Below are positions 1 to 64,000 of a stretch of 64,000 bases of DNA, in pieces. The DNA comes from Aurantiochytrium sp. KH105 (taxonomy: Eukaryota > Sar > Bigyra > Thraustochytrida > Thraustochytriidae). The DNA lies in contig BGKB01000160.1 of assembly GCA_003116975.1 (NCBI GenBank), positions 1 through 64,000 on the forward strand, read 5' to 3'. The first letter of the stretch is position 1. Each line of letters opens with the position of its first letter. The notes under the pieces are model-generated. The model had not been told where the DNA came from. It saw nothing but the letters and a program-made list of their open reading frames with translations, and made no database searches. The position numbers and the translations under genes were made by a program.

Positions 1-815
1 ATGAGTTTACATTCATCTGCGACAGAGTCTGAGCGATAGATCGATCCCTCTGCGAGGTCGATATCGCCGGCCTCTGCGAGCGCGTCCAGAGCCAGCTGTG
101 TGACATTGTAGTAGGCTTCGATCAAGGTAATGTTGCCTGCGAGCCAGGTGATCTGATTCTCGTTGTAGGTGCGATAGCTTTGGCTACGTGCGATTTCCGT
201 CAAATTGGCCTGGATAAAGGCCGCCTCGCAAGCGTCGGCGACGCGCTCGACATCTGCGGCGTACTCCTCGCGGGCGGCAGCCGAGGTTTCATACGCTAGC
301 GTATTTCCGTCGTACACCGAGTCTAGGTCGGGGACCGGGATGTACGAGTTTACGATGTACTGTGCCAGTGCGTACGATGTTAGCCACAGCCAACAGACGG
401 CGATGAGAGCGAGCCAAATTCGCTGCGGGATCCTCTGGTTTGCCACTTTGTGGCCCGTCGCCATGCCTGCTCCTTTCACGCCTCCCTTGACTTTGGCAAG
501 CATGAAGTTTGCTTTCGTTGCATGACTCGGAAGCGATCCAGCTTCTACAGTTTCAAGGTCCTCTTCGTCCGATGAGGCGCCCGAGTCCTCAAAGGCATAT
601 TCATTGTCTTCTCGCCGTGTCCCCGGTATGTGCACGTGCGTCAGGCGGCGGTTAAGGGACGCGAGACTGGGTCGCTGGCCGTTCGACCCTGTCTGGCTGA
701 GCCGGCCGCTCACGCGTCCAAACTTTGCAGACACGCGAGACACGAAGCGCCATGGCGAATGATCCACGTCGTCTTCGGACGGCGGCGGTCCGCTCGGCAG
801 AGGTGGCTGCGTCAT
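1..815 (-). CDS. Large membrane protein, N-terminal part (paralogue of the 3774-6923 gene), runs off the left edge
   Basis: On the minus strand an open frame starts with ATG at 815 and stays open to base 1, giving about 271 visible residues. The first ~120 residues are hydrophilic and partly acidic. A hydrophobic segment follows at about residues 128-150 (it includes WLALIAVCWLWLTSYALA), then an ectodomain-like stretch with several N-glycosylation sequons (NLT, NIT, NVT). From the membrane segment onward it resembles the plus-strand neighbour: both have WLTS, a YIP-x-P motif shortly after the membrane segment, a conserved CEA-x-F block, and an AG-x-ID stretch leading to a cysteine-glutamate pair. 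It lacks the four FKARPPS motifs of its neighbour. The 815 ATG is the only one found upstream of the membrane segment apart from internal methionines at 503 and 464. Function is unknown; I know of no named family. Confidence 0.7.
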   Translation of the reverse strand, partial: MTQPPLPSGPPPSEDDVDHSPWRFVSRVSAKFGRVSGRLSQTGSNGQRPSLASLNRRLTHVHIPGTRREDNEYAFEDSGASSDEEDLETVEAGSLPSHATKANFMLAKVKGGVKGAGMATGHKVANQRIPQRIWLALIAVCWLWLTSYALAQYIVNSYIPVPDLDSVYDGNTLAYETSAAAREEYAADVERVADACEAAFIQANLTEIARSQSYRTYNENQITWLAGNITLIEAYYNVTQLALDALAEAGDIDLAEGSIYRSDSVADECKL

Positions 816-1222
816 GCTAACAGTCTGTGCCTGCTGCGCAAGCTCTTGGCAGCAAGCGCCGCTCGCCTCGGCCGACCAATAGCTAGGCCAGCCCAAGCGA
901 TGCCAAGCGCAGGCTAATTCGCTTTTGTCGCTGCGGACGGGAAAGAGGCCCCCTTTCCTGCTTCTTGTTTCCCACCTCTTTCCTTCGAGTTCCCTGCGGA
1001 CGGATGCGTGTTTGTGAGTAAAAAGAAAGTCTCTCACGTGCGGCCTCACTGTCAGAATGCGCTGACTAGCCGACTTGACACGCGACGCCGGCTCGGTCTT
1101 GGAGTGATGGAAAGCAAGGATCCGGGAGGGGAGAAAGGAGAAAGCCGAGCAGCCACCAGCAAGAGCAGCGGCGGATGGGACGCGACAGGAACCAGAAGAA
1201 GGTGTCGGTGATGAATCTACGC

Positions 1223-1272
1223 TCTGTCTGTCTGTTTGTCTGTCTGTTTGTCCATCTGTTTGTTTGTCTGTC
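1223..1272. repeat. TGTC/TGTT tetranucleotide tract
   Basis: Imperfect tandem array of TGTC and TGTT units inside the divergent intergenic region. Confidence 0.85.
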
Positions 1273-3502
1273 AGCCGCCATGTCCGGCGCGGGGCTTGCG
1301 GTGACGCTTCGTGCTTTTGCTTCCGCTTCCCCCTCTCGCTCCTTCGTACCTCCCGCAGCTCGCGAACGACATCCACCATGGCCATTATTATAGCGCCGCG
1401 CCCCGGCCGATGGTTTGTTTCGTACGACAGCCTCGCCTCGGTTTGAGGTGCCTCCACCGTGCGTGCGCCACCGCCATTCGCCGGCGAGCGATGCTTGGGA
1501 TCACCTGCGAGGCGAGCGTAGATCGCCTGGCCGCAAGCGGAGCGGCGGGTGGGCGGCGCTGGCGCTTGAATTTGACCGATGGATTGGCCTTCGAATCACC
1601 AACTGCAACTGCGATTGTGGTCGCTGCGACCGATAGCGATCTCGAGGAGAAGGCGCGCAGACACTTCCCTCTCTCACGTGCGCACACCCTCATTCGCGTC
1701 ATAAGATACCCTTAATGTTTACAGTAGCTGGTTCAGCAGCGCGCCTGCACGCGCCACAGCCGTGGTGGACCGGCCTCCGACTGCGCGAGCCGATCCAGAC
1801 GCAGGCGAGGAAGGCTAACCAAGGCAAAGCATGGCAAGCTTTTGACGAGCAAGCTTAGCTGACACGCATGGCTGCCAAGCTGGATGCGACGATTCTTCAC
1901 GCAGGTATACGCGGAGGCAGGTAGGTGTACACAGCTGGCTGGACTGCAGGCACGTCCGGCCGGCCTGCTTCGCGTTCTGGGCGGAGTGGCGGAGCCAGAT
2001 CTTGGGCACTTGCTGCGCTTGCTTCAGGCTTGTGGCATCGGGGAAGGTTTCGATGATGCCCTGCTCGCCTTCGAGGAAGCGTTTTCAGCCGCGGCGCTCG
2101 CTTCTCGAGCACTCTGTCGGCGACAATCGAATGCGACTGCGAGCCGAGCAAGCAGCAGCAGCAGCAGCCAAGCGCAGACTGCGACGAAGACCTCCTCTGG
2201 CAGATCCAAGGAAAGCAACAAGGCAGGTGGCGAGAGATTCGGAAAGAAATGCAAGCTTGCATGAAACGCCATGGAAGAACTACTCACCTGCGGCTGCTCG
2301 CGTTCGTCGATCGTTTAAGGTAAGAATAATCGACCGATCGATCAATCCACTAATCCATCAATCTGACTGTTCATTCGCCACCGTGTGCGTCCCGTTTCTC
2401 GCGCGAATCATCTGAGGAGAAGCCCATTCTCGCAGTTCGTTGGCGGCGCGCGCACACAGGACGCTCGCAACAGCCTGAAAAAGCAAGACTGGATGGAAAT
2501 AGGCCTCCAATGGAACGGGATGAGATAAATTGATTTTTTATACGAATCACCAAACACCGTCACAAGGGAGAGCCACCGTCGTTCGTGCCGTGGCAAGCGA
2601 GCGAGCGAGCGGAGAAAGGCGACGAAACGGGAGAGGGACGTGGCCCGAAAAGATGCGCCAAGCCCCTGCCGGGCTTTACGAGCCGCGATATTCCGCCGTG
2701 AGTCACGGGGATCACCCGCTTGGCTTGGCTTGGCTCGGCTTGGCTTATACCTCGAGCACCCTTCTCGCCGGCCGCTCCTACCCTACCCGGGGCCGAATAC
2801 CTTCCCACAGCTTCTCCACAGCACACCCTGCGGCTGCGTTCCCTTCGCCTAGCCAAGCTGTGGGGATAAGGTGAGAAAGGAGGAGGAGGAGAAGGGAAAA
2901 GAAGTCGAGCAAGGTTGTTTTTTTATTATGTGACCCGCCAGCCACAGCCACCATTGGCCAGTTGCCAGTTGTTGACAGCACGTGCGGCCAGGAATCGCGG
3001 CGTGCTTGGACGCCCAGCACGCACGTCTCGACAAGCGCCGCATTTCCATTCTGCGCGCGGGCCACGAGCAGCCCGCGCTGTGTCTGTGTCTCCCTTCCCT
3101 CCGAGGAGTCACGGTCCTCGGGGTGGGTGGGTGGGAGGGAGGGAAAGAGCGGGAAGGGACCGCACGCGACACCGGCACCTGCATCGTGTCGGTCTCCGTC
3201 TCGCGGCAGACAGTCTTCCCTCCAGGCCTGCAAGTCGCAGTCGCAGGCACTTGGACGCTCGCTGTCGGTGGCCGCGCGGCGCGGGTCCGCTCGCTCGTCG
3301 CGCGCCGGGCCGAGCACCGATCGCTGAAGAAAGCAAGAACGCTGGCTGCAGGCATGGCAAGCTGAGCTGACTAGTTAGACTGTGAGCGAGCACGTGCACG
3401 CGCTGCGTTCTCTCTGTCTTCCTTGCTTGCCGCATCGATCTTCAGCCTTCTCGCACGCACCTTCGACAGACCCCTCTTCCGGAGCCCTCACGCGCGCTCT
3501 GT

Positions 3503-3541
<39 letters not shown>

Positions 3542-3564
3542 TCGCTCGCTCGCTCGCTCGCTCG
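3503..3564. repeat. CGCA then CTCG tetranucleotide arrays
   Basis: About nine CGCA units run directly into six CTCG units, ending about 210 bases before the ATG at 3774. The position suits the 5' UTR or core promoter of that gene. Similar CGCA arrays lie upstream of the genes at 38581 and 57950. Confidence 0.9.
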
Positions 3565-3773
3565 AAGGAAACGGACGCCAGCTAACCTGCCTGGTTGACT
3601 CGTCATTGGTGCCCTCCGTTTGTTTCTCCATCTCGTTCGGCCGCAGGGACCGAGACCAAAACCGGCACCTCGCCTGCGGAGTTTGTCTGGCCGTATGCAG
3701 GGGGGAGCTCGAACGTGAGCCAGAGCCCGTCTGCACCTGAGACGAGTAGCTTCAAAAGGAAAGCGATCAAACC

Positions 3774-6700
3774 ATGTTCAAGGCTCGCCCGCCGTCAACC
3801 CCGTACCGTGGCGTCAAGCCCACGAAGGAGGAGGAAAGCGAGCAGGACGACGAGCACATCGAAGGCCATGAGGAGGGCGAGGTCAACGAAACAAATCAGG
3901 AACCCGAGAAACGATCTGGGTTCAAGCTGTTCAAAGCGAGACCACCCTCGACGCCGTACGATGGCCTCGACATGAGAAAGAAACCGAGTGCCCGCAAGAG
4001 CTCCGCACTAAATATCTTCAAAGCTCGTCCTCCTTCCGGTCCGTACGCAGACAACGACCCACTGACCCATAATCCGAGGTTTAAGCCCAAGCTGTTCAAA
4101 GCTCGTCCACCATCCGCGGCCTTCCCCACTGATGAGGAATTCGGCCTTCCCGTCGCCACACTCGAAGATGACTCTGATGATGAAGACGAAGGTCGCGCAA
4201 GCAAAACCAAGAAAAAGCCCAATGTCGCCATTCGCATGAAAACCAGAGTGACCAAGCAAATTCGGAAAAAGCACGCTTGTGAACGTGCCTTCATGTGCGC
4301 CTTGGCCGTAAGTCTGCTCTGGCTGACTTCGCTTGTCGTCGCCAAAGAAGTCACGTACTACTTCATCCCAACGCCGACGGAGGCCTCTGTGGAGTACTCT
4401 GTTGAGCAAAGCGTTCAAGTCACCAAGGATCAGCGGGTTGCATACGAGGAATGCGCCACGGAGGTGCTGGCCTCTTGCGAGGCTACCTTTACGCGCGACG
4501 ATACAGCTGAACTCGAACGAATCCAGATCATCCAAGAGGCAATTGCTGAGGAGCTCGAGCGCATCAAAGACGAGATCGTCGCCTGTAGCATCGCCTTCAT
4601 CAATGCCACGGACTGGCTCGATGCTGCAACCACCGCAGGTGCAATTGATAGCTCCAATGTCATCACTTCGGGTCCTGCCATTTGCGAGAGTACAGACCTT
4701 TCTGAGTTCATCACATCGGAGGCCCTTGCTGCAGATGCTGTGTCGCAAGTGGAAAACTACCAAAGCGAAGCGGACGAGCAAATCAATAGCCTCTACGACT
4801 CAATCTACGCACGTTCCGCGTACAACACCGAGTTCATGGATAACCTCACCAACGGCCAATTCTCGGAGATCTCGAGCTCGCTCACGTCGAATCTGACATC
4901 TGCATCAGATGTCATCGATGCTGTTGACACTCTCTTTAGCGACTTTATGGCCTGTGTGTCTCTGGACTCTTCGTACGAGAAACAAGACGGCACAACTGTG
5001 CAATGCGACTCAACGAGCGTTTTCGGCCAGGCACGCTCTCAGTTCGAAGAGATGGAAAACACTTACCAAAGCCTCCTTGAGGAAGCTCGCTCGTTCCGAG
5101 AGTCCATTGAGGCGAAGATGGCGCGATATCAAGAGCTTTACGATCTAGTGACTCAAATTGTCGGCGTATTCTCCGCTGGAGGGATTTCCATCAACCTGTA
5201 CCTGTCAACCGTTGATCTCGGGTTCACGGATTACTTGGAGAGTCTCGTTGGAGATGCTTTTGACTCTCTTTCTAACCTCATACCCGATCCCGAAGAGATC
5301 TACGACGACATGGTCGCACAGGCCGAGTCATTCATGGACGATATGTTTGGCGAGGGATCGCTCATCGAAATCTCCAACGCACTTTACGAAGGCAACGCCA
5401 CAGCCCTGACAACGACAATCTTTGATGACTACGACCCACCCTACGTGAACGAGACGCTTTATGAAGAACAGCAAGCGGCCTCTGCATCTGTGGTCAGCGA
5501 CGTGGCAAGTGAGCTGGACTCCGTCACGTCTGAGGAGAATGGCACATCCATTCTGGACGATTTTGTCGAGTCCGTGGGAACCAACATTTCTGAGGCCGCA
5601 GCAACCTTGCTTGACAAGGCCGACCCCCGCGAGTGGTCGTCCTTTTTCTCATACAGTGACGACATTTTCAATCAGTTTTCGACGGGCATCACAAATGCAA
5701 ACGACCTCGCCTTAGCCTTCGATTACGCCTACCGCATCATTTATTCCTTCATGCTCATTCGAAAATACTGGAACATCTCGGCCATCAACACGCCACCTGC
5801 AGACGTACGCACCAAGGCTGGCATCAAGGCAGGCACTTTTCAAGTCAAGACCAACATGATGCAAAAGGTTGGCAAGCTCCTCGCCAGTCCTGCGCTCGCG
5901 ATTTTCATCATCCTGCTCTTCCTCTGTCTCTTTGGTTATGCATTCTACTACGCGTACAGCCCAATCTACGAAGAATATGTCAACAATTGCGTCGACAAGT
6001 GCTACTTTGACATTCAAAACACGATTCGCGATGACGACGGTAATCTGCGATACGACGCACAGGCCGAGGGCACCATGCTCTACCGCAATGCGTACGTAAT
6101 TGCCCAACAGTACGCCTTTAGCGACGGTGATTACGTGGCGTCCACAGAGGTCGACTCCTTGGGCGTCACAATGGAGCTTTCGTGCAGCAATAGGACAATC
6201 ACGAGCATCCAGAGCCAATCCAATGAGGACGATAAGCTCGACTACTACAACACACGAGCGGACAGTCTTATCCCCAAATTCGAGTATTTGCGCACGTGTG
6301 TGGACACTGCAGCGATTCGAGATGCGCACCCTGAATACGACTTTTCCGAATTGATCTCGGACAGCACCTTGCCCGAGTGCGTGCGCAACTTTTCTTCCTT
6401 TGAGACCTTTCTCGAGACGGCGAGTCTCACCGTGCTTCAGCTTGATCGCACATATGACTGCAACAACATTGCTGCTTGCGACTTTGAATGTTCGGGTCCA
6501 AATGAGGCAATCCTGCGCGGTGTCACGTTTAACACAGCGTGCACGAGCGAATGGTATGCGCACGCCGAGCTTTTGTGCTTCTTTTGCGCGATTCTTGGGT
6601 ACATCACCTCAAATTTGGCGCGACTCATCTTTCTTAACGGAATTGTCAAGGTCAGCTGGCGTCACCTTAGCTCGCATCGATTTGCCCTCATTGCCTCTTG

Positions 6701-6923
6701 CCGTGAGGATGGCTCAATCGTCTATCCCGAGGAGGTCACCGAGAAGGGCGAGTCTTTCCGCAAGGTCATTGTGCGCCAGCTGCGCGTCGCAATTCGGGCC
6801 TTTGAACGTCGCGGTTGCTTGATCACTCTCTTTGGCATTGCTGTTGTCATTCCGTGGATTGCCATCCTCATGGCACTCAACAGGAATCTCGGATTCGACT
6901 CCGAAAAGTACTGTGAGACATAG
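3774..6923 (+). CDS. Large multi-pass membrane protein with four FKARPPS motifs
   Basis: The ORF has 1049 residues; an in-frame stop at 3747-3749 fixes ATG 3774 as the first start. The cytoplasmic-looking, acidic N-terminus carries FKARPPS four times (residues about 2-8, 53-59, 82-88, 108-114), mostly followed by Pro-Tyr or a variant of it. A first membrane segment lies at about 172-190, then a ~510-residue region with many acidic and Ser/Thr residues, NxS/T sequons and coiled-coil-like stretches. A second membrane segment is at about 702-730, then a cysteine-rich loop, a third at about 932-960 and a fourth at about 1015-1035. Two large loops between few membrane spans recall prominin or tweety topology, but no sequence signature supports either. 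The minus-strand gene at 1-815 is a paralogue. It converges with the GTPase gene, 166 bases away. Function unknown; the gene itself is secure. Confidence 0.9.
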   Translation: MFKARPPSTPYRGVKPTKEEESEQDDEHIEGHEEGEVNETNQEPEKRSGFKLFKARPPSTPYDGLDMRKKPSARKSSALNIFKARPPSGPYADNDPLTHNPRFKPKLFKARPPSAAFPTDEEFGLPVATLEDDSDDEDEGRASKTKKKPNVAIRMKTRVTKQIRKKHACERAFMCALAVSLLWLTSLVVAKEVTYYFIPTPTEASVEYSVEQSVQVTKDQRVAYEECATEVLASCEATFTRDDTAELERIQIIQEAIAEELERIKDEIVACSIAFINATDWLDAATTAGAIDSSNVITSGPAICESTDLSEFITSEALAADAVSQVENYQSEADEQINSLYDSIYARSAYNTEFMDNLTNGQFSEISSSLTSNLTSASDVIDAVDTLFSDFMACVSLDSSYEKQDGTTVQCDSTSVFGQARSQFEEMENTYQSLLEEARSFRESIEAKMARYQELYDLVTQIVGVFSAGGISINLYLSTVDLGFTDYLESLVGDAFDSLSNLIPDPEEIYDDMVAQAESFMDDMFGEGSLIEISNALYEGNATALTTTIFDDYDPPYVNETLYEEQQAASASVVSDVASELDSVTSEENGTSILDDFVESVGTNISEAAATLLDKADPREWSSFFSYSDDIFNQFSTGITNANDLALAFDYAYRIIYSFMLIRKYWNISAINTPPADVRTKAGIKAGTFQVKTNMMQKVGKLLASPALAIFIILLFLCLFGYAFYYAYSPIYEEYVNNCVDKCYFDIQNTIRDDDGNLRYDAQAEGTMLYRNAYVIAQQYAFSDGDYVASTEVDSLGVTMELSCSNRTITSIQSQSNEDDKLDYYNTRADSLIPKFEYLRTCVDTAAIRDAHPEYDFSELISDSTLPECVRNFSSFETFLETASLTVLQLDRTYDCNNIAACDFECSGPNEAILRGVTFNTACTSEWYAHAELLCFFCAILGYITSNLARLIFLNGIVKVSWRHLSSHRFALIASCREDGSIVYPEEVTEKGESFRKVIVRQLRVAIRAFERRGCLITLFGIAVVIPWIAILMALNRNLGFDSEKYCET

Positions 6924-7089
6924 AGGATCTCTCAGTTTCTGCTAAATCTGTCTCAACATTCTGTTTACCAATCTTTTGTTCGTGTTCTTCAACTCTTCTT
7001 TTCTTTTTTCTTATCGCTTGTCTTCAGAGCTAGTTATCACGGGTGTTGTGTACACGCACGTGACGTACCGTACGCGCATGATATGCATT

Positions 7090-10000
7090 TCACCGATCGC
7101 GTGTGTGCAAAAGCAGCTTTTCCTCGAGCAAAAATGTGAGACGTGGGACCTTCGCATACGAGAGGCCGTGCTTCTCCGCAAAGTTCTGCGCGAGCATGGC
7201 AATATCGTCACCCTGGTGCACGGAAATACGCTCCATTTTGGAAGCGCCAATATTGACATCCAAGTGAAAAAGAGGCGCCGAGTCTTGGTTCATTTGCGTT
7301 CCGAATGATGGAACCTCTTCCACACCACCCTTGCTCTGGCGCAGGCCTGCTTTGTGCATATCGCTCAAAGCAGGAGGTCTTCGACTCTCGTCGTTCTCAA
7401 CGCGCTCGTCCTCTTGGTCCTGCTCGGCCTCTCGTGCAGCCTGCCAGCCCAGAGTGGCGTGCAAAAGTTCGCGCTGACGTTGCGTAAGGACAGAAGGATA
7501 GCGCACCGGTGAAGGAAGTTGCTCGGTCGGGTCAAAATATGGTGCTGGCGGGTCAAGGTGGGTTTTTACATGAGGAGGAGGAGGTGCTCGGACAGGCACA
7601 CCTCTGTTTGTCCCGTGACTCGCATCCCTCTCGAGGTCCTCGAAATCTTGCGATTGGTTCGTAGACGTCAAGTTACCTTGAGGTCGGAGACCTCGCACCG
7701 GAACGCCATGATTAGAGTAAGAACTCGCCGCCGATGAGAGACTAGCGCCAAAAGGGCTCTCGGGGACGGCCCGAAAAGACTCGTTCTCGTGAGGGGCATG
7801 AGATCGCAGACGCTGCGTTTCAGGCACGGTAACCAAACCTTGGTGCTTGGACTCATCGTCATCTTGGCTATTATAATGAAGGCGAAGTTGCAGAGCAACG
7901 CGCTCTTCAATCTCTGCAGCCTGCCGTGCTCGAAGGCCAAATGTTTTCCGAAAACCCTCCACGACCTGGGTGGGATCGTCGCCCTCGCGCACGGTCAGCT
8001 TACCGATTCGCCCAGGCCCAACTTTAACATGCAGCGTTCCAATGACTGGTCCATTTGATGGACGCATGCTGCGAGGTAATCCCCGAACGCGATGTTGGGA
8101 CTGACGTCGCACAGGTGCGGGTACCGCGTCCGCGACCGCGTTTTCCTTGTCGTTTCTTCTTGAAGACGGTTGGTGGGCGAGGCCCGGTCCTTTCGAGGCA
8201 CTGGAACGTGTCGACGGCAAGCTTGATGCCGGTGTGGTCAATGCAGGTGCAGAGAGGCCCTCTGTTCCATAGAATTCAATCATTCGATCATGCAGCAACC
8301 GCCGAAGTTTGGGCTGCATGCTGCGCTTGAGCCTGTGCGTTGCTACAAACGCCGAAGCTAGCGCCGAGGGATCGTTTCCACGATGAACAGAGATCGTGCC
8401 CACGAGTCTACCCTCCATATTAACATCAACATACATTTCCGGCACCGTAGCCTCGCTGGCCCCTTTCGAGTGCATCGCAGATGATGCCGATGACGCTCGA
8501 CGTTGGCGCGTGTCGCGTGATCCCGTCTGACGCGAAGGCCCTTCTTTGTGAGTGTGTCCAAACGATGATGTCTCGCTAACGTTTCCATTCTCTACAGCGT
8601 CATCGTCGTTCTTGACCTTGCGCGCAAATGACTTGGTCGACCGTTTGTGCAAAGTCATATCCTCGGGACGGATAAACCTTCGCGAGGCTGGCGGCGCAGA
8701 CACAATGCTGGATCGGGAAGGCCGAGACCATCGAGCCTCCTGACGTGGGGGATCAGCGGCGCTTTGCTTCTCAGTCTTGTGCCCTGCCGTAGCACTAGGG
8801 CCATTTTCGTGACGCTCGATATCCCGATCAACTTCAGTTGGTCGTTCGTCCTCGTTGCGCGTAGGACGTGTGTGTTGCACGGTGTAGCCCCCAGATCGAT
8901 GAAGACGAAGACCGCTCACCTCGGTATGCGCAGGCTCCTGGCGTCGATCGTATTGCCCATAGGTGCTCGTAGCGTCGTTGAGAGATCCAGTAAGACTTTC
9001 TGGTTGCGCGATGTCGGTTCCTAGATGTAAGGCCGAACGAACTGTCCCCGCGAGACGCTCCACCTCATCCTTGGACTCTGTGGGCGGACCCCGTATGGAG
9101 GCTGTCGATGCAGAGCCCAGGCCGGCCACATAGGAATCTCCAGGTCCAAACATCTTGCTTGCTGAAGTTCTTCGGCCGCCACCATTTCGATTTGGGGCGT
9201 CAACTTCAAGGCCAGCGCTGACATTAAGATTTTCAATGTCGCGCGCAAGCACGCCACGGTCGCTATCATCATGTTCATCCACGCCAAAGGTTGCCGGTGG
9301 AGATGGCTTGGAAGGTCGGCCCAAAATAGCACTAATGGTCATGGCATTCGACGAGAGAGGCGTCAAGGCATGCTCGTCAGAGTCGGCATGGCCCGGCGAG
9401 ACCTCTTGCCCTGAGCCAGAAATTTGAGGCGATGTCCCGGAGAGCGACAACCCAACGCTCGGGACCCAACCTTGTGAGTCGTCCGCTGGCAAGCGGTCTT
9501 CATTTTCGTACGAACATGTCGACAGAGGTTGCTGAGAAGAGGTTTGCTGACTTTGACGGCTTCCATGCGCAAAACTATTAACTCGAGATGAACGCGGACT
9601 CGAGCGCAAGGACTGTCTAGATTTTGCGCCCCTTCCGGCTGAATCGTGCTCAGCACTTCCTCTCTTGCTAGCAAACGCCCCAGTATGAAAGTCTTCGTAG
9701 CTGCCATGATCTGCATACTCCTCATCGTCGTCATTTTCGCCATCCTCCAAGTCTCCGTGCAGATCCGCGTTCAGCGTGTGCTGGGCACGGATGCGGAGCA
9801 ACGAGAGCGTGAGATCAACGTTTTCGTGCGTACGAGCACTCATTTCCATAAACAAGAGGCCATGGTCGCGGGCAAATTCCTCGACCTCGGCGACCTCAAC
9901 CGACCGCACCGAAGACTGGTCCACCTTGCAGCCAATGAGTACAATAAATTTGTCGGGAGCCGCTGCCCGCACTGCGTCGAGCCAACGCGTGGTGGCTTGT

Positions 10001-10476
10001 TCGTAGCTATTTGAATCAGTGACGTCATAGAGAATGAGAGTGCAAATGGCGCCGTCGAGCATTCGCTCGAGACGCACATTGTCCAGGGAACGGGTGCCAC
10101 AGTCCCAAAATTGGGCACGCATGCGTGGGCCCGGATCAAAGTCATCAATGTTGGCTACTTGTCCAGCGCCATTCTCCATCAGGTATGCGCTGTCAACTTC
10201 GTCATCTTCGTCGCCGTACGAAAGGCTGCTTCGCGTTCTACGCCTGCGATGATTCGCCGCCGGTACCGCAGGGGCCGGGAGCAGCGCATCCCAGATGCGT
10301 ACGTCGCCACTTTCATGATACGCATCTTGGAATGGAAGTCCACTAAAGGCGCGTAGAGCGCTGGTCTTGCCAACAGCTTGCTCGCCGACAACAGCAACTT
10401 TGAGGCAATAAACCTGTTGAGGCTCGTGCTGGTTCGCAAGCGTCCAGTCTTGCTGTATCTCACCCTCGGATTCCAT
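7090..10476 (-). CDS. Atypical Rab/Ras-like GTPase fused to a long linker and three C-terminal repeats
   Basis: The protein has 1128 residues with ATG at 10476. Residues about 24-230 form a small-GTPase-like domain: P-loop GEQAVGKTS at 31-39, then ~50 inserted, acidic residues where switch I would be, then WDCG at 124-127 in place of WDTAGQ, CKVD at 183-186 in place of NKxD, and SAR at 213-215. The shortened G3 motif and missing glutamine suggest weak or absent GTP hydrolysis. Residues about 230-670 are low complexity and probably disordered. Three ~55-residue repeats follow, at about 677-735, 808-865 and 1068-1125, each with a VxV-x(10)-I-x-VHxGDD-like core, then a helix with FA-xx-HGL and a leucine-rich end. 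I recognise this repeat type loosely from other protist proteins but cannot name it. It is divergent from the phosphatase gene at 11058. Confidence 0.88.
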   Translation of the reverse strand: MESEGEIQQDWTLANQHEPQQVYCLKVAVVGEQAVGKTSALRAFSGLPFQDAYHESGDVRIWDALLPAPAVPAANHRRRRTRSSLSYGDEDDEVDSAYLMENGAGQVANIDDFDPGPRMRAQFWDCGTRSLDNVRLERMLDGAICTLILYDVTDSNSYEQATTRWLDAVRAAAPDKFIVLIGCKVDQSSVRSVEVAEVEEFARDHGLLFMEMSARTHENVDLTLSLLRIRAQHTLNADLHGDLEDGENDDDEEYADHGSYEDFHTGAFASKRGSAEHDSAGRGAKSRQSLRSSPRSSRVNSFAHGSRQSQQTSSQQPLSTCSYENEDRLPADDSQGWVPSVGLSLSGTSPQISGSGQEVSPGHADSDEHALTPLSSNAMTISAILGRPSKPSPPATFGVDEHDDSDRGVLARDIENLNVSAGLEVDAPNRNGGGRRTSASKMFGPGDSYVAGLGSASTASIRGPPTESKDEVERLAGTVRSALHLGTDIAQPESLTGSLNDATSTYGQYDRRQEPAHTEVSGLRLHRSGGYTVQHTRPTRNEDERPTEVDRDIERHENGPSATAGHKTEKQSAADPPRQEARWSRPSRSSIVSAPPASRRFIRPEDMTLHKRSTKSFARKVKNDDDAVENGNVSETSSFGHTHKEGPSRQTGSRDTRQRRASSASSAMHSKGASEATVPEMYVDVNMEGRLVGTISVHRGNDPSALASAFVATHRLKRSMQPKLRRLLHDRMIEFYGTEGLSAPALTTPASSLPSTRSSASKGPGLAHQPSSRRNDKENAVADAVPAPVRRQSQHRVRGLPRSMRPSNGPVIGTLHVKVGPGRIGKLTVREGDDPTQVVEGFRKTFGLRARQAAEIEERVALQLRLHYNSQDDDESKHQGLVTVPETQRLRSHAPHENESFRAVPESPFGASLSSAASSYSNHGVPVRGLRPQGNLTSTNQSQDFEDLERDASHGTNRGVPVRAPPPPHVKTHLDPPAPYFDPTEQLPSPVRYPSVLTQRQRELLHATLGWQAAREAEQDQEDERVENDESRRPPALSDMHKAGLRQSKGGVEEVPSFGTQMNQDSAPLFHLDVNIGASKMERISVHQGDDIAMLAQNFAEKHGLSYAKVPRLTFLLEEKLLLHTRDR

Positions 10477-11057
10477 TTTATCTTGATGACAAGGACGAGA
10501 AGCAGGCAGCAGCAGCAGCAGCAGCAGCAGGGTTTGCGTTTGGCGTCTCGCGTTTGGCGTTTAGCGTTTGCAAGAAACCAGGATTGATGTCTCTGCCTGT
10601 GTGCCTGTACGCCTGTGTGCCTGCCTACCTGCCTGCAAAGTCAAGGTGTCCAGAGCGTCGCGGCTCTTCGTTTTCCGTCCGCGCGGCGTCCGTATCGAGG
10701 CGCTCGTTCGCGTGCGTGTCCGGGGTCTGTGAGTGTGTGTTCACCACGTCAACATCCAACTCCGCCAGCCTGCGCAGTCGGTCGGTTGCCCGCGGCCTCG
10801 CGTAAGGCGGGCGCGCAGGTGCGCAGCTCGGGGCGTGGCCACGGCGGCGCCTCCCGCTCAAGCGGCGCCACGCAAGGCCCCGCCGCGAGGCAGCACCGGG
10901 CCTCCTCTTCGTCTTGCTTGGAGATCTACTATCTACTCAACGTCCTCTTTCTCGCGCTCTTACTCTGCTATCGCAGCAGGATACGAGAGACCTCGCGCAG
11001 ACCCAGATCGACGCGGAGGAGGCTCGCTGCGCAGACGAGAGCGACGCGGCGGCGACC
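10477..11057. other. Divergent promoter region (GTPase-fusion gene / HAD phosphatase)
   Basis: This 581-base gap separates two divergent start codons. It holds a perfect CAG/GCA array at about 10503-10530, directly upstream of the minus-strand ATG at 10476, and a GC-rich stretch. The plus-strand reading frame of the phosphatase extends upstream through this region but has no ATG before 11058. No gene is seen. Confidence 0.6.
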
Positions 11058-11897
11058 ATGAGCACGGAGGAAGGCGCGGTCGCGTCAGGCGGGCCCGCGA
11101 GCGCCGCGAGCGCCGCCGAGAACGACGCGACGACGCCGTCAAAGGTAGTCGTGGTCTTCGACTACGACTGGAGCCTCGTCAACGAGAACTCGGACACCTA
11201 CCTGTTTAAGACGCTCGCGCCCGAGGTGTATGCGTGGCTCAAGGAGCGAGCAAGGGAAAATCCAGGGGACTGGACGGCCACCGTCGACGCCTCGCTGCTC
11301 AAGATGCAGGACTCGGGTGCAGCAGAACTTGGGGGGATTCAGACGTGCCTGGAGAACATCCCTGTGCTCGACGAAATGCTCGATGCCGTGCGCGAGACAG
11401 CGGCCAGTGATGCAGGGGCGCTTCACATCGTTTCAGACGCCAACGACTTTTTCATTCGTGTCTTTCTTGAGAAACACGGTCTCGCGACCATGGTGGACTC
11501 TGTTCATACCAACAGGTCCTTCACGGACGATGAAGGCTATCTCCGGGTGGCACCATACGTGAGCGCCGAAGATCCGCACACCTGCGAGCTGTGTCCCAAG
11601 AACCTATGCAAGGGCTTGGTGATCGACAAACTTGGGATTCTTACGCCCGATGTACGCGTTCTTTATGTGGGGGACGGAGGAGGGGACTTTTGCCCTGGGT
11701 TACGACTTCGTCCGCAAGATTGGCTTCTCGTACGCTCTGACGAATCGTACCCTTCAGCTCTTGGTTTGTCCAAGCGCATCAAGGCTCACCAGGACGAGCG
11801 TCCTGTATTAGCTCGTGTTCGTCCTTGGACGCAAGGTTCAGAAGTAGCTCAGCTCGTCCGCGAAGCGTTAGCGCTTGCGCGACGCGCGCGCGTATGA
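11058..11897 (+). CDS. PHOSPHO1/PHOSPHO2-type HAD phosphatase
   Basis: The protein has 279 residues from ATG 11058; the open frame continues upstream only with non-ATG codons. The nucleophile motif FDYDWS has D35 and D37, then NENSD as in the PHOSPHO family, where this block binds the metal and substrate head group. Motif II is in VSDAND, and the block CELCPKNLCKG matches the family cysteine cluster (CPxNMCKG). The acidic motif YVGDGGGDFCP near the C-terminus coordinates magnesium. Family members hydrolyse phosphoethanolamine, phosphocholine, pyridoxal phosphate or thiamine phosphate; substrate cannot be chosen from sequence alone. The first ~28 residues are Ala/Ser-rich and not conserved. 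No signal peptide, so probably cytosolic. Confidence 0.85.
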   Translation: MSTEEGAVASGGPASAASAAENDATTPSKVVVVFDYDWSLVNENSDTYLFKTLAPEVYAWLKERARENPGDWTATVDASLLKMQDSGAAELGGIQTCLENIPVLDEMLDAVRETAASDAGALHIVSDANDFFIRVFLEKHGLATMVDSVHTNRSFTDDEGYLRVAPYVSAEDPHTCELCPKNLCKGLVIDKLGILTPDVRVLYVGDGGGDFCPGLRLRPQDWLLVRSDESYPSALGLSKRIKAHQDERPVLARVRPWTQGSEVAQLVREALALARRARV

Positions 11898-12851
11898 TAT
11901 AATTTTATTGACAAGTGCATGTTTTCCGTCTCTGATTCACTGTTTCTGACATTGCTAGATAAGAAAGAGGCTGGAGGCAGCAGGTGTCACTTAAGCTCAT
12001 CATCGTGAGAATCGTGTCAAATAAAGTAAAGTGCCTTTGCGCTCTGCAAACCATCTGAAAGGCAGTTTCGAAAATAAGTAAGAAGAATGGCATGGCGCAC
12101 AGCCCATAAGACCCGTCCCTCTTATCTTTTCTTTTTTTTTGTATTGACTGTGAAGCATTCTCTCAGCAATGGCATTTTTACAACCATTCCATTTCCTGAA
12201 CAACCACTTTACAGTTAGTCCTAGAAGCTCACAGTCTTGAGGTTGGATTATGGTCGTCACAGCACGAAGATGAGACAGACGTGACACGAGAGCTTTTGCG
12301 ACGACACCGCGACTTACCACCGACCTACGAGATCTCGCGTCTTGTACGGACCTCTCCAAGTCCTTCTCACGATGGCTTCGGGAGAAATGGATCGCGAGTC
12401 CGAGAGTTTTCAGGTTGGGCCAATTGGGCCAGATTCTCACCGCCAACTCTCTCCCACCCTCTCGCCTAGTGGTGCATCTCTGGGAGCTGTGGGACTATCT
12501 TTCGACTTATCAGTGGCGCTTCAAGAGTGGTAGTGGATTTGAAACAGATTTCCACAGTGATACAGTCGCAGTGGCGAAGGAGGAAACGGATTCGCGCAAT
12601 CGCGGTCAATGTGAGGGCAGGGTTGGATCTTTCCCTCTGATCTTTTCCCTGGCAATGTAGTATCTTTCCATGTGCTTCGCTCGATTCGAGGACGCAAAAC
12701 CCGATCGTGATCGCGCGGAACTCTGCGCGCGCCCGTTGCGACGACGCGAGAGCGAGAAGAGGAGCGGCGAAGGCGAAGGCGCGGCGCGTGAAGGCGGTAG
12801 TAGCGGCAACAGGCCGGGAGCAGCAAGAGCGGCGCAGGCGCAGGCGCAAGG
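11898..12851. other. Intergenic region
   Basis: It spans the 3' end of the phosphatase gene (AT-rich, with AATAAA-like strings near 12020) and the upstream region of the aspartic protease. The last ~200 bases before ATG 12852 are GC-rich. No convincing ORF or repeat was seen. Confidence 0.55.
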
Positions 12852-14477
12852 ATGGGTTCGGCCGCGAAACTGGCGGCCGTTCTGGCCGCCGTCGTGATGA
12901 TCACGGCGGCAGAGAGCGCGCAGGTGATCAAGATGCCGCTCAAGAAGCACCCTCGCAAGTTCTTGTTCCAGACGGAACTGCCCGAAGACGGGAACCCCGT
13001 GGATGCGTTCTACCAGGCCAAGTTCACGAATGTTGAGGGCAAGTCCGAAGGCGATATTCTCGTTCACGACTACATGAACGCCCAGTACAGCATTGACGTC
13101 ACCATGGGCACGCCGCCGCAGGCTGTAACGGTGATCCCGGACACGGGCTCCTCGAACCTCTGGGCCGCCAGCAAGAACAAGTTCCTGCAGTTCCACAAAC
13201 TGTACAAGAAGGAGAAGTCGAGCACCTACAAGCACAACGGAACCAAATTTTCGCTCCATTACGGCTCTGGCGGCGTGAACGGCGTCTTCGTCAACGATGT
13301 CTGGCGCATTGGCCCCTTTGAGGTCACGGGCAACAGCTTTGGCTCCTGCGACGACATGTCTGGGTTCGGCGTTGCGTGGTACATGGCCCACTTTGACGGC
13401 ATCCTTGGCCTCGGTTTTAGCTCGCTGCGCCAGGGCGGCGGACCGGCCCCGTTTCAGCAGCTCATTAACTCGGGTCAGCTGGCGGAGTCCGTCTTTGCCT
13501 TTTACCTTTCGAGCACCTCGGGGTCCGACGGCGAGCTCGTTATTGGTGGCGTCGATTCTGCCCATTATGAGGGCGACTTCCACACGGTGCCGCTCACCTC
13601 GGAGACCTACTGGGCCGTGGAGCTTGGCGGCATCTACGTGGATGGCGAGCTCGTGTCTACCACCAAGAAGGCCATTGTGGACAGCGGCACGTCTCTGCTG
13701 GCCGGTCCCCGCGCCGAGGTGAGCAAGATCGCCGAACAGCTCGGCGCCAAGGCGCTCCCCGTTGGCGAGTACGTGATTGACTGCAATGCCAACGGCCCCG
13801 ATATCGACGTCGAGCTCAACGGCAAGAAGTTCACACTTTCCTTTGAGGACTACATTATCAACAGCGGCCAGGGCATGTGCATCCTTGGTATGATTGGCAT
13901 CGAGATTGGACCCCCCGCTGGCCCGCTCTGGATCCTTGGTGACGTCTTTATGAAGAAGTACTACGTCAAGTTCGACTGGGAGGGCCAGAGCGTCGGCATT
14001 GCTAAGCTCAAGTCCGCGGACACTGCCGAGGTTGCCGTTGCGCAGCAGGAGATGCCCAAGAGGCACCTTCCTTGCAACACCAAGGTCGTCACGCACGAGC
14101 ACCTTCACGAGCACCACCATTACCATCCGATCATCGTTGACACTATGGGAAGCATCGGCGCTCACATGAACACGGTTGCCGACTACTTTGTTGGCGGCCA
14201 GGCCGCGGGCGAGCGTCCCAGCCACCACCACGAGGAACCTCATCTCCACAGCCACCACCCGCATCACTTTCACCACATGCATCATCGTGCCTGCCACCAG
14301 TTTGTGGGCATGGTGGCGCTCATCGGAGGTCTCGTTTTCTTTGCACTTCGCTGTGTGCTTCGCAAGCGTCGCGAGGCAGCCGCCGTTGCCTCACAGACGC
14401 GTGACGAGTCCTACGAGCCCCTCGCAGGTTCGCCGGAGTCGACCACTTCGACGGCCAAGGCCCTTCCGCTCGTGTAG
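12852..14477 (+). CDS. Membrane-anchored pepsin-type (A1) aspartic protease
   Basis: The protein has 541 residues with ATG at 12852. Residues 1-22 form a signal peptide (hydrophobic AAVLAAVVMITAA), then a short basic propeptide-like stretch. The mature domain starts near residue 75 with the family QYSIDVTMGTPPQ block. Catalytic aspartates are in DTGS (D97) and VDSGTS (D277), so both active-site motifs are intact. The core resembles cathepsin D and phytepsin without a saposin-like insert. After the catalytic domain (ending about residue 395) comes a His-rich segment with many HH and HxH clusters, then one membrane segment near 485-505 and a basic cytoplasmic tail of ~35 residues. Likely a vacuolar/lysosomal or cell-surface type I membrane protease. 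The His-rich stem is unusual and could bind metal or sense pH; that is inference. Confidence 0.92.
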   Translation: MGSAAKLAAVLAAVVMITAAESAQVIKMPLKKHPRKFLFQTELPEDGNPVDAFYQAKFTNVEGKSEGDILVHDYMNAQYSIDVTMGTPPQAVTVIPDTGSSNLWAASKNKFLQFHKLYKKEKSSTYKHNGTKFSLHYGSGGVNGVFVNDVWRIGPFEVTGNSFGSCDDMSGFGVAWYMAHFDGILGLGFSSLRQGGGPAPFQQLINSGQLAESVFAFYLSSTSGSDGELVIGGVDSAHYEGDFHTVPLTSETYWAVELGGIYVDGELVSTTKKAIVDSGTSLLAGPRAEVSKIAEQLGAKALPVGEYVIDCNANGPDIDVELNGKKFTLSFEDYIINSGQGMCILGMIGIEIGPPAGPLWILGDVFMKKYYVKFDWEGQSVGIAKLKSADTAEVAVAQQEMPKRHLPCNTKVVTHEHLHEHHHYHPIIVDTMGSIGAHMNTVADYFVGGQAAGERPSHHHEEPHLHSHHPHHFHHMHHRACHQFVGMVALIGGLVFFALRCVLRKRREAAAVASQTRDESYEPLAGSPESTTSTAKALPLV

Positions 14478-15069
14478 ATCGATCCTCCATTTTGAATCGG
14501 CATTTCTCTTTTCTTTCATTGCCGACCGCCCTTTCTCTTGGGGACTTCATCAATAAGATATCTTCTTTCTTGTAGTAGGCCTAGTCGTCGTCATCGTTGT
14601 TGTTGTTGTTGTTTATGTCGAGATTGTAGGGTTTGGTCTGGTGGGTGAGGTCACGGAAAAGGATTTGCAGCAGGCAAGATAAAACCCAATCCCCGAGCGT
14701 AAGTGCTTCCGTCAGGTTTATAGATGCCAGACTATATTTTTAAAATTCCTTCTGTTGACAGACAAACTATGAAGAAGAAAAGGATGAGGTGAGATGAGCT
14801 GAGATGAGATGAAATGACATGAAATGAAATGGATCCTTGTCAAGCTTTCTTTTTTTCTTTTTATATTTTGCTTGTGCCCTACATTACGGCAACGTGGCCG
14901 GCATGTTGCCGACGCCTCTAAAGGCTTAGTGCCTATGATCTCGTCTTGTCTCAAAGACTCCGCGCCCTTTTACTTCTTCTCTCTTTGTTCATCTACTGCT
15001 TGCTTGCTTGCTTGCTTGCGTGCTTGCGCCCCAGCGCAAGCATTCATCATCCAATTTCCTTCATGACCT
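14478..15069. other. Convergent 3' intergenic region
   Basis: It lies between the 3' ends of the protease (+) and the small tail-anchored protein (-). It contains a GTT array at about 14598-14612, a GAGATGA-type tract near 14785-14825 and a TTGC array at about 14998-15025. No gene was seen. Confidence 0.6.
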
Positions 15070-15300
15070 TTACACAGCCAGGCGGTGGCCAGATTGGTTC
15101 ATGGCGAGGACAGAGAGGGCAAAGAAGGTGAAGTTCTTGAGCAGCTTGAGGTTGTTCGCGCGCTCCTCGCCCTCGCCAAAGTAGTCCGTCATGAGGCGCT
15201 TGTAGTTGTAGCTCATGAGCTCCATCACGCTCGCGTCCTCGTCCGGGACGACCAGCACCTCGGTCGTGCTCTCGGCCTTCACGTCGTTGAAGAGAAACAT
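15070..15300 (-). CDS. Small tail-anchored protein, 76 residues
   Basis: ATG at 15300 begins a 76-residue frame. The N-terminal half is acidic (EDASVMELM). A conserved-looking middle, YNYKRLMTDYFGEGEE, is followed by a single hydrophobic segment at about residues 51-67 (LKLLKNFTFFALSVLAM) and a short tail. The reading frame stays open upstream but has no ATG before 15300. Small outer-mitochondrial subunits (TOM5-like) have this size and layout, but I see no diagnostic motif, so I do not assign a family. The gene is divergent from the cyclophilin and has coding-like codon use. Confidence 0.6.
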   Translation of the reverse strand: MFLFNDVKAESTTEVLVVPDEDASVMELMSYNYKRLMTDYFGEGEERANNLKLLKNFTFFALSVLAMNQSGHRLAV

Positions 15301-16293
15301 GCTTGCGGCACCTGCGCGGGCGTTCGGGCGTGCGGCTCGGCGTGCGGCGGCGGCGAACGAGTAGAGACGGAGAGGCTGCGAAGTTTTCTTTCTGCTTCTC
15401 GCGCTCCTCGGCGCCGCTGCGCCACCAAAAGTTTTCCCGATTCTTCCGCATTTATCCGACCGCTTCCGGGAAGTGCTGCCGATCAAGCTGGCCTGCCTGT
15501 GATGGGGAAAAGAAGGGTTTCTCCACTCGCCGTCGTCCTCATGCGGCCGCCGCGAAATGAGAGAGACGGACGCTCGCGAAGAGAACGAAAGCGTAGCACG
15601 GGATGAGGAATAGTTTTCCGTTTGCTAGCGAGCGCAAGGGCGAGTCTCAGAAGAAGGCTGAGCGTAATTAATTTTTGGTTGGGAAGTTCGCGAAGATGTC
15701 GATCGATGGATTTGGCCCAAGAGTGAATTCGAGCTGTGCAAAAAATATACGTCTGGAGTGGCGTGCCGCCAAGTCTGCCTGCCTGCAGTTTCGTTCATTT
15801 TTGAAAAATAAATTATGCCTGTTCTCATGCACCTCCGAGCAAATCTCGTGGTCATTGGTCCGCATTTATTCATTCATTCATTCTTTCTTTCTCTCTCTCT
15901 CTCTCTTTCTCTCTTTGGAATGAAAGCTGAGGCGATGTCTCTCTGAGTCCGCAACCCTGTCCATGGCGAGATGAAGGAAATTTAGGGACGCCGAGGTCAC
16001 AACACAAAGTCACCGAAGGATTTTCCTTCAATTCTGCGTTTTTTTTTCTTCGTTTTGTGCCCGTCATTCCACTGGACTTCGCGCGCTCTTCTCTTCGTCA
16101 GCTCGCTGGCGATGCGCCATTCATACAATCACTACAGTCAGGTGCGCGTGCCATGCAAATACTGATTGATTCGCGAGCGTTTATACATGCAAAGGGAAAA
16201 GTGACGGTTACGAGTCTCTCTTTCAAGTTCCGGTCTGCTGCTGCTTGCAGACGCTGGCATTTCCCAATTGATCTCGCGTCTTGGCGCAACACC
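15301..16293. other. Divergent promoter region (small protein / cyclophilin)
   Basis: This contains the 5' ends of both neighbours. An in-frame ATG at 16153 could extend the cyclophilin by 47 residues. CT-rich runs near 15887-15915 and ATTC repeats near 15868-15885 are present. No separate gene was recognised. Confidence 0.55.
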
Positions 16294-17083
16294 ATGCACG
16301 CCGAGTCATTGCTCGGCTCACGCGGGCCAGCTGTACCGCGGCCCAACAACCCGCGCGCGTTCATGGACATTCGAATCGGAGACATTCCCGTTGGGCAGCT
16401 CGTATTCGAGGTACGTTGAGACGAGAGACTGCCAGCATTGCAAACAAGACGCCAGTGTGCGCAAATGCTAGATGCGAAAGCATGAACAGTACATAGTCTC
16501 TAACAAGCAAGATGGAGGACCGTCAGCTTCGCAAGGACCTTGCCACACGTACTTGCGAGAACTTTCTCAAGCTTTGCAGTGGCGCAGCAGGACTCTCCGA
16601 CTCTGGCTTTGAGCTTTGCTACAAGGGATGGTATGTTTCCTCTTTTCTTTTCGTTTTTTCGAAATACCGCGACACCAGAATCGTGTTTGCAATGAAAGAC
16701 GTCTAACCTGGCCGTCGGGGAATACTTGCGTCAGTGCTTTTCACAGAATCGTTCCCAACGAGGTATGCCAATGCGGCGACTTTACCAAAGAGGACGGCAC
16801 CGGCGGTGAGAGCGTTTTCGGCGCAGAGTTTGAGGATGAGACCTTTGCCATGACACATGCGGGACCGGGCGTGCTCTCCATGGTCAACTCTGGACCGGAC
16901 TCGAACCGAAGCCAGTTTTTCATCACCTTTGCGCGCATGCCCAGCCTTGACAATCATCACGTCGTTTTCGGCTACGTCATTGAAGGCATGGATATTCTTC
17001 GTCGGATCGAGGCATGCGGGTCTATGAGCGGGAAGCCCCGACAAACAGTGACCGTGAGCGACTGCGGCATTGTCCGCGAATGA
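16294..17083 (+). CDS. Cyclophilin-type peptidyl-prolyl cis-trans isomerase, three exons
   Basis: Exons are 16294-16410, 16512-16630 and 16735-17083, giving about 194 residues. Intron 1 (16411-16511, 101 bases) runs GTACGT to CAAG after VFE, phase 0. Intron 2 (16631-16734, 104 bases) runs GTATGT to TCAG and splits the Cys codon of YKGC, phase 2. The spliced reading gives a continuous cyclophilin fold: NPRAFMDIRIGDIPVGQL, CENFLKLC, YKGCAFHRIVPN, CGDFTKEDGTGG, GPGVLSMVNSGP, SQFFITFA, HHVVFGYVIEGMD. The active-site Arg (FHR), the Gln of CQ-x-GDF and the His before VVFG remain, but Phe-Met after IVPN is Glu-Val and the tryptophan of the WLD-x-xH block is Ser, which usually lowers cyclosporin A binding. 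ATG 16153 upstream is an alternative start that would add 47 residues. Confidence 0.88.
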
Positions 17084-17346
17084 GCCTGCGTGCTCTTCGA
17101 ACAACATATTCCCTCACATCGCGAGCTCATAAATTGAAATTCGCAAAACGTCAAAGAAGGCAAGTAAGTACATGTTTGATCATTATATGCTGGTGCTGCG
17201 ATACATCCCCTGCATCTGCCCAGGGCCTTGCAACAGTTGTTTGCTTTCGCGCCGATCAGGGGCGGCTCTCGCGCTTGCTTTCTCTCGTGCGGCAAGGGCG
17301 TGCAGACCCCTCCCTCCCGGCGAGCAAAAGAAAGGAAAAGGAAACT

Positions 17347-17634
17347 CTACTTGCTCTCATTCGGAGTCACATTTCCGATGTTGCCCTGGTACCCAGAGTC
17401 GTCGAACTCCTTCTTGTTCTGAGCGCTCACGTAGGCTCCGTAGGCGAGAGCGCCGAGCGTGCCGCCCTGGGCCAGGACGCGGGCGCGCATCATCTGCTGC
17501 GAGAGCTTCTGGTTGCCAGCCCGAAAGCTGGCGATGCCGCCGAAGAGCACGACCGCCGTGACCACGCACCCGATCGGCACGAGCGGCTCTGCGCGGATCT
17601 TGCTCATGAACTTGTCCCGCGTGGCATCGTCCAT
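17347..17634 (-). CDS. HIG1-domain protein (hypoxia-induced / Rcf1 family)
   Basis: The protein has 95 residues with ATG at 17634. The core EPLVPIGC, followed by a membrane segment, then SFRAGN and QQMMRARVLAQG leading to a second membrane segment, is the HIG1 signature. The length is typical of the family. HIG1 proteins sit in the inner mitochondrial membrane and associate with respiratory complexes III and IV. The upstream frame stays open but is Lys/Gln-rich repeat translation from the GCAAG array, so it is not used. The gene converges with the cyclophilin, 263 bases away. Confidence 0.9.
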   Translation of the reverse strand: MDDATRDKFMSKIRAEPLVPIGCVVTAVVLFGGIASFRAGNQKLSQQMMRARVLAQGGTLGALAYGAYVSAQNKKEFDDSGYQGNIGNVTPNESK

Positions 17635-18318
17635 GGTCCTGCCGCGGGGTCTTGCCTTGCCTTGCCTTGCCTTGCCTTGCTTGCTTGCTTGCTTGCTTGC
17701 TTGCGAGCTTTGCTTTCTTGGCTCTGCCTCGAGCGCGGCGCCAACGAGCCTCTCTCTCTCTCCTGCGAGCGCGAAGAACAAGCACGCTCGGCCCGGGGGC
17801 GAGAGCGGGCGCGGCGCGAGAGAGCGCGCGCGGGCAGCCGGGGACGCAGACGGGCGAGAAGGCCTCCGCGGTCGACGGCGCCAAGGCGATTGCTATTTGC
17901 CCGTCTCGGCGTCCGCGACGCCGGAGTTTTCGTCTCGCGGATCGAGAGACTCGGGAGAGAGAGAGCGTGTGAGAGACATGGGCGAGCCGCGGTGTGCGCA
18001 ACGCATGTGTCTGTTCCAAGAAATGGCAACAACTCGTACTCGCTCTGGCCCCTTGCGCAAGAATAAGGAAGGTCCGTCTGGGCCTAGGCCCAGGCTTGCA
18101 CAGCGAAATCATGGGCAAAAGGGGAGAAGAGAGCGCGTGGGACGAGCCTTTTGTTCGCCATGCAATTTGCAAGAAGCAAGTATCGCCCGAACGAAGGAAA
18201 AGCTTGCGAGGTTCTGTAACGATTTCTCCGAGAATTTACTTTACTGTCAATGGGAGCATTGCGATGCTGTCTGTGAATTCACATCAATAGGCTCCGTGGG
18301 GTATCAACAAGCTTACTT
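17635..18318. other. Upstream region of the HIG1 gene, with CCTTG/CTTG arrays
   Basis: It lies between two minus-strand genes, so it holds the 3' end of the CKK-protein gene and the promoter of the HIG1 gene. At 17651-17705, immediately before the HIG1 start, CCTTG units run into CTTG units. GC-rich sequence follows to about 17960. No gene was seen. Confidence 0.6.
17651..17705. repeat. CCTTG pentanucleotide then CTTG tetranucleotide array
   Basis: Five CCTTG units change to about seven CTTG units. The array starts 17 bases upstream of the HIG1 ATG on the minus strand. Confidence 0.9.
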
Positions 18319-21300
18319 TTACATGCGTTGAGGCAGCGGGAAGAATTTGGGATTCAAAGCGACGGCGTCGGTCGTTTTGGTGATTGACTTGGTCGAAATA
18401 CGCGAGAACCGCTTCTGGCCCGTGTTGTACTTGTAAAAGGAGTCAACCATTGTTGCGTCCACCACTGCCGGCAATTGCTTTGCGCCCTGGACCTTGCGCA
18501 AGTCACGCGTCACGCGATCTACGACGTAGACGCCACGAAATTTGAGAGCAACCTCGTTGCGAAAGAGAATCACGTATTGCGCGTTCGTAAACTCCGGTTC
18601 ACCACTGGCGGCGCGCTCCTCCAGCCCTCCGAGGACTCGCTCGCGACGCTGTGCGTGATGAGCGCCAGCCAGACACACGTGAGTAATTGCGTTCATGATC
18701 AGCTTCAGGTTCGACTTTGTCGCGATTTCGATAGTTGGCGGGATCTCGGGCGGAATTTCGCAGACAACAGGGGCGTGTCCTGAACGCACCTGAGCTGGAG
18801 GATTCTGTGACGGACGAGGCCGAAACGTTCCTGCACTCGCCCTACTTCGACTACTTCCGAGCGTGGCGCTTGGTACCTGAGTCTCCCACGGCGAACTATC
18901 ATCGCTTTGATTTGGACCTGTCTGCGACTGCCAAAGCGAATCTCGCTTTGCCCCTCGTGACTTCGCGCTTTGCTCGTTGTGCAGAGGAATCTCGTGAGAG
19001 AATGTGGCTTGTGGGTCCAGACTACTAGGCCTCTCCAGGGTGGAGGTAGGCAACGCTGCCACCGGAGTATTTGCGCTCGTGCGACGTCTGGCACGAGCCT
19101 CACTTTCCGCAAGCTTTCGGCGCCGCACTTCCTCGAACCTGCGTTGCCGCCGAAAATTTTCGGCATCGTCGCCGTTAAGAGGAATTTCGATGCTGAAGAG
19201 CTTCTCCTGTGGCGGGCGCGGGCGCTCCTCCTGTCCTGCTGCCTCATCGTCGAGCTCTTCTTCGCTCTTGTCGCGAAGGTCAGGTGAGGCAAGATTTTCT
19301 TCTGTTGCACGATTACGATCTTCATCGGTCGCACTTAATTCTTCGCGAGCGATACTGTGACGAGAACCTGAATCATTCTGGTTAAAGGCCCCGCCATGGC
19401 GATCGCTAAGCACGGAGGAGGTCGAAGAAATCGGTGAAAGCTCACGAGGTGAATCAGGTGCAATTACTGAAGTGCTTCCCTCTGAAAAGTCTGACCAGCC
19501 GTCCATATCTTCAGGTACCTCTTGGTAGGCCGCAGATCCCAAAGTAGCCGATCGTGGTGACCTGACCGCGGCTTTGTCCACATTCGACTTTGGCGAACCA
19601 AGGTCTACCTCTTGCTGCAGACTCTGGGCAAGTCGATATCTCCTTTCTGTCGCAAGTCGTTCTTCAACCTTGCGTTCACGCAGAATTGCGGCTTGGGCTG
19701 CGCGGAGGCGGTGCAAAACTTCTGCTCGCTCCCGAGACGTTATTTGGGGCGCACTGCGAGAGCTCAAGCTGCCGACGCGATCATTCATTGTCGCCGGTGA
19801 CAGTCGCGTGTCCCGGGCGCTTTGAACGTGCAAATACTGCTTCGTCTTCTGTCTGGAATCGACCTCATGAGTTCTGGAGTCCACAGCTAGTAATGGGGCA
19901 CTTTGCGATGTTGATGCAATATTTCCAGTAAGCCCTCTCCTGCCGGTTTGATCAGGTTCTGCTTCGATCGTCGGGCTTGAGGGGCTGGGGCTCACATTCC
20001 GAGCCACGCTGCCAAATCGAGTCTTGTTCCCAACAGTTTCTCTTCCCAATTCCATCGACAGGGCAGAGACCCCGGTCGGGGTTCCAGGGGACCTTGGCGC
20101 TGGCGACTGCCTCGAAACGGGACTCAAAGAATGGTGCGCGGCGCTATCTTTAAATGGACCTTCTTCTCGAGGCGAGATATCCCCCGATAGTTCTTCAAGG
20201 CACCTGTGTTCTGCGGAGAAGGCTCCAGGACCAGATTTGGCTGTTTCAATTGCGGCTTCTTCTTGATCACCATCTTCAGTCGCGCCAAATCGAATGTCGC
20301 GAACAGGCGATATTGTGGCCTTTGGGTCCTCGCTGCGAGAGTTCTCGTAGGCAAGAGCTGCCCGATACTTTCGGTCTGCTTCCTCTCGTAGCTTTCGGAG
20401 CTCTTCAATGCGTTCCATCGCAAAGTCGCGGAGATTTACATCGTTTGGTTCCTTTGCTGGAGAGTCTTCAAACATTGCGGGCATGGTATTTGGCTCAGGC
20501 GGCTTCTCGGCATTCCGAGCCTTTTCCTGCTCAATCTGACGCACCCACGCGCGCTGGACTTCTCTTTCATGGTGCTCACGATCGGCATTTTCTTTAAGCT
20601 TTCTCTCTCGTGCCAAAGTGGCGATTTCGTCGAGTCTCTTTTGTTTTTCAGCATTTTCCAAAGCCTCACGACGATGCAGGTCATACTTTTCTTCGCTGTG
20701 ACGACGCTGAGATTCGAGTGCTTCCTCTTCATCATCATCACCATCTTCTTGTGCTTGTACAATACGTTCAGGCTCACGCGCGTCCTCTTCTTCGCTCTGA
20801 CATTGAATTCGACGTCCAATTGCCACCTCCGCCTCTTCCTCCTCTTTTAGACGATGCTGGCGCTCACGCAGGTCTTTTTTGTCTGCTTCACGCTGCCGTT
20901 GCAGATCAACATCTCTTTGTTCTTGCATGCTGCGCTCATGCTCCAAATTCCTCTTTTCTTCTACTGCGAGACGGCGTTTACGTTCACCCTCTTCGTCTTC
21001 CTTCTGCTGCTGTTGAATTTCAAGTTCTTTCTGTGCTTGCATGCGTCGATCACGCTCGCACTCTTGTTCTTCTTCCACTTCACGCTGCCGTTGAAGCTCG
21101 AGTCCTCTTTGTTCTTGCATTCTGCCTTCATGCTTCCTTTGTCTTTCTTCTTCGAGACAAAGTTGGCGTTGACGTTCTTGCTCTTCTTCCTCAAAACGGC
21201 GTTGACGCTCGCGCTCGCGCTCTTGTTCTTCTTCCGCTTCACGCTGCCGTTGAAGCTCGAGTTCTCTTTGTTCTTGCATTCTGCGTTCATGTTCCTGTTC

Positions 21301-22652
21301 CCTTTCTTCTTCGAGGCGAAATTGACGTTGACGTTCTTGCTCTTCTTCCTCAAAACGGCGTTGACGCTCGCGCTCGCGCTCTTGTTCTTCTTCCACTTCA
21401 CGCTGCCGCTGAAGCTCGAGTTCTCTTTGTTCTTGCATTCTGCGTTCATGCTCCCTTTCCCTTTCTTCGAGGCGAAGTTGACGTTGACGTTGACGCTCTT
21501 GCTCTTCTTCCTCAAGACGGCGTTGACGCTCGCGCTCGCGCTCTTGTTCTTCTTCCACTTCACGCTGCCGTTGAAGCTCGAGTTCTCTTTGTTCTTGCAT
21601 TCTGCGTTCATGCTCCCTTTCTCTATCATCTTCGAGTTGACGCTCTTGCTCTTGCTCTTGCTCGTCTTGCTCGTCTTGCTCTTCTGCTTCTACTTCGCGC
21701 TGCTGTTCAAATTCGAGTTCTTTCTGCTCTTGCACATGGCGCTCAGATTTGCGCGCCATTTTCCCTTCTGCTTCATAATCATGATCATGATGCCGATCTT
21801 CCTCGTGTTCATCCATTTGACGCTGGTACCCGACTTCAATCTGGTGCTCGTCCTCTTTCCTTTGCACACGATGCACATTTCCCACTTCTCGGACATTCTG
21901 TTGGCGCTCAAGCGATTCTTCGTCTTGATCTTCGTATGCTTCATTCTTAAGTGGCATTCCAGAAAAGTGCGCATCTTTGTTCACATCAACAAAAAGACTT
22001 TTCGTAGACGCTGTCTGCGCACGCCGCAACCTTGCAGCAATCCGTTGTTCGCGCGCCTTGCGAGAAAGAAGTGCTTCATTTGCGTCTCGCATGTCTTTTT
22101 TTCCTACCTCGTCTCTCTCTGCTTTCACCCCTCCTTGTTCTTCTGCTTCTTCTTCTGCGCGGAGTCTTGCGCGTTCAGTACTGAGAGATGCGCTCTCAAT
22201 CTTTTCCGTGACACGCATCAAAGCTGGCTCGGACGCTGAAGTGGCGGTGCTGCTCCGTTTTTTGAGAATGAATGCGGTTGCCAAAGGTGCGGCGTCCTCC
22301 GACACATCTTGAGCTAGTCGTTGCGCGAGGTGAGCGGTCAGCGCACGCACGCTCGAGAATCGCGTGACGCTATGTTTCGCTGTTGCCATCGTCTGCGGCT
22401 CGAAAACGATAGCCTTGCGCGTCTTTGGATGGTCCGAAGGCAGGTACACGAGCGCTGCATGAGACAAACCTGAAAAGAGAACGACTACAGGTAAGAGCTT
22501 TTGGTACCGCGTTCCCGTAAAGCGGTACAGCGTCTCGAGGACGTCTTCCGCAGTCTGTGCTCGCCAACATGATACGCGTTTATTTCAGACACGTCAGCAA
22601 CTTCGATTTCCATTTGCGCTTTTAAGCTAAACGACACAAACGTACCTGGCAT
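18319..22652 (-). CDS. CAMSAP/Patronin-like microtubule minus-end protein (CKK domain), two exons
   Basis: Exon 1 is 22652-22646 (ATG CCA G) and exon 2 is 22469-18319. The 176-base intron runs from GTACGT to a pyrimidine-rich TCTCTTTTCAG. The spliced reading begins MPGLSHAALVYLPSD, 1385 residues in all. Without the intron the frame has no ATG at its start, which supports splicing. Residues about 100-700 are a charged coiled coil containing a 53-54-residue repeat. The last ~130 residues match the CKK domain: YVILFRNEVALKFRGVYVVD, then a basic block, FYKYNTGQKRFSRI and a final DAVALNPKFF stretch. CKK binds microtubule minus ends in CAMSAP proteins. No calponin-homology domain is visible at the N-terminus, unlike animal CAMSAPs. 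Two EIPL-containing motifs lie between coil and CKK. Likely role: minus-end anchoring or a cortical/centrosomal array. Confidence 0.88.
21045..21660 (-). repeat. Tandem coding repeat, period 159-162 bases
   Basis: About four copies in the CKK-protein gene encode a Glu/Arg/Gln-rich unit of 53-54 residues (RRMQEQRELELQRQRE core). The block starting with GTTGACGCTCGCG recurs at 21201, 21360 and 21522, i.e. spacings of 159 and 162. Copies keep frame, so length changes preserve the coiled coil. Confidence 0.85.
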
Positions 22653-23617
22653 GGTCGATCCCGAACGAGACGTACGGACTGTGTCTGAGCACGAGGTGCG
22701 GTCTGCAGGTAATAGTCCAGAGCTCGATCCGAAGACACGGTCGCGGAAGCCTCTTTCTCGCTCAAACAAAGCGCTTGAAGAGTCTGTATGGACATATGGT
22801 GGTGGAGGTGGAGGAAGTTTTGTCAATCATTAAAAGACTCATCGCCGAGAATCATGCTCGCTTTTGCACTTACCCTTGCATGCAGAACACCCTTCCCACC
22901 CAAGATGACCGACGCAGCCTGGCAGCACAAGAGACCCTCGCGCGTTCCCTGCAGCGAGGGCCCGGAAGATGCTGGCGAAGAATTCGATTTCATTCGCTTT
23001 GACAGCTGGTCTCTCTTCGCCAAATCATTCTTGTTGTGTGATGTATTTTCTGCATTTGAGCCATCGTAATTCATCCTGTGATCAGCAAGAACGTCAAGCG
23101 AGCGAGCTCCGTCCATGGTGGATGTACAGCAAGTACGTTTCTCTCAATCTGGCGAGCTGCGGTCCGCCACTTCGTACAGGAAAGAGTTCCTTTGGGCTCG
23201 TTCTTCAAACCCCTGCAACAAGTTCAGGATTGTGCTCCTTTTCGCACCAAAAACCAAGCCCGTCCCCACGGGCCCGTAAAAGTCTGCGTACTTGTGCCTT
23301 AAGGAGCAGTCGCGCGTCTGCGCGTGTCCAGGTCGTACAAAGACTTTCTTCGTTCGGGCCTGCCGCCTCGCCCTGCTGCACACGGGACTCGTTCGATCAA
23401 GCGGTCGATCGATCGATCGATCCCTCCGGCGAAGCCGTTGCGGCGACGTTCCACTGCGCGCAAAGCGCTCGCTCGAGGGTCAAAAGCGTCCTGTCGCGCG
23501 CGAGTGGGCCTTGTCTTGGAGCCACTCATTTCGAGGCCCAGTCTGTGTGGCCGACGCCAGCCAACTCGAAACGAATGAATGGATGGAGGGCCGGGCGAAG
23601 GCGTGCCAAGCCACTAG

Positions 23618-23624
23618 TATATAA
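23618..23624 (+). promoter_or_regulatory. TATA-box-like sequence
   Basis: A perfect TATATAA lies in a GC-rich setting on the plus strand, about 25 bases before a possible transcription start. It could drive the putative spliced small gene ending at 24556. No independent support. Confidence 0.3.
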
Positions 23625-24430
23625 CTCTGCGCGCGCGACAGCAGCAACGAGGTTGAAGGCAAGAGCAAAACCAGCAAGGCGAGCGCGATCGGAAAAGCAA
23701 ACCCCGATCGATGGGATCTCTGCTGCTGCAGTCCGGGTTGCGGATCGTGCTTGCCACCAGCGAGCGCGCTCTGCAGCCCGGCGCGTACGACTTGCGTAGC
23801 GCTCGACGTTGAGTTGGTTGTCTTGCGAGTCTTGCGAACGACGGTGTCAATAACGAGGTGAGTGCAAATGTTTCATACGTATGATTCGTCATGGAGTGAG
23901 ACAAAATGGCGGGCAGGCAAGGCAAGGCAAGGCAAGGTTGGGCACGAGGTGGTGAGGGCGAATGAAGGCAAGAGCACAACCAGCGTCACCCATTGAGCAC
24001 TGGAGCCTGCGGGCTTTGAGAGTTTGAACTCAAGAAACGTATGGGAAATGAAAGTCGCCTCGACTGGCCTGACACGTTATGGTCTTTTTGCGCCTCGTGT
24101 CTCTTATTTGTTGGGGCATATTCGAATAAAGTCTCCAAGCAGACTTTAAGAATGAGAGAGAGAGAGGGAGAGAGAAGGAGAGTAAAGTGGCCGGCTCTGG
24201 ATAACCACCACATCGCAATTGATGACACAACATATCTGTCAATCCCCTGAAGGCGTACATGTTGAAAGCTTACCTATTACCTCTAAGAAGCACTGATGCG
24301 ATTGAGTGGTGGTACCATATGTCGAGTTGGGGGAGAAGAGATGGCTTGCGGGGGAAAAGGGAAATGCGAAAGACAGGATTGCTGACTGATTCTTTCTTCT
24401 CGCGCGCTTTTGAAATTACAGACCCTTAAC

Positions 24431-24556
24431 ATGAGTTCTTCCTCGACATGCGGTCTTCCCACCTTTATCGCTCTTTCCTTTGGGCCCGCGTCAAGGTCCT
24501 ACTTCTGTGCCCTGCAGTTGATTGTATTTATTCTTGTCGTCGTACTGCAGATTTGA
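24431..24556 (+). CDS. Possible 41-residue tail-anchored protein in a spliced transcript
   Basis: ATG 24431 opens a 41-residue frame ending at TGA 24554. It starts Met-Ser-Ser-Ser-Ser and ends in a hydrophobic stretch (CALQLIVFILVVVLQI) that could be a membrane anchor. Nine bases before the ATG is a good acceptor: GCTGAC, a CT-rich tract and TTACAG at 24421. A consensus donor GAG/GTGAGT lies at 23858, downstream of a TATA box at 23618. The implied intron (564 bases) is longer than the others here (101-176). The frame is short enough to arise by chance. No family recognised. Confidence 0.25.
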   Translation: MSSSSTCGLPTFIALSFGPASRSYFCALQLIVFILVVVLQI

Positions 24557-24717
24557 CAGGCGCCTTAAGGTCGGCCTTCTGCACACGCTCACGCGAACTT
24601 GTGATGTCGTGCATCATGTTGTTGACGCATCCAAGTATCGCTCACATGTCTTATAGATTTTTACTTATTTCTTGTTGGCGTACTTACTTGCTCGTCGCTC
24701 GAAAAAAAAAAAGCTTC

Positions 24718-27700
24718 CTATTTGGCTGCTACCTGGGCTGCCATGCCAAGATGGTCAGCGACGATCATTTCTCGCGTTGCGTCCTTGGCAAGCACAGCGG
24801 CCACAAGATCTGTGATGCGTCGATCTTGGTGCGACTCNNNNNNNNNNNNNNNNNNNNNNNNNNNNNNNNNNNNNNNNNNNNNNNNNNNNNNNNATCGCGT
24901 CAAGAGCCCGCAGCGCAGATCGAATCTCGTTGTTGGCATGATTGACGACAGATCCCTGGGACTCCTTGACGGTCTTGTTGAGCGTCTGAGCCAGAGGCTC
25001 GAGAACAGTGCCAACCTCGCTCAACAGCACGTGCGGCGAGCGCTGAGCAATCTGCACGAGGATCTGATGGCAAAGCATTTGCACCTCGTCCACGTCGCCG
25101 AGACCCTTGGCCAGGTGCGGGAGCAAGTCCACGACAGAGACCGTTTCAGGAATCGTATCGAGCATTGTGAGAATGCAAGAGAACGAAGCCTTGCGCAGGG
25201 GCAAACCGTCGTCAACCACATGCTTGAAGGGTCCGAGGTCAACAGTACGCTTGAGAGACGGGTCGACACTCATATCTTTGAAGAGCGCCGGCACAATGCG
25301 ATCGCGCGCGACACCGTGAATGACTGCCGTCCGATGGTGCGCGAGTGAGGTGAAAGCGACAATGGCGGCGCGACGAACATGAAGGTCCTTGTCGTCGAGG
25401 AGGTCGACAAAGGTACCAATGTTTTCACGGAGGGCGTCGACAGGCTGGTCGCTGTTGCTGGCAAACTTGAGGGCCATGACAAGTGTGCAGCGTGCCATAG
25501 GCTCCTCGGCAGACTTTTGCACGGCCTGCGCCAGGTACGGTACGATTTGGCTCGGCTTGAGAATGGCAAGCTTGCCAAAGCACTCTGCCACCATATTGCG
25601 CACGCCTTCTTCGGTGCTGCGGCAATGCCGCTCGAGCACGGGAACAATATCGTCCACAGGAAGCGCCGAGGTCGCAGCGGCCTTGGAACTGTTGTGACGC
25701 ACGATAACCTCGCGAAGCGAGCTGAGCAAAAGGTATTGCTGGGCTTCCTCTTTGCGTTCATGGAGCGCCGTCATGAGCAGAGGCAAGTAGGAAGGCATAT
25801 TGCCCAGCGTGAGGTTACCCAGCGCTGTCGCTGACGCCGATTTGACCTCTTCGGGACAGGATTTGTTGTCCAAGCACGCGAGTACGGTCGAGTACGCCTC
25901 GCCGGAGATGGACGCCAAGTCCACGTCACGGCCCACTTCGCCGAGCGAGAGAAGCGCCAGGTTCATTTTCGTCATGGCAAGATCGTCGCCCCCGGCTGCA
26001 CCACCCTTGACATCCTCGATGATCTTGTTCACCGTGGCGTCGCGCTGGGACGTGTCCGGACACGAGGTGCAAATGGTGCCGATGCCCCGGGACAGCGAGG
26101 ACACTGCACTCTTGGAAAGCTTGATCGAAGAATCCTGCGAAGGGCGGACCACCATCGCAAGCACCTCGTCAAAGGTCAGCGGCGCGATCTGCAGACGCAT
26201 GAGCAGCGCGAGAAGCTGGAGAATTGAATCGAGGGTGGTGCCTCCCGTCTGCAGCAGCGACGAGGTCATGAGCTGGATGCACCGCGGCAACACGCTTCCG
26301 GCGGTAATGGCAACGATATCCTGTTTGTCGGGTGCCTGCTCCAATGCGGTGATGCACAGCGATACAGCCATTTGGCTCAGATACAGGTCGCGATCGTCGA
26401 TGAGCTTGGCGGCATTCTCGAGTGCCTCCTTGTAGAGGGCCGGCTCGAGTGAGCTTGGGCTCGACTTGATGAGCTCCCGCAGGGTCGAAAGAGTATTTTG
26501 CTTGAGCGTGCGGCTTTGCTGGCGCAAAAAATTGACGAGGTCGCCCACGAGACTCGCCACGGCAGCGCTCAAATCAAGGCGGAGAGGCGAGGAGGCAATT
26601 TCCTCGATGCATTTGAGGGCGGGCAGACGCGTGATCTCGTTGCGAAGGCGCTCTTGCAAAAGCTCCAGAACGCCGCTGAGGTCGCCTATGAGCATGTCAC
26701 CGCATCGTGAGAATAGCGCGCCCATGGCAAAGATGGCACACTCCTTGATTTCCTGGTCAATGTGATGAGTCTGAAGACGCGGGAGAATTGCCTCGAAGCA
26801 GGGACGCACGAATGGTGCACATTCAAAGTCAGAGGCAGCAGCATCGGCCATGTCAACATCGTCACCGGTACCCTTGGCGCGAGGCCGGAAGACGGCAACC
26901 ATGACGGCAATCACGCGCAAAGCCTCTGCAGCGATCTTGTACCATTCCGCGCCAGCACACGCGAGGATCGGAGGGGAAAGCTTCTCAAGGTGCGGCTGGA
27001 TGCACGTGGCTGGATGCGTCTCAAAGAGCTTGCCAATGAACTGGAGACAAGCAAAAATGAGCGAGGAGTCCCGATCGAGACGCATAGAGTCGACGAGAAG
27101 GGGAACGAGGGTCGGGACATGTTTCTCGAGGCCTCCGCCCAAAAGAAGCACGAGCTCTTGGAGCAACTCAAAGGTGCTTGTGCGTGTTTTCTCAGCTTTC
27201 TTCTCCTTGAGGATCTTGCACGTGACCTTGACGATCTTGGGAACATCCTCGGCAATGCGTGCTCGAGCTTGGCTGTTGGAGCGCGCTGATTCCTGGGCGG
27301 CGGCGCTGTTGGATGTCTTGGAGCCCAGAGTCAGGCTCGATCCACCACGAAGCGTGCGCAAGAGCACCGAGTAGCAACTGACGAGGTCGAGACGGACATT
27401 GTCGTCGCGCTCCTTGAAGCAATTGAGCAACAGGCCTCCGCATTTGGCGTAGATTTCGTCAAGGGAGTCTGGCCGCGAGATGATGACGGCACGCACAACC
27501 TTGACAGATGCACGGCGCACCTTCCAGCTCGTGTCGTCTTCGTCCGAGTACTCGTCGTCATCATAGTCCTCGTACTCTTCATCGTCGTAGTCGTCCATGG
27601 CTTCCATGTCCTCGCCGTCGTCATCCTCATCGTTGTAATTGTAGTTTGGATCGTAGCGCAGAAAGGCAAGGGTGGGTTCAAGGATTTCCGGAATGTGCGA

Positions 27701-28579
27701 AGCAGCCTCATGGGGGCAGCGAATGACAAAGGACTCGAACGCATGAAGAATGTTCTCTCGCAGTTCATCAGACTCTTCCGTTTGCATGGACTCGTCGCCG
27801 GGCTTTTTCAGCGAGGCGAGAAAAAGAGGCACAATGCGCTGCAAGTGCGAACCGAGTCTGAAGCCGACCATGCGTGAGATCGTGCCGATGGTCTGGATCA
27901 AAGTACGCTTGTCACTGCCCGGCTTGGGGTTTTCGATCTGCTCCAGGAGCGTTTGGATGATGCGATCGAGGAGGTCGTCCGAGACAACCGTGGCCAGACG
28001 GCCAAGGCAGGCGGCAGCCCGCTTGCGCACGGCCGGCTTGGGAAAGGAGAGCTGCTGGAGCGCAGTCGTGGAGATGTGGCTGTGCTCAGAGGTCATGGAG
28101 CCGCCGTAGAATTTGATGAGGTCCGTAAGAAGATCAAGGCACTCGAGCTTGATGCTCTCGTCCTGGTCCATCTTGACGCCTCCAAGGAGACGCGAAGCGA
28201 GGTCCATGGCAATCTTTGGCCCCATGCTTGCAGGGAGAGTGCCGAGACACGTCTTGAGCCCAATGGCGTAAATGTCGCGGAGGTCGGCCTTGCCAGAAAG
28301 GATGAGGTTGGCGAGTTTGTTACAAATATCGCGTACCTGCGTCTCCTCGACCTTTTTCACCAGAATATTCAGGCACCGGACGGCCACCGTTTGCACGTCG
28401 TTCGAGCTGTCGTCGAGTCGCTCGAGAATCTTTTGGCAAATGCGCCGTTCCAGGTGGATGTCCATCTTCACTTCGCCCTCTAGGCCGCGGCACAGATCGT
28501 TTACGGCCATGTACCGCTCATCCTTGTCGTAATCGCTGGTCTTCTCCAGGAGCGCAGTCACCTCTCGCGCGCTCGCCAT
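24718..28579 (-). CDS. CAND1: Cullin-associated NEDD8-dissociated protein 1 (CAND1 / TIP120)
   Basis: About 1286 residues of HEAT repeats from ATG 28579 (MASAREV); codons upstream are in frame but include no ATG. The N-terminus matches CAND1 (LLEKTSDYDKDERYMAVNDL, RDIYAIGLKT, AVRKRAAACLGRL). The acidic YDPNYNYNDEDDDGEDM insertion followed by DTSWKVRRA is diagnostic. The C-terminal TIP120 region is present (VDLGPFKHVVDDGLPLRK). CAND1 binds un-neddylated cullins and exchanges F-box substrate receptors in SCF ubiquitin ligases. A run of 56 Ns (24838-24893) interrupts the last ~70 codons. After the gap the frame that makes sense reads DLVAAVLAKDATREMIVAD and stops at TAG 24720-24718; it differs from the frame before the gap, so the true gap length is unlikely to be 56. 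Confidence 0.95.
24838..24893. other. Assembly gap (56 Ns)
   Basis: Unknown bases inside the 3' end of CAND1. The coding frame on the two sides differs, so the N count is not the true length. Confidence 1.
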
Positions 28580-29407
28580 GGTTGCGACGGGAGGAAAAGC
28601 GGGCGAGGAGAATCGATGGATCGCCTGCTTGTTCTCCGACCGCAACGTCGAGACGTGCGGTCCGTGAGCTCACGGGGTGAGCCTGTCGTGGACGGGCGAC
28701 GGAGGTCGCCACGCTGACGGCTTTCTACCTCGGGAGCGACGGACGCACGTGGGAGAGTTGCGGTCCGCAACTGCAACAACAGCCAGCTGCGACTTTGCCT
28801 TCTTCATCATCAAAAAAGATATTTTTTTATTTTATTTTTCAAGGCCTACCTCTTCTTCTTTGGTGACTCATCAGAGAAGAAGGGGGGAGGAGGAGAATGG
28901 ATGAGGATGGACAACGAATCGGGCAGGAGCAAAAGATGCTCAGGATCAGTCTGGCTATGTGTATTACTCGCATGGTAAGTCTGCCTCGCATGATGCAAAT
29001 GATTCGCATGATGTGAATCACTCGCATGATGTCCATAACCCTCATGATGTTGATGACTCGCATAACAAGTACGACTCGCATGATAGCGTAGATAGGAGGA
29101 GAAAGAAGCCACGAATTGCAGGCTTTCCCTAATATCATTGCTCTCCAACGTCGAAGTAGACATGGTTCTAAACTTGGTCAACAATCGATAATCTTCGTAC
29201 CCGAGCTGTCCTGGGGTCTAGTTTCCCGGAAAGCTGTCACCTCGCCTCAGAAGGAAATGGAATGTCAGATAAATCTTGCTTATGTTCCTATCCGCCCACT
29301 CTTTTATTACACACAGGCGATGCAATGTTTCGTATCGCTGCAATTCGTTGCCATTCGTTTCATTTCGTTTGGCGAAGGTTTTAATGCTGGTTTGGCAACA
29401 AAGTTGA
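28580..29407. other. Intergenic region upstream of CAND1
   Basis: Holds the CAND1 promoter and 5' UTR, a perfect inverted repeat around 28757-28772 (GTTGCGGTCCGCAAC), the ATGATG-type minisatellite at 28970-29085, and the 3' end of the glycosyltransferase gene. No gene was seen. Confidence 0.6.
28970..29085. repeat. Imperfect CTCGCATGATG minisatellite
   Basis: Degenerate units of 15-20 bases built around CTCGCATGATG or CTCATGATG, about seven copies, in non-coding DNA between CAND1 and the glycosyltransferase. Confidence 0.75.
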
Positions 29408-31096
29408 TCAAGCCGATCCATCGCGGAGCGCGGAGCGCCAGTTGATGGGGAGACCCTCGATCTGGGCAAGCGGGTAGCACCACTTGTCATTGCGCTGCGA
29501 GCAACTTCGGTCTCGGTTCTTGCTTTGGATGAGCTTGACAAGCTGACGATCCTCGAAACCTTGAGGACAAAACTTGGCCTTGTAGAGCGACGCAACACGA
29601 TTCAAATTGAAAATGATGTGGCATAACATCCACGCATTCTGCTTCGCCTTCCAGTTGTCCGTGATCCGCCAGAGATCATCGGGCGGCTGGATGATGAGAG
29701 GAGACTTGCAATCAAGAATATCCGCCGGGACGTGGCCCTTGTGGAACATCCACGGGCCGACTTTGGGGTCCGGGGCCTTGTAGTTGGAGGCCATGTGGAT
29801 GAAGACTGGCAGACGAGCGCCCGGAGTGCTCAGAGGATTCTGGCACGAAAGGTCGCTGTATTCATCAATGAACTTGTAACCCTGGCCACTTTTGCCGTGC
29901 ACAGAAACCATGTAATGATCAAGAGTTGTATGGCGAAGACCAAGGTGCGCCGAGGCAATCGAATACGCCCACATATCGGCGAGAATGTCTTTTCCACGCT
30001 CCAACACAGGAAGCATGTACTTTGCCCAGAGTTTGCTAAGCGCTGCTAGGTCATCAACATGAAGCATGAGAGGTGGGCCGACGCTCGTGTCACGCGCAGC
30101 CTCTGACTTTGTGTACGACAAAGCGGGTGAATTGGCATCGCCGATGATTTTGAGCAGACTGTCGCGGCCATAGCTGGCCCAGTGGCCTTCGAGGCCGTAG
30201 CGCTGGGCCACCGGGCGGCCGCGGCGGACCCAATCGATTGGGGAGTTCCTGGCCGGATTGGTATCCTGACCGCGACTCGCGATGATGTCTTGAGGATCTG
30301 TTTCCGACTGCGATAAAGGGCGCAAGAATACAAAGTCTGGGTCCAAAATTGCCACCACCGTCTCTCCAAGGCGGTCAAGCTCTGGACGTGCGTGGGTCAT
30401 AAAGTACTCGATCGAGCTTGGCTTGTTGATCCACGGAAAGTCCCGCGCACCTTCAAAGGATGGAGTCACATAGAGTCCGAACTCGTCATTGACTGACCTG
30501 TTCAACTCGAGCATGGGTACGAGAAGGTCATTTTTGCCCGCAGGAAAGGTCTGATGGCGGTGCTGAATTGTTTCTGCAGATCGATCATGACATCCGCTGA
30601 CGATGCGTGTGATGCGGCCGCGCTGGCCGACGAGTTTGGCGGTCGCCAGCAGGAGCTCTGATTGCCAATGCTGAAAGTAGTTGCAGCCTGATGAAAAGAT
30701 AATATGCAGCTTGCCATCGTCTGGATGTCTGGGTCCGTGTACCAGTCGCGGCACACGTGCAAAGCCGACTGGATAAGCGTCGTTGACAGCCTGATCACTG
30801 GTCGAAAAGACGTTGGCGTGGGTTTTTTCTTGCGCGAGGGGTGCGCGCAGCGCACCCGAGCGAGAAGCCTGCGCCGGTGGCACTCCTGACTGCGCAGCAT
30901 TGAGTTCCTTCATACTTGACCCAGCGTACGCGCTCCCGTACAAAGCAAAGGCGCCGACGACGACGAGCACAAGGACTCCGGCCCAGGCAGCAACCGTCTT
31001 TCGCAAGCGCCAACCTTTAAGTCTATACTTGCTCGCCTCCGTATCGGACGCTGCGTGGGGCATCATGCCTGCAGCGGCCGTGCGCAGCTCGTTCAT
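29408..31096 (-). CDS. Type II membrane glycosyltransferase, HPAT / peptidyl-serine galactosyltransferase-like
   Basis: The protein has 562 residues with ATG at 31096 (a GTG two codons upstream is not used). A short basic cytoplasmic tail is followed by one membrane anchor at about residues 36-54, then a stem and lumenal domain, the layout of Golgi glycosyltransferases. The catalytic region resembles hydroxyproline O-arabinosyltransferases and serine galactosyltransferases: SSGCNYFQHWQSEL, GRITRIVSGC, NKPSSIEYFM (compare NRP in plant HPATs), the likely metal-binding motif DPDFVFLRPL near residue 250, and ADMWAYSIASAHLGL. These enzymes modify hydroxyproline or serine of secreted glycoproteins. 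Donor sugar and acceptor cannot be read from the sequence. Divergent from the CDPK gene. Confidence 0.75.
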   Translation of the reverse strand: MNELRTAAAGMMPHAASDTEASKYRLKGWRLRKTVAAWAGVLVLVVVGAFALYGSAYAGSSMKELNAAQSGVPPAQASRSGALRAPLAQEKTHANVFSTSDQAVNDAYPVGFARVPRLVHGPRHPDDGKLHIIFSSGCNYFQHWQSELLLATAKLVGQRGRITRIVSGCHDRSAETIQHRHQTFPAGKNDLLVPMLELNRSVNDEFGLYVTPSFEGARDFPWINKPSSIEYFMTHARPELDRLGETVVAILDPDFVFLRPLSQSETDPQDIIASRGQDTNPARNSPIDWVRRGRPVAQRYGLEGHWASYGRDSLLKIIGDANSPALSYTKSEAARDTSVGPPLMLHVDDLAALSKLWAKYMLPVLERGKDILADMWAYSIASAHLGLRHTTLDHYMVSVHGKSGQGYKFIDEYSDLSCQNPLSTPGARLPVFIHMASNYKAPDPKVGPWMFHKGHVPADILDCKSPLIIQPPDDLWRITDNWKAKQNAWMLCHIIFNLNRVASLYKAKFCPQGFEDRQLVKLIQSKNRDRSCSQRNDKWCYPLAQIEGLPINWRSALRDGSA

Positions 31097-31810
31097 CTTC
31101 ACTGTCGGTCAAGATCCCTTCACGTTCCCGTCTTCGTCGTCCTCCTCGTTGCTGTAGTCTCCTACAACTGCGTGTTTGCTCGGCTCCCTCGGCTCGGCTT
31201 GCCGCAAGGTTCATTCCACAATCAGACCGTGAAAGGCAAGGGCAAAGCTGGCGTCAAGAGCAAACAAAAGCTTGTCAACCTATCCTCAACCATCCCACGC
31301 TGGGCCTCGCTCTCCTCCCCCTCGTCGTCTGTCGCGGCCATCGCCATCGTCATCACCATCCCCCTCCTCATCGCCAGCATCCCTCATCCTCATCTCCAAC
31401 CTCGCGCGTCCGAAACCCTTCCGTACGGCGCCGCCGCGTCCAAAACCCCTCTCCAGGCGGCCCCTCCTCCCTCTCCTTCCCCCCCACACACTAGCGCCAT
31501 GCGAGTGCGTCCCTTTTCAAATCGCAACCGGCCGCAAGTCCGAAACGCGGCGCTCTCTCCGCGTCCCTCTCCGCGCGCTGCTGCTGCTGGTGCTGGGGCT
31601 GCTGCGCGGCGCGGCGCAGAGCAGAGCAGAGCAGCGCGGCGCAGCGCAGACCCGATACTGCCACCTCCCCGCGCGGGCGCGCGTCTCCGCGGGCGCGCGC
31701 GGCGCCGGTGGATCTGCGCGGATTCGGGGCATCCGCGCGAGCATCGTCGTCGCCGCGGGGTCCGGGCCCGGGTCGGCGTTCGGGCCCAGGCAGGCGAGCA
31801 AACGCGGCGC

Positions 31811-31860
31811 GAGGCGAGGCGAGGCGAGGCGAGGCGAGGCGAGGCGAGGCGAGGCGAGGC
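31811..31860. repeat. GAGGC x10 array
   Basis: Ten uninterrupted GAGGC units. A shorter array of the same unit recurs at about 50651-50675. Confidence 0.95.
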
Positions 31861-32129
31861 GGCAGAGAGCGGCGGCGGACCCTCCGCCCCGCGCTGCGCT
31901 GCGCTGCCCTGCTCTCGACGAGCAAGCGAGCGAGAGCGGCGCACCTGCGACACCAGGACCCGCGCAGCAGCAGGAAGCTCGCCAACGCGAGGCTTGGCTT
32001 GGCCGGCTCCGAGGAGAGGAGAGGACAGCGCGAAGGAGAAGGAGGAGGAGGGGCTCGAGGGCCTGAGCTCGGACCTCGACCTCGACCTCGACGTCGAGCC
32101 CCAGGCCAGGCCGCCCCCAGGCTCGGGAC

Positions 32130-32160
32130 GAACGAACGAACGAACGAACGAACGAACGAA
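32130..32160. repeat. GAAC tetranucleotide array
   Basis: About seven GAAC units upstream of the CDPK start. The same unit forms an array at 47351-47380. Confidence 0.95.
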
Positions 32161-32326
32161 CCTCTTGTAGTTCGAACCTTGCCCCGAGCGAGCGAGCGAA
32201 ACGTTGGGGCCAAGTCGAGTAGGTCACGCTCACACGGGTCCGTCTCCCGTCACGTGCTAGGCGCTTGCTGGGCACGGAGCGCGACGCGCGAGCGTGAGGG
32301 AACGACAACGAGGAGGAAAAGAGGAC

Positions 32327-33297
32327 ATGGGCAAGCGGTGGAGCGCGCTGAGCAACAGCGCGAGCACTCCGCACACGGAGGACTTTCATAGCCAGCTCGT
32401 GAGGCTCGAGAGCAGCTTTGAAGAGTATGATCGCGCCTACGAAGAGGGCGCTACTCTGGGCGAAGGCATCACAGGCTGCGTAAAGGAAGTCACACACGAG
32501 GCTTCGGGCAAGCGATTCGCCATGAAATCAATTAATCTGGACCGCATCGACAAAGCCCAAGTCAAGGAACTGAAAACAGAAATTGGGATTCTCAAGCAGC
32601 TCGACCATCCCAACATTGTGCGTTTGCACGAAGTGTACCAGAACAAGAACAATATCCGCATCATCATGGAGCTTCTTACTGGCGGCGACCTCGCTCGGCG
32701 CAAGCTCGAAACAGAGGAATCGATTCGACGCGTCATCTTCCAGCTCGTTTCGGCATGCAGATACTGGCACGCTCGCGGCGTTGTGCATCGGGACCTGAAA
32801 CTCGAAAATATCATGTTCTCCAACAACTCCGAGGATTCCGACGTGAAAGTGATCGATTTTGGGCTCGGAACCACATTTTACAGCGAGGAGCTCTTGCAGG
32901 AGCGGCAGCAGCGGCGCCGTCGAGCGGACAGCGACAAGTACAGTTCGGCCAAAGCGCTCGTGTCCTCGATTGAAAATGGCTTGGTCAGCCCGAGACTCCG
33001 TGCATTGCGCATACGCCATCGAACAACCAGCAGTCGATTCCACGCCACAGCAACGGACTCCGATACGGAGGGCAGTCTTTCGCAGGACTCCCCGGGAGAG
33101 GAGCGCGAGCCCTCACAATCGCCTTCGCCGCCGTCGAGCGACGCCCACAAAGACGTCGAGATTTTGCGCCAACTGGAGCCTCCACCTTTGTCCATTGGAG
33201 ATCCAGGCCACTCCGAGAGCGCATCGTCATTTCCGGAGAGGTCAGGATTTTTTGGGAAAAGTGAGCATCAAACCTCGATTACACCACGGCAAGCTTC

Positions 33298-33338
<41 letters not shown>

Positions 33339-34993
33339 CTTCTCAAGCCAAGGACGATGTCTCTGCTGGAGCGGCCTTCAAGCTCGCGAGCGAGAAAATG
33401 GGGGACAAGCTTCGTCGCGGGTCGTATGCCACAGTTGCCAAGGTGCGGCGCTCCGCGCTTGGATCGCCCGGGACGCGTCACATTCCCAGTCGGCGCAACG
33501 TCGTCAAGTCACGAATTTTCCAGACGACCTGTGGCACCGCTTACTATATGGCGCCAGAGATCATGTTTGGTCGCGGATACACGGAAAAGTGCGATCTCTG
33601 GGCGATCGGAGTCATCACCTATATGCTCATCGCGCGTCGGCCACCTTTTCCTGGCAAGAACGAAAAGGAGGTCTTTCAACGCATGCGCACGAGTGTTCCG
33701 AGTTTCCAGGGCAGATCGTGGGAGCGAGCGAGCCCCGAGGCGTGCGAATTTTGCAAAAACCTCCTCAAAGAGAACCCATCGCTTCGATGGACCGCCGAAG
33801 AGGCACTGGCATCCGCGTGGCTGAGCAGCTCCGATGAGGATCTGGCGCAGCCCGCACTTGATACAGAGCTTGCGGTCATTCTCAGCATGAAGCGCTTTGC
33901 TCGCTACAGTACGCTGAAACGCGCCGTCCTAATGGTGGTCTCGCACAACCAGAGTAATTTTCAGGACACCAAATTGAATCATTGCTTTTTGGCGATTGAC
34001 AAGAGTAATCAAGGCTATATTAGGCGCGACGATCTGCGCGACTTCATTATGTCCCGCGACGAGGCCAGCGACGAGGCCACTGTTGACCGAATTTTCGAAA
34101 GCATGGACCAAGGGCGTTCCGGTCACATTCGCTACATGGAGTTTCTTGCGGCCACCATTGAGATTTCTGGACCGGTCTCGGACGAAATGGTTGAAACCGC
34201 ATTCCAGCATCTTGATACGGAACGATCAGGCTACATCTCACGCAAGTCGTTGAAGCGCATGCTTGGCAAAGGTTTCGCAAAGCATGACCTCACCAAGATT
34301 ATTGCCGAAACGAGCCCTGAAACCAAGATTTCTTTTGAGGCTTTTCAAGCCATGATGAAGGCTACCCCCTCGCTGCCTGCGTCCGGAAGTCGCGTCCTTT
34401 TTGATGCGCAGGACGCCGGTATTACCGATGTGTATTCTGCCGAAGAGGAAGAGTTTGACGACGACGTCTACTACGACGCCCTCTTTGTCGATTCTGATTC
34501 GGACGATGTTGTCTACGAGGAGGAGGGAGACGAAGAAGAAATGAAAGACGATGCCAAGACCACCAATGTTGCGGGCGGCCAATCCATCAAGGAGACGACG
34601 CAGACCGAGACATCAGGCGCCACAGTGCAAAGCGCCGAGGCTGCATTAAGCGCCAGCGCGAATGCCAACGCAGGCGCAAGCGTAAACACTGGCACAAACA
34701 CTGGCGCAACCTCGCGACCGTCCAAGATTTTGACGGCTTCCTCTTCTGTCATGTTGGCACCCAGAGTTGTTTCTGGTGGGCATTGCGAAGGGGAAGCGCA
34801 AGAGGAAGCTTCTCATCATGAAGAACACAATCCTGACCCGCGATTCGTGGAGGCGCGTCAATTCAAGCACGAGATTCCGCTTTCGCCTGCTTCTGCGTTT
34901 TCACCTCGGCAACAAGACGAGGATGTGGGCAAAGTTGAGGCCCTCTCGCCGCCTCTTCCGCCGTGGGACTTGGACCCGCCGAATGAAGCATGA
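32327..34993 (+). CDS. Calcium-dependent protein kinase (CDPK) with large activation-loop insertion
   Basis: The protein has 888 residues from ATG 32327. MGKRWS fits the N-myristoylation pattern (Gly2, Ser6), suggesting membrane attachment. Kinase landmarks: glycine loop GEGITG, AMKSI lysine, HRDLKLEN (D156), DFG (D177), APE (A409) and DLWAIG. D177 and A409 are 232 residues apart where ~30 is usual: about 200 Ser/Arg-rich residues, including a polyglutamine run (DNA 33300-33335), are inserted between DFG and the CGTAYYMAPE segment. After the kinase come an autoinhibitory-type linker and four EF-hand positions. The first (DKSNQGYIRRDD) and second (DQGRSGHIRYME) keep most calcium ligands; the third ends in Ser instead of Glu and the fourth is eroded. 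A ~170-residue acidic, low-complexity tail follows. CDPKs couple calcium to phosphorylation in plants, alveolates and some stramenopiles. Confidence 0.92.
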
Positions 34994-35206
34994 GTGATCG
35001 TTTCTCTCAAAATCTTCTGTTCGCGAACGGCCACAACACGGTCTGTGATTTGTTTTGTTTCTGTAAAAGTACGACGTAATTCTTTAATTTTTATGTGTTG
35101 GTTTCAAGTTATTTGAATGAATGCACAGGTAGAGAAGAGGCCCTCTGCTCGTACGCCAAGCCACTGCTCTTTTGGGGGGAAGATTACTTTTGAAATTGCG
35201 ATTGCC

Positions 35207-37054
35207 CTAGTTGTCACGGGATGGGAGCCGGCCCTCCAGCTCGTCCACAATGTCAAACAGAGAAGTTTCGAATTGACTGCTTTCAAAGGCATCGTGATTG
35301 AAAATACCGTCCTCGCCGCTTTCAAAGATTGACGATTCGTCACCTGCGACACTTGTGCCGGGCCATGCGTCAGCTTCCTGCAGAAAGTCAGTGGTATCCG
35401 AGGTACGTATCGCTGTAGGCCGGGCCTTGGTTTTTTGCTGCTGATGCAGGCGACGCCGGTTGTCGCGCTGCTGCACGAGAAAACTTTCAAGCACGCTATC
35501 CTCGTCTCCTGGTGCTGCAGAACCTGCCCCAAAGTCGCTCACAGGTTGACCTTCTTCGAATGCAGACATGTTATTTGTAGCCATTGGGGCGTCATCCCCA
35601 CGCTTTGATTCTCGCGTCAGCGCTTCAAGAAGTTGTTGATGGTCAATCTCGTTGTTCTTCGAGGCATTTACCGGCGGAGCGGGCAGCGTCTCGCTCGTAG
35701 TGTTGCCGCGAAGGAAATCTGCATCACGATCAACCGCGTGTGCTGTGGAGTCATGCGTCACAGATGGAGACGTCGCTGTTGCAATGCCTTGGCCTTGGTG
35801 AGGAGGAGGAGGAGCAGCAGCAGCATTGTTTCGTCCCGAACGAGGTGACTCATCAGCCCACTCCAGGTCAGAGGCTGACAGAATTGAGGCTTGCGTTTGC
35901 GCATGTTGAAGATTCGTTGTGTGGTGCTGGTTCTTCTTCTCGACATTTCCGTCTGCCACATGATTACTGCCATCGGCACTTCTGGCGATGCTCCCAATGT
36001 TGGCATTGTTGGCAGAGACGTTACCGGCGTCTCTCATGTGGAGAAGAGCCCCACCAGATGGAGTAAAGTCTCTCTCGGCCCGGGCTTGGGCGAGCGCCTG
36101 CGCTTGGGCCTGATCCATGACAAGAGCACGAAGCCGAACAACTTCCTCGCGTAGATGGCGCATCTCATCATCGGCGCCAGCACGCTGGCTGTCTAGGTCC
36201 TCGCGACGGCGAAGCTCGGCCTCCATTTCAGTAAGTTTGTCCTGGTAGGTCTTAATCATGGTCAAACTTTGCGCAAACTTTTTTTTCAGTTCTTCGCAGC
36301 GGGTTCGAAGAGTGACGTTTTCCTCTTCGACAATGCGAACTCGTGAAGAAAGGTCGACTTCTACTTTTCCGAGACGATCTGATAGCCGCTCCTTCTCTTT
36401 GGTTACTTTGACGAGCTGTTGGATGAGTCTTGCGAGTTTGGCTTTGTCCTGATCACGTAGATCAGCGATGCGAGCGCAGCGATCGCCATCAGGCGCAGGG
36501 CTCATCGAGGGCGACTCTGTGTTGGGAGCATTCGGACCCTGATCAAGATCAGCAAACCATGAGTTACGTCGTCGCGAAGTCTTACTTACTGAGCGGAGCG
36601 GGGGTGGCGATGAAGGCGGGGGTGGTGGTGGTGGTATTTCTGCCGTATAATTTTCGAGGTTGAGGGCTCCGGAAAGTGCGTCGCGGTGCGTGGAGTTGTC
36701 TTGCAGCAGACGCCGAATACTGTCCTCCATCTCTTGGAGCGTTTTTCTTGACGACGAAGCCATGGCTTTATTAGAAAAAGCAGCGCTGGCACCAGCTCCA
36801 GGGGCTGGGGCAGGAGAAGACGAGGACGAGGTAGACCGCTTGAGCCTACTGCTGCGTTGTTGAGCGGACCGCGCGAGTGGGCCCGACGGTCCTTGCGCAA
36901 GACTTCGTGAAGTTCCGTTTCCGCTGCGTGAAGCTTTTGACTTTGCTGCTGCCAACAGGGTCGGTCCCTGCAGCGCTGGTCCGGGAGGCGGAGGGCCCGC
37001 GGTTGTCGCGGTGCCCATGATCTCGTCGAGCAAGTCTCTGCTGCGCGCCCGCAT
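35207..37054 (-). CDS. Unknown protein with polyproline stretches and a coiled coil
   Basis: The protein has 615 residues with ATG at 37054. The N-terminal third is Ser/Pro/Ala-rich with GPPPPGP and a longer IPPPPPPPSSPPP run near residue 150, of the kind bound by profilin, SH3 or WW domains. Residues about 205-345 form a charged coiled coil (LIQQLVKVTKEKERL; ELKKKFAQSLTMIKTYQDKL). The C-terminal part is acidic and low complexity, ending in a hydrophobic/acidic stretch (FETSLFDIVDELEGRL). It looks like a cytoskeletal or scaffolding adaptor; no family recognised. It converges with the CDPK, 213 bases away. Confidence 0.7.
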   Translation of the reverse strand: MRARSRDLLDEIMGTATTAGPPPPGPALQGPTLLAAAKSKASRSGNGTSRSLAQGPSGPLARSAQQRSSRLKRSTSSSSSPAPAPGAGASAAFSNKAMASSSRKTLQEMEDSIRRLLQDNSTHRDALSGALNLENYTAEIPPPPPPPSSPPPLRSVSKTSRRRNSWFADLDQGPNAPNTESPSMSPAPDGDRCARIADLRDQDKAKLARLIQQLVKVTKEKERLSDRLGKVEVDLSSRVRIVEEENVTLRTRCEELKKKFAQSLTMIKTYQDKLTEMEAELRRREDLDSQRAGADDEMRHLREEVVRLRALVMDQAQAQALAQARAERDFTPSGGALLHMRDAGNVSANNANIGSIARSADGSNHVADGNVEKKNQHHTTNLQHAQTQASILSASDLEWADESPRSGRNNAAAAPPPPHQGQGIATATSPSVTHDSTAHAVDRDADFLRGNTTSETLPAPPVNASKNNEIDHQQLLEALTRESKRGDDAPMATNNMSAFEEGQPVSDFGAGSAAPGDEDSVLESFLVQQRDNRRRLHQQQKTKARPTAIRTSDTTDFLQEADAWPGTSVAGDESSIFESGEDGIFNHDAFESSQFETSLFDIVDELEGRLPSRDN

Positions 37055-37163
37055 CTTCTTTGCAGTCAGCCAGCAACCAAGTTACGAGACTTTTCTGACG
37101 TCCAGGGTCTGCGTGCGTGCTCGCTCGCGCGCACGTACGTACGTATCTACGTAGGCCGGCCGT

Positions 37164-37214
37164 CAGGCAGGCAGGCAGGCAGGCAGGCAGGCCGTCAGGC
37201 AGGCAGGCAGGCAG
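37164..37214. repeat. GGCA tetranucleotide array, interrupted once
   Basis: Two blocks of GGCA/CAGG units separated by CCGTC, about 110-160 bases upstream of the minus-strand ATG 37054. Confidence 0.9.
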
Positions 37215-38307
37215 AACAGGTGCTCGCTCGCCCAAGCCCCGCCTTGTTTCTGCTCTCTCTGCCTCTATCTCCGGAGTCGTTTCACCTCTCTCTGGCACGT
37301 TGGCGAGAGGCAGAAATTTGGCCTCTTGTCAGCCGGCCGGAGCTTGCTTACGCCCAGAAGACACGTAAAATTTGAAGAACTCGACTCCTCAACCAAGAGA
37401 AATTGCTCGCAATTATGTTGCCCCGGCTTTAGGCTGGCAAAGCTTTTGGCATCATCGCAAAATGATCGACACGAACCAGGTTTGCAGCGGTGACCGTGCA
37501 CAACCCATTTTCGCGAGAGCCGAATTGAGTCCCTTTTTCTCACCGTTAGACCTTTTATTGAGGTTCTGCAAATGCGGCGTTTGATAGACCTCTTTTCATT
37601 CGCTAGACCGGGGTCTAGGTTTTACATTGGCGAAGTTTTTTTCCCGCGCCCTCTCCCTACAGTGGCGAGGCGTTCTCGGCGGGACAGGCCCACCCTGCCA
37701 GTGCACTCGCCGACGGCGCAAGAATGGAAAATCCTTCGCACCGATCCTGCATTTTGTCAAACTTCTGCTCACAGTCAATCCAGTTTGCGGGGGCAAGATT
37801 CAGGCCCCGCGTGTGGTCCCGGTCTCGCCCGTGGCTGTGCAAGCCCGCGTCCCTCCCTTCGCGTTGCGCGACGCCTGCCCGCGCGACGCCCGATAGCGTT
37901 CGCGCTGCACTTCCCGTGCTGTCCAGTTCTGCGCGTCGACCCCCGACGGCCTGCCTAAACTGGCGCACCTCCGCGCAGCGCCGCTGTCCGAGAAGAATGA
38001 CATATCCTTCGAGCGTCACAAGGTGGGCAACTTTCGTGCGTGCTGCGGACAGAGAACGGCGGCGAGAGCGCGCGCAGGGAGGACACAGGCTGTGTTCTGG
38101 CCGCGACGAGACCAGCATTTTGTCTTGCTGACCCCAGCCGGCATTAGCCGATCGGCCCGGAATCGTCAACCGCCACCTAACCACGACAGTTAGAATTCTT
38201 CATAGGTAATATAAGCACAAGATGAAGACATATATATTAGAGAAACCGTATGGAACAAGACAAAGAAACATTAGTGGTTAGACGGTGACGCATGGGCCTC
38301 GCTCGTA

Positions 38308-38346
38308 GTTGAGTTTGAGTTTGAATTTGAATTTGAATTTGAATTC
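38308..38346. repeat. TTGAAT/TTGAGT hexanucleotide array
   Basis: Six units of TTGAGT changing to TTGAAT, ending in GAATTC, about 240 bases upstream of the RNR small-subunit start. Confidence 0.85.
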
Positions 38347-38435
38347 GACACCCGAGCGAGGCTCCAAGGACGAGGAGACGAAGCGAGACAAGCAAACCTG
38401 CAACTCCAACCCCTCCGCCCAAACAAGAAACCCTC

Positions 38436-38443
38436 TTTCGCGC
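38436..38443 (+). promoter_or_regulatory. E2F-like site TTTCGCGC upstream of RNR small subunit
   Basis: TTTCGCGC matches the E2F/DP consensus TTTSSCGC and lies 138 bases upstream of the RNR2 ATG. S-phase control of RNR genes through E2F is established in animals and plants; its use here is inference from one motif in GC-rich DNA. Confidence 0.35.
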
Positions 38444-38452
38444 GCTCGGTCT

Positions 38453-38486
38453 CGCACGCACGCACGCACGCACGCGCGCGCGCACG
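38453..38486. repeat. ACGC array upstream of RNR small subunit
   Basis: ACGC units merging into a short CG run, about 95 bases before ATG 38581. Confidence 0.9.
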
Positions 38487-38580
38487 CACCGCCCCTCCCT
38501 CCTCCCTTTTTTCGCTCGCCGCCGCCGCCACGCGCAGCATTGAGCTTTGAGCAACCAACCCAACGACCAAGTCCAGCACG

Positions 38581-39744
38581 ATGGCCACCTCGACGCAGCA
38601 GCTTGACGTGGACACGGCGCAGAAGCGCATGGAGGAGCTGGAACTGCAGAGCCCGAACCCGGCCTCCGGGAGCCCCGTGAGCGCCCAGGCCGATGCCGAG
38701 AGCAAGACGGCCCCGCTCGAGAAGGGCGGTCTCCCTGTAAGCGAGTTGAAGAAGCTCGAGCTCGAGGGTAAGCTGCCGCAGGAGTTCCTTCTCCAGGACA
38801 ACCCGGACCGCTTTGTGCTGTTCCCTATCCAGCACCAGGATATCTGGGACGCGTACAAGAAGGCCGAGGCCTCGTTCTGGACGGCTGAGGAGGTCGATCT
38901 GGGCCAGGACCAGCGCGACTTTGACTCGATGACCAAGGGCGAGCAGCACTTTGTCAAGCACGTGCTGGCGTTCTTTGCTTCCTCGGACGGCATCGTCCTC
39001 GAGAACGTGGTGGAGAACTTTTGTAGTGAGGTGAGTGTGCCGGAGGCGCGCTGCTTTTACGGCTTCCAGATGGCCATCGAGAACATTCACGCCGAGGTGT
39101 ACTCGCTGCTCATCGACACCTACATTCGCGACCGCACCGAGAAGCACAGCCTTTTCAATGCCCTCGAGACTTTGCCGTGCGTGCGGGAGAAGGCGCAGTG
39201 GGCGATGCGCTACATGGACGGCAACATTTGCACCTTTGCTGAGCGCCTTGTTGGCTTTGCCGCCGTGGAGGGCATCTTCTTTTCTGGCTCTTTCTGCGCG
39301 ATCTTTTGGCTCAAGAAGCGCGGCCTCATGCCGGGCCTCACCTTTTCCAACGAGCTCATCAGCCGCGACGAGGGCATGCACACTGACTTTGCTTGCCTCC
39401 TCTTCCGCAAGCTCCGCCACCCGCCCTCGGAGGCCCGTGTGCGCGAGATCATCGAGTCGGCCGTCGACATTGAGTGCGAGTTCATCTCCGACGCGCTCCC
39501 CGTCGAGCTTATCGGCATGAACTCTACCCTCATGCAGCAGTACATCAAGTTTGTGGCTGACCGTCTGGTCAAGTCGCTCGGCTTCCAGGCCATTTACGGC
39601 GTGCAGAACCCCTTTGACTGGATGGACCTCATCTCCATGCAGGGTAAGACCAACTTTTTTGAGAAGCGCGTCGGCGAGTACGCCATTTCGGGCGTGGGCG
39701 TCAGCAAGGACGAGCAAAAGTTCTCGCTTGATGAGGACTTTTAA
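38581..39744 (+). CDS. RNR2: Ribonucleoside-diphosphate reductase small subunit (R2)
   Basis: The protein has 387 residues with ATG at 38581. It supplies the tyrosyl radical and di-iron centre for reduction of ribonucleotides to deoxyribonucleotides, working with the large subunit R1. Iron ligands are all present: D106 (FWTAEEVDL), E167 and H170 (ENIHAE), E230 ([10 protein letters not shown]), E264 and H267 (SRDEGMH). The radical tyrosine is Y174 ([10 protein letters not shown]). The C-terminus ends KFSLDEDF, the conserved tail that docks onto R1. The ~60-residue N-terminal extension is non-conserved, as in other eukaryotes. Cytosolic; expected to peak in S phase, consistent with the E2F-like site upstream. 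Confidence 0.97.
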
Positions 39745-40429
39745 AAGCAGAAAGGCAGGCAGCGCAGCGCCTTTTCTTGGCATTTATCCTCCTTTCAATC
39801 AACGCGACGAGCAAGGCACACAAATAGACGTCCAGGACGTTCAGCGACCCTCGTCGAACCGATTGCGCTGGAGAAAGCGAGCTCAAGTTGACGCGGGTCA
39901 AGTAAGAGGTTTCTTACTTTGCTTGCGGTTTGATTTCCGCTCGCTCTTATCCGCTCTTTCCCACGCCCTTCACCTTGCCTTACCGTACCTTCTTTACCAC
40001 TACCACTCCTCTCTGACTGAAGGCTGGTTGGGCTTGCTCTGACTGGCCAATCAATTTTGATGAGATCGACCGCATCATCATTCATTCTTAACCCCCCCCC
40101 CCCCCCCCTGTGAAACAAAAACAAATAATCTACATAGACTTTCCAGATGCATCTATTTCGTTTGAGATTCATTCGCTCGACTGCCATGCGAAATTTTGCA
40201 ACACCATAAGAGGTTGATGATACATACGCCTACATACATACATACCTTGCGAGATAATGATGCTGCTCGAATGCTGTACGTACGGGAAAAGATTGTTCAG
40301 CTAGAATTGCCATTGCCTTGCTTTCTAAAATTAGGATTCTGTACACGTTGTGTTTCCTTTGCCCGCTTAAACAAAACTTGATACTCAAACACACCGTAGT
40401 CCGTATCGCAGCATGAGTTTGATTTTTGG
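39745..40429. other. Convergent 3' intergenic region with a poly-C tract
   Basis: Between the RNR2 and tubby-like 3' ends. It contains a run of 17 Cs at 40092-40108 and CATA repeats near 40222-40245. No gene was seen. Confidence 0.65.
40092..40108. repeat. Poly-C homopolymer, 17 bases
   Basis: Uninterrupted C run in the convergent 3' region; its true length may be uncertain because homopolymers are prone to sequencing error. Confidence 0.9.
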
Positions 40430-42037
40430 TCATAAAAATTGCGTTAATGCGATTCCGAAGGCAGAGATGCTCGAAAGCGGCTGTTGGAAATCGAGCGTAA
40501 AACGGTGCGAGGAAACCTTGCCAAACTGCATGACCAGATTTTCGCAAATGTCGCCGGAAGGAGCGGTTTTTCGCTCGATGATTTGCATATTTTTTGACGA
40601 TGCGCGTTTGACTCGGCCATGAAAATTGAGACGATACTGACCACGCTCGAAACGAGGGCTCCGATTCACAAGCGTGACGAGTCCCTGAATCCCACATGGG
40701 TCTGGGCCATTCTCTTTGTGCACAGATTTTGTCCCTTGTGGTGTGGAACGCTTCTGCTTTCGTATGTGATACGAAAGTCGTTTTGCAATTCTTTTATTGT
40801 ATTCCATGTGAGCCGAGCCCGTCGCCTGTGCATTATTGACATCGAAAAAGGAAATCCCGTCCTGCCCGCTGCTTTTCTGCGCATTCTTACTGCTGGTCTC
40901 TCTTTTGAATGCATTGATTCTACTGTTGCTCTCGTCATTGGTGTTTGCATTGTCATCGTCATCGTTGTTGTTGTTGTTGTTGTTATTCATTCCAAGCCGA
41001 AGGTCTCCGCTCGATGCAACAGAGTCGGTGTTTGTTTCGTCGTTACACTTGCAGCTGCTGCTCTGGCTCGTGTCAGAGCTCGTTGAAGAGTGGGAGAGAG
41101 CCAACAAGTCACCAAGGTTCTCTTCTACCGGAACGTGCTGGTTTCGTTGCAATCGATCTGCAGGATAGAGATTGATTTGTACAGCGCGAGGGACAAAGCC
41201 TTCCCCAAGCCTCTTCGTGAGCGCACTTCGCTCGTATTGCACCGTGAGCGCCTGGTCAAAACAATCGTAAACGAAGAAGCTTCCTGACGTAGAGGCTTCG
41301 ACGTTTGCGATATTGTCCTTGGCAATATCAATGAGCGCCTCTGTCTTGGGGCAAACTTCCTTGCACACATCGTAAATTTTTACCTTCTCCTTGCGTCGAT
41401 CACGTTTCGCAATGAGTAGGAGCTCGTAATTTGGGCTTTTACCTTCTGCATTCAGGCCAGCGTCAGGGTTGGGCGTGGATGTGGGTCGAACTTGTATAGG
41501 ACGGCTGTCATCGAGCAAAGAATGTCGATGATCTTCGCAGCGATCAGACGTGGAGACCGGTGTTTCGAGGAAGAGGAAATAAAACTCCTTGCCAGCCAAG
41601 CGGTGTATCAAGCTACGCTCTCGTACAATAACACAGCGTCGTAGCTTTGCAAACTCCTCAGAGGAGTCCGACGTCGGTTTGTCTTGCGAAAGGTGCTCTT
41701 GAAAATTGAAGACGCTCTCCGCCTCATCGTACGACTGCGATGGATTCTCCGGGGTTTCGGGAATTTCAAGACGATCATTGACATTGCAATCTTCATAGTT
41801 GTCCGTCTCTGGAATTTCAATTACAAGCTTTGCGTCTGCGGCATTCGCTCTTGCCTCTTTGTCGGCGAATGCGCTACGTGATTCGCTGACATGATGCGCT
41901 GTCTTGATCTTTGGCCGATCATCATCTGTTTCTGGCAGCTCAATTGTTTCAAGTTCCTCGTCGTCGTCGTCCATGCACGAGCGATCATACGCTTCATTGT
42001 GCTCGAGCGGCTGCGACGGCCTGAACTTTGTCACCAT
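40430..42037 (-). CDS. Tubby-like protein (TULP family), divergent
   Basis: The protein has 535 residues with ATG at 42037; the frame runs upstream to a TTG but has no ATG there. The C-terminus carries the tubby barrel end: LVTLVNRSPRFERGQ, YRLNFHGRVKRASSKNMQII, ENLVMQFGKVSSHRFTLDF and LSSISAFGIALTQFL, which align with NFHGRVTQASVKNFQI, VMQFGRV and AFAIALSSF of tubby proteins. The earlier strands are recognisable (LIHRLAGKEFYFLFL, YELLLIAKRDRR, VYDCFDQALTVQYE). About 150 low-complexity residues, including Asn8 and Asp runs, interrupt the barrel. The N-terminal ~140 residues are acidic with repeated PET motifs (ELPETDDD, EIPETDN, EIPETPEN). Tubby domains bind phosphoinositides and link membrane cargo to ciliary trafficking; the C-terminus is intact. 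Confidence 0.8.
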   Translation of the reverse strand: MVTKFRPSQPLEHNEAYDRSCMDDDDEELETIELPETDDDRPKIKTAHHVSESRSAFADKEARANAADAKLVIEIPETDNYEDCNVNDRLEIPETPENPSQSYDEAESVFNFQEHLSQDKPTSDSSEEFAKLRRCVIVRERSLIHRLAGKEFYFLFLETPVSTSDRCEDHRHSLLDDSRPIQVRPTSTPNPDAGLNAEGKSPNYELLLIAKRDRRKEKVKIYDVCKEVCPKTEALIDIAKDNIANVEASTSGSFFVYDCFDQALTVQYERSALTKRLGEGFVPRAVQINLYPADRLQRNQHVPVEENLGDLLALSHSSTSSDTSQSSSCKCNDETNTDSVASSGDLRLGMNNNNNNNNDDDDNANTNDESNSRINAFKRETSSKNAQKSSGQDGISFFDVNNAQATGSAHMEYNKRIAKRLSYHIRKQKRSTPQGTKSVHKENGPDPCGIQGLVTLVNRSPRFERGQYRLNFHGRVKRASSKNMQIIERKTAPSGDICENLVMQFGKVSSHRFTLDFQQPLSSISAFGIALTQFL

Positions 42038-42747
42038 TATCGATACAATCGCGTGAGCGTCCTTGCAGTGCTTGTCCGCGCCTGGTCGTCTAGCGACAGA
42101 CAGTACGCAAGACAAGCTACAACTTGCAGCGCCTCGCGCTCGTTGGCTTGACTGCGTCTTGAATAAAGATATGCTCTGCGCTGGCGTTCCATAACAGCGC
42201 GGGTGTTCATGCACAGAAAATATATCTGCTTTCTTTGCCAATTCTCAAGTTCATGCAGACAGTCAAATTCTAATTCCAATTCATGCGGACAATCCAATCA
42301 TGATATTCCGTTACCTTTGAGCGGTCCGGCAGCCGAGCCTGGTTCGCAGTCAGTGTAACGAGCTTTTGTGATCAATACAAGAACATTTGAAGGAACGTAG
42401 ATTCGAGACGTACAACACCACCAAGAACTTCTATTATTGCCCGCTTCAAAAATTCAAGTTTTGAGTGAGCTACAGATTAACGAATTTACCCTTGCGCAGC
42501 CGTCACTCGGCCCGGACAGGCCGTCTATGGCCGTTCTTCCGCCTGTGCCGAGAGTCTTTGCACCGGAGTTGAACCTGGAGGATTCGGAGTCTGGGCCGCA
42601 AACGGATAAATAGGTCTGTAAATAGACCTTTTATGACGATGCTTGTTTTCTGTTGCCGCTGAAGAGAGAGAGAGGGAGAGAGCAGAGAGCCCAGTCAGAG
42701 CCAGGCCAGATCGATCTCTCAACTTGAGAGAGGAGCGCGGGAGGAGG
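42038..42747. other. Divergent promoter region (tubby-like / SCYL2-like)
   Basis: 710 bases with no ORF of interest. A string resembling a Pol III B box occurs on the minus strand at 42565-42575 but no tRNA can be folded around it. The last 80 bases before ATG 42748 are GA-rich. Confidence 0.55.
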
Positions 42748-45348
42748 ATGCTGGGGAAGCTGCTCGCGAGCGCGGCGCAGGCGACCTCCGGGGCATCGAT
42801 TGGGGGTCCCCGAGGCGCAAGCGACAAGGACGACGGCTCGAAGCGACAATGGTGGGGGAAACGCTATCATGCCAAGGTGCAGCCGCAGGCCTCGGGCGAC
42901 GTTGCCTTTCTCTTTCGGGTGCACGAAGCGTATGACTCGCGCGCAGCGACTGGAGCTAGCGTAGGTCATCGAGGTGGGCAAGGTGGCGCGCCAGCTGGAA
43001 TTCCGGCCGAAAACGGGGCCTGCTCGGTATTTGTGTGTAGCAAGAGCGCGCTGGCCAAACTAGTCCCCGATGCGCGAGCCCAGGAAGAAACCCTGCGCAT
43101 GCTGCGCGAGGGTATCAAAGCCCTTGCAAGCGTACGCCATCCTCATGTGCTAATTGTGAAGGAAATTCTTCCCGAGACACGATCGACACTGGCTTTCGTG
43201 ACAGAGCCAGTGTTTTTGTCGCTTGCCAACGCGTGCAATAAAGAGTTTGTTGGCCTGGAGAATGATGACATTACGGAGGAGATGCGAGAGTATGCGCCAT
43301 CCTCATTCGAGACAGCATGCGGGTTTTTGCATCTGAGTCGCGCGCTAGACTTTTTACATGCGAACGGAATGGTCCACGGAAATCTCTCTCCGCGCACAAT
43401 TTTCGTGACGCCTGCAGGGCAGTGGAAACTTGGAGGCTTTGGCTTTTTGCAGAAACAGCGCACAGCAGTAGGCATGCGCATGCAATGCGAGCGGCTCGAG
43501 GGCGTGTATCCGCAAGAGGTGGTGCCGCGATACCCGCCCCCGCCGTCGTTGTATCACTGCGCCCCGGAGCTTTTGCAAGCCCCGCACGTGTACAATGAGA
43601 AAGCGGACATTTGGTCGCTCGGCGCGCTGGCTTTTGAGGTGTACTCGCAGGGTTCGTTCGTGGCTGGAGGAGGGTCGGAAGCCAGGGACCGGCGTCGCCT
43701 CAGCGACTGGCACACAGCAGTGGTGCATGCGGCTCAAGATGCCCACACTCGAGGGCTGGACAAGGTTCCGCATCTCCTTCGCCATGTTGTTGGCCGTGCC
43801 TTGCAGGTGATGCCAACGCAGCGTCCAGGCGCTCGCGAGGTCCTTGAATGCGCCTTTTTCAAACAAGAGGGGCCTCTGCGCACAGTGATTCGAGTGGAGG
43901 GACTGCTGGAGCTGGCAGATCTCCGCCTACAGACGCAGGAGCTGATGTCGTTACAAACTCCGATTCAAGAACTCCCTCTGCGCCTACAGCGCGAGATGGT
44001 TCTCCCCAAAATTGCGCAGCTGTCGCGCGCGCCGGAGCTCGCGCCATACTGTTTGCCGTTGCTCGTGAGCATTGCGCGCGCCATTCCACGCGCGGACTTT
44101 GCCATACTCATGTCTGCGAATTTGGGCGCGCTTTTACGGCCTCCTAGTGGCGGAAGACCCGTACCACCACAGCTGGGACTACAGATTGCGCGACATCTTT
44201 CGGCCCTCGCTAGCGTTGGCGATGGCACATTTGTAGAGAGCCATGTGCTTGGAGCACTCGGTTTTTTGCTGGAGTCATCAACACCACAGGTTGTAATTGC
44301 CGCACTCAAGGAGCTGGTGCCGACCGTGGATGCGCTTCGCGTGCATCTCCCTGTTCGGCGTGTGGAGAGTGTAATTGTCTCTGGACTTGGACGCGTGCAA
44401 AAGCGAGTAGCTGGGTCTCCAAGCGCCCAGGGAGCAGGCGCCGCGGCCGCGGCGCACTCGTCACAGCAGGAACAGCAGCAGCTGTTGACGAGTGTACGCG
44501 TGCACGCACTGGTAGCGGTGACGGGCCTTCTGCGTCAAGATGCCATTTCGCATGAGATGCTTTCAGGGAGCGTTTTTCCGCTCGTGCAAACGTGTGTAAA
44601 AGCGGACCGCAGTGCAGGGGTCCTCATGGCGGCGGTTGGCGTATTGGAGTCGTGTACCAAGACGGCGCAGACGAGCCAGCTCGGACGCAACATCCTTCCC
44701 ATGGTATCTTCGCTCTCGTGCGAACCAACATTATCACTGGATCAGTTTATGAAAGTTTCCCAGGTCGCAAAGTTGCTCCTGGACGATTTGACTCGTCGGC
44801 GTCAAGAGGAGCTTGGGGTCTCGCGCAAGAGTAAGGTGGCGACGACGGATTCATTTGATGGCGAGGACGCCATCGCGGTAGCTTCTGCGGTTGGCGAGAG
44901 CTTTACGCTGTCGCTGCCGCACGCAGACACCGCTTTTCCGTCACCTGCGGCCAGGAGTTCATTTTTCGTTGCTTCGGACCCTTCTGAACCGCCCGCCACA
45001 TCGAGCGTGTCGAGCGTGCCGCTTGCGCCTCTTGCGCCGCCGCAGCGGCAACAGCAAGTACAACAAATCAATACTGCCTCCGAGGGGGCGACGACATTCA
45101 AGCCTCAGGGCATGAGCACCCCGCTCGTGCCGCAACAACAACACAATAATCAACGACAGTTTCAACAACAGCAAGGAAACCACACTTCAGGGACGCTGAA
45201 GCCCTTTGCTATGGCATACAATGCCCCTGGGGTTCAGGTCGGTGTGCCGCTCGAACCGCAACAAGGCAGTCCTTTCACGATGCCAATGAAGCCACAAGGC
45301 AAGCCTCCGGCGGACTCTGCAGCTGATCCCTTCGACTTTCTCTCTTGA
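42748..45348 (+). CDS. SCY1-like pseudokinase, SCYL2 type
   Basis: The protein has 866 residues from ATG 42748 (MLGKLLASAAQ); a longer frame begins at a TTG and is not used. The kinase-like domain (residues ~35-385) matches SCYL2: VFVCSKSALAKL, RHPHVLIVKE, LAFVTEPVFLSLAN, FLHANGMVHGNLSPR, CAPELLQ, KADIWSLG. The catalytic HRD is HGN (210-212) and DFG is GGF (~231), so it should be catalytically inactive, as expected of the family. HEAT-like repeats follow to about residue 700, then a Gln/Pro-rich tail with PF and DPFDF motifs that could bind clathrin or adaptor ear domains. SCYL2 works at clathrin-coated vesicles between the trans-Golgi network and endosomes. Confidence 0.9.
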   Translation: MLGKLLASAAQATSGASIGGPRGASDKDDGSKRQWWGKRYHAKVQPQASGDVAFLFRVHEAYDSRAATGASVGHRGGQGGAPAGIPAENGACSVFVCSKSALAKLVPDARAQEETLRMLREGIKALASVRHPHVLIVKEILPETRSTLAFVTEPVFLSLANACNKEFVGLENDDITEEMREYAPSSFETACGFLHLSRALDFLHANGMVHGNLSPRTIFVTPAGQWKLGGFGFLQKQRTAVGMRMQCERLEGVYPQEVVPRYPPPPSLYHCAPELLQAPHVYNEKADIWSLGALAFEVYSQGSFVAGGGSEARDRRRLSDWHTAVVHAAQDAHTRGLDKVPHLLRHVVGRALQVMPTQRPGAREVLECAFFKQEGPLRTVIRVEGLLELADLRLQTQELMSLQTPIQELPLRLQREMVLPKIAQLSRAPELAPYCLPLLVSIARAIPRADFAILMSANLGALLRPPSGGRPVPPQLGLQIARHLSALASVGDGTFVESHVLGALGFLLESSTPQVVIAALKELVPTVDALRVHLPVRRVESVIVSGLGRVQKRVAGSPSAQGAGAAAAAHSSQQEQQQLLTSVRVHALVAVTGLLRQDAISHEMLSGSVFPLVQTCVKADRSAGVLMAAVGVLESCTKTAQTSQLGRNILPMVSSLSCEPTLSLDQFMKVSQVAKLLLDDLTRRRQEELGVSRKSKVATTDSFDGEDAIAVASAVGESFTLSLPHADTAFPSPAARSSFFVASDPSEPPATSSVSSVPLAPLAPPQRQQQVQQINTASEGATTFKPQGMSTPLVPQQQHNNQRQFQQQQGNHTSGTLKPFAMAYNAPGVQVGVPLEPQQGSPFTMPMKPQGKPPADSAADPFDFLS

Positions 45349-45822
45349 ACATAAAATGTGTCGTGCAGGTGCACGCATCGCGTCGCATCGCATCGCGCTC
45401 ACAATCGATGCGCGCGCGCCCTTTTTTCTTTCACCGGAATCGGTGGTAGCCGTGCCAGGCCAACTTGTGAGTGAGCCAAGCCCCCTCTTTGACCGTATGG
45501 GCTACTTTTGCGCAAGCGGCCCATGGCTTGGCTGATGAGCTTGCGCTGCCATGGCCGGTGAGCTTTTGATCTGGCTGGCGAGTTTGCAGTCTGAGAAGGC
45601 AGCCAGCGTTCTCTCGCGGTTCGGCAGCCCTGAAAAGGCAAGTAGTAGTTAGGCAAAAGCAAGACAAGACAAGTCAAAAGCAAGACAAGAAGGCGAGACC
45701 ATCGTGGCCGGCCTCCGAGCACTTCCCTGACTACCCAGGATGCATCGCCCCTGATCAGGGTGTCGGTCGGTCGGTCGGTCGGTCGGTTGGTCGGTTGGCG
45801 GCCAGGCCGCTGTGCTGCTCGC

Positions 45823-45850
45823 GTGCATGCATGCATGCATGCATGCACGC
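45823..45850. repeat. GCAT self-complementary array
   Basis: Six GCAT units in a row. Each unit pair (GCATGC) is palindromic, so the array can form a hairpin on either strand. Confidence 0.9.
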
Positions 45851-46850
45851 CTGTACGGCCGACCACGTCTGGCCGCGTGTCGCTCTCGCGGTCCGCGTCG
45901 CGTCGGAAATGGACGCATTCCTGGGATGGGTGGACGCGCGCGATGCCAGCCTGCGGCACCAGTCCGGGGAATCTTGAAAAAATAACTCCTGCTCTCAATT
46001 ATTTTACTTCCAGTTAGCTCGCCCTTTATTCCGCCTATACTGCAGCGCGGCGCGCGAAGTGGACACGCGGCCCTGGCTGGGCCTGGTCCTGAGCCTGCGC
46101 GCGCGCGCAGTGCAGCTGCAGTGCAGCGGTACACAGCCGCCGCCAGCCTGGCCCGGCCGGCTGCGGAGGGAGCGGCGGTACCGTCGTGAGCAGCAGCGAC
46201 GTTTGGCCGTAGCGCGGCGCGGGGCCGAGGAGGGCCGGTCGCGGGAGGCCCGGACCGGCTCGATCAGGAAGCGGACGCTTAAAATATTTTATTTTATTGT
46301 TTTACTTTCCCCTCCATTCCTTTTTACTTTCCTTTTTCATTTTCATTTTATTCACCTTTGTTTTTGTCCGGTTTTGTCCAGCTTCCGGGAGTTGGCTGGA
46401 AATGTGAAAAAACAATTTCTCTCTTTGCAGGGGCTATTCATTCATTTATTCATTGGCTTTCAAAAATTCTTTTTTTTCATTCAGCCGTTCCCTCGAGACG
46501 CCTTTCCAGACCACCGCCCCTGGCCCCCGTGGAGTTCTGGAATGAATCTATCTGGTATCTTCATCACTCGTGCCCACCCACCCACCCAGCCATCCGCCGC
46601 TCACGCATCCACCGACTCCACTCCACTCGACTTCACCCGACCCGGCCTCGTGGGCCGCGGCCGCCCGCGTCCCTCGCGGCGCGTGCCCGCTTTCCGACGG
46701 AAAGCGGGCCTCGAGGCCTGCCTGGCCACGGCGAGGCGGCGCGGCAGGCGCGGCGGGCAAAGAAGGCACCGGGCTCGCATCGTCTCGCAGCCGACTCGTA
46801 TCGTCTCGCATCGACGCGGGCGACCTGGCAGGGCGCGGAGACTTCAAGCC

Positions 46851-46904
46851 GCAGAGCAGAGCAGAGCAGAGCAGAGCAGAGCAGAGCAGAGCAGAGCAGA
46901 GCAG
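46851..46904. repeat. GCAGA pentanucleotide array
   Basis: About ten uninterrupted GCAGA units, the longest perfect array in the 45-51 kb region. Confidence 0.95.
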
Positions 46905-47660
46905 CTGCTGGCTGCAGAGCAGAGCAAAGCAAGCAGCCAGCACGAGCGCAAAGATCCGTGGCCGCGGCAGTTAGATCTACGATCTAACATCGCGCCATCA
47001 AAACAGGAGCACGCGGTGCGGAGGCGAAGCGGGAGGTAATGCAAGTGGAAAGGGAAGAGGGCCGGGTGGAACCGGGGGTCCGCCAGGCCTCCCTCGCGCG
47101 GGCGCGGAGCCGCGACCCCGGCTGCGGCACCTCTCGCCGAGCGCTCGTCTCCACGCCCAAGATCCACTGCTGGCCGCGCCTGCCGCGACACGAGTCGCCT
47201 AGACAGCCCAGGCGACCGATGGCCTTTGTCCCGAGCGAGCAAAACACAGGTTCCGGCCGACCAGCCCGAGCGGGGACGCGCTGCCCCGCCGGTCGAGGAT
47301 CGCCTCGCCGCGCCTGCTTGCCCGCCTGCGATGCCGCTGCCGGCCGGCGAGAAAACGAACGAACGAACGAACGAACGAACGCGAAGCGCTCGCTGGCTCG
47401 GCTGACGACGCAGGCGCGGAACCTTGCTTGCTGCACTGCCGTTGCTGGTGTGGCGTGGCCGCGAGGATCGCGATCGAGCGAGTCCCACACAGGTCTCCCG
47501 AGCCGGAGCAGATCGAATGGCGGACGATCGCTGGTCGATGCGGGTTATCAGCAACGCCAGCTGCAGCTGGCAGCTGCGAAAGATCGTGCACGGGGAGAGA
47601 GAGCTCTTTGGCCCGCTGCCGCGCTAGTCTCGATCGAGGGCCGGCGGCGGACCTCGCTGC

Positions 47661-47720
47661 GGCATGGCATGGCATGGCATGACATCGCATCGCATCGCAT
47701 CGCATGGCATGACATCGCAT
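47661..47720. repeat. GGCAT/CGCAT/GACAT pentanucleotide array
   Basis: Twelve pentanucleotides in three variants, arranged as blocks of like units (GGCAT, then GACAT, then CGCAT, then again). Confidence 0.9.
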
Positions 47721-48114
47721 GCCAGCATCTACAGCTGCAGCTGCATCGTCTTGTGCAGATCCAGCGCAACAAACAGCAAGCAATGCAAGCCTCGCAGGCG
47801 AGACCAGCCTCGTACCGTATAGTAGGATATTTTTTTCAGTACAGCTCAGCGCAGCACAGCATGGTGCCGTGCTACAGCACCTTCGCTTTGTGTTGCAGCT
47901 GCTGCAGCTGCACTGCAACTTTTGCGTACAGCACCATCCATCTTGGATCCAAAGAACGTGACAAGAAGCGAGCTCCGTGCCTCGCATCGTATGCCGCGAC
48001 TGCGACTGCGACTGCGGTCTCGAGACGTGCCGTGCCGTGCCAGCAGTCCCGGAGCCTACGAGGTGACCTGAAGCTAGGCGCGGCTGCGGCACGGCACGCT
48101 GACGCACGGTTGCT

Positions 48115-48145
<31 letters not shown>

Positions 48146-51100
48146 GCTTCTCAAGGCACTCTGCTCCGAGGTATCGCGCCCGGATTCGGTCTCGACCGTG
48201 CCGGCGGAATTTTCACAGCCGTTCCGCCGGGGTTGCTTCTTGTAAAGCCCGCATGCCGATGCACGCATCGCCAATGCGCCCCGGATTCACGGGGCCGCGC
48301 CATTTGAACGCTCGCCCGAGTCGTTCTCTTCAAGTTCGCAAGCCTGCGCGAGCGCTCCAAGATGCGGCCCTGCGCCTCTCGCCTGGGACGCGCGTCCTGA
48401 GGATCTCGGGAGGCCCTCGGCCTCTGTCGCATCGTTGTCGCGCGTGCAGGGTACGGCTCGCTAGCTCTCTGCTGGGCTTCTTCTTCTCTCCAGGGCTGCA
48501 CTGATGTCAGGATGGGACGGGATGCGATGGGATGGCTTGGCATCGCAGGCGTCGTCTCGCACCAGCGCGGCCAAGATGGCTGGCACGCGTGATGCTCTTG
48601 GCAAAAACCTGCTGGGTTTCTTGACTTGAGAACAGTTGACTAGAGTTGGTGCAGTGATCGCAAGCTTCACTTGCTTGCTGTGCTTGGCCACCTCATCAAG
48701 TTGTCTGTGCCGGCAATTGACACCTTTTTGAAGATCAGAAGGCGCGAAGATCAGGACCACACGCGCTCCCCGATCTGCTGCTGTTGCAGCTGCTGCTGCT
48801 GCTGGAGCTGGCTGTGGCTGGGCCTTGCTCAACGCCCTGCCGAGCCGTGCTGAGCCGTGCCTTGCGGTGGCCGCCCCGTCCTGCAGCGACTTGAGCCGAG
48901 TCCAGCGCGAGCAGCGCACAGCTGTTGGCCTCAACCGCCCATCAGCATCATCATCACCATCACCATCTCCTCCGTCATCACCATGATGAAGAAACCCTCT
49001 CCTCCCTCCGAGTCCCGCCCAGGACCCTGCTGGCCGCTCTCGGAACGCATCTTGCGCTCTCTCACGTCAGGGTGGGACTCACGCACGCACGCACGCCGAC
49101 GCTCGCACGCAGCAGCAGTGCAGGCGTGGCGGCAGCGGCAAGCGTGCGGCGCCGAGGGCTGCGCCTCGGCCACCCGCAGGGCTCGGGGAGAGAGGAGGGA
49201 GCGCCACGGCGCCGGGATCCGCGGCGGCGGCATGGCACAAGCACGAGCGCGAGCGCGAGCACGGGCTCGAGCAGCCGTGCCGCGACGGCGCCAAGAAGGA
49301 GGCGAGCCGAGCGACCTGGGACGCCGCCATTGTAGGGGTAGCTAGCTGGCTGACCACCATGGGCCATAGCCTCGCTCTGGTCAGCACCGTGCGCCCTCTG
49401 ATCGCCACTAGCCTCTTAGCCTCGTAGTGTCACCCTCTGACAGTCTCTGGGTATGCTTAGGTGGGCCGCTCCGACACCTATCACCCCTCGGGCGCTATAG
49501 CTTCATGGCGGATAGTCTCCCACAGCGCGGCGCTTTCCTTTACGCTTCCACTGGGGAGGCCGTGCATGGAGGCCGACCCGCCGACCAGTGGCGACCGCGC
49601 ACAATTTTCCCCCAGAACGTGGCGACAGAAGGCGCGGAGCAGCTGCAACAGTGACTGCGGGGGAACTGTATTAATCTGGAGACCAACGGGATGGGTCCCC
49701 CGACGGCGCCTAGCATCTCGCTAGACTGTCCTACCCGCGGGATCTTCCAGAAAGGAAAACCGGGGGAACACGGGAACAGTTTTTCCCCATCCGGGAACTG
49801 GAAGGAACGCGGCGGGCGCGCAGAGACTTGGCGAGGTAGTTGAAAATAAATTATTCTTTACTTTATTTTAGGAGCGAGTTCAAGTCGCCATGGCCGCTGC
49901 CCGCCAACCAAAAGGTATACTTTTTCTTTCCTTTTTCTTTTCTTTTTCTTTCATTCTTTCTTTTTATTTTCATTTTCCTTTTTTTCCGGTTGGGATTCCT
50001 TTTCGTGGCCGGCGCGCGCGCGCAGAGTGCGGCCAAACACGCGGCGGACAAGTGGATGCGTGGCCGCTACAAGTCGGTATCGGCGGCGGTTTAGTCAGTC
50101 AGTCAGTCGGCCCAGCCAGCCGAAGAGGGAGACAGACACACGGCGGGTGTCCCATCGGAGACAGGCGTCGCGCGTCCAGTGGCGCGGCTGGCTGGCGAGA
50201 AGTGAGCCGCCCGCCAGTACCAGTGCCAGCTGCCAGCTGCCACTGCTGCAGCCAGGTGGCCGTGGCCGCGGCCGCGGCCAGGAGGCCGCCCTGTCTCCCC
50301 TCGCGCGCGCCGCGTCGGCCGCCGCGAGGCGATGCGAAGGAGCCCGCGCTCCAGAGCGGGCCGCCCAGCTTGCCTGCCTGCCTGCCTGCCTGCCTCGGCG
50401 CTCTCTCTTTCTCTTCCCTGGGCGGCTGAAAACTACTGCTATTGGAGGAGGGCGCCGCGCTGCAACGGTGGCGGCGCTAGTATGGAATGGAGAGAGGAGA
50501 GGCTGAGGCCCTTCGGCTCTTCTCTTCCGCCGCTCAAGCTCGCCGCGCTTGTGCCGCTTCCCTGGAACGCCGCCAGCCACCGGAGGGCGCCGCTGCGAAC
50601 GCGCGCAGGCACGCTCGCTCGCTGCAGACGCGCGGGAGCGGGAGCGGGGCGGCGCGAGGCGAGGCGAGGCGAGGCGCCGGCGCGGCAAAGCGGCGCGGCA
50701 GGCTGGAGGCTCGGCGGCAAGGCGGCGCGGATCCGCTGCGAGGGCGGATCCGGCGGCGTTATTTTTTTTTGTTTTCTTTGTTTTCTTATCAATTTCTTTT
50801 CAAACAGAGGATCTCTCACTTTCTATTTATAGTCAAAAGTTTTTTGGCCAGTCCACATCCGTCCATTTGCCGAGTGAACAGGATTTGAAAGGGCGAGCGA
50901 CAGGTCGATGAACGCAAAAGAAAAAACGAGGAAAAGGAGGGGAAGTTGGGAGGAAAGAGGAGAGGGGATTGAAAGTTTTTTTCGGGGGTTGAAAGAAGAA
51001 AGAACGAATCGACTCGCACGGGCGCCGAGCGAGGGGCGCGAGAGCGTCGCAAGCAAAACCCAAACCAAATCGAAACCAGCCGCGAGGCTACAGCAACAGC

Positions 51101-51174
51101 AACTGCAACAGCAGCAGCAGCAAGCACAAACAACAGCAGCACAGCAGCTCCAAGCCCCAACCCCACCCAAGACG

Positions 51175-52248
51175 ATGCTCGGACTCCTCGCAAAAAGGGC
51201 CGTGCCCGTGGCCAGCGCCTCAGCGGCGCCTATCATGCGCACCCGCGTTGGCGCCGCAGCCGCGACCGCTACGACCCCGAGGGCACTCACGTCCACGATG
51301 GCCGAGGCAAGGCAGATCAGCCGCATGGAGGCTCGCCGCTCCTTGAGGAGAGCCTCGAGCGACGCCAACGTCAGCACCGGCAACCAAAAGGTCAAGGCAC
51401 TCTTCATCGGAGGCGGCAAGATGGCCGAGGCCATGATCTCGGGCCTTGTGAACCCGCCCGAGGGCGTCCCCCAGCAGTTCGATGTCTCTGCCATTGACCC
51501 GGCCAAGAACCGCCGCGAGCTCCTCGAAAAGGAGTACAACATCACCACCTTCCAGTCCGTCGGAGGCGCCGCGGATCTCCTCAAGGAGGCCGACCTCGTC
51601 ATCCTCGCCGTTAAGCCCCGCACCGTCAAGACTGTCTTTGAGCAGATCAAGAAGGCAACTCCCGCTGAAGACCGTAACTTTACCGCAATCTCCATCATCG
51701 CCGGCCTCACCATGGACATGATGCGCACCGGTCTCGAAAGTGACAAGGTCTGCCGCTCCATGCCCAACACGCCCTCCACCATTGGTGAGGGTATGACTGT
51801 CTGGACCTGCGACCCCTGCGTTGACGAAAGCACCGAGACCAAGATCAGCAAGCTCTTCGAGGCCTGCGGCGAGCAGGAGCGCGTCGACGACGAAGACATT
51901 CTCGATTCCTCCACGGCTATTAGCGGCAGCGGCCCGGCCTTCTTCCTTATCCTTCAGGAGGCAATGGTCGACAGCGGCGTCCACATGGGTCTCCCGCGCG
52001 ACCTTGCCACCCGCCTTGTCGAGCAGACCATGATCGGTACCGCCCACTACTCGTCGCTCTCCAAGAACCCCGTCACGATTCTCCGTAACGACATCACCTC
52101 CCCCGGTGGCACCACCTCAGAAGCGCTCTTCCACCTTGAGCGCGGCGCATTACGTACCGTTGTCTCGGATGCCTGCTGGGCTGCCTTCCGCAAGAGCCGC
52201 GCTCTTGGTGGCAAGGACTTCGATATTGGCCCCGAGATCAACCGCTAA
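51175..52248 (+). CDS. P5CR: Pyrroline-5-carboxylate reductase
   Basis: The protein has 357 residues from ATG 51175. It catalyses the last step of proline synthesis, NAD(P)H-dependent reduction of pyrroline-5-carboxylate to proline. The Rossmann motif FIGGGKMAEAM is at 77-87, followed by ILAVKPRTV, CRSMPNTPSTIGEG, SGSGPAFFLILQEA and the family signature DITSPGGTTSEAL near residue 308. The N-terminal ~65 residues are Ala/Arg/Ser-rich without acidic residues at the start and look like a mitochondrial presequence. The frame is open to an ATG at 50908 that would add 89 Gln-rich residues; that start is less likely because the residues are low complexity and hide the presequence. Confidence 0.95.
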   Translation: MLGLLAKRAVPVASASAAPIMRTRVGAAAATATTPRALTSTMAEARQISRMEARRSLRRASSDANVSTGNQKVKALFIGGGKMAEAMISGLVNPPEGVPQQFDVSAIDPAKNRRELLEKEYNITTFQSVGGAADLLKEADLVILAVKPRTVKTVFEQIKKATPAEDRNFTAISIIAGLTMDMMRTGLESDKVCRSMPNTPSTIGEGMTVWTCDPCVDESTETKISKLFEACGEQERVDDEDILDSSTAISGSGPAFFLILQEAMVDSGVHMGLPRDLATRLVEQTMIGTAHYSSLSKNPVTILRNDITSPGGTTSEALFHLERGALRTVVSDACWAAFRKSRALGGKDFDIGPEINR

Positions 52249-53782
52249 ATTGTGCACTAGTTGGGCGAACACTTTAGCCCTCTACAGCACGCTGTTGTAC
52301 ATCATCTGACACGTCGCGCTCGCTCACAGGCGCGCTGACGAATTCTTTCGAGATACCGCATGCGAACCTCTTTTTACAAATCCCCCAACCCTCAACGATG
52401 ATAAAAAAGAGACCCAAAAAATTATGATGGAGCACAAACGCCCGACGCTCCTCACCCACCCTCAAAACAGAACCCCCTAATTTTGGAAACCTCACACGTG
52501 ACCTGAGAGTCGGCAAGCAGCTCAGCCCAAGTCCCTCAACGGGGACCTGGGTCAAACTGTCTTGTCACAGGGCTCTTCAACTTTTTGTTTCATAGTTTCA
52601 CAACCGCTTCCTTGCAATCTTGCTTCGACCTGCGAAACTGATTGACAGAACAGAGTGGCTAGTTCCTTTGAACTTTTCATCATCCACATTCGTTTTCTTC
52701 CTTGCAGTAGCTGGCTACTCACACGTTCATCTTCTTTCTTTTCAACATGGCCACTTGTCCATGTCCGTTGGTCCCATCAGCCTCTCTGTGCAAAATCCAT
52801 CACGGCACTGCTTTCACGTCAATGTGGTCGATCTCCACACGAACACAGCCCACAGACGTTGCCACGCCGCAGCCGCCAGTCGCCAGCCAGGTCGAAGTTG
52901 CACGAGATTGAACGAGTCCCAACCTGAAGCTCAGAGGAAAGCTGTCTGAAAGCTAGCTGGTCGCTCGTGACACCCGCGACAATCGCACATTCTCCACCAG
53001 GTCCGGTATAGCCGCACACATACAAAGCGAATGGGACAAGTACAGACGGTCCCTCAAAACGTTCTTTTCGGACGGGTGCAATCAGTCGCGTCGTCTGCAA
53101 CTTCTGGGGCCGACACGGAAAAGCCCCCCTTTGATCGTGGAGCGAGAGCAATGTAACAGCGGATGTATAAGTTCTCCAAGGATGAACTTCAAAAAACGAC
53201 ACGGTGTGTAAAGCAACAAGCCAATGCAACCAACCTATGCAACAAAAGTGGAAAGACTAGAGCGTGAGGGCCGCCGTCGGACGAACAGTTTCAAATAATT
53301 ACAGCCTTTCCCTGGAAAATATCTGAGCTATGTATGCAACACCAGACCGCCGAAACTGTGAACTTGTTCTGGGTGGAGTCAACCAAGAGTGATTGCCTGG
53401 CTAAACAACGCTTTTTTCACGACTTCCTGGTATGATTGACGTGTCAGGGTCAGCTGCGCGATGCTTGAAACACGGATTATTTCCCGGTTCACGCTCATTT
53501 CTTCTTCGCTCGACTCCCTTTTTTCTAAATGCTGTTTCTATTCTCGCAATCGCTCATCCATTGCCGTTAATTTGTGTCGCATTTTATGCACCTTGTCACG
53601 GTAGAAAATCTTCTGTGGGGATGTACTCTGCGTAAATAGCAGCGCACCTCTGCCTCTCTCGCCCGGCAGCGGCGCCCGGCCCGCAGCCTGCAGGCTTCGT
53701 CTATAATCCAGCTTACCCCACTTCTCATTGACCAACTTTTAGGCCCAGCTCGCCGGCCTTTCGACTTCGCGCTCGTCAGACA

Positions 53783-53816
<34 letters not shown>

Positions 53817-54733
53817 CAAATAAGTAGACGCACCTCTCTCCTTTCAATTCTTACCCTCCTTCTTCTGTTCCTCGCGGCACGTCCATTCGTTCATTCGTCC
53901 ACTCGTCCATTTGTCCATTCGTCGTATACTTCACATTGACAGTGAGCACGAAATCTCGTCGTAACGCACTACTTCTCTTTCCGACTCGAAGACACTTCTT
54001 TGCTTATGCACGCCTGGCCGTCACATCATCCAACGAGCGGAAGGCGGGCAGGGCGATGCTACGTGAAGCGCGCGCCCTGCCTGCCTGCCTTTCCGTCGAG
54101 ACCTCGCCTTGCCACGGAAATAGTCTTCGCTTGGCCAGCGGGGCAGTTTTTTTCCATTTTGCCCGATTTTGCCAAGGGACGACTGGACTGCTCAAAATTC
54201 ATCGAGCAATGCGCTCGCGGTCGCGTCTGCACGGGACGCTTCGAGGAAAGGTGCGGCCGGAAAAGTGCGAGAGAGGCGGAACGCGTAACGTGCGAAGGCG
54301 GAAAGCCGGGCGATGGAAGAGGGATACTTTGCAACCTGCATTTGTTTGCGCATCGAAGGCAGACGATCGCATTGCTGACATTGGACGCATGTAATGCCTC
54401 CAAAGTAGGAAAGAACTCCTGCTAAACCATCCACTCAGCAAGCGACCATCCTTCATCGCTGCAAGAAGCATCATCTCACTAGTTGCGTCTTTTGTGAGAT
54501 TTATCTATATCCATTCACGCCGAAGGTACTCGAGCAGGAAATGGATACAATACTTGAAGGAATGATCGCTCTACCATCGCGACACTTGAGGGGAGCTAAA
54601 AGCCTCCTACACATGCTTCGGGCGCGTGCTCGAGACTGGTAAACAAGAAGCGGACTCGGGACGAGATGGAAACGATGTCCCACGCCAATGGCGAGCAAAC
54701 CCAAAACTCGGGACTTGGCCAAGATCAAAAATC
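52249..54733. other. Intergenic region
   Basis: About 2.5 kb. Contains an acceptor-like sequence at 52706-52708 (long pyrimidine tract then GCAG), a minus-strand open frame around 52819-53229 with no recognisable motif, a GGCA array (53781-53817) and CATTCGTC-type units (53886-53925). No gene is called. Confidence 0.5.
53781..53817. repeat. CAGA/GGCA array
   Basis: Two CAGA units followed by eight GGCA units in non-coding DNA. Confidence 0.9.
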
Positions 54734-56998
54734 ATGAAGAACATGCTCCGAGCCGCCGCAGTGCTCTTGGCAGCGCTAGGCCTGGCTGCCTCTGTAAACG
54801 CTGCATCCGAAGCAGTCGGCGTCGGCCCGAGCTCTAGCTGCGCCCCCTACGACGTTGTCATGATGCTCGACGCATCAACCAGTAAAAATAACTTCCGCCT
54901 CGCTCAAAATATCGCGCTTGCCATCGCCGCAGAATTCGACATCGGCGTTACCGCATCCAAGGACCGCGTCACGGCGTTCAGTTTTAGCAACAAAGCTTAC
55001 AAGTCGAGGCAGCTCTGGCAGGTCAAGAACAGTGGTTACTTTCAAAGGCTCATCACGTCCATGTCAGTCACTCGGTCCTCCGACACCAACGTGCCCTACG
55101 CAATCGACCTTGCTGGACGAATGATCAACAAGCAGTCACGTGGTGCCACCGAGGTCATCATTCTCATCTCCGATGGCGCAGTCAATTTCGCGCGCTATAG
55201 CAAGAACCTCGTGGGCAGCGTGTGCTCCAACATTGACAGTGCCAAAGATTTCTCTGACGAAGCCATCGAAGAGTGCATTCACGCTCAGCTCCTTGATCTC
55301 GTTGACGAGGATGGCATGAAATTCATCTACGTTCCCATCGGCGATAGCCCGATCCTCCCTTCCGCGCCTCTCGACGCCTACGTAGAGGTGCCATCTGATC
55401 TCACTGACGAGTCGACGATTGCCTCCGGTGTTGCCGAGCTTGTTTGCGACGCTAATGCAGAGGTCACGCCCAAGGGATGCGGAGATCCCGTCGACATTCT
55501 CTTTGTCGTTGATGCATCCCTCACTACCAGCGACGAGGACCTTGCCGAAGCTTACAAGTTCATTCTCGAATTTGCCTCTCGCTGGGCAGGCCATGCACGC
55601 TTTGGCCTGATCGAATACTCGACAGTCGTCAACGAAAATTTCCCGCTTGTCAATGATGATGGCAGCGCCTACTTTGACTCGGCCTCGGACCTCGCAACTG
55701 CTGTAAATGGCATTACTCACACGGATGAGCAGCGGCAAAATACCAACATGCCTCTGGGGCTTCTGGCCGCGCTTGGCATAATTGAAGAGGCGAAGACACT
55801 TGATACCGAATTGGCGCACGGCGCACGATCTACTATTGTTGTGCACATTGGTGATGACGTTCCAAACGTAGAGTGGGAGTATGGCCGTCTGCCCACTCTT
55901 TGCGCAAACTACAACAAAGAAAACAAGTATCCGAAAAAGGCCGCCAAGGCGTGCACGCAAAAGTTTGTCAAGCAGATCCGCAGAGTGGCCGACTACCTTG
56001 CTGTCCGTGTCGGGAACGAGCAGGGTAGCGCGTCTCTGTACCAGAAGATTAAACCTGCAGTGGATTTGTACAAGGTCGAGGAATACGCGAGCTGGCATGC
56101 CCTTGTGGATCAACTGGTCGACGATCAGTGTGAGACCAGCCTGCTTGGCATCACTCCAAGCCCCACAAGCGCGCCAACCGAGGCACCGACGGACGCGCCC
56201 ACAGATGCGCCAACCAAGGCACCATCAGATGCTCCAACGGATGCACCAACCGAGGCGCCCACAGAATCGCCAACCGAGGCGCCCACGTTGAGCCCGGTAA
56301 TCTTCATCGAAGGATGTTATCATCAGTACGTCATTAACAAAGCCCAGGCAAATCACAAGCTTGGATCCTTTGAAGACAACGTAGGCATCCAGCTCCCGGA
56401 GCAGTGTCACTCCAAGTGTGTCGAGACCGAGGGCTGCAATTACTGGAGTTTTCGTGCGCAGAGCTCCTGGGAAGGCGAGAATGCAGCTGCGCAATGCAAT
56501 CTCATGAGCGAGCTGCGGGAAGCAGCTTCTACTGCATCCGAAAGGTGGACCTCGGGATCAAAGTTTTGCACGAATGCCCCCACGGCTGCACCTACGGATG
56601 CTCCTACGGACGCGCCGACTAACGCACCAACTGATGCTCCAACGGATGCACCTACACCTGCTCCAACGGATGCACCCACACCGGCGCCAACTCCTACGCC
56701 TACTCTTACACCTACAGATGCGCCAACAGATACGCCAGCTTCGTGCTGGCTCGGTGTGAGCTACGTCTGGGACGGTGTGAGTAATTTACATGAGTACTAT
56801 CTGTCGTACACCACTCATTCCGACGAAGAAACGGCAGAGGATTGTCAGCTTCGTTGCCGCAATGTCCCAGGCTGCGGCTTCGCTGTCTTGGATAAAAGTG
56901 CTCTTCTCGAAACCGCGTACTGCGACTACTATACCGCTGATCCTGGCCTGACGCCCGCGTTAGGAAGTGTTGATGTAGCTGGCCCAGCTTACTGCTAA
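54734..56998 (+). CDS. Secreted protein with two VWA domains, PT-repeat linkers and cysteine-rich modules
   Basis: The protein has 754 residues from ATG 54734; upstream codons in frame lack an ATG. A clear signal peptide (MKNMLRAAAVLLAALGLAAS) is followed by a VWA domain at about 39-240 with an intact metal site motif DASTS and IILISDG. A second VWA domain runs from about 252 to 440 (DILFVVDASLTTS, VVHIGDD). Then come a PTEAPTDAPT linker (about 474-520), a cysteine-rich module with CHSKCVETEGCNYWSF (PAN/WSC-like), a second PTDAPT linker (about 614-670) and a second cysteine module ending at the C-terminus (CQLRCRNVPGCGFAV). No membrane anchor is visible after the last module. PT repeats of this kind are typical of stramenopile cell-surface proteins. 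Likely an extracellular adhesion or matrix protein. AATAAA lies just after the stop. Confidence 0.88.
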   Translation: MKNMLRAAAVLLAALGLAASVNAASEAVGVGPSSSCAPYDVVMMLDASTSKNNFRLAQNIALAIAAEFDIGVTASKDRVTAFSFSNKAYKSRQLWQVKNSGYFQRLITSMSVTRSSDTNVPYAIDLAGRMINKQSRGATEVIILISDGAVNFARYSKNLVGSVCSNIDSAKDFSDEAIEECIHAQLLDLVDEDGMKFIYVPIGDSPILPSAPLDAYVEVPSDLTDESTIASGVAELVCDANAEVTPKGCGDPVDILFVVDASLTTSDEDLAEAYKFILEFASRWAGHARFGLIEYSTVVNENFPLVNDDGSAYFDSASDLATAVNGITHTDEQRQNTNMPLGLLAALGIIEEAKTLDTELAHGARSTIVVHIGDDVPNVEWEYGRLPTLCANYNKENKYPKKAAKACTQKFVKQIRRVADYLAVRVGNEQGSASLYQKIKPAVDLYKVEEYASWHALVDQLVDDQCETSLLGITPSPTSAPTEAPTDAPTDAPTKAPSDAPTDAPTEAPTESPTEAPTLSPVIFIEGCYHQYVINKAQANHKLGSFEDNVGIQLPEQCHSKCVETEGCNYWSFRAQSSWEGENAAAQCNLMSELREAASTASERWTSGSKFCTNAPTAAPTDAPTDAPTNAPTDAPTDAPTPAPTDAPTPAPTPTPTLTPTDAPTDTPASCWLGVSYVWDGVSNLHEYYLSYTTHSDEETAEDCQLRCRNVPGCGFAVLDKSALLETAYCDYYTADPGLTPALGSVDVAGPAYC

Positions 56999-57172
56999 AT
57001 CAAATAAAAGATGCCAGCTTTTCACATGCTTGATCGAAGGAAGAGGATGTATACTGGGTGTGTCGCCACGGCATAATTTTTAAAGCTCGGCATCACAAAT
57101 ATCCTTCGCGAGGAAGATGGACTTGCGCCCACCCTACAGGAACGGCCAGAAAGCCGATAAGGTACATTTCGC

Positions 57173-57415
57173 TTACTGACTTGCTTGCTTCAACTTGAGA
57201 AATTTAAAAAAAACAGTTCCGTATGATGTCGATGGCGTACGAACGCGTCGCGCCATCGGAGCGTTTTCTATCCCTCGTATCTTATCTTGTTCATCAATTT
57301 TCGAGAATGCAGCAAAATGATCCATCTCAAAACTTTTCGATCTTCCTCCTCCAGCGCTGACGAATGTAAATGTCAGGGCAACCGCGGCCAGCCTGCAGAT
57401 CTCCGCCATCCGCAT
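57173..57415 (-). CDS. Possible small secreted protein, 80 residues
   Basis: ATG at 57415 begins an 80-residue frame whose N-terminus looks like a signal peptide (ICRLAAVALTFTFVSA). Eleven bases upstream is an acceptor-like site: a long T/C tract ending TTTTTACAG (AG at 57428-57427). This would make the ORF the start of a second exon. A donor-like GTCA/GTAAGC lies at the end of the frame, so the protein may continue. No upstream exon is identified and no homology is recognised, so this stays doubtful. Confidence 0.3.
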   Translation of the reverse strand: MRMAEICRLAAVALTFTFVSAGGGRSKSFEMDHFAAFSKIDEQDKIRGIENAPMARRVRTPSTSYGTVFFKFLKLKQASQ

Positions 57416-57870
57416 CAAGCGTGTGGCTGTAAAAAAAAAAAGAAAAAAAGAAAAAGAGGTCCAATCTCGCCGCTTTTACACCACATTCCTTCCCGCTTCG
57501 TATAAGACGCTTGAAGTTACTACTACTAGGTAGTACTAGTAGAAGTATTCTAGGCTCCTACAGCCAGATGTAGTTATTACTATAATGCCAAGGAAGAATA
57601 GGCAAGCAAAACGTCATCAGCCTAAAGTTCTTCTATAGCCCCCCGCCGGTCCCCTCGTGAGCGATGAGGAGCCGACAAGAAGGAGTCGCCGAGGAGCTTG
57701 CACCAACGTCGCAGGAGGGGGGCGGGCTGCGAGTTAGCGCCGCCCGTGGACCCGCGGCGACTGGAGTATCCTCTCCGTAACGAAGGCGCCCTGCCTCAGA
57801 CAAAGCTGTACTCCGCCGCGCCGCGCAAAAGGACTCGAGAGCAACTTGCTTGCCCGCACTCGCCCCTTCG

Positions 57871-57920
57871 CACGCACGCACGCCCGCTCGCTCGCTCGTC
57901 CACTCGCACGCACGCACGCT
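57871..57920. repeat. CGCA and CTCG arrays upstream of cysteine synthase
   Basis: CGCA units, CTCG units and again CGCA units, ending about 30 bases before ATG 57950, the same unit order as at 3503-3564. Confidence 0.9.
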
Positions 57921-57949
57921 CGCGCTTCGAGGCAAGGAGAAAAGGAGAG

Positions 57950-59083
57950 ATGATGCTGCACAAGGCTGCGTCGCGCGGCGTCCGCGTCGCCGCCCAGCGC
58001 GCCGTCGCGGCGCGTGGCATTCACGCCTCCGCGGCGCTGAGCGGCCGGCTGTACGACAACGTCCTGCAGACGATTGGCGAGACGCCCATTGTGCGCATCA
58101 ACAACATCGCGCCCGAGGGCGTCAACGTGTACGGCAAGCTCGAATACTTCAACCCCCTCGCCTCCGTAAAAGATCGCCTCGCCTTCGCCGTTATCGACAA
58201 GGCCATGCGTCGCGGCGAGCTCAAGCCCGGTGACACCGTCGTCGAGGCCACCAGCGGTAACACCGGCATCTCCCTCGCCATGGTCTGCGCGGCCCGCGGA
58301 CTCAACTGCGTCATTACCATGGTCGAGACTTTTAGCGTCGAGCGTCGCAAGACCATGCGCATGCTTGGCGCCAAGGTCATTCTCACCCCTGCGGCCGAAA
58401 AGGGCACCGGTATGGTCAAGAAGGCCAAGGAGCTCGCTGAGGAGCACGGATGGTTCCAGACTCGCCAGTTTGACAACGACGACAACGCCGACTACCACGC
58501 CTGCACGACTGGCCCGGAAATTCTCTCCTCCTTTGCGGATCGTAACCTCGACTACTTTGTTCTCGGCTGGGGCACCGGCGGCACTATCTACGGCGCTGGC
58601 CGCACCATCAAGGCTGGCAGCCCGAACACCAACATTGTCGCTTGCGAGCCTGCACCGGCGGCTCTTCTTACCAGCGGCCAGGACCAGGAGCGCAACCCGG
58701 ACGGTAGCGCTGCAGGCTCGCACCCGGCCTTCTCCGCCCATCCCATTCAGGGCTGGACCCCGGACTTTATCTCCCGCCTGCTCGCCAAGGCCCAGTCCAC
58801 TGGCGCCTACGATCAGGTCATGCCGGTCGACCCCAAGCGCGCCATTGAGACCGCTCAGCTCCTTGCCAAGAAGGAGGGTATCTTTTGCGGCATCTCGGGT
58901 GGTGCCTCCATGGCCGTTGCTCTTGACATCGCCAAGGAGGCCCCCCCTGGCACCAACATTTGCGCCATCGTTGCGGACCACGCCGAGCGCTACCTCTCGA
59001 CCCCTCTCTTTGCGGACATTGAGGCTGACATGAACGCCGAGGAGTCTGAGATCTCCAAGTCCACCCCCAACTTTCACCTTTAA
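57950..59083 (+). CDS. Cysteine synthase (O-acetylserine (thiol)-lyase), probably mitochondrial
   Basis: The protein has 377 residues from ATG 57950 (a second ATG follows at once). It forms cysteine from O-acetylserine and sulfide using pyridoxal phosphate. Features: TIGETPIVRINNI, the PLP lysine in NPLASVKDR (K74), TSGNTGISLA (101-110) binding substrate carboxylate, ETFSVERRKTMRMLGAKV, and the phosphate-binding loop GWGTGGTIYGAG. The first ~32 residues are Arg/Ala-rich with no acid, consistent with a mitochondrial presequence. The usual HKIQGIGAGF block is HPIQGWTPDF, and a short DGSAAGSHPAF insertion precedes it, so a related beta-replacing enzyme is possible. CGCA arrays sit in the 5' region. 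Confidence 0.9.
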   Translation: MMLHKAASRGVRVAAQRAVAARGIHASAALSGRLYDNVLQTIGETPIVRINNIAPEGVNVYGKLEYFNPLASVKDRLAFAVIDKAMRRGELKPGDTVVEATSGNTGISLAMVCAARGLNCVITMVETFSVERRKTMRMLGAKVILTPAAEKGTGMVKKAKELAEEHGWFQTRQFDNDDNADYHACTTGPEILSSFADRNLDYFVLGWGTGGTIYGAGRTIKAGSPNTNIVACEPAPAALLTSGQDQERNPDGSAAGSHPAFSAHPIQGWTPDFISRLLAKAQSTGAYDQVMPVDPKRAIETAQLLAKKEGIFCGISGGASMAVALDIAKEAPPGTNICAIVADHAERYLSTPLFADIEADMNAEESEISKSTPNFHL

Positions 59084-59622
59084 AAAATTGATAAACCAAA
59101 AGTAAGATGCCGGCTTCACTGCCAACTTGAAACGACATTAGGCTCAATGATGAAGAGCCCGGAGATATGAGACGAATGATTGATTTTTGCGTAAGAAGAA
59201 AAGAAGAAAAAAGTATGCCTAGTTTCTTGCCTCGCCTTGACTCGCCTTGGCTTGCCTTGCCATGCTTGGTGGCCATTTACGTAGTACGCGGCGGTCTCTT
59301 CTTGCGATCTGTTCTCTTCACATCGCTCACTCACTCACTCACTCACTCGCTCGCTTGCTTGCTTGCTTACTTGCTTGCTTGCTTGCTTGCTTGCTTTATT
59401 ACTCGGTTGATTTTTACGTTCTCAAACAGAATAAAGCAAAGTGTGTACTTTATAGTACTTGTTAGTTTGGGAACGTTGTCTTCGTGGCGCGGTCTGGCAT
59501 GGCATGCACAATGAACGATCCATCGCTCTCGCAAGCAGTCACAGGACAGCAAGAGTCGAGGGAGGGAGTCTCCGAAATAAAGATTATTGAATGCGGAGAC
59601 ATACCGCTGCATCGCAATAACC
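59084..59622. other. Intergenic region with ACTC/CTTG arrays
   Basis: Contains the 59326-59396 array and no recognisable gene. The ORF of the next gene opens upstream of its ATG only with a TTG codon. Confidence 0.6.
59326..59396. repeat. ACTC, CTCG and CTTG tetranucleotide arrays
   Basis: Five ACTC units pass through CTCG into about ten CTTG units with one CTTA, a compound array of the same kind as at 17651-17705. Confidence 0.9.
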
Positions 59623-60978
59623 ATGAAACACACCATACGCCGCCGGGGTTCGTTTGCAAGCTTCTACAACGATCCGGATGAGCGCGACGACAGCTGGGAC
59701 GAGGAGAAGGAAAAAGCTCTCCATGAGCTGCGACGCACCCAGAAACTCGAAACGCCGGGTCGCAATGCGCTGAGGCGCTTTGCGCGGAAGCATGAGGACG
59801 ACCTCGACCCTTCCATTCTTGCGCGCACGCTCGGGTATGACGACCCCGATACCGACGAGCATAAACGCCTCGCGCGTCTCAGCTATCTTTTGGCAAAAAA
59901 TTCGAGACATGCACAGCAGCGAAGTAAAGCTGCGCAAATTTCGAAAGATTTGCAAATGCATCAGAGACCTTCGGTGGATTCCGAGGCTGCGCTTCGTGTG
60001 CAGCGTCGCCGCGGCTACATTTATCCAGGGCGTCGACTTTCCAAATCTGTCGAACCCACAAACAACAGCGTCGAAAACGAAAAGCAAGCGAGCAGCGAAT
60101 CGTATGACCTGTCAGACCTCTCGTCTCCCATTGGCACCCCAACTGGCTCTTCTAGCACAAGAAATCAGAAGCGAGGTACAGGAAGACGCCGAACAAAGAA
60201 AAGTTCACCTAGGCTAGCCTCAGACGCAGTATTTCAAGCTGAGCTTGAAAAATTGCAACGCGAAGCTGCAGCAGAACAAGCGCGAATGGCTGTCGCAATG
60301 TCACAAGAGGAAACCTCTCGCACAGAAAGCAGCTACGAGTCGATGCGAGAAGCTAGAGTAGCGTCAATGCGCCAATCTAGAAATTCTGTTGCGCGTCAGA
60401 GCACCAGCGCCGCATCTCGAAGAAACACACAAGCACTTTCCGTTGCCAAAGCAATCAAGGCGGACACCGCCACAACAATCGAGAGCAACGGACCAGAAAC
60501 GCGAGGAAACAGGCCCACCAAAGTGCAGCGTGCCCAAAACGGACACAAAGTCCCAAGTGCATCCAGCAAGCCATCAGATGAGGTCAAGGGCGCTGGCGAA
60601 ATCCGCCTACGATCTCTCGAGGTCGTCCATCAGATGCACGACGATGAACGTGAGAAACGACAGCTTGCACATGAGCAAGTGCTTCAATATGCGCAAGAGC
60701 GCCATGCTAAAGTGGAACATGCATTTCAGCGCGCACAAAAGCTTAAATGCAAGCTCCGCGAGGCCATCAAGAGCATTGACGAGTCTGATCAAGGATCTAT
60801 ACTTGCCAATGGAGACACAAATTGCACCTCAAACAACGATGCAGCGCGCTCCCGTGTTTTGCAAATTGATCGAGGCTTGCCTGGTGCTGCAGCAATAGAC
60901 TCTAGTACAATGGTCTCTCCAATGCTCGCCAAAACGCTGCGACACATCGAAGACACCCTTTGGACGCCGCTCTTTTAG
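59623..60978 (+). CDS. Unknown basic, mostly disordered protein
   Basis: The protein has 451 residues from ATG 59623. The N-terminus has mixed charge (FYNDPDERDDSWDEEKEKAL, RRFARKHEDD). The middle is basic and Ser/Thr/Gln-rich (RRGYIYPGRRLSK, SRRNTQALSV). A helical, coiled-coil-like segment near residues 335-390 contains DDEREKRQLAHEQVLQYAQE and HAFQRAQKLKCKLREAI. The C-terminus ends RHIEDTLWTPLF. No domain, signal peptide or membrane segment is visible. Codon use is coding-like and the frame is long. It converges with the SFI1-like gene. Confidence 0.65.
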   Translation: MKHTIRRRGSFASFYNDPDERDDSWDEEKEKALHELRRTQKLETPGRNALRRFARKHEDDLDPSILARTLGYDDPDTDEHKRLARLSYLLAKNSRHAQQRSKAAQISKDLQMHQRPSVDSEAALRVQRRRGYIYPGRRLSKSVEPTNNSVENEKQASSESYDLSDLSSPIGTPTGSSSTRNQKRGTGRRRTKKSSPRLASDAVFQAELEKLQREAAAEQARMAVAMSQEETSRTESSYESMREARVASMRQSRNSVARQSTSAASRRNTQALSVAKAIKADTATTIESNGPETRGNRPTKVQRAQNGHKVPSASSKPSDEVKGAGEIRLRSLEVVHQMHDDEREKRQLAHEQVLQYAQERHAKVEHAFQRAQKLKCKLREAIKSIDESDQGSILANGDTNCTSNNDAARSRVLQIDRGLPGAAAIDSSTMVSPMLAKTLRHIEDTLWTPLF

Positions 60979-61069
60979 TGCTTGTAAGCTATTATTTTAC
61001 ACAAAAGAAGAAAGGAGACCGAGATTTTCCCAAAGCAGGAAAGAGCACTTTCAGGGTATGCTGACTGAC

Positions 61070-61091
61070 TGACTGACTTCGCGGTCAGTCA
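61070..61091. repeat. Hairpin between convergent genes
   Basis: A perfect 8-base stem (TGACTGAC at 61070-61077, GTCAGTCA at 61084-61091) with a TTCGCG loop, in the 154-base gap between two converging 3' ends. Could affect 3' processing of either transcript; this is inference. Confidence 0.7.
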
Positions 61092-61132
61092 ACTTTCTGT
61101 CATTCGCTGCGGCTAGAACATTGACAGTCAGG

Positions 61133-64000
61133 TTAGACTTCCTCCATGGACATATTCGAGAGCAGTGTGCTGCAAAAGCTCTCCCGCTCCACGCGACTAA
61201 TATACGACAGCTGATTGACCTTGAGCTGCAGGAGTTCTGCCTCCTCTCGCATCGCCTTGAATTTCTTGTCTCGACGATGCGCTTTTCGCTGCGCCTGCTC
61301 TAGGCGCGATTGCAAATCAAAATTTGACGCCTCTAGCTCGTGCACGTACTCTTGGAGCTGACACAGCTCCTCGCTTGCAGACAAAAGTACGCGAGACTTG
61401 CGCCGAAGCTCAGCGGCCTCTTCTTTTGCACGAATCAGCTGCAGCTCACAGCATTTTAGAGCACGCCGCTCTTCGTCCGATTGCTGCTCCAGGGCCTCCG
61501 CTTCTTGTCCGCGAGTAAGCAATGCTTCGCGTAGGCGAGCATTGTCCTCCAACAAGGACTTGATCTTGCGTTTTGCGCGCTCTTTCACTTCACTCAGCGT
61601 GCTTTCGGAAGCTTGCTGCACGAGCTGCAACTGATTCATCTCATTTTCCTTATTTTGGAGCGCCGAGACCATTTGCACACTCAGATTCTCCGAGACGAAC
61701 TTGAACATGATCGCACGCACACGCTCCGTGTAAACTCGCCACAAAGTGAATGATCCTTGCAACGCCCTCCGCTCGCGCCCAAGAGCAAGCATTCGCAACG
61801 CGCGCCTTCCAGCTTGCAGCTTGACCGTTCGCCATCGCCAATACACAAAAGCTCGCCCGAGCCTCGCGCGTTGGACCGTGTGTCGCAAACTCTTCGCACG
61901 AGCACTTTCGGCCTTCCACACAGCAAACGCTGCTCTAGCCCGCGCAGCGTCGCGACGACGCGCAGCAAGCGCGTAAAGCTTCATCGCTGTCGCACGTGTG
62001 TGCGCAAAGATCTGCCATGCCTCAAAATATCTCTGCAGACGCCGACGCGGCACAAGAACTCGTTCCCAAAACAGAACCCGGGCCTGGAGCGTGCGCTCGC
62101 TGTACTTGCTTGACGCGCACCCGCACCTCCACTGCGAGAAAGCCACTCGCTTATCCGATAGTTTCTTCTCCTCGGAGTGCCTCACCCATCGATGAAAGCA
62201 ATCGCGCAATTGTGGGAGCGATCGAAGTCGCGCTGCGACGGACCACACAGCGTGCGCTCCCCGCGCCCGCCGCTTCATGATCTGGCTTCGCTGCGCAACT
62301 ACGCTTTGTTCTCGCCAAATTGCCATAGCGCGCATAAGCAGCACTTTCTGTCCTCCGTCAGCGGCATACCCGCGTTGACGCAGCAATCGTTGAACTGCAT
62401 CACAGCGTCTCGTCTGCATCCTTGCAAATCTGTGCCAATTGCGTAATGCGTTTCGCTTCACGATAGTCTGAGCCACACGCGCCCATCTCGCAAGAACTTC
62501 CATTGCAGTCTGTCTAGCGGTCGTCCTAGCACGCCACCAGTCGAGAGCCTGCTTGAGCAAATTCCGCGAGCGCCTACGTACAAGACGGCCAAGCGCCCGG
62601 TGAGCGACGGCAGTCGCCTTCCACGCCACCCAAACAGCCTGCATTGTCAGGTGCCGCTCTGTGCGAGTCGACCGCTTCGCAGATCCTTGTGCAGACATGT
62701 CACGCAGCCATTGCGTGTGCCGCGCCCAGCCGGTAAAGGACCTTTGAAGAAGCCTCGCCTTTTCAGCACGTCGCCTTGCAACCGATTCCTTCAGACGAGC
62801 AAAGTGCATACTTAGTGAAACTTTGCGTTGTAACATCTCGCTGTGCCGGCGTGACTCCTCAAATCCGCCCGACGTCAGCTCCAACATACTGCAAAGCCTT
62901 GCCTTCGCCAGTCGATGACTGTGTGCGCGCCAACAAACAAAACAGTTGCGGAGAAGATCGCGCTCGTCCTGGGCGAACATGATGCGCTCAAAAGAAGACA
63001 GCAAGTTTGCGCGTGAAGCGTATACATTGCGATGTTGATGCAATTTGAAGAACCCTCGAAGAAGACGCGCGCGTCGTCCCCTCGTTCGGCAAATATTGGC
63101 CAGCTTGTGCAGGGCAAGCGCTTGTGCAGCGGTCTGCTTGTTTCGCAAGAGCAGCCTTCGAAGACGCTTCATTCCGTCATGCAATTGTACCCAGGCATCG
63201 AAACACCGTTGCAAAAGAGCTGTTTCTCGTGATGCACAAAGCATCATGGCCCAGCGCTCCTGAGCTCGCACCATCGTACTGTGCGCTCGTAATTGTGAAA
63301 ACCCTCGCACCAAGTCAGCTTTCTGTAGCTTGATGCGGGCGAGCCCGACCGGAAGCAGAGCCATTTCCACCTTTCGAGCCGAGGCTGCATGCGCAACGAG
63401 AAGGGAAAAGGCATGTTGCAGCGCAAAGTGATTGCTCGTCTTGATGTGGAACCGTGCGATCAGAGAGACGAGGCTCACACTTGCGCGAATGAGCTTCCAC
63501 CTTTCCCAAAATGTTGCATGCGTCTGCTCGCGGTCTGCTTGCGCTTCCGCATCGGCGTCATGCTGCGCCCTTGCGTACGCCAGCTCGCCTCTTGCTTCAG
63601 CTACGCCGCAAAGGAGAGCTGCAAACCCAGAACGAAGCAGTCGCGCTCGTCGTTGTGCAAGACACCGGCGCAGTTGCAAACCTCTTCGAGAGACGCGATT
63701 CATCCACTCGCGGCCCATGATGCCCCCCACACGTCGCAAAAACTGCTGCACGCGCACATCTGCGCCTTCTGGAAGTGTTTCGTGGGCAATGTCAACCGAA
63801 GCAACGATGCGACCTGACCGGTTTTCGATGTCATAAACAACATGACCGCCGCGCGCGCGCCCCTTGTGGGCTCTCAATGCAATCTCCACACTGACTTTGG
63901 CGCGGTTCACGCCCGCAAGCATAGCTACATGTTTCTGAAGAGTCATTTCGGCTCCAAAAGTGGAGTTGGAGCATGCCAGGTCAATTACCTGAGACACGTC
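61133..64000 (-). CDS. SFI1-like centrin-repeat protein, runs off the right edge
   Basis: The open frame covers at least 954 residues and continues past base 64000; the true start is not in the window or lies at an internal ATG. The first ~100 residues include a non-repetitive region (VEIALRAHKGRARGGHVVYD). From about residue 105 to 760 there are about fifteen units of ~30-40 residues with the pattern L-L-x-x-x-F-x-x-W (for example LLRNCFVCWRAH, LLQRSFTGWARH, LKQALDWWRA, LRDCFHRWVRH, LGRAFVYWRW), the hallmark of SFI1-type centrin-binding repeats. The last ~190 residues are a coiled coil (LLEDNARLREALLTRGQEAE). Such proteins form centrin fibres at centrioles, basal bodies or spindle poles. The CAGGTAATT at 63980-63990 resembles a splice junction, so the first residues shown may be intronic. 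Confidence 0.8.
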   Translation of the reverse strand, partial: DVSQVIDLACSNSTFGAEMTLQKHVAMLAGVNRAKVSVEIALRAHKGRARGGHVVYDIENRSGRIVASVDIAHETLPEGADVRVQQFLRRVGGIMGREWMNRVSRRGLQLRRCLAQRRARLLRSGFAALLCGVAEARGELAYARAQHDADAEAQADREQTHATFWERWKLIRASVSLVSLIARFHIKTSNHFALQHAFSLLVAHAASARKVEMALLPVGLARIKLQKADLVRGFSQLRAHSTMVRAQERWAMMLCASRETALLQRCFDAWVQLHDGMKRLRRLLLRNKQTAAQALALHKLANICRTRGRRARLLRGFFKLHQHRNVYASRANLLSSFERIMFAQDERDLLRNCFVCWRAHSHRLAKARLCSMLELTSGGFEESRRHSEMLQRKVSLSMHFARLKESVARRRAEKARLLQRSFTGWARHTQWLRDMSAQGSAKRSTRTERHLTMQAVWVAWKATAVAHRALGRLVRRRSRNLLKQALDWWRARTTARQTAMEVLARWARVAQTIVKRNALRNWHRFARMQTRRCDAVQRLLRQRGYAADGGQKVLLMRAMAIWREQSVVAQRSQIMKRRARGAHAVWSVAARLRSLPQLRDCFHRWVRHSEEKKLSDKRVAFSQWRCGCASSKYSERTLQARVLFWERVLVPRRRLQRYFEAWQIFAHTRATAMKLYALAARRRDAARARAAFAVWKAESARAKSLRHTVQRARLGRAFVYWRWRTVKLQAGRRALRMLALGRERRALQGSFTLWRVYTERVRAIMFKFVSENLSVQMVSALQNKENEMNQLQLVQQASESTLSEVKERAKRKIKSLLEDNARLREALLTRGQEAEALEQQSDEERRALKCCELQLIRAKEEAAELRRKSRVLLSASEELCQLQEYVHELEASNFDLQSRLEQAQRKAHRRDKKFKAMREEAELLQLKVNQLSYISRVERESFCSTLLSNMSMEEV

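Follow-up and report, generated by a model that had tools for sequence, protein, structure and literature searches.

The two divergent genes at the start of the window (the whole 64,000-nucleotide stretch analysed here, which starts at base 1 of its contig, C160) encode homologous membrane proteins, as judged from their sequences, and stand for two old subfamilies rather than for a pair of recent duplicates. The minus-strand gene (P0001, positions 1 to 815) encodes the N-terminal 271 residues of a minus-class protein, namely a tail, the first membrane pass and the start of ectodomain 1; the open reading frame (ORF) runs off C160, and its remainder lies beyond the contig start. The plus-strand gene (P0002, positions 3774 to 6923) is a plus-class single open frame of 1,049 residues with an allele on contig C38. 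Both ORFs were found where the initial annotation had placed them. Between their start codons lie 2,958 bases (positions 816 to 3773), a candidate two-way promoter; the start codons are putative, being the first ATG of each frame or one picked by likeness.

Homology of the window genes and their relatives in the genome

BLASTP aligned P0001 and P0002 with 35 of 133 identities (26%, E 7e-9), the alignment beginning just before the membrane segment. Their local score was 113, compared with a mean of 41 for shuffled sequences, and none of 1,000 shuffles scored as high; under a null preserving the composition of the membrane segment, the maximum over 1,000 shuffles was 67. The alignment continues past the first membrane segment, and the ectodomains still aligned once that segment was removed (score 68 versus 40 for shuffles, with 0 of 1,000 as high), so the homology begins at that segment and extends into the ectodomain. 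Before the membrane the two proteins had been described as different, and their cytosolic tails are indeed not alike beyond chance (70 of 1,000 shuffles as high); neither protein matched a known unrelated family. The possibility of a chance resemblance between similarly composed membrane segments, for which a direct identity of just 26% could speak, is refuted by the shuffles, all 1,000 of which the ectodomain alone outscores, and by the link through a further family member, P0003, which aligns with P0002 over 917 columns (E 4e-73) and is 53% identical to P0001.

As to the motifs that the two ORFs were said to share, WLTS, CEAxF and AGxID are present in both, but YIPxP is not: one protein has YIPVP, the other FIPTP. 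Across the five aligned members, what remains of these motifs is W and the final S in WLTS, the leading P of IPxP (P199) and, from CEA, the C (C235); AGxID is not kept family-wide. A possible third family copy at window positions 16655 to 16801 (a match to P0001, E 0.004) falls in another ORF, which we take to be a cyclophilin, and was set aside as chance.

Elsewhere in the window, ten other ORFs, from among 33 of at least 300 residues, each match at least one common Pfam family; no tRNA was found in the window, and nothing among the window features seen suggested a mobile element. An ORF of 1,128 residues on the minus strand (7090 to 10476) carries a domain of the Ras type (Pfam Ras, E 2.7e-20), and visual inspection shows three repeats of about 35 residues, spaced apart and of the form V(D/N)..G.I.VH.GDD...LA..F...H.L, towards its C terminus. 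Another long minus-strand ORF (24755 to 28645) is HEAT-repeat-like, presumably CAND1-like, and ends in 20 unknown residues from a run of N. A plus-strand ORF (54626 to 56998) encodes a protein that looks secreted and has VWA domains as well as PT-rich repeats.

A search of the 76-Mb assembly (367 contigs) with P0002 as the query, which more distant members could escape, returned 13 matches, 12 of which are family members at six places. Each place occurs on two near-identical contigs, which we read as two haplotypes. P0002 (plus class) and the P0001 part (minus class) are on C160/C38, P0006 (plus class) and P0003 (minus class) on C299/C263, and P0005, a 900-residue protein of a third class, on C70/C181; the sixth place is a 69-residue C-terminal piece at the very end of each of C299 and C263. 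The thirteenth match, on C36 (E 0.38), was taken as unrelated, its ORF being without family features. Each family match is one open frame uninterrupted by stops; in BLASTP the four full-length members align with one another over 808 to 1,050 columns, and all five proteins can be aligned together. P0005 has the tail of neither class and, within the matches found, stands outside the paired arrangement.

Purifying selection acts between the alleles: dN/dS between haplotypes was 0.061 for P0002, 0.028 for the P0001 part, 0.078 for P0006 and 0.145 for P0005, the P0003 allele being left out, with dS of 0.06 to 0.10 in the four genes compared. The haplotypes differ at about 6 to 10% of synonymous sites in these four genes, a high heterozygosity.

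Among the genes on C299/C263, each window gene is most similar to the one of its own class. P0001 and P0003 are 53% identical over 268 columns, most of the tail included, and P0002 and P0006 are 57% identical, tail included, versus about 26% for the two window genes and about 25 to 28% between classes generally (BLASTP). An unrooted tree of the shared N-terminal block (from alignment column 225 up to where P0001 stops, 160 columns at most) joined P0001 and P0003 with a support of 99, with P0002 and P0006 apart at 92. On C299, P0003 (minus strand) and P0006 (plus strand) also stand head to head, with 2,166 bases between their starts; comparison of the 2,958- and 2,166-base intergenic regions gave no convincing common promoter element (12 short matches, the best of 19 bases, E 0.005). 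Synonymous sites have reached saturation between P0002 and P0006, and for P0001 and P0003 dS is about 2.9, so the duplication of the head-to-head unit is ancient. The proposal of a duplicated, uncharacterised membrane family with differing cytosolic tails is thus supported. That its copies changed cytoplasmic partners can fairly be drawn from the conserved, unlike tails, but two old subfamilies take the place of a recent duplicate pair.

The 69-residue C-terminal piece, which lies on the minus strand, is 75% identical to P0003 and 34% identical to P0002. This piece closes C299 and C263, and P0001 is truncated at the ends of the other contig pair (at the start of C160 and, in its allele, at the end of C38); most simply, these contigs would be neighbours with one minus-class gene across the gap, which would give an alternating array of P0003 (minus), P0006 (plus), P0001 (minus) and P0002 (plus). 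At the ends of C160, C38, C299 and C263, both haplotypes break inside apparently the same minus-class gene, with about 2 kb missing on each.

Predicted topology and comparison with known families

The first membrane pass was predicted at residues 133 to 151 of P0001 (positions 363 to 419, minus strand; hydropathy 1.92) and at residues 172 to 190 of P0002 (4287 to 4343, plus strand; hydropathy 2.25). In P0002, all of whose features lie on the plus strand, the pass is followed by a putative ectodomain 1 (residues 193 to 642; 4350 to 5699) with 15 positive and 87 negative charges, 7 sequons and 6 Cys. A weak candidate second pass (residues 643 to 664; 5700 to 5765; hydropathy 1.14), which holds a conserved D and R, is succeeded by a basic loop and by a third pass (residues 704 to 727; 5883 to 5954), where hydropathy peaks at 2.84 over residues 702 to 720. 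Ectodomain 2 (residues 728 to 933; 5955 to 6572) carries 13 positive and 36 negative charges, 2 sequons and 9 Cys, and is closed by a fourth pass (residues 934 to 954; 6573 to 6635; hydropathy 1.68); a fifth pass is predicted at residues 1015 to 1034 (6816 to 6875; hydropathy 2.61). The hydropathy of the second pass is 1.14 in P0002, 1.02 in P0006, 1.52 in P0005 and 2.06 in P0003. In P0002 the hydropathy segments themselves cover residues 644 to 662 for the second pass, 936 to 954 for the fourth and 1015 to 1033 for the fifth. A further peak within ectodomain 1 of P0002 (residues 462 to 480; 1.54) was not counted as a pass, since P0003 and P0005 show nothing comparable where they align with it.

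The charges of successive P0002 loops alternate (+15/-87, +6/-1, +13/-36 and +12/-7), with the same signs in the other three full-length members. Nine cysteines are invariant in the four full-length members, at positions 235, 304 and 394 of ectodomain 1 and at 739, 804, 842, 896, 902 and 923 of ectodomain 2. Two sequons of P0002 run against this topology, one in the tail and one in the first inner loop. Together, the hydropathy, charge, sequons and conserved cysteines suggest a cytosolic N-terminal tail, five passes and two acidic, disulphide-bonded ectodomains, which would be glycosylated and located at the surface. The better structure model, built from six sequences, consisted almost entirely of helices but was weak (pLDDT 49.4, pTM 0.36). 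Confidence is highest in the first helix of ectodomain 1, at about residues 210 to 260 (pLDDT 72 to 80), and further helices run from the third pass into ectodomain 2 (residues 706 to 741) and from ectodomain 2 through the fourth pass (residues 911 to 973); the candidate second pass is below a pLDDT of 40. According to this model, the ectodomains may be largely helical.

No Pfam family matched any of the five members above the cut-off. At E values up to 10, in a scan whose HMMER filters drop most weak matches, 10 families are listed, each matching one member; those of P0002 below the cut-off include PAH_ZNF598 (E 0.0038), ATG17_like (0.011), MFS_1_like (0.034) and SR_plectin_7 (0.46), and P0001 has none. 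No relative by sequence emerged from the PDB (best E 1.1 with phmmer, and 0.34 with a profile, which gave 8 rows). Among viral contigs, P0002 had no pattern match and the query A2 had 15, with 0 confirmed, and among prokaryote genomes 0 of 39 pattern matches were confirmed. The family looks real and is unplaced among the Pfam, PDB, viral and prokaryote sequences compared. Nor was there a sequence or structural match to a membrane-shaping family in Pfam, in the PDB, or among solved structures compared with the weak model.

Three known systems invite comparison. Prominins have five passes and two large ectodomains, as predicted for this family, and the model here is helical. However, in the excerpted account of the prominin criterion, passes are grouped 2+2+1, extracellular loops exceed 300 residues, and inner loops are under 25 residues (PMC11405016), whereas the prediction here is 1+2+2 with the N-terminal tail inside, a second extracellular loop of 206 residues, and inner loops of about 39 and 60 residues. 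Removing the first pass of a prominin and adding one at the end gives the pass order predicted here; Prominin (PF05478) was not among the families that Pfam listed for the five members at E values up to 10. Tweety proteins likewise have five passes with extracellular loops between them, but ectodomain 1 is about 450 residues here versus about 120 in Ttyh, as given in the same excerpt (PMC11405016). Tweety (PF04906) was likewise absent from that Pfam list, and a search of the genome with its profile gave two matches, both elsewhere and none at the family genes. These weak matches (C25, 564613 to 564711, and C199, 18641 to 18739) score 21 bits, compared with a cut-off of 31.8, and lie in open frames of about 1,450 residues.

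Prm1 is a mating cell-fusion protein with a cytosolic N terminus, four passes and two extracellular loops. The first four predicted passes here fit this order, and the family would resemble yeast Prm1, by description, in having two extracellular loops with conserved cysteines; it differs in the predicted extra fifth pass at the C terminus and in its repeated tail motif. The portion of the yeast study seen here describes Prm1 as multipass, with conserved cysteines in its two extracellular loops, and C120 and C545 as linking a covalent dimer (PMC2868043). Literature searches found nothing joining thraustochytrids with prominin, Prm1 with prominin and tweety, or labyrinthulomycetes with the ectoplasmic net and a membrane protein. 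An Aurantiochytrium proteome reports, in its excerpted text, candidate ectoplasmic-net proteins with membrane and extracellular parts, which are too divergent for inference (PMC12221091).

Cytosolic tails and the FKARPPS motif

As the initial annotation had counted, the P0002 tail carries four FKARPPS motifs, and P0001 has none. A pattern search located them at residues 2, 53, 82 and 108 (positions 3777 to 3797, 3930 to 3950, 4017 to 4037 and 4095 to 4115, plus strand), and the four copies use differing synonymous codons. A looser pattern found no further place in the six frames of the window. The P0006 tail holds two FKARPPS copies together with one KRPPS and one KRPS variant, and the motif is absent from P0003 and P0005, as from P0001. 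Genome wide, a degenerate pattern gave 14 matches, and 0 with the reversed control; since the search skips very common words, rarity is not provable from this count. Plus-class genes account for 11 of the 14 (4 in P0002, 3 in its allele, where the fourth motif on C38 has K changed to R, and 2 each in P0006 and its allele). The matches on C9 and C35 apparently represent one place on two haplotypes, with frames of 144 and 168 residues that are unlike each other and probably not a gene, and the match on C74 reads FKARPPC. FKARPPS is a conserved mark of the plus class and, within the reach of a single pattern search, is confined to it. Both the plus and the minus class have retained their own type of tail.

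What the motif does may be read in two further ways, the less improbable of which is that each FKARPPS repeat serves as a phosphorylation site recognised by a phospho-binding protein, a reading that we consider unlikely. The K-x-R-x-x-S within it resembles, we assume, basophilic kinase sites, and RxxS/T exceeds shuffled expectation in P0002 (5 of 2,000 shuffles as high) and P0006 (4 of 2,000); this excess gives no independent support, because every FKARPPS contains one. Moreover, the F and A are also conserved, although such a site does not need them, and P0001 shows no excess (1,062 of 2,000) and P0003 little (108 of 2,000).

No mention of FKARPPS was found in the literature; for FKARP, TPX2 alone was relevant among the matches listed. 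If FKARPPS acted like the FKARP of TPX2, the plus-class tail would tie the surface membrane to microtubules or to the nucleation machinery, which we regard as very unlikely. Both share the five letters FKARP in repeated form, but the conserved unit here is the longer FKARPPS, it sits in the tail of a membrane protein, and the Pfam scans list no TPX2 family domain for any of the five members. In TPX2 itself, moreover, the excerpted source describes FKARP as having no identified function (PMC10284871).

Possible function of the family

As a tentative best guess, the family may form a surface scaffold that shapes or joins membranes, with two partner classes and class-specific cytosolic docking. 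Its members would be surface proteins that keep their N-terminal tail in the cytosol, cross the membrane five times and expose two large ectodomains, acidic, glycosylated, disulphide-bonded and largely helical; they would assemble into an oligomeric scaffold working in the manner of prominin, tweety or Prm1. Retained side by side in divergent orientation, the two subfamilies would be co-expressed and act as partners; the repeated FKARPPS would provide multivalent docking of the plus subunit to a cytosolic partner, and the minus subunit would dock elsewhere. The homology and class structure, the second head-to-head pair, the class-kept tails, the concentration of FKARPPS matches in plus-class genes, the low allelic dN/dS, the alternating loop charges with sequons and cysteines largely in the two acidic loops, the nine invariant cysteines and the helical model speak for this proposal. 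Against it, plus-class members have a second pass of low hydropathy, with low model confidence there, and P0002 has sequons in its tail and first inner loop. A divergent arrangement alone does not prove co-expression, the intergenic regions gave no convincing common element, P0005 stands apart from the pairs among the matches found, and no match links the family to membrane-shaping proteins.

A somewhat less probable explanation is that these are adhesion, receptor or uptake proteins whose acidic ectodomains bind calcium, matrix or nutrients, the tails only sorting the two classes to different membrane regions, with neither membrane shaping nor partnership between classes. The extreme acidity of ectodomain 1 and the class-specific tails would suit such a role, and no finding favours membrane shaping in particular. 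However, conservation is highest in the candidate second pass and the basic loop behind it, where 13 of 61 positions are invariant in the four full-length members, compared with 25 of 450 in ectodomain 1, which suggests that the membrane part does more than anchor. A bolder version of the scaffold proposal, which we think quite unlikely, would make the two classes the partner subunits of a membrane-remodelling or cell-fusion machine not described before, the head-to-head unit having been duplicated whole and one class alone in this genome carrying a private FKARPPS docking code. If the host is a labyrinthulomycete, such a paired-subunit machine could serve the ectoplasmic net.

If the scaffold proposal holds, this would be a surface family of five-pass proteins not described before, in two tail classes that were already distinct when the gene pair was duplicated and have stayed so. 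It would offer a clean case of one membrane core with two conserved cytosolic docking codes, and its members would be candidate surface markers for a poorly known lineage.
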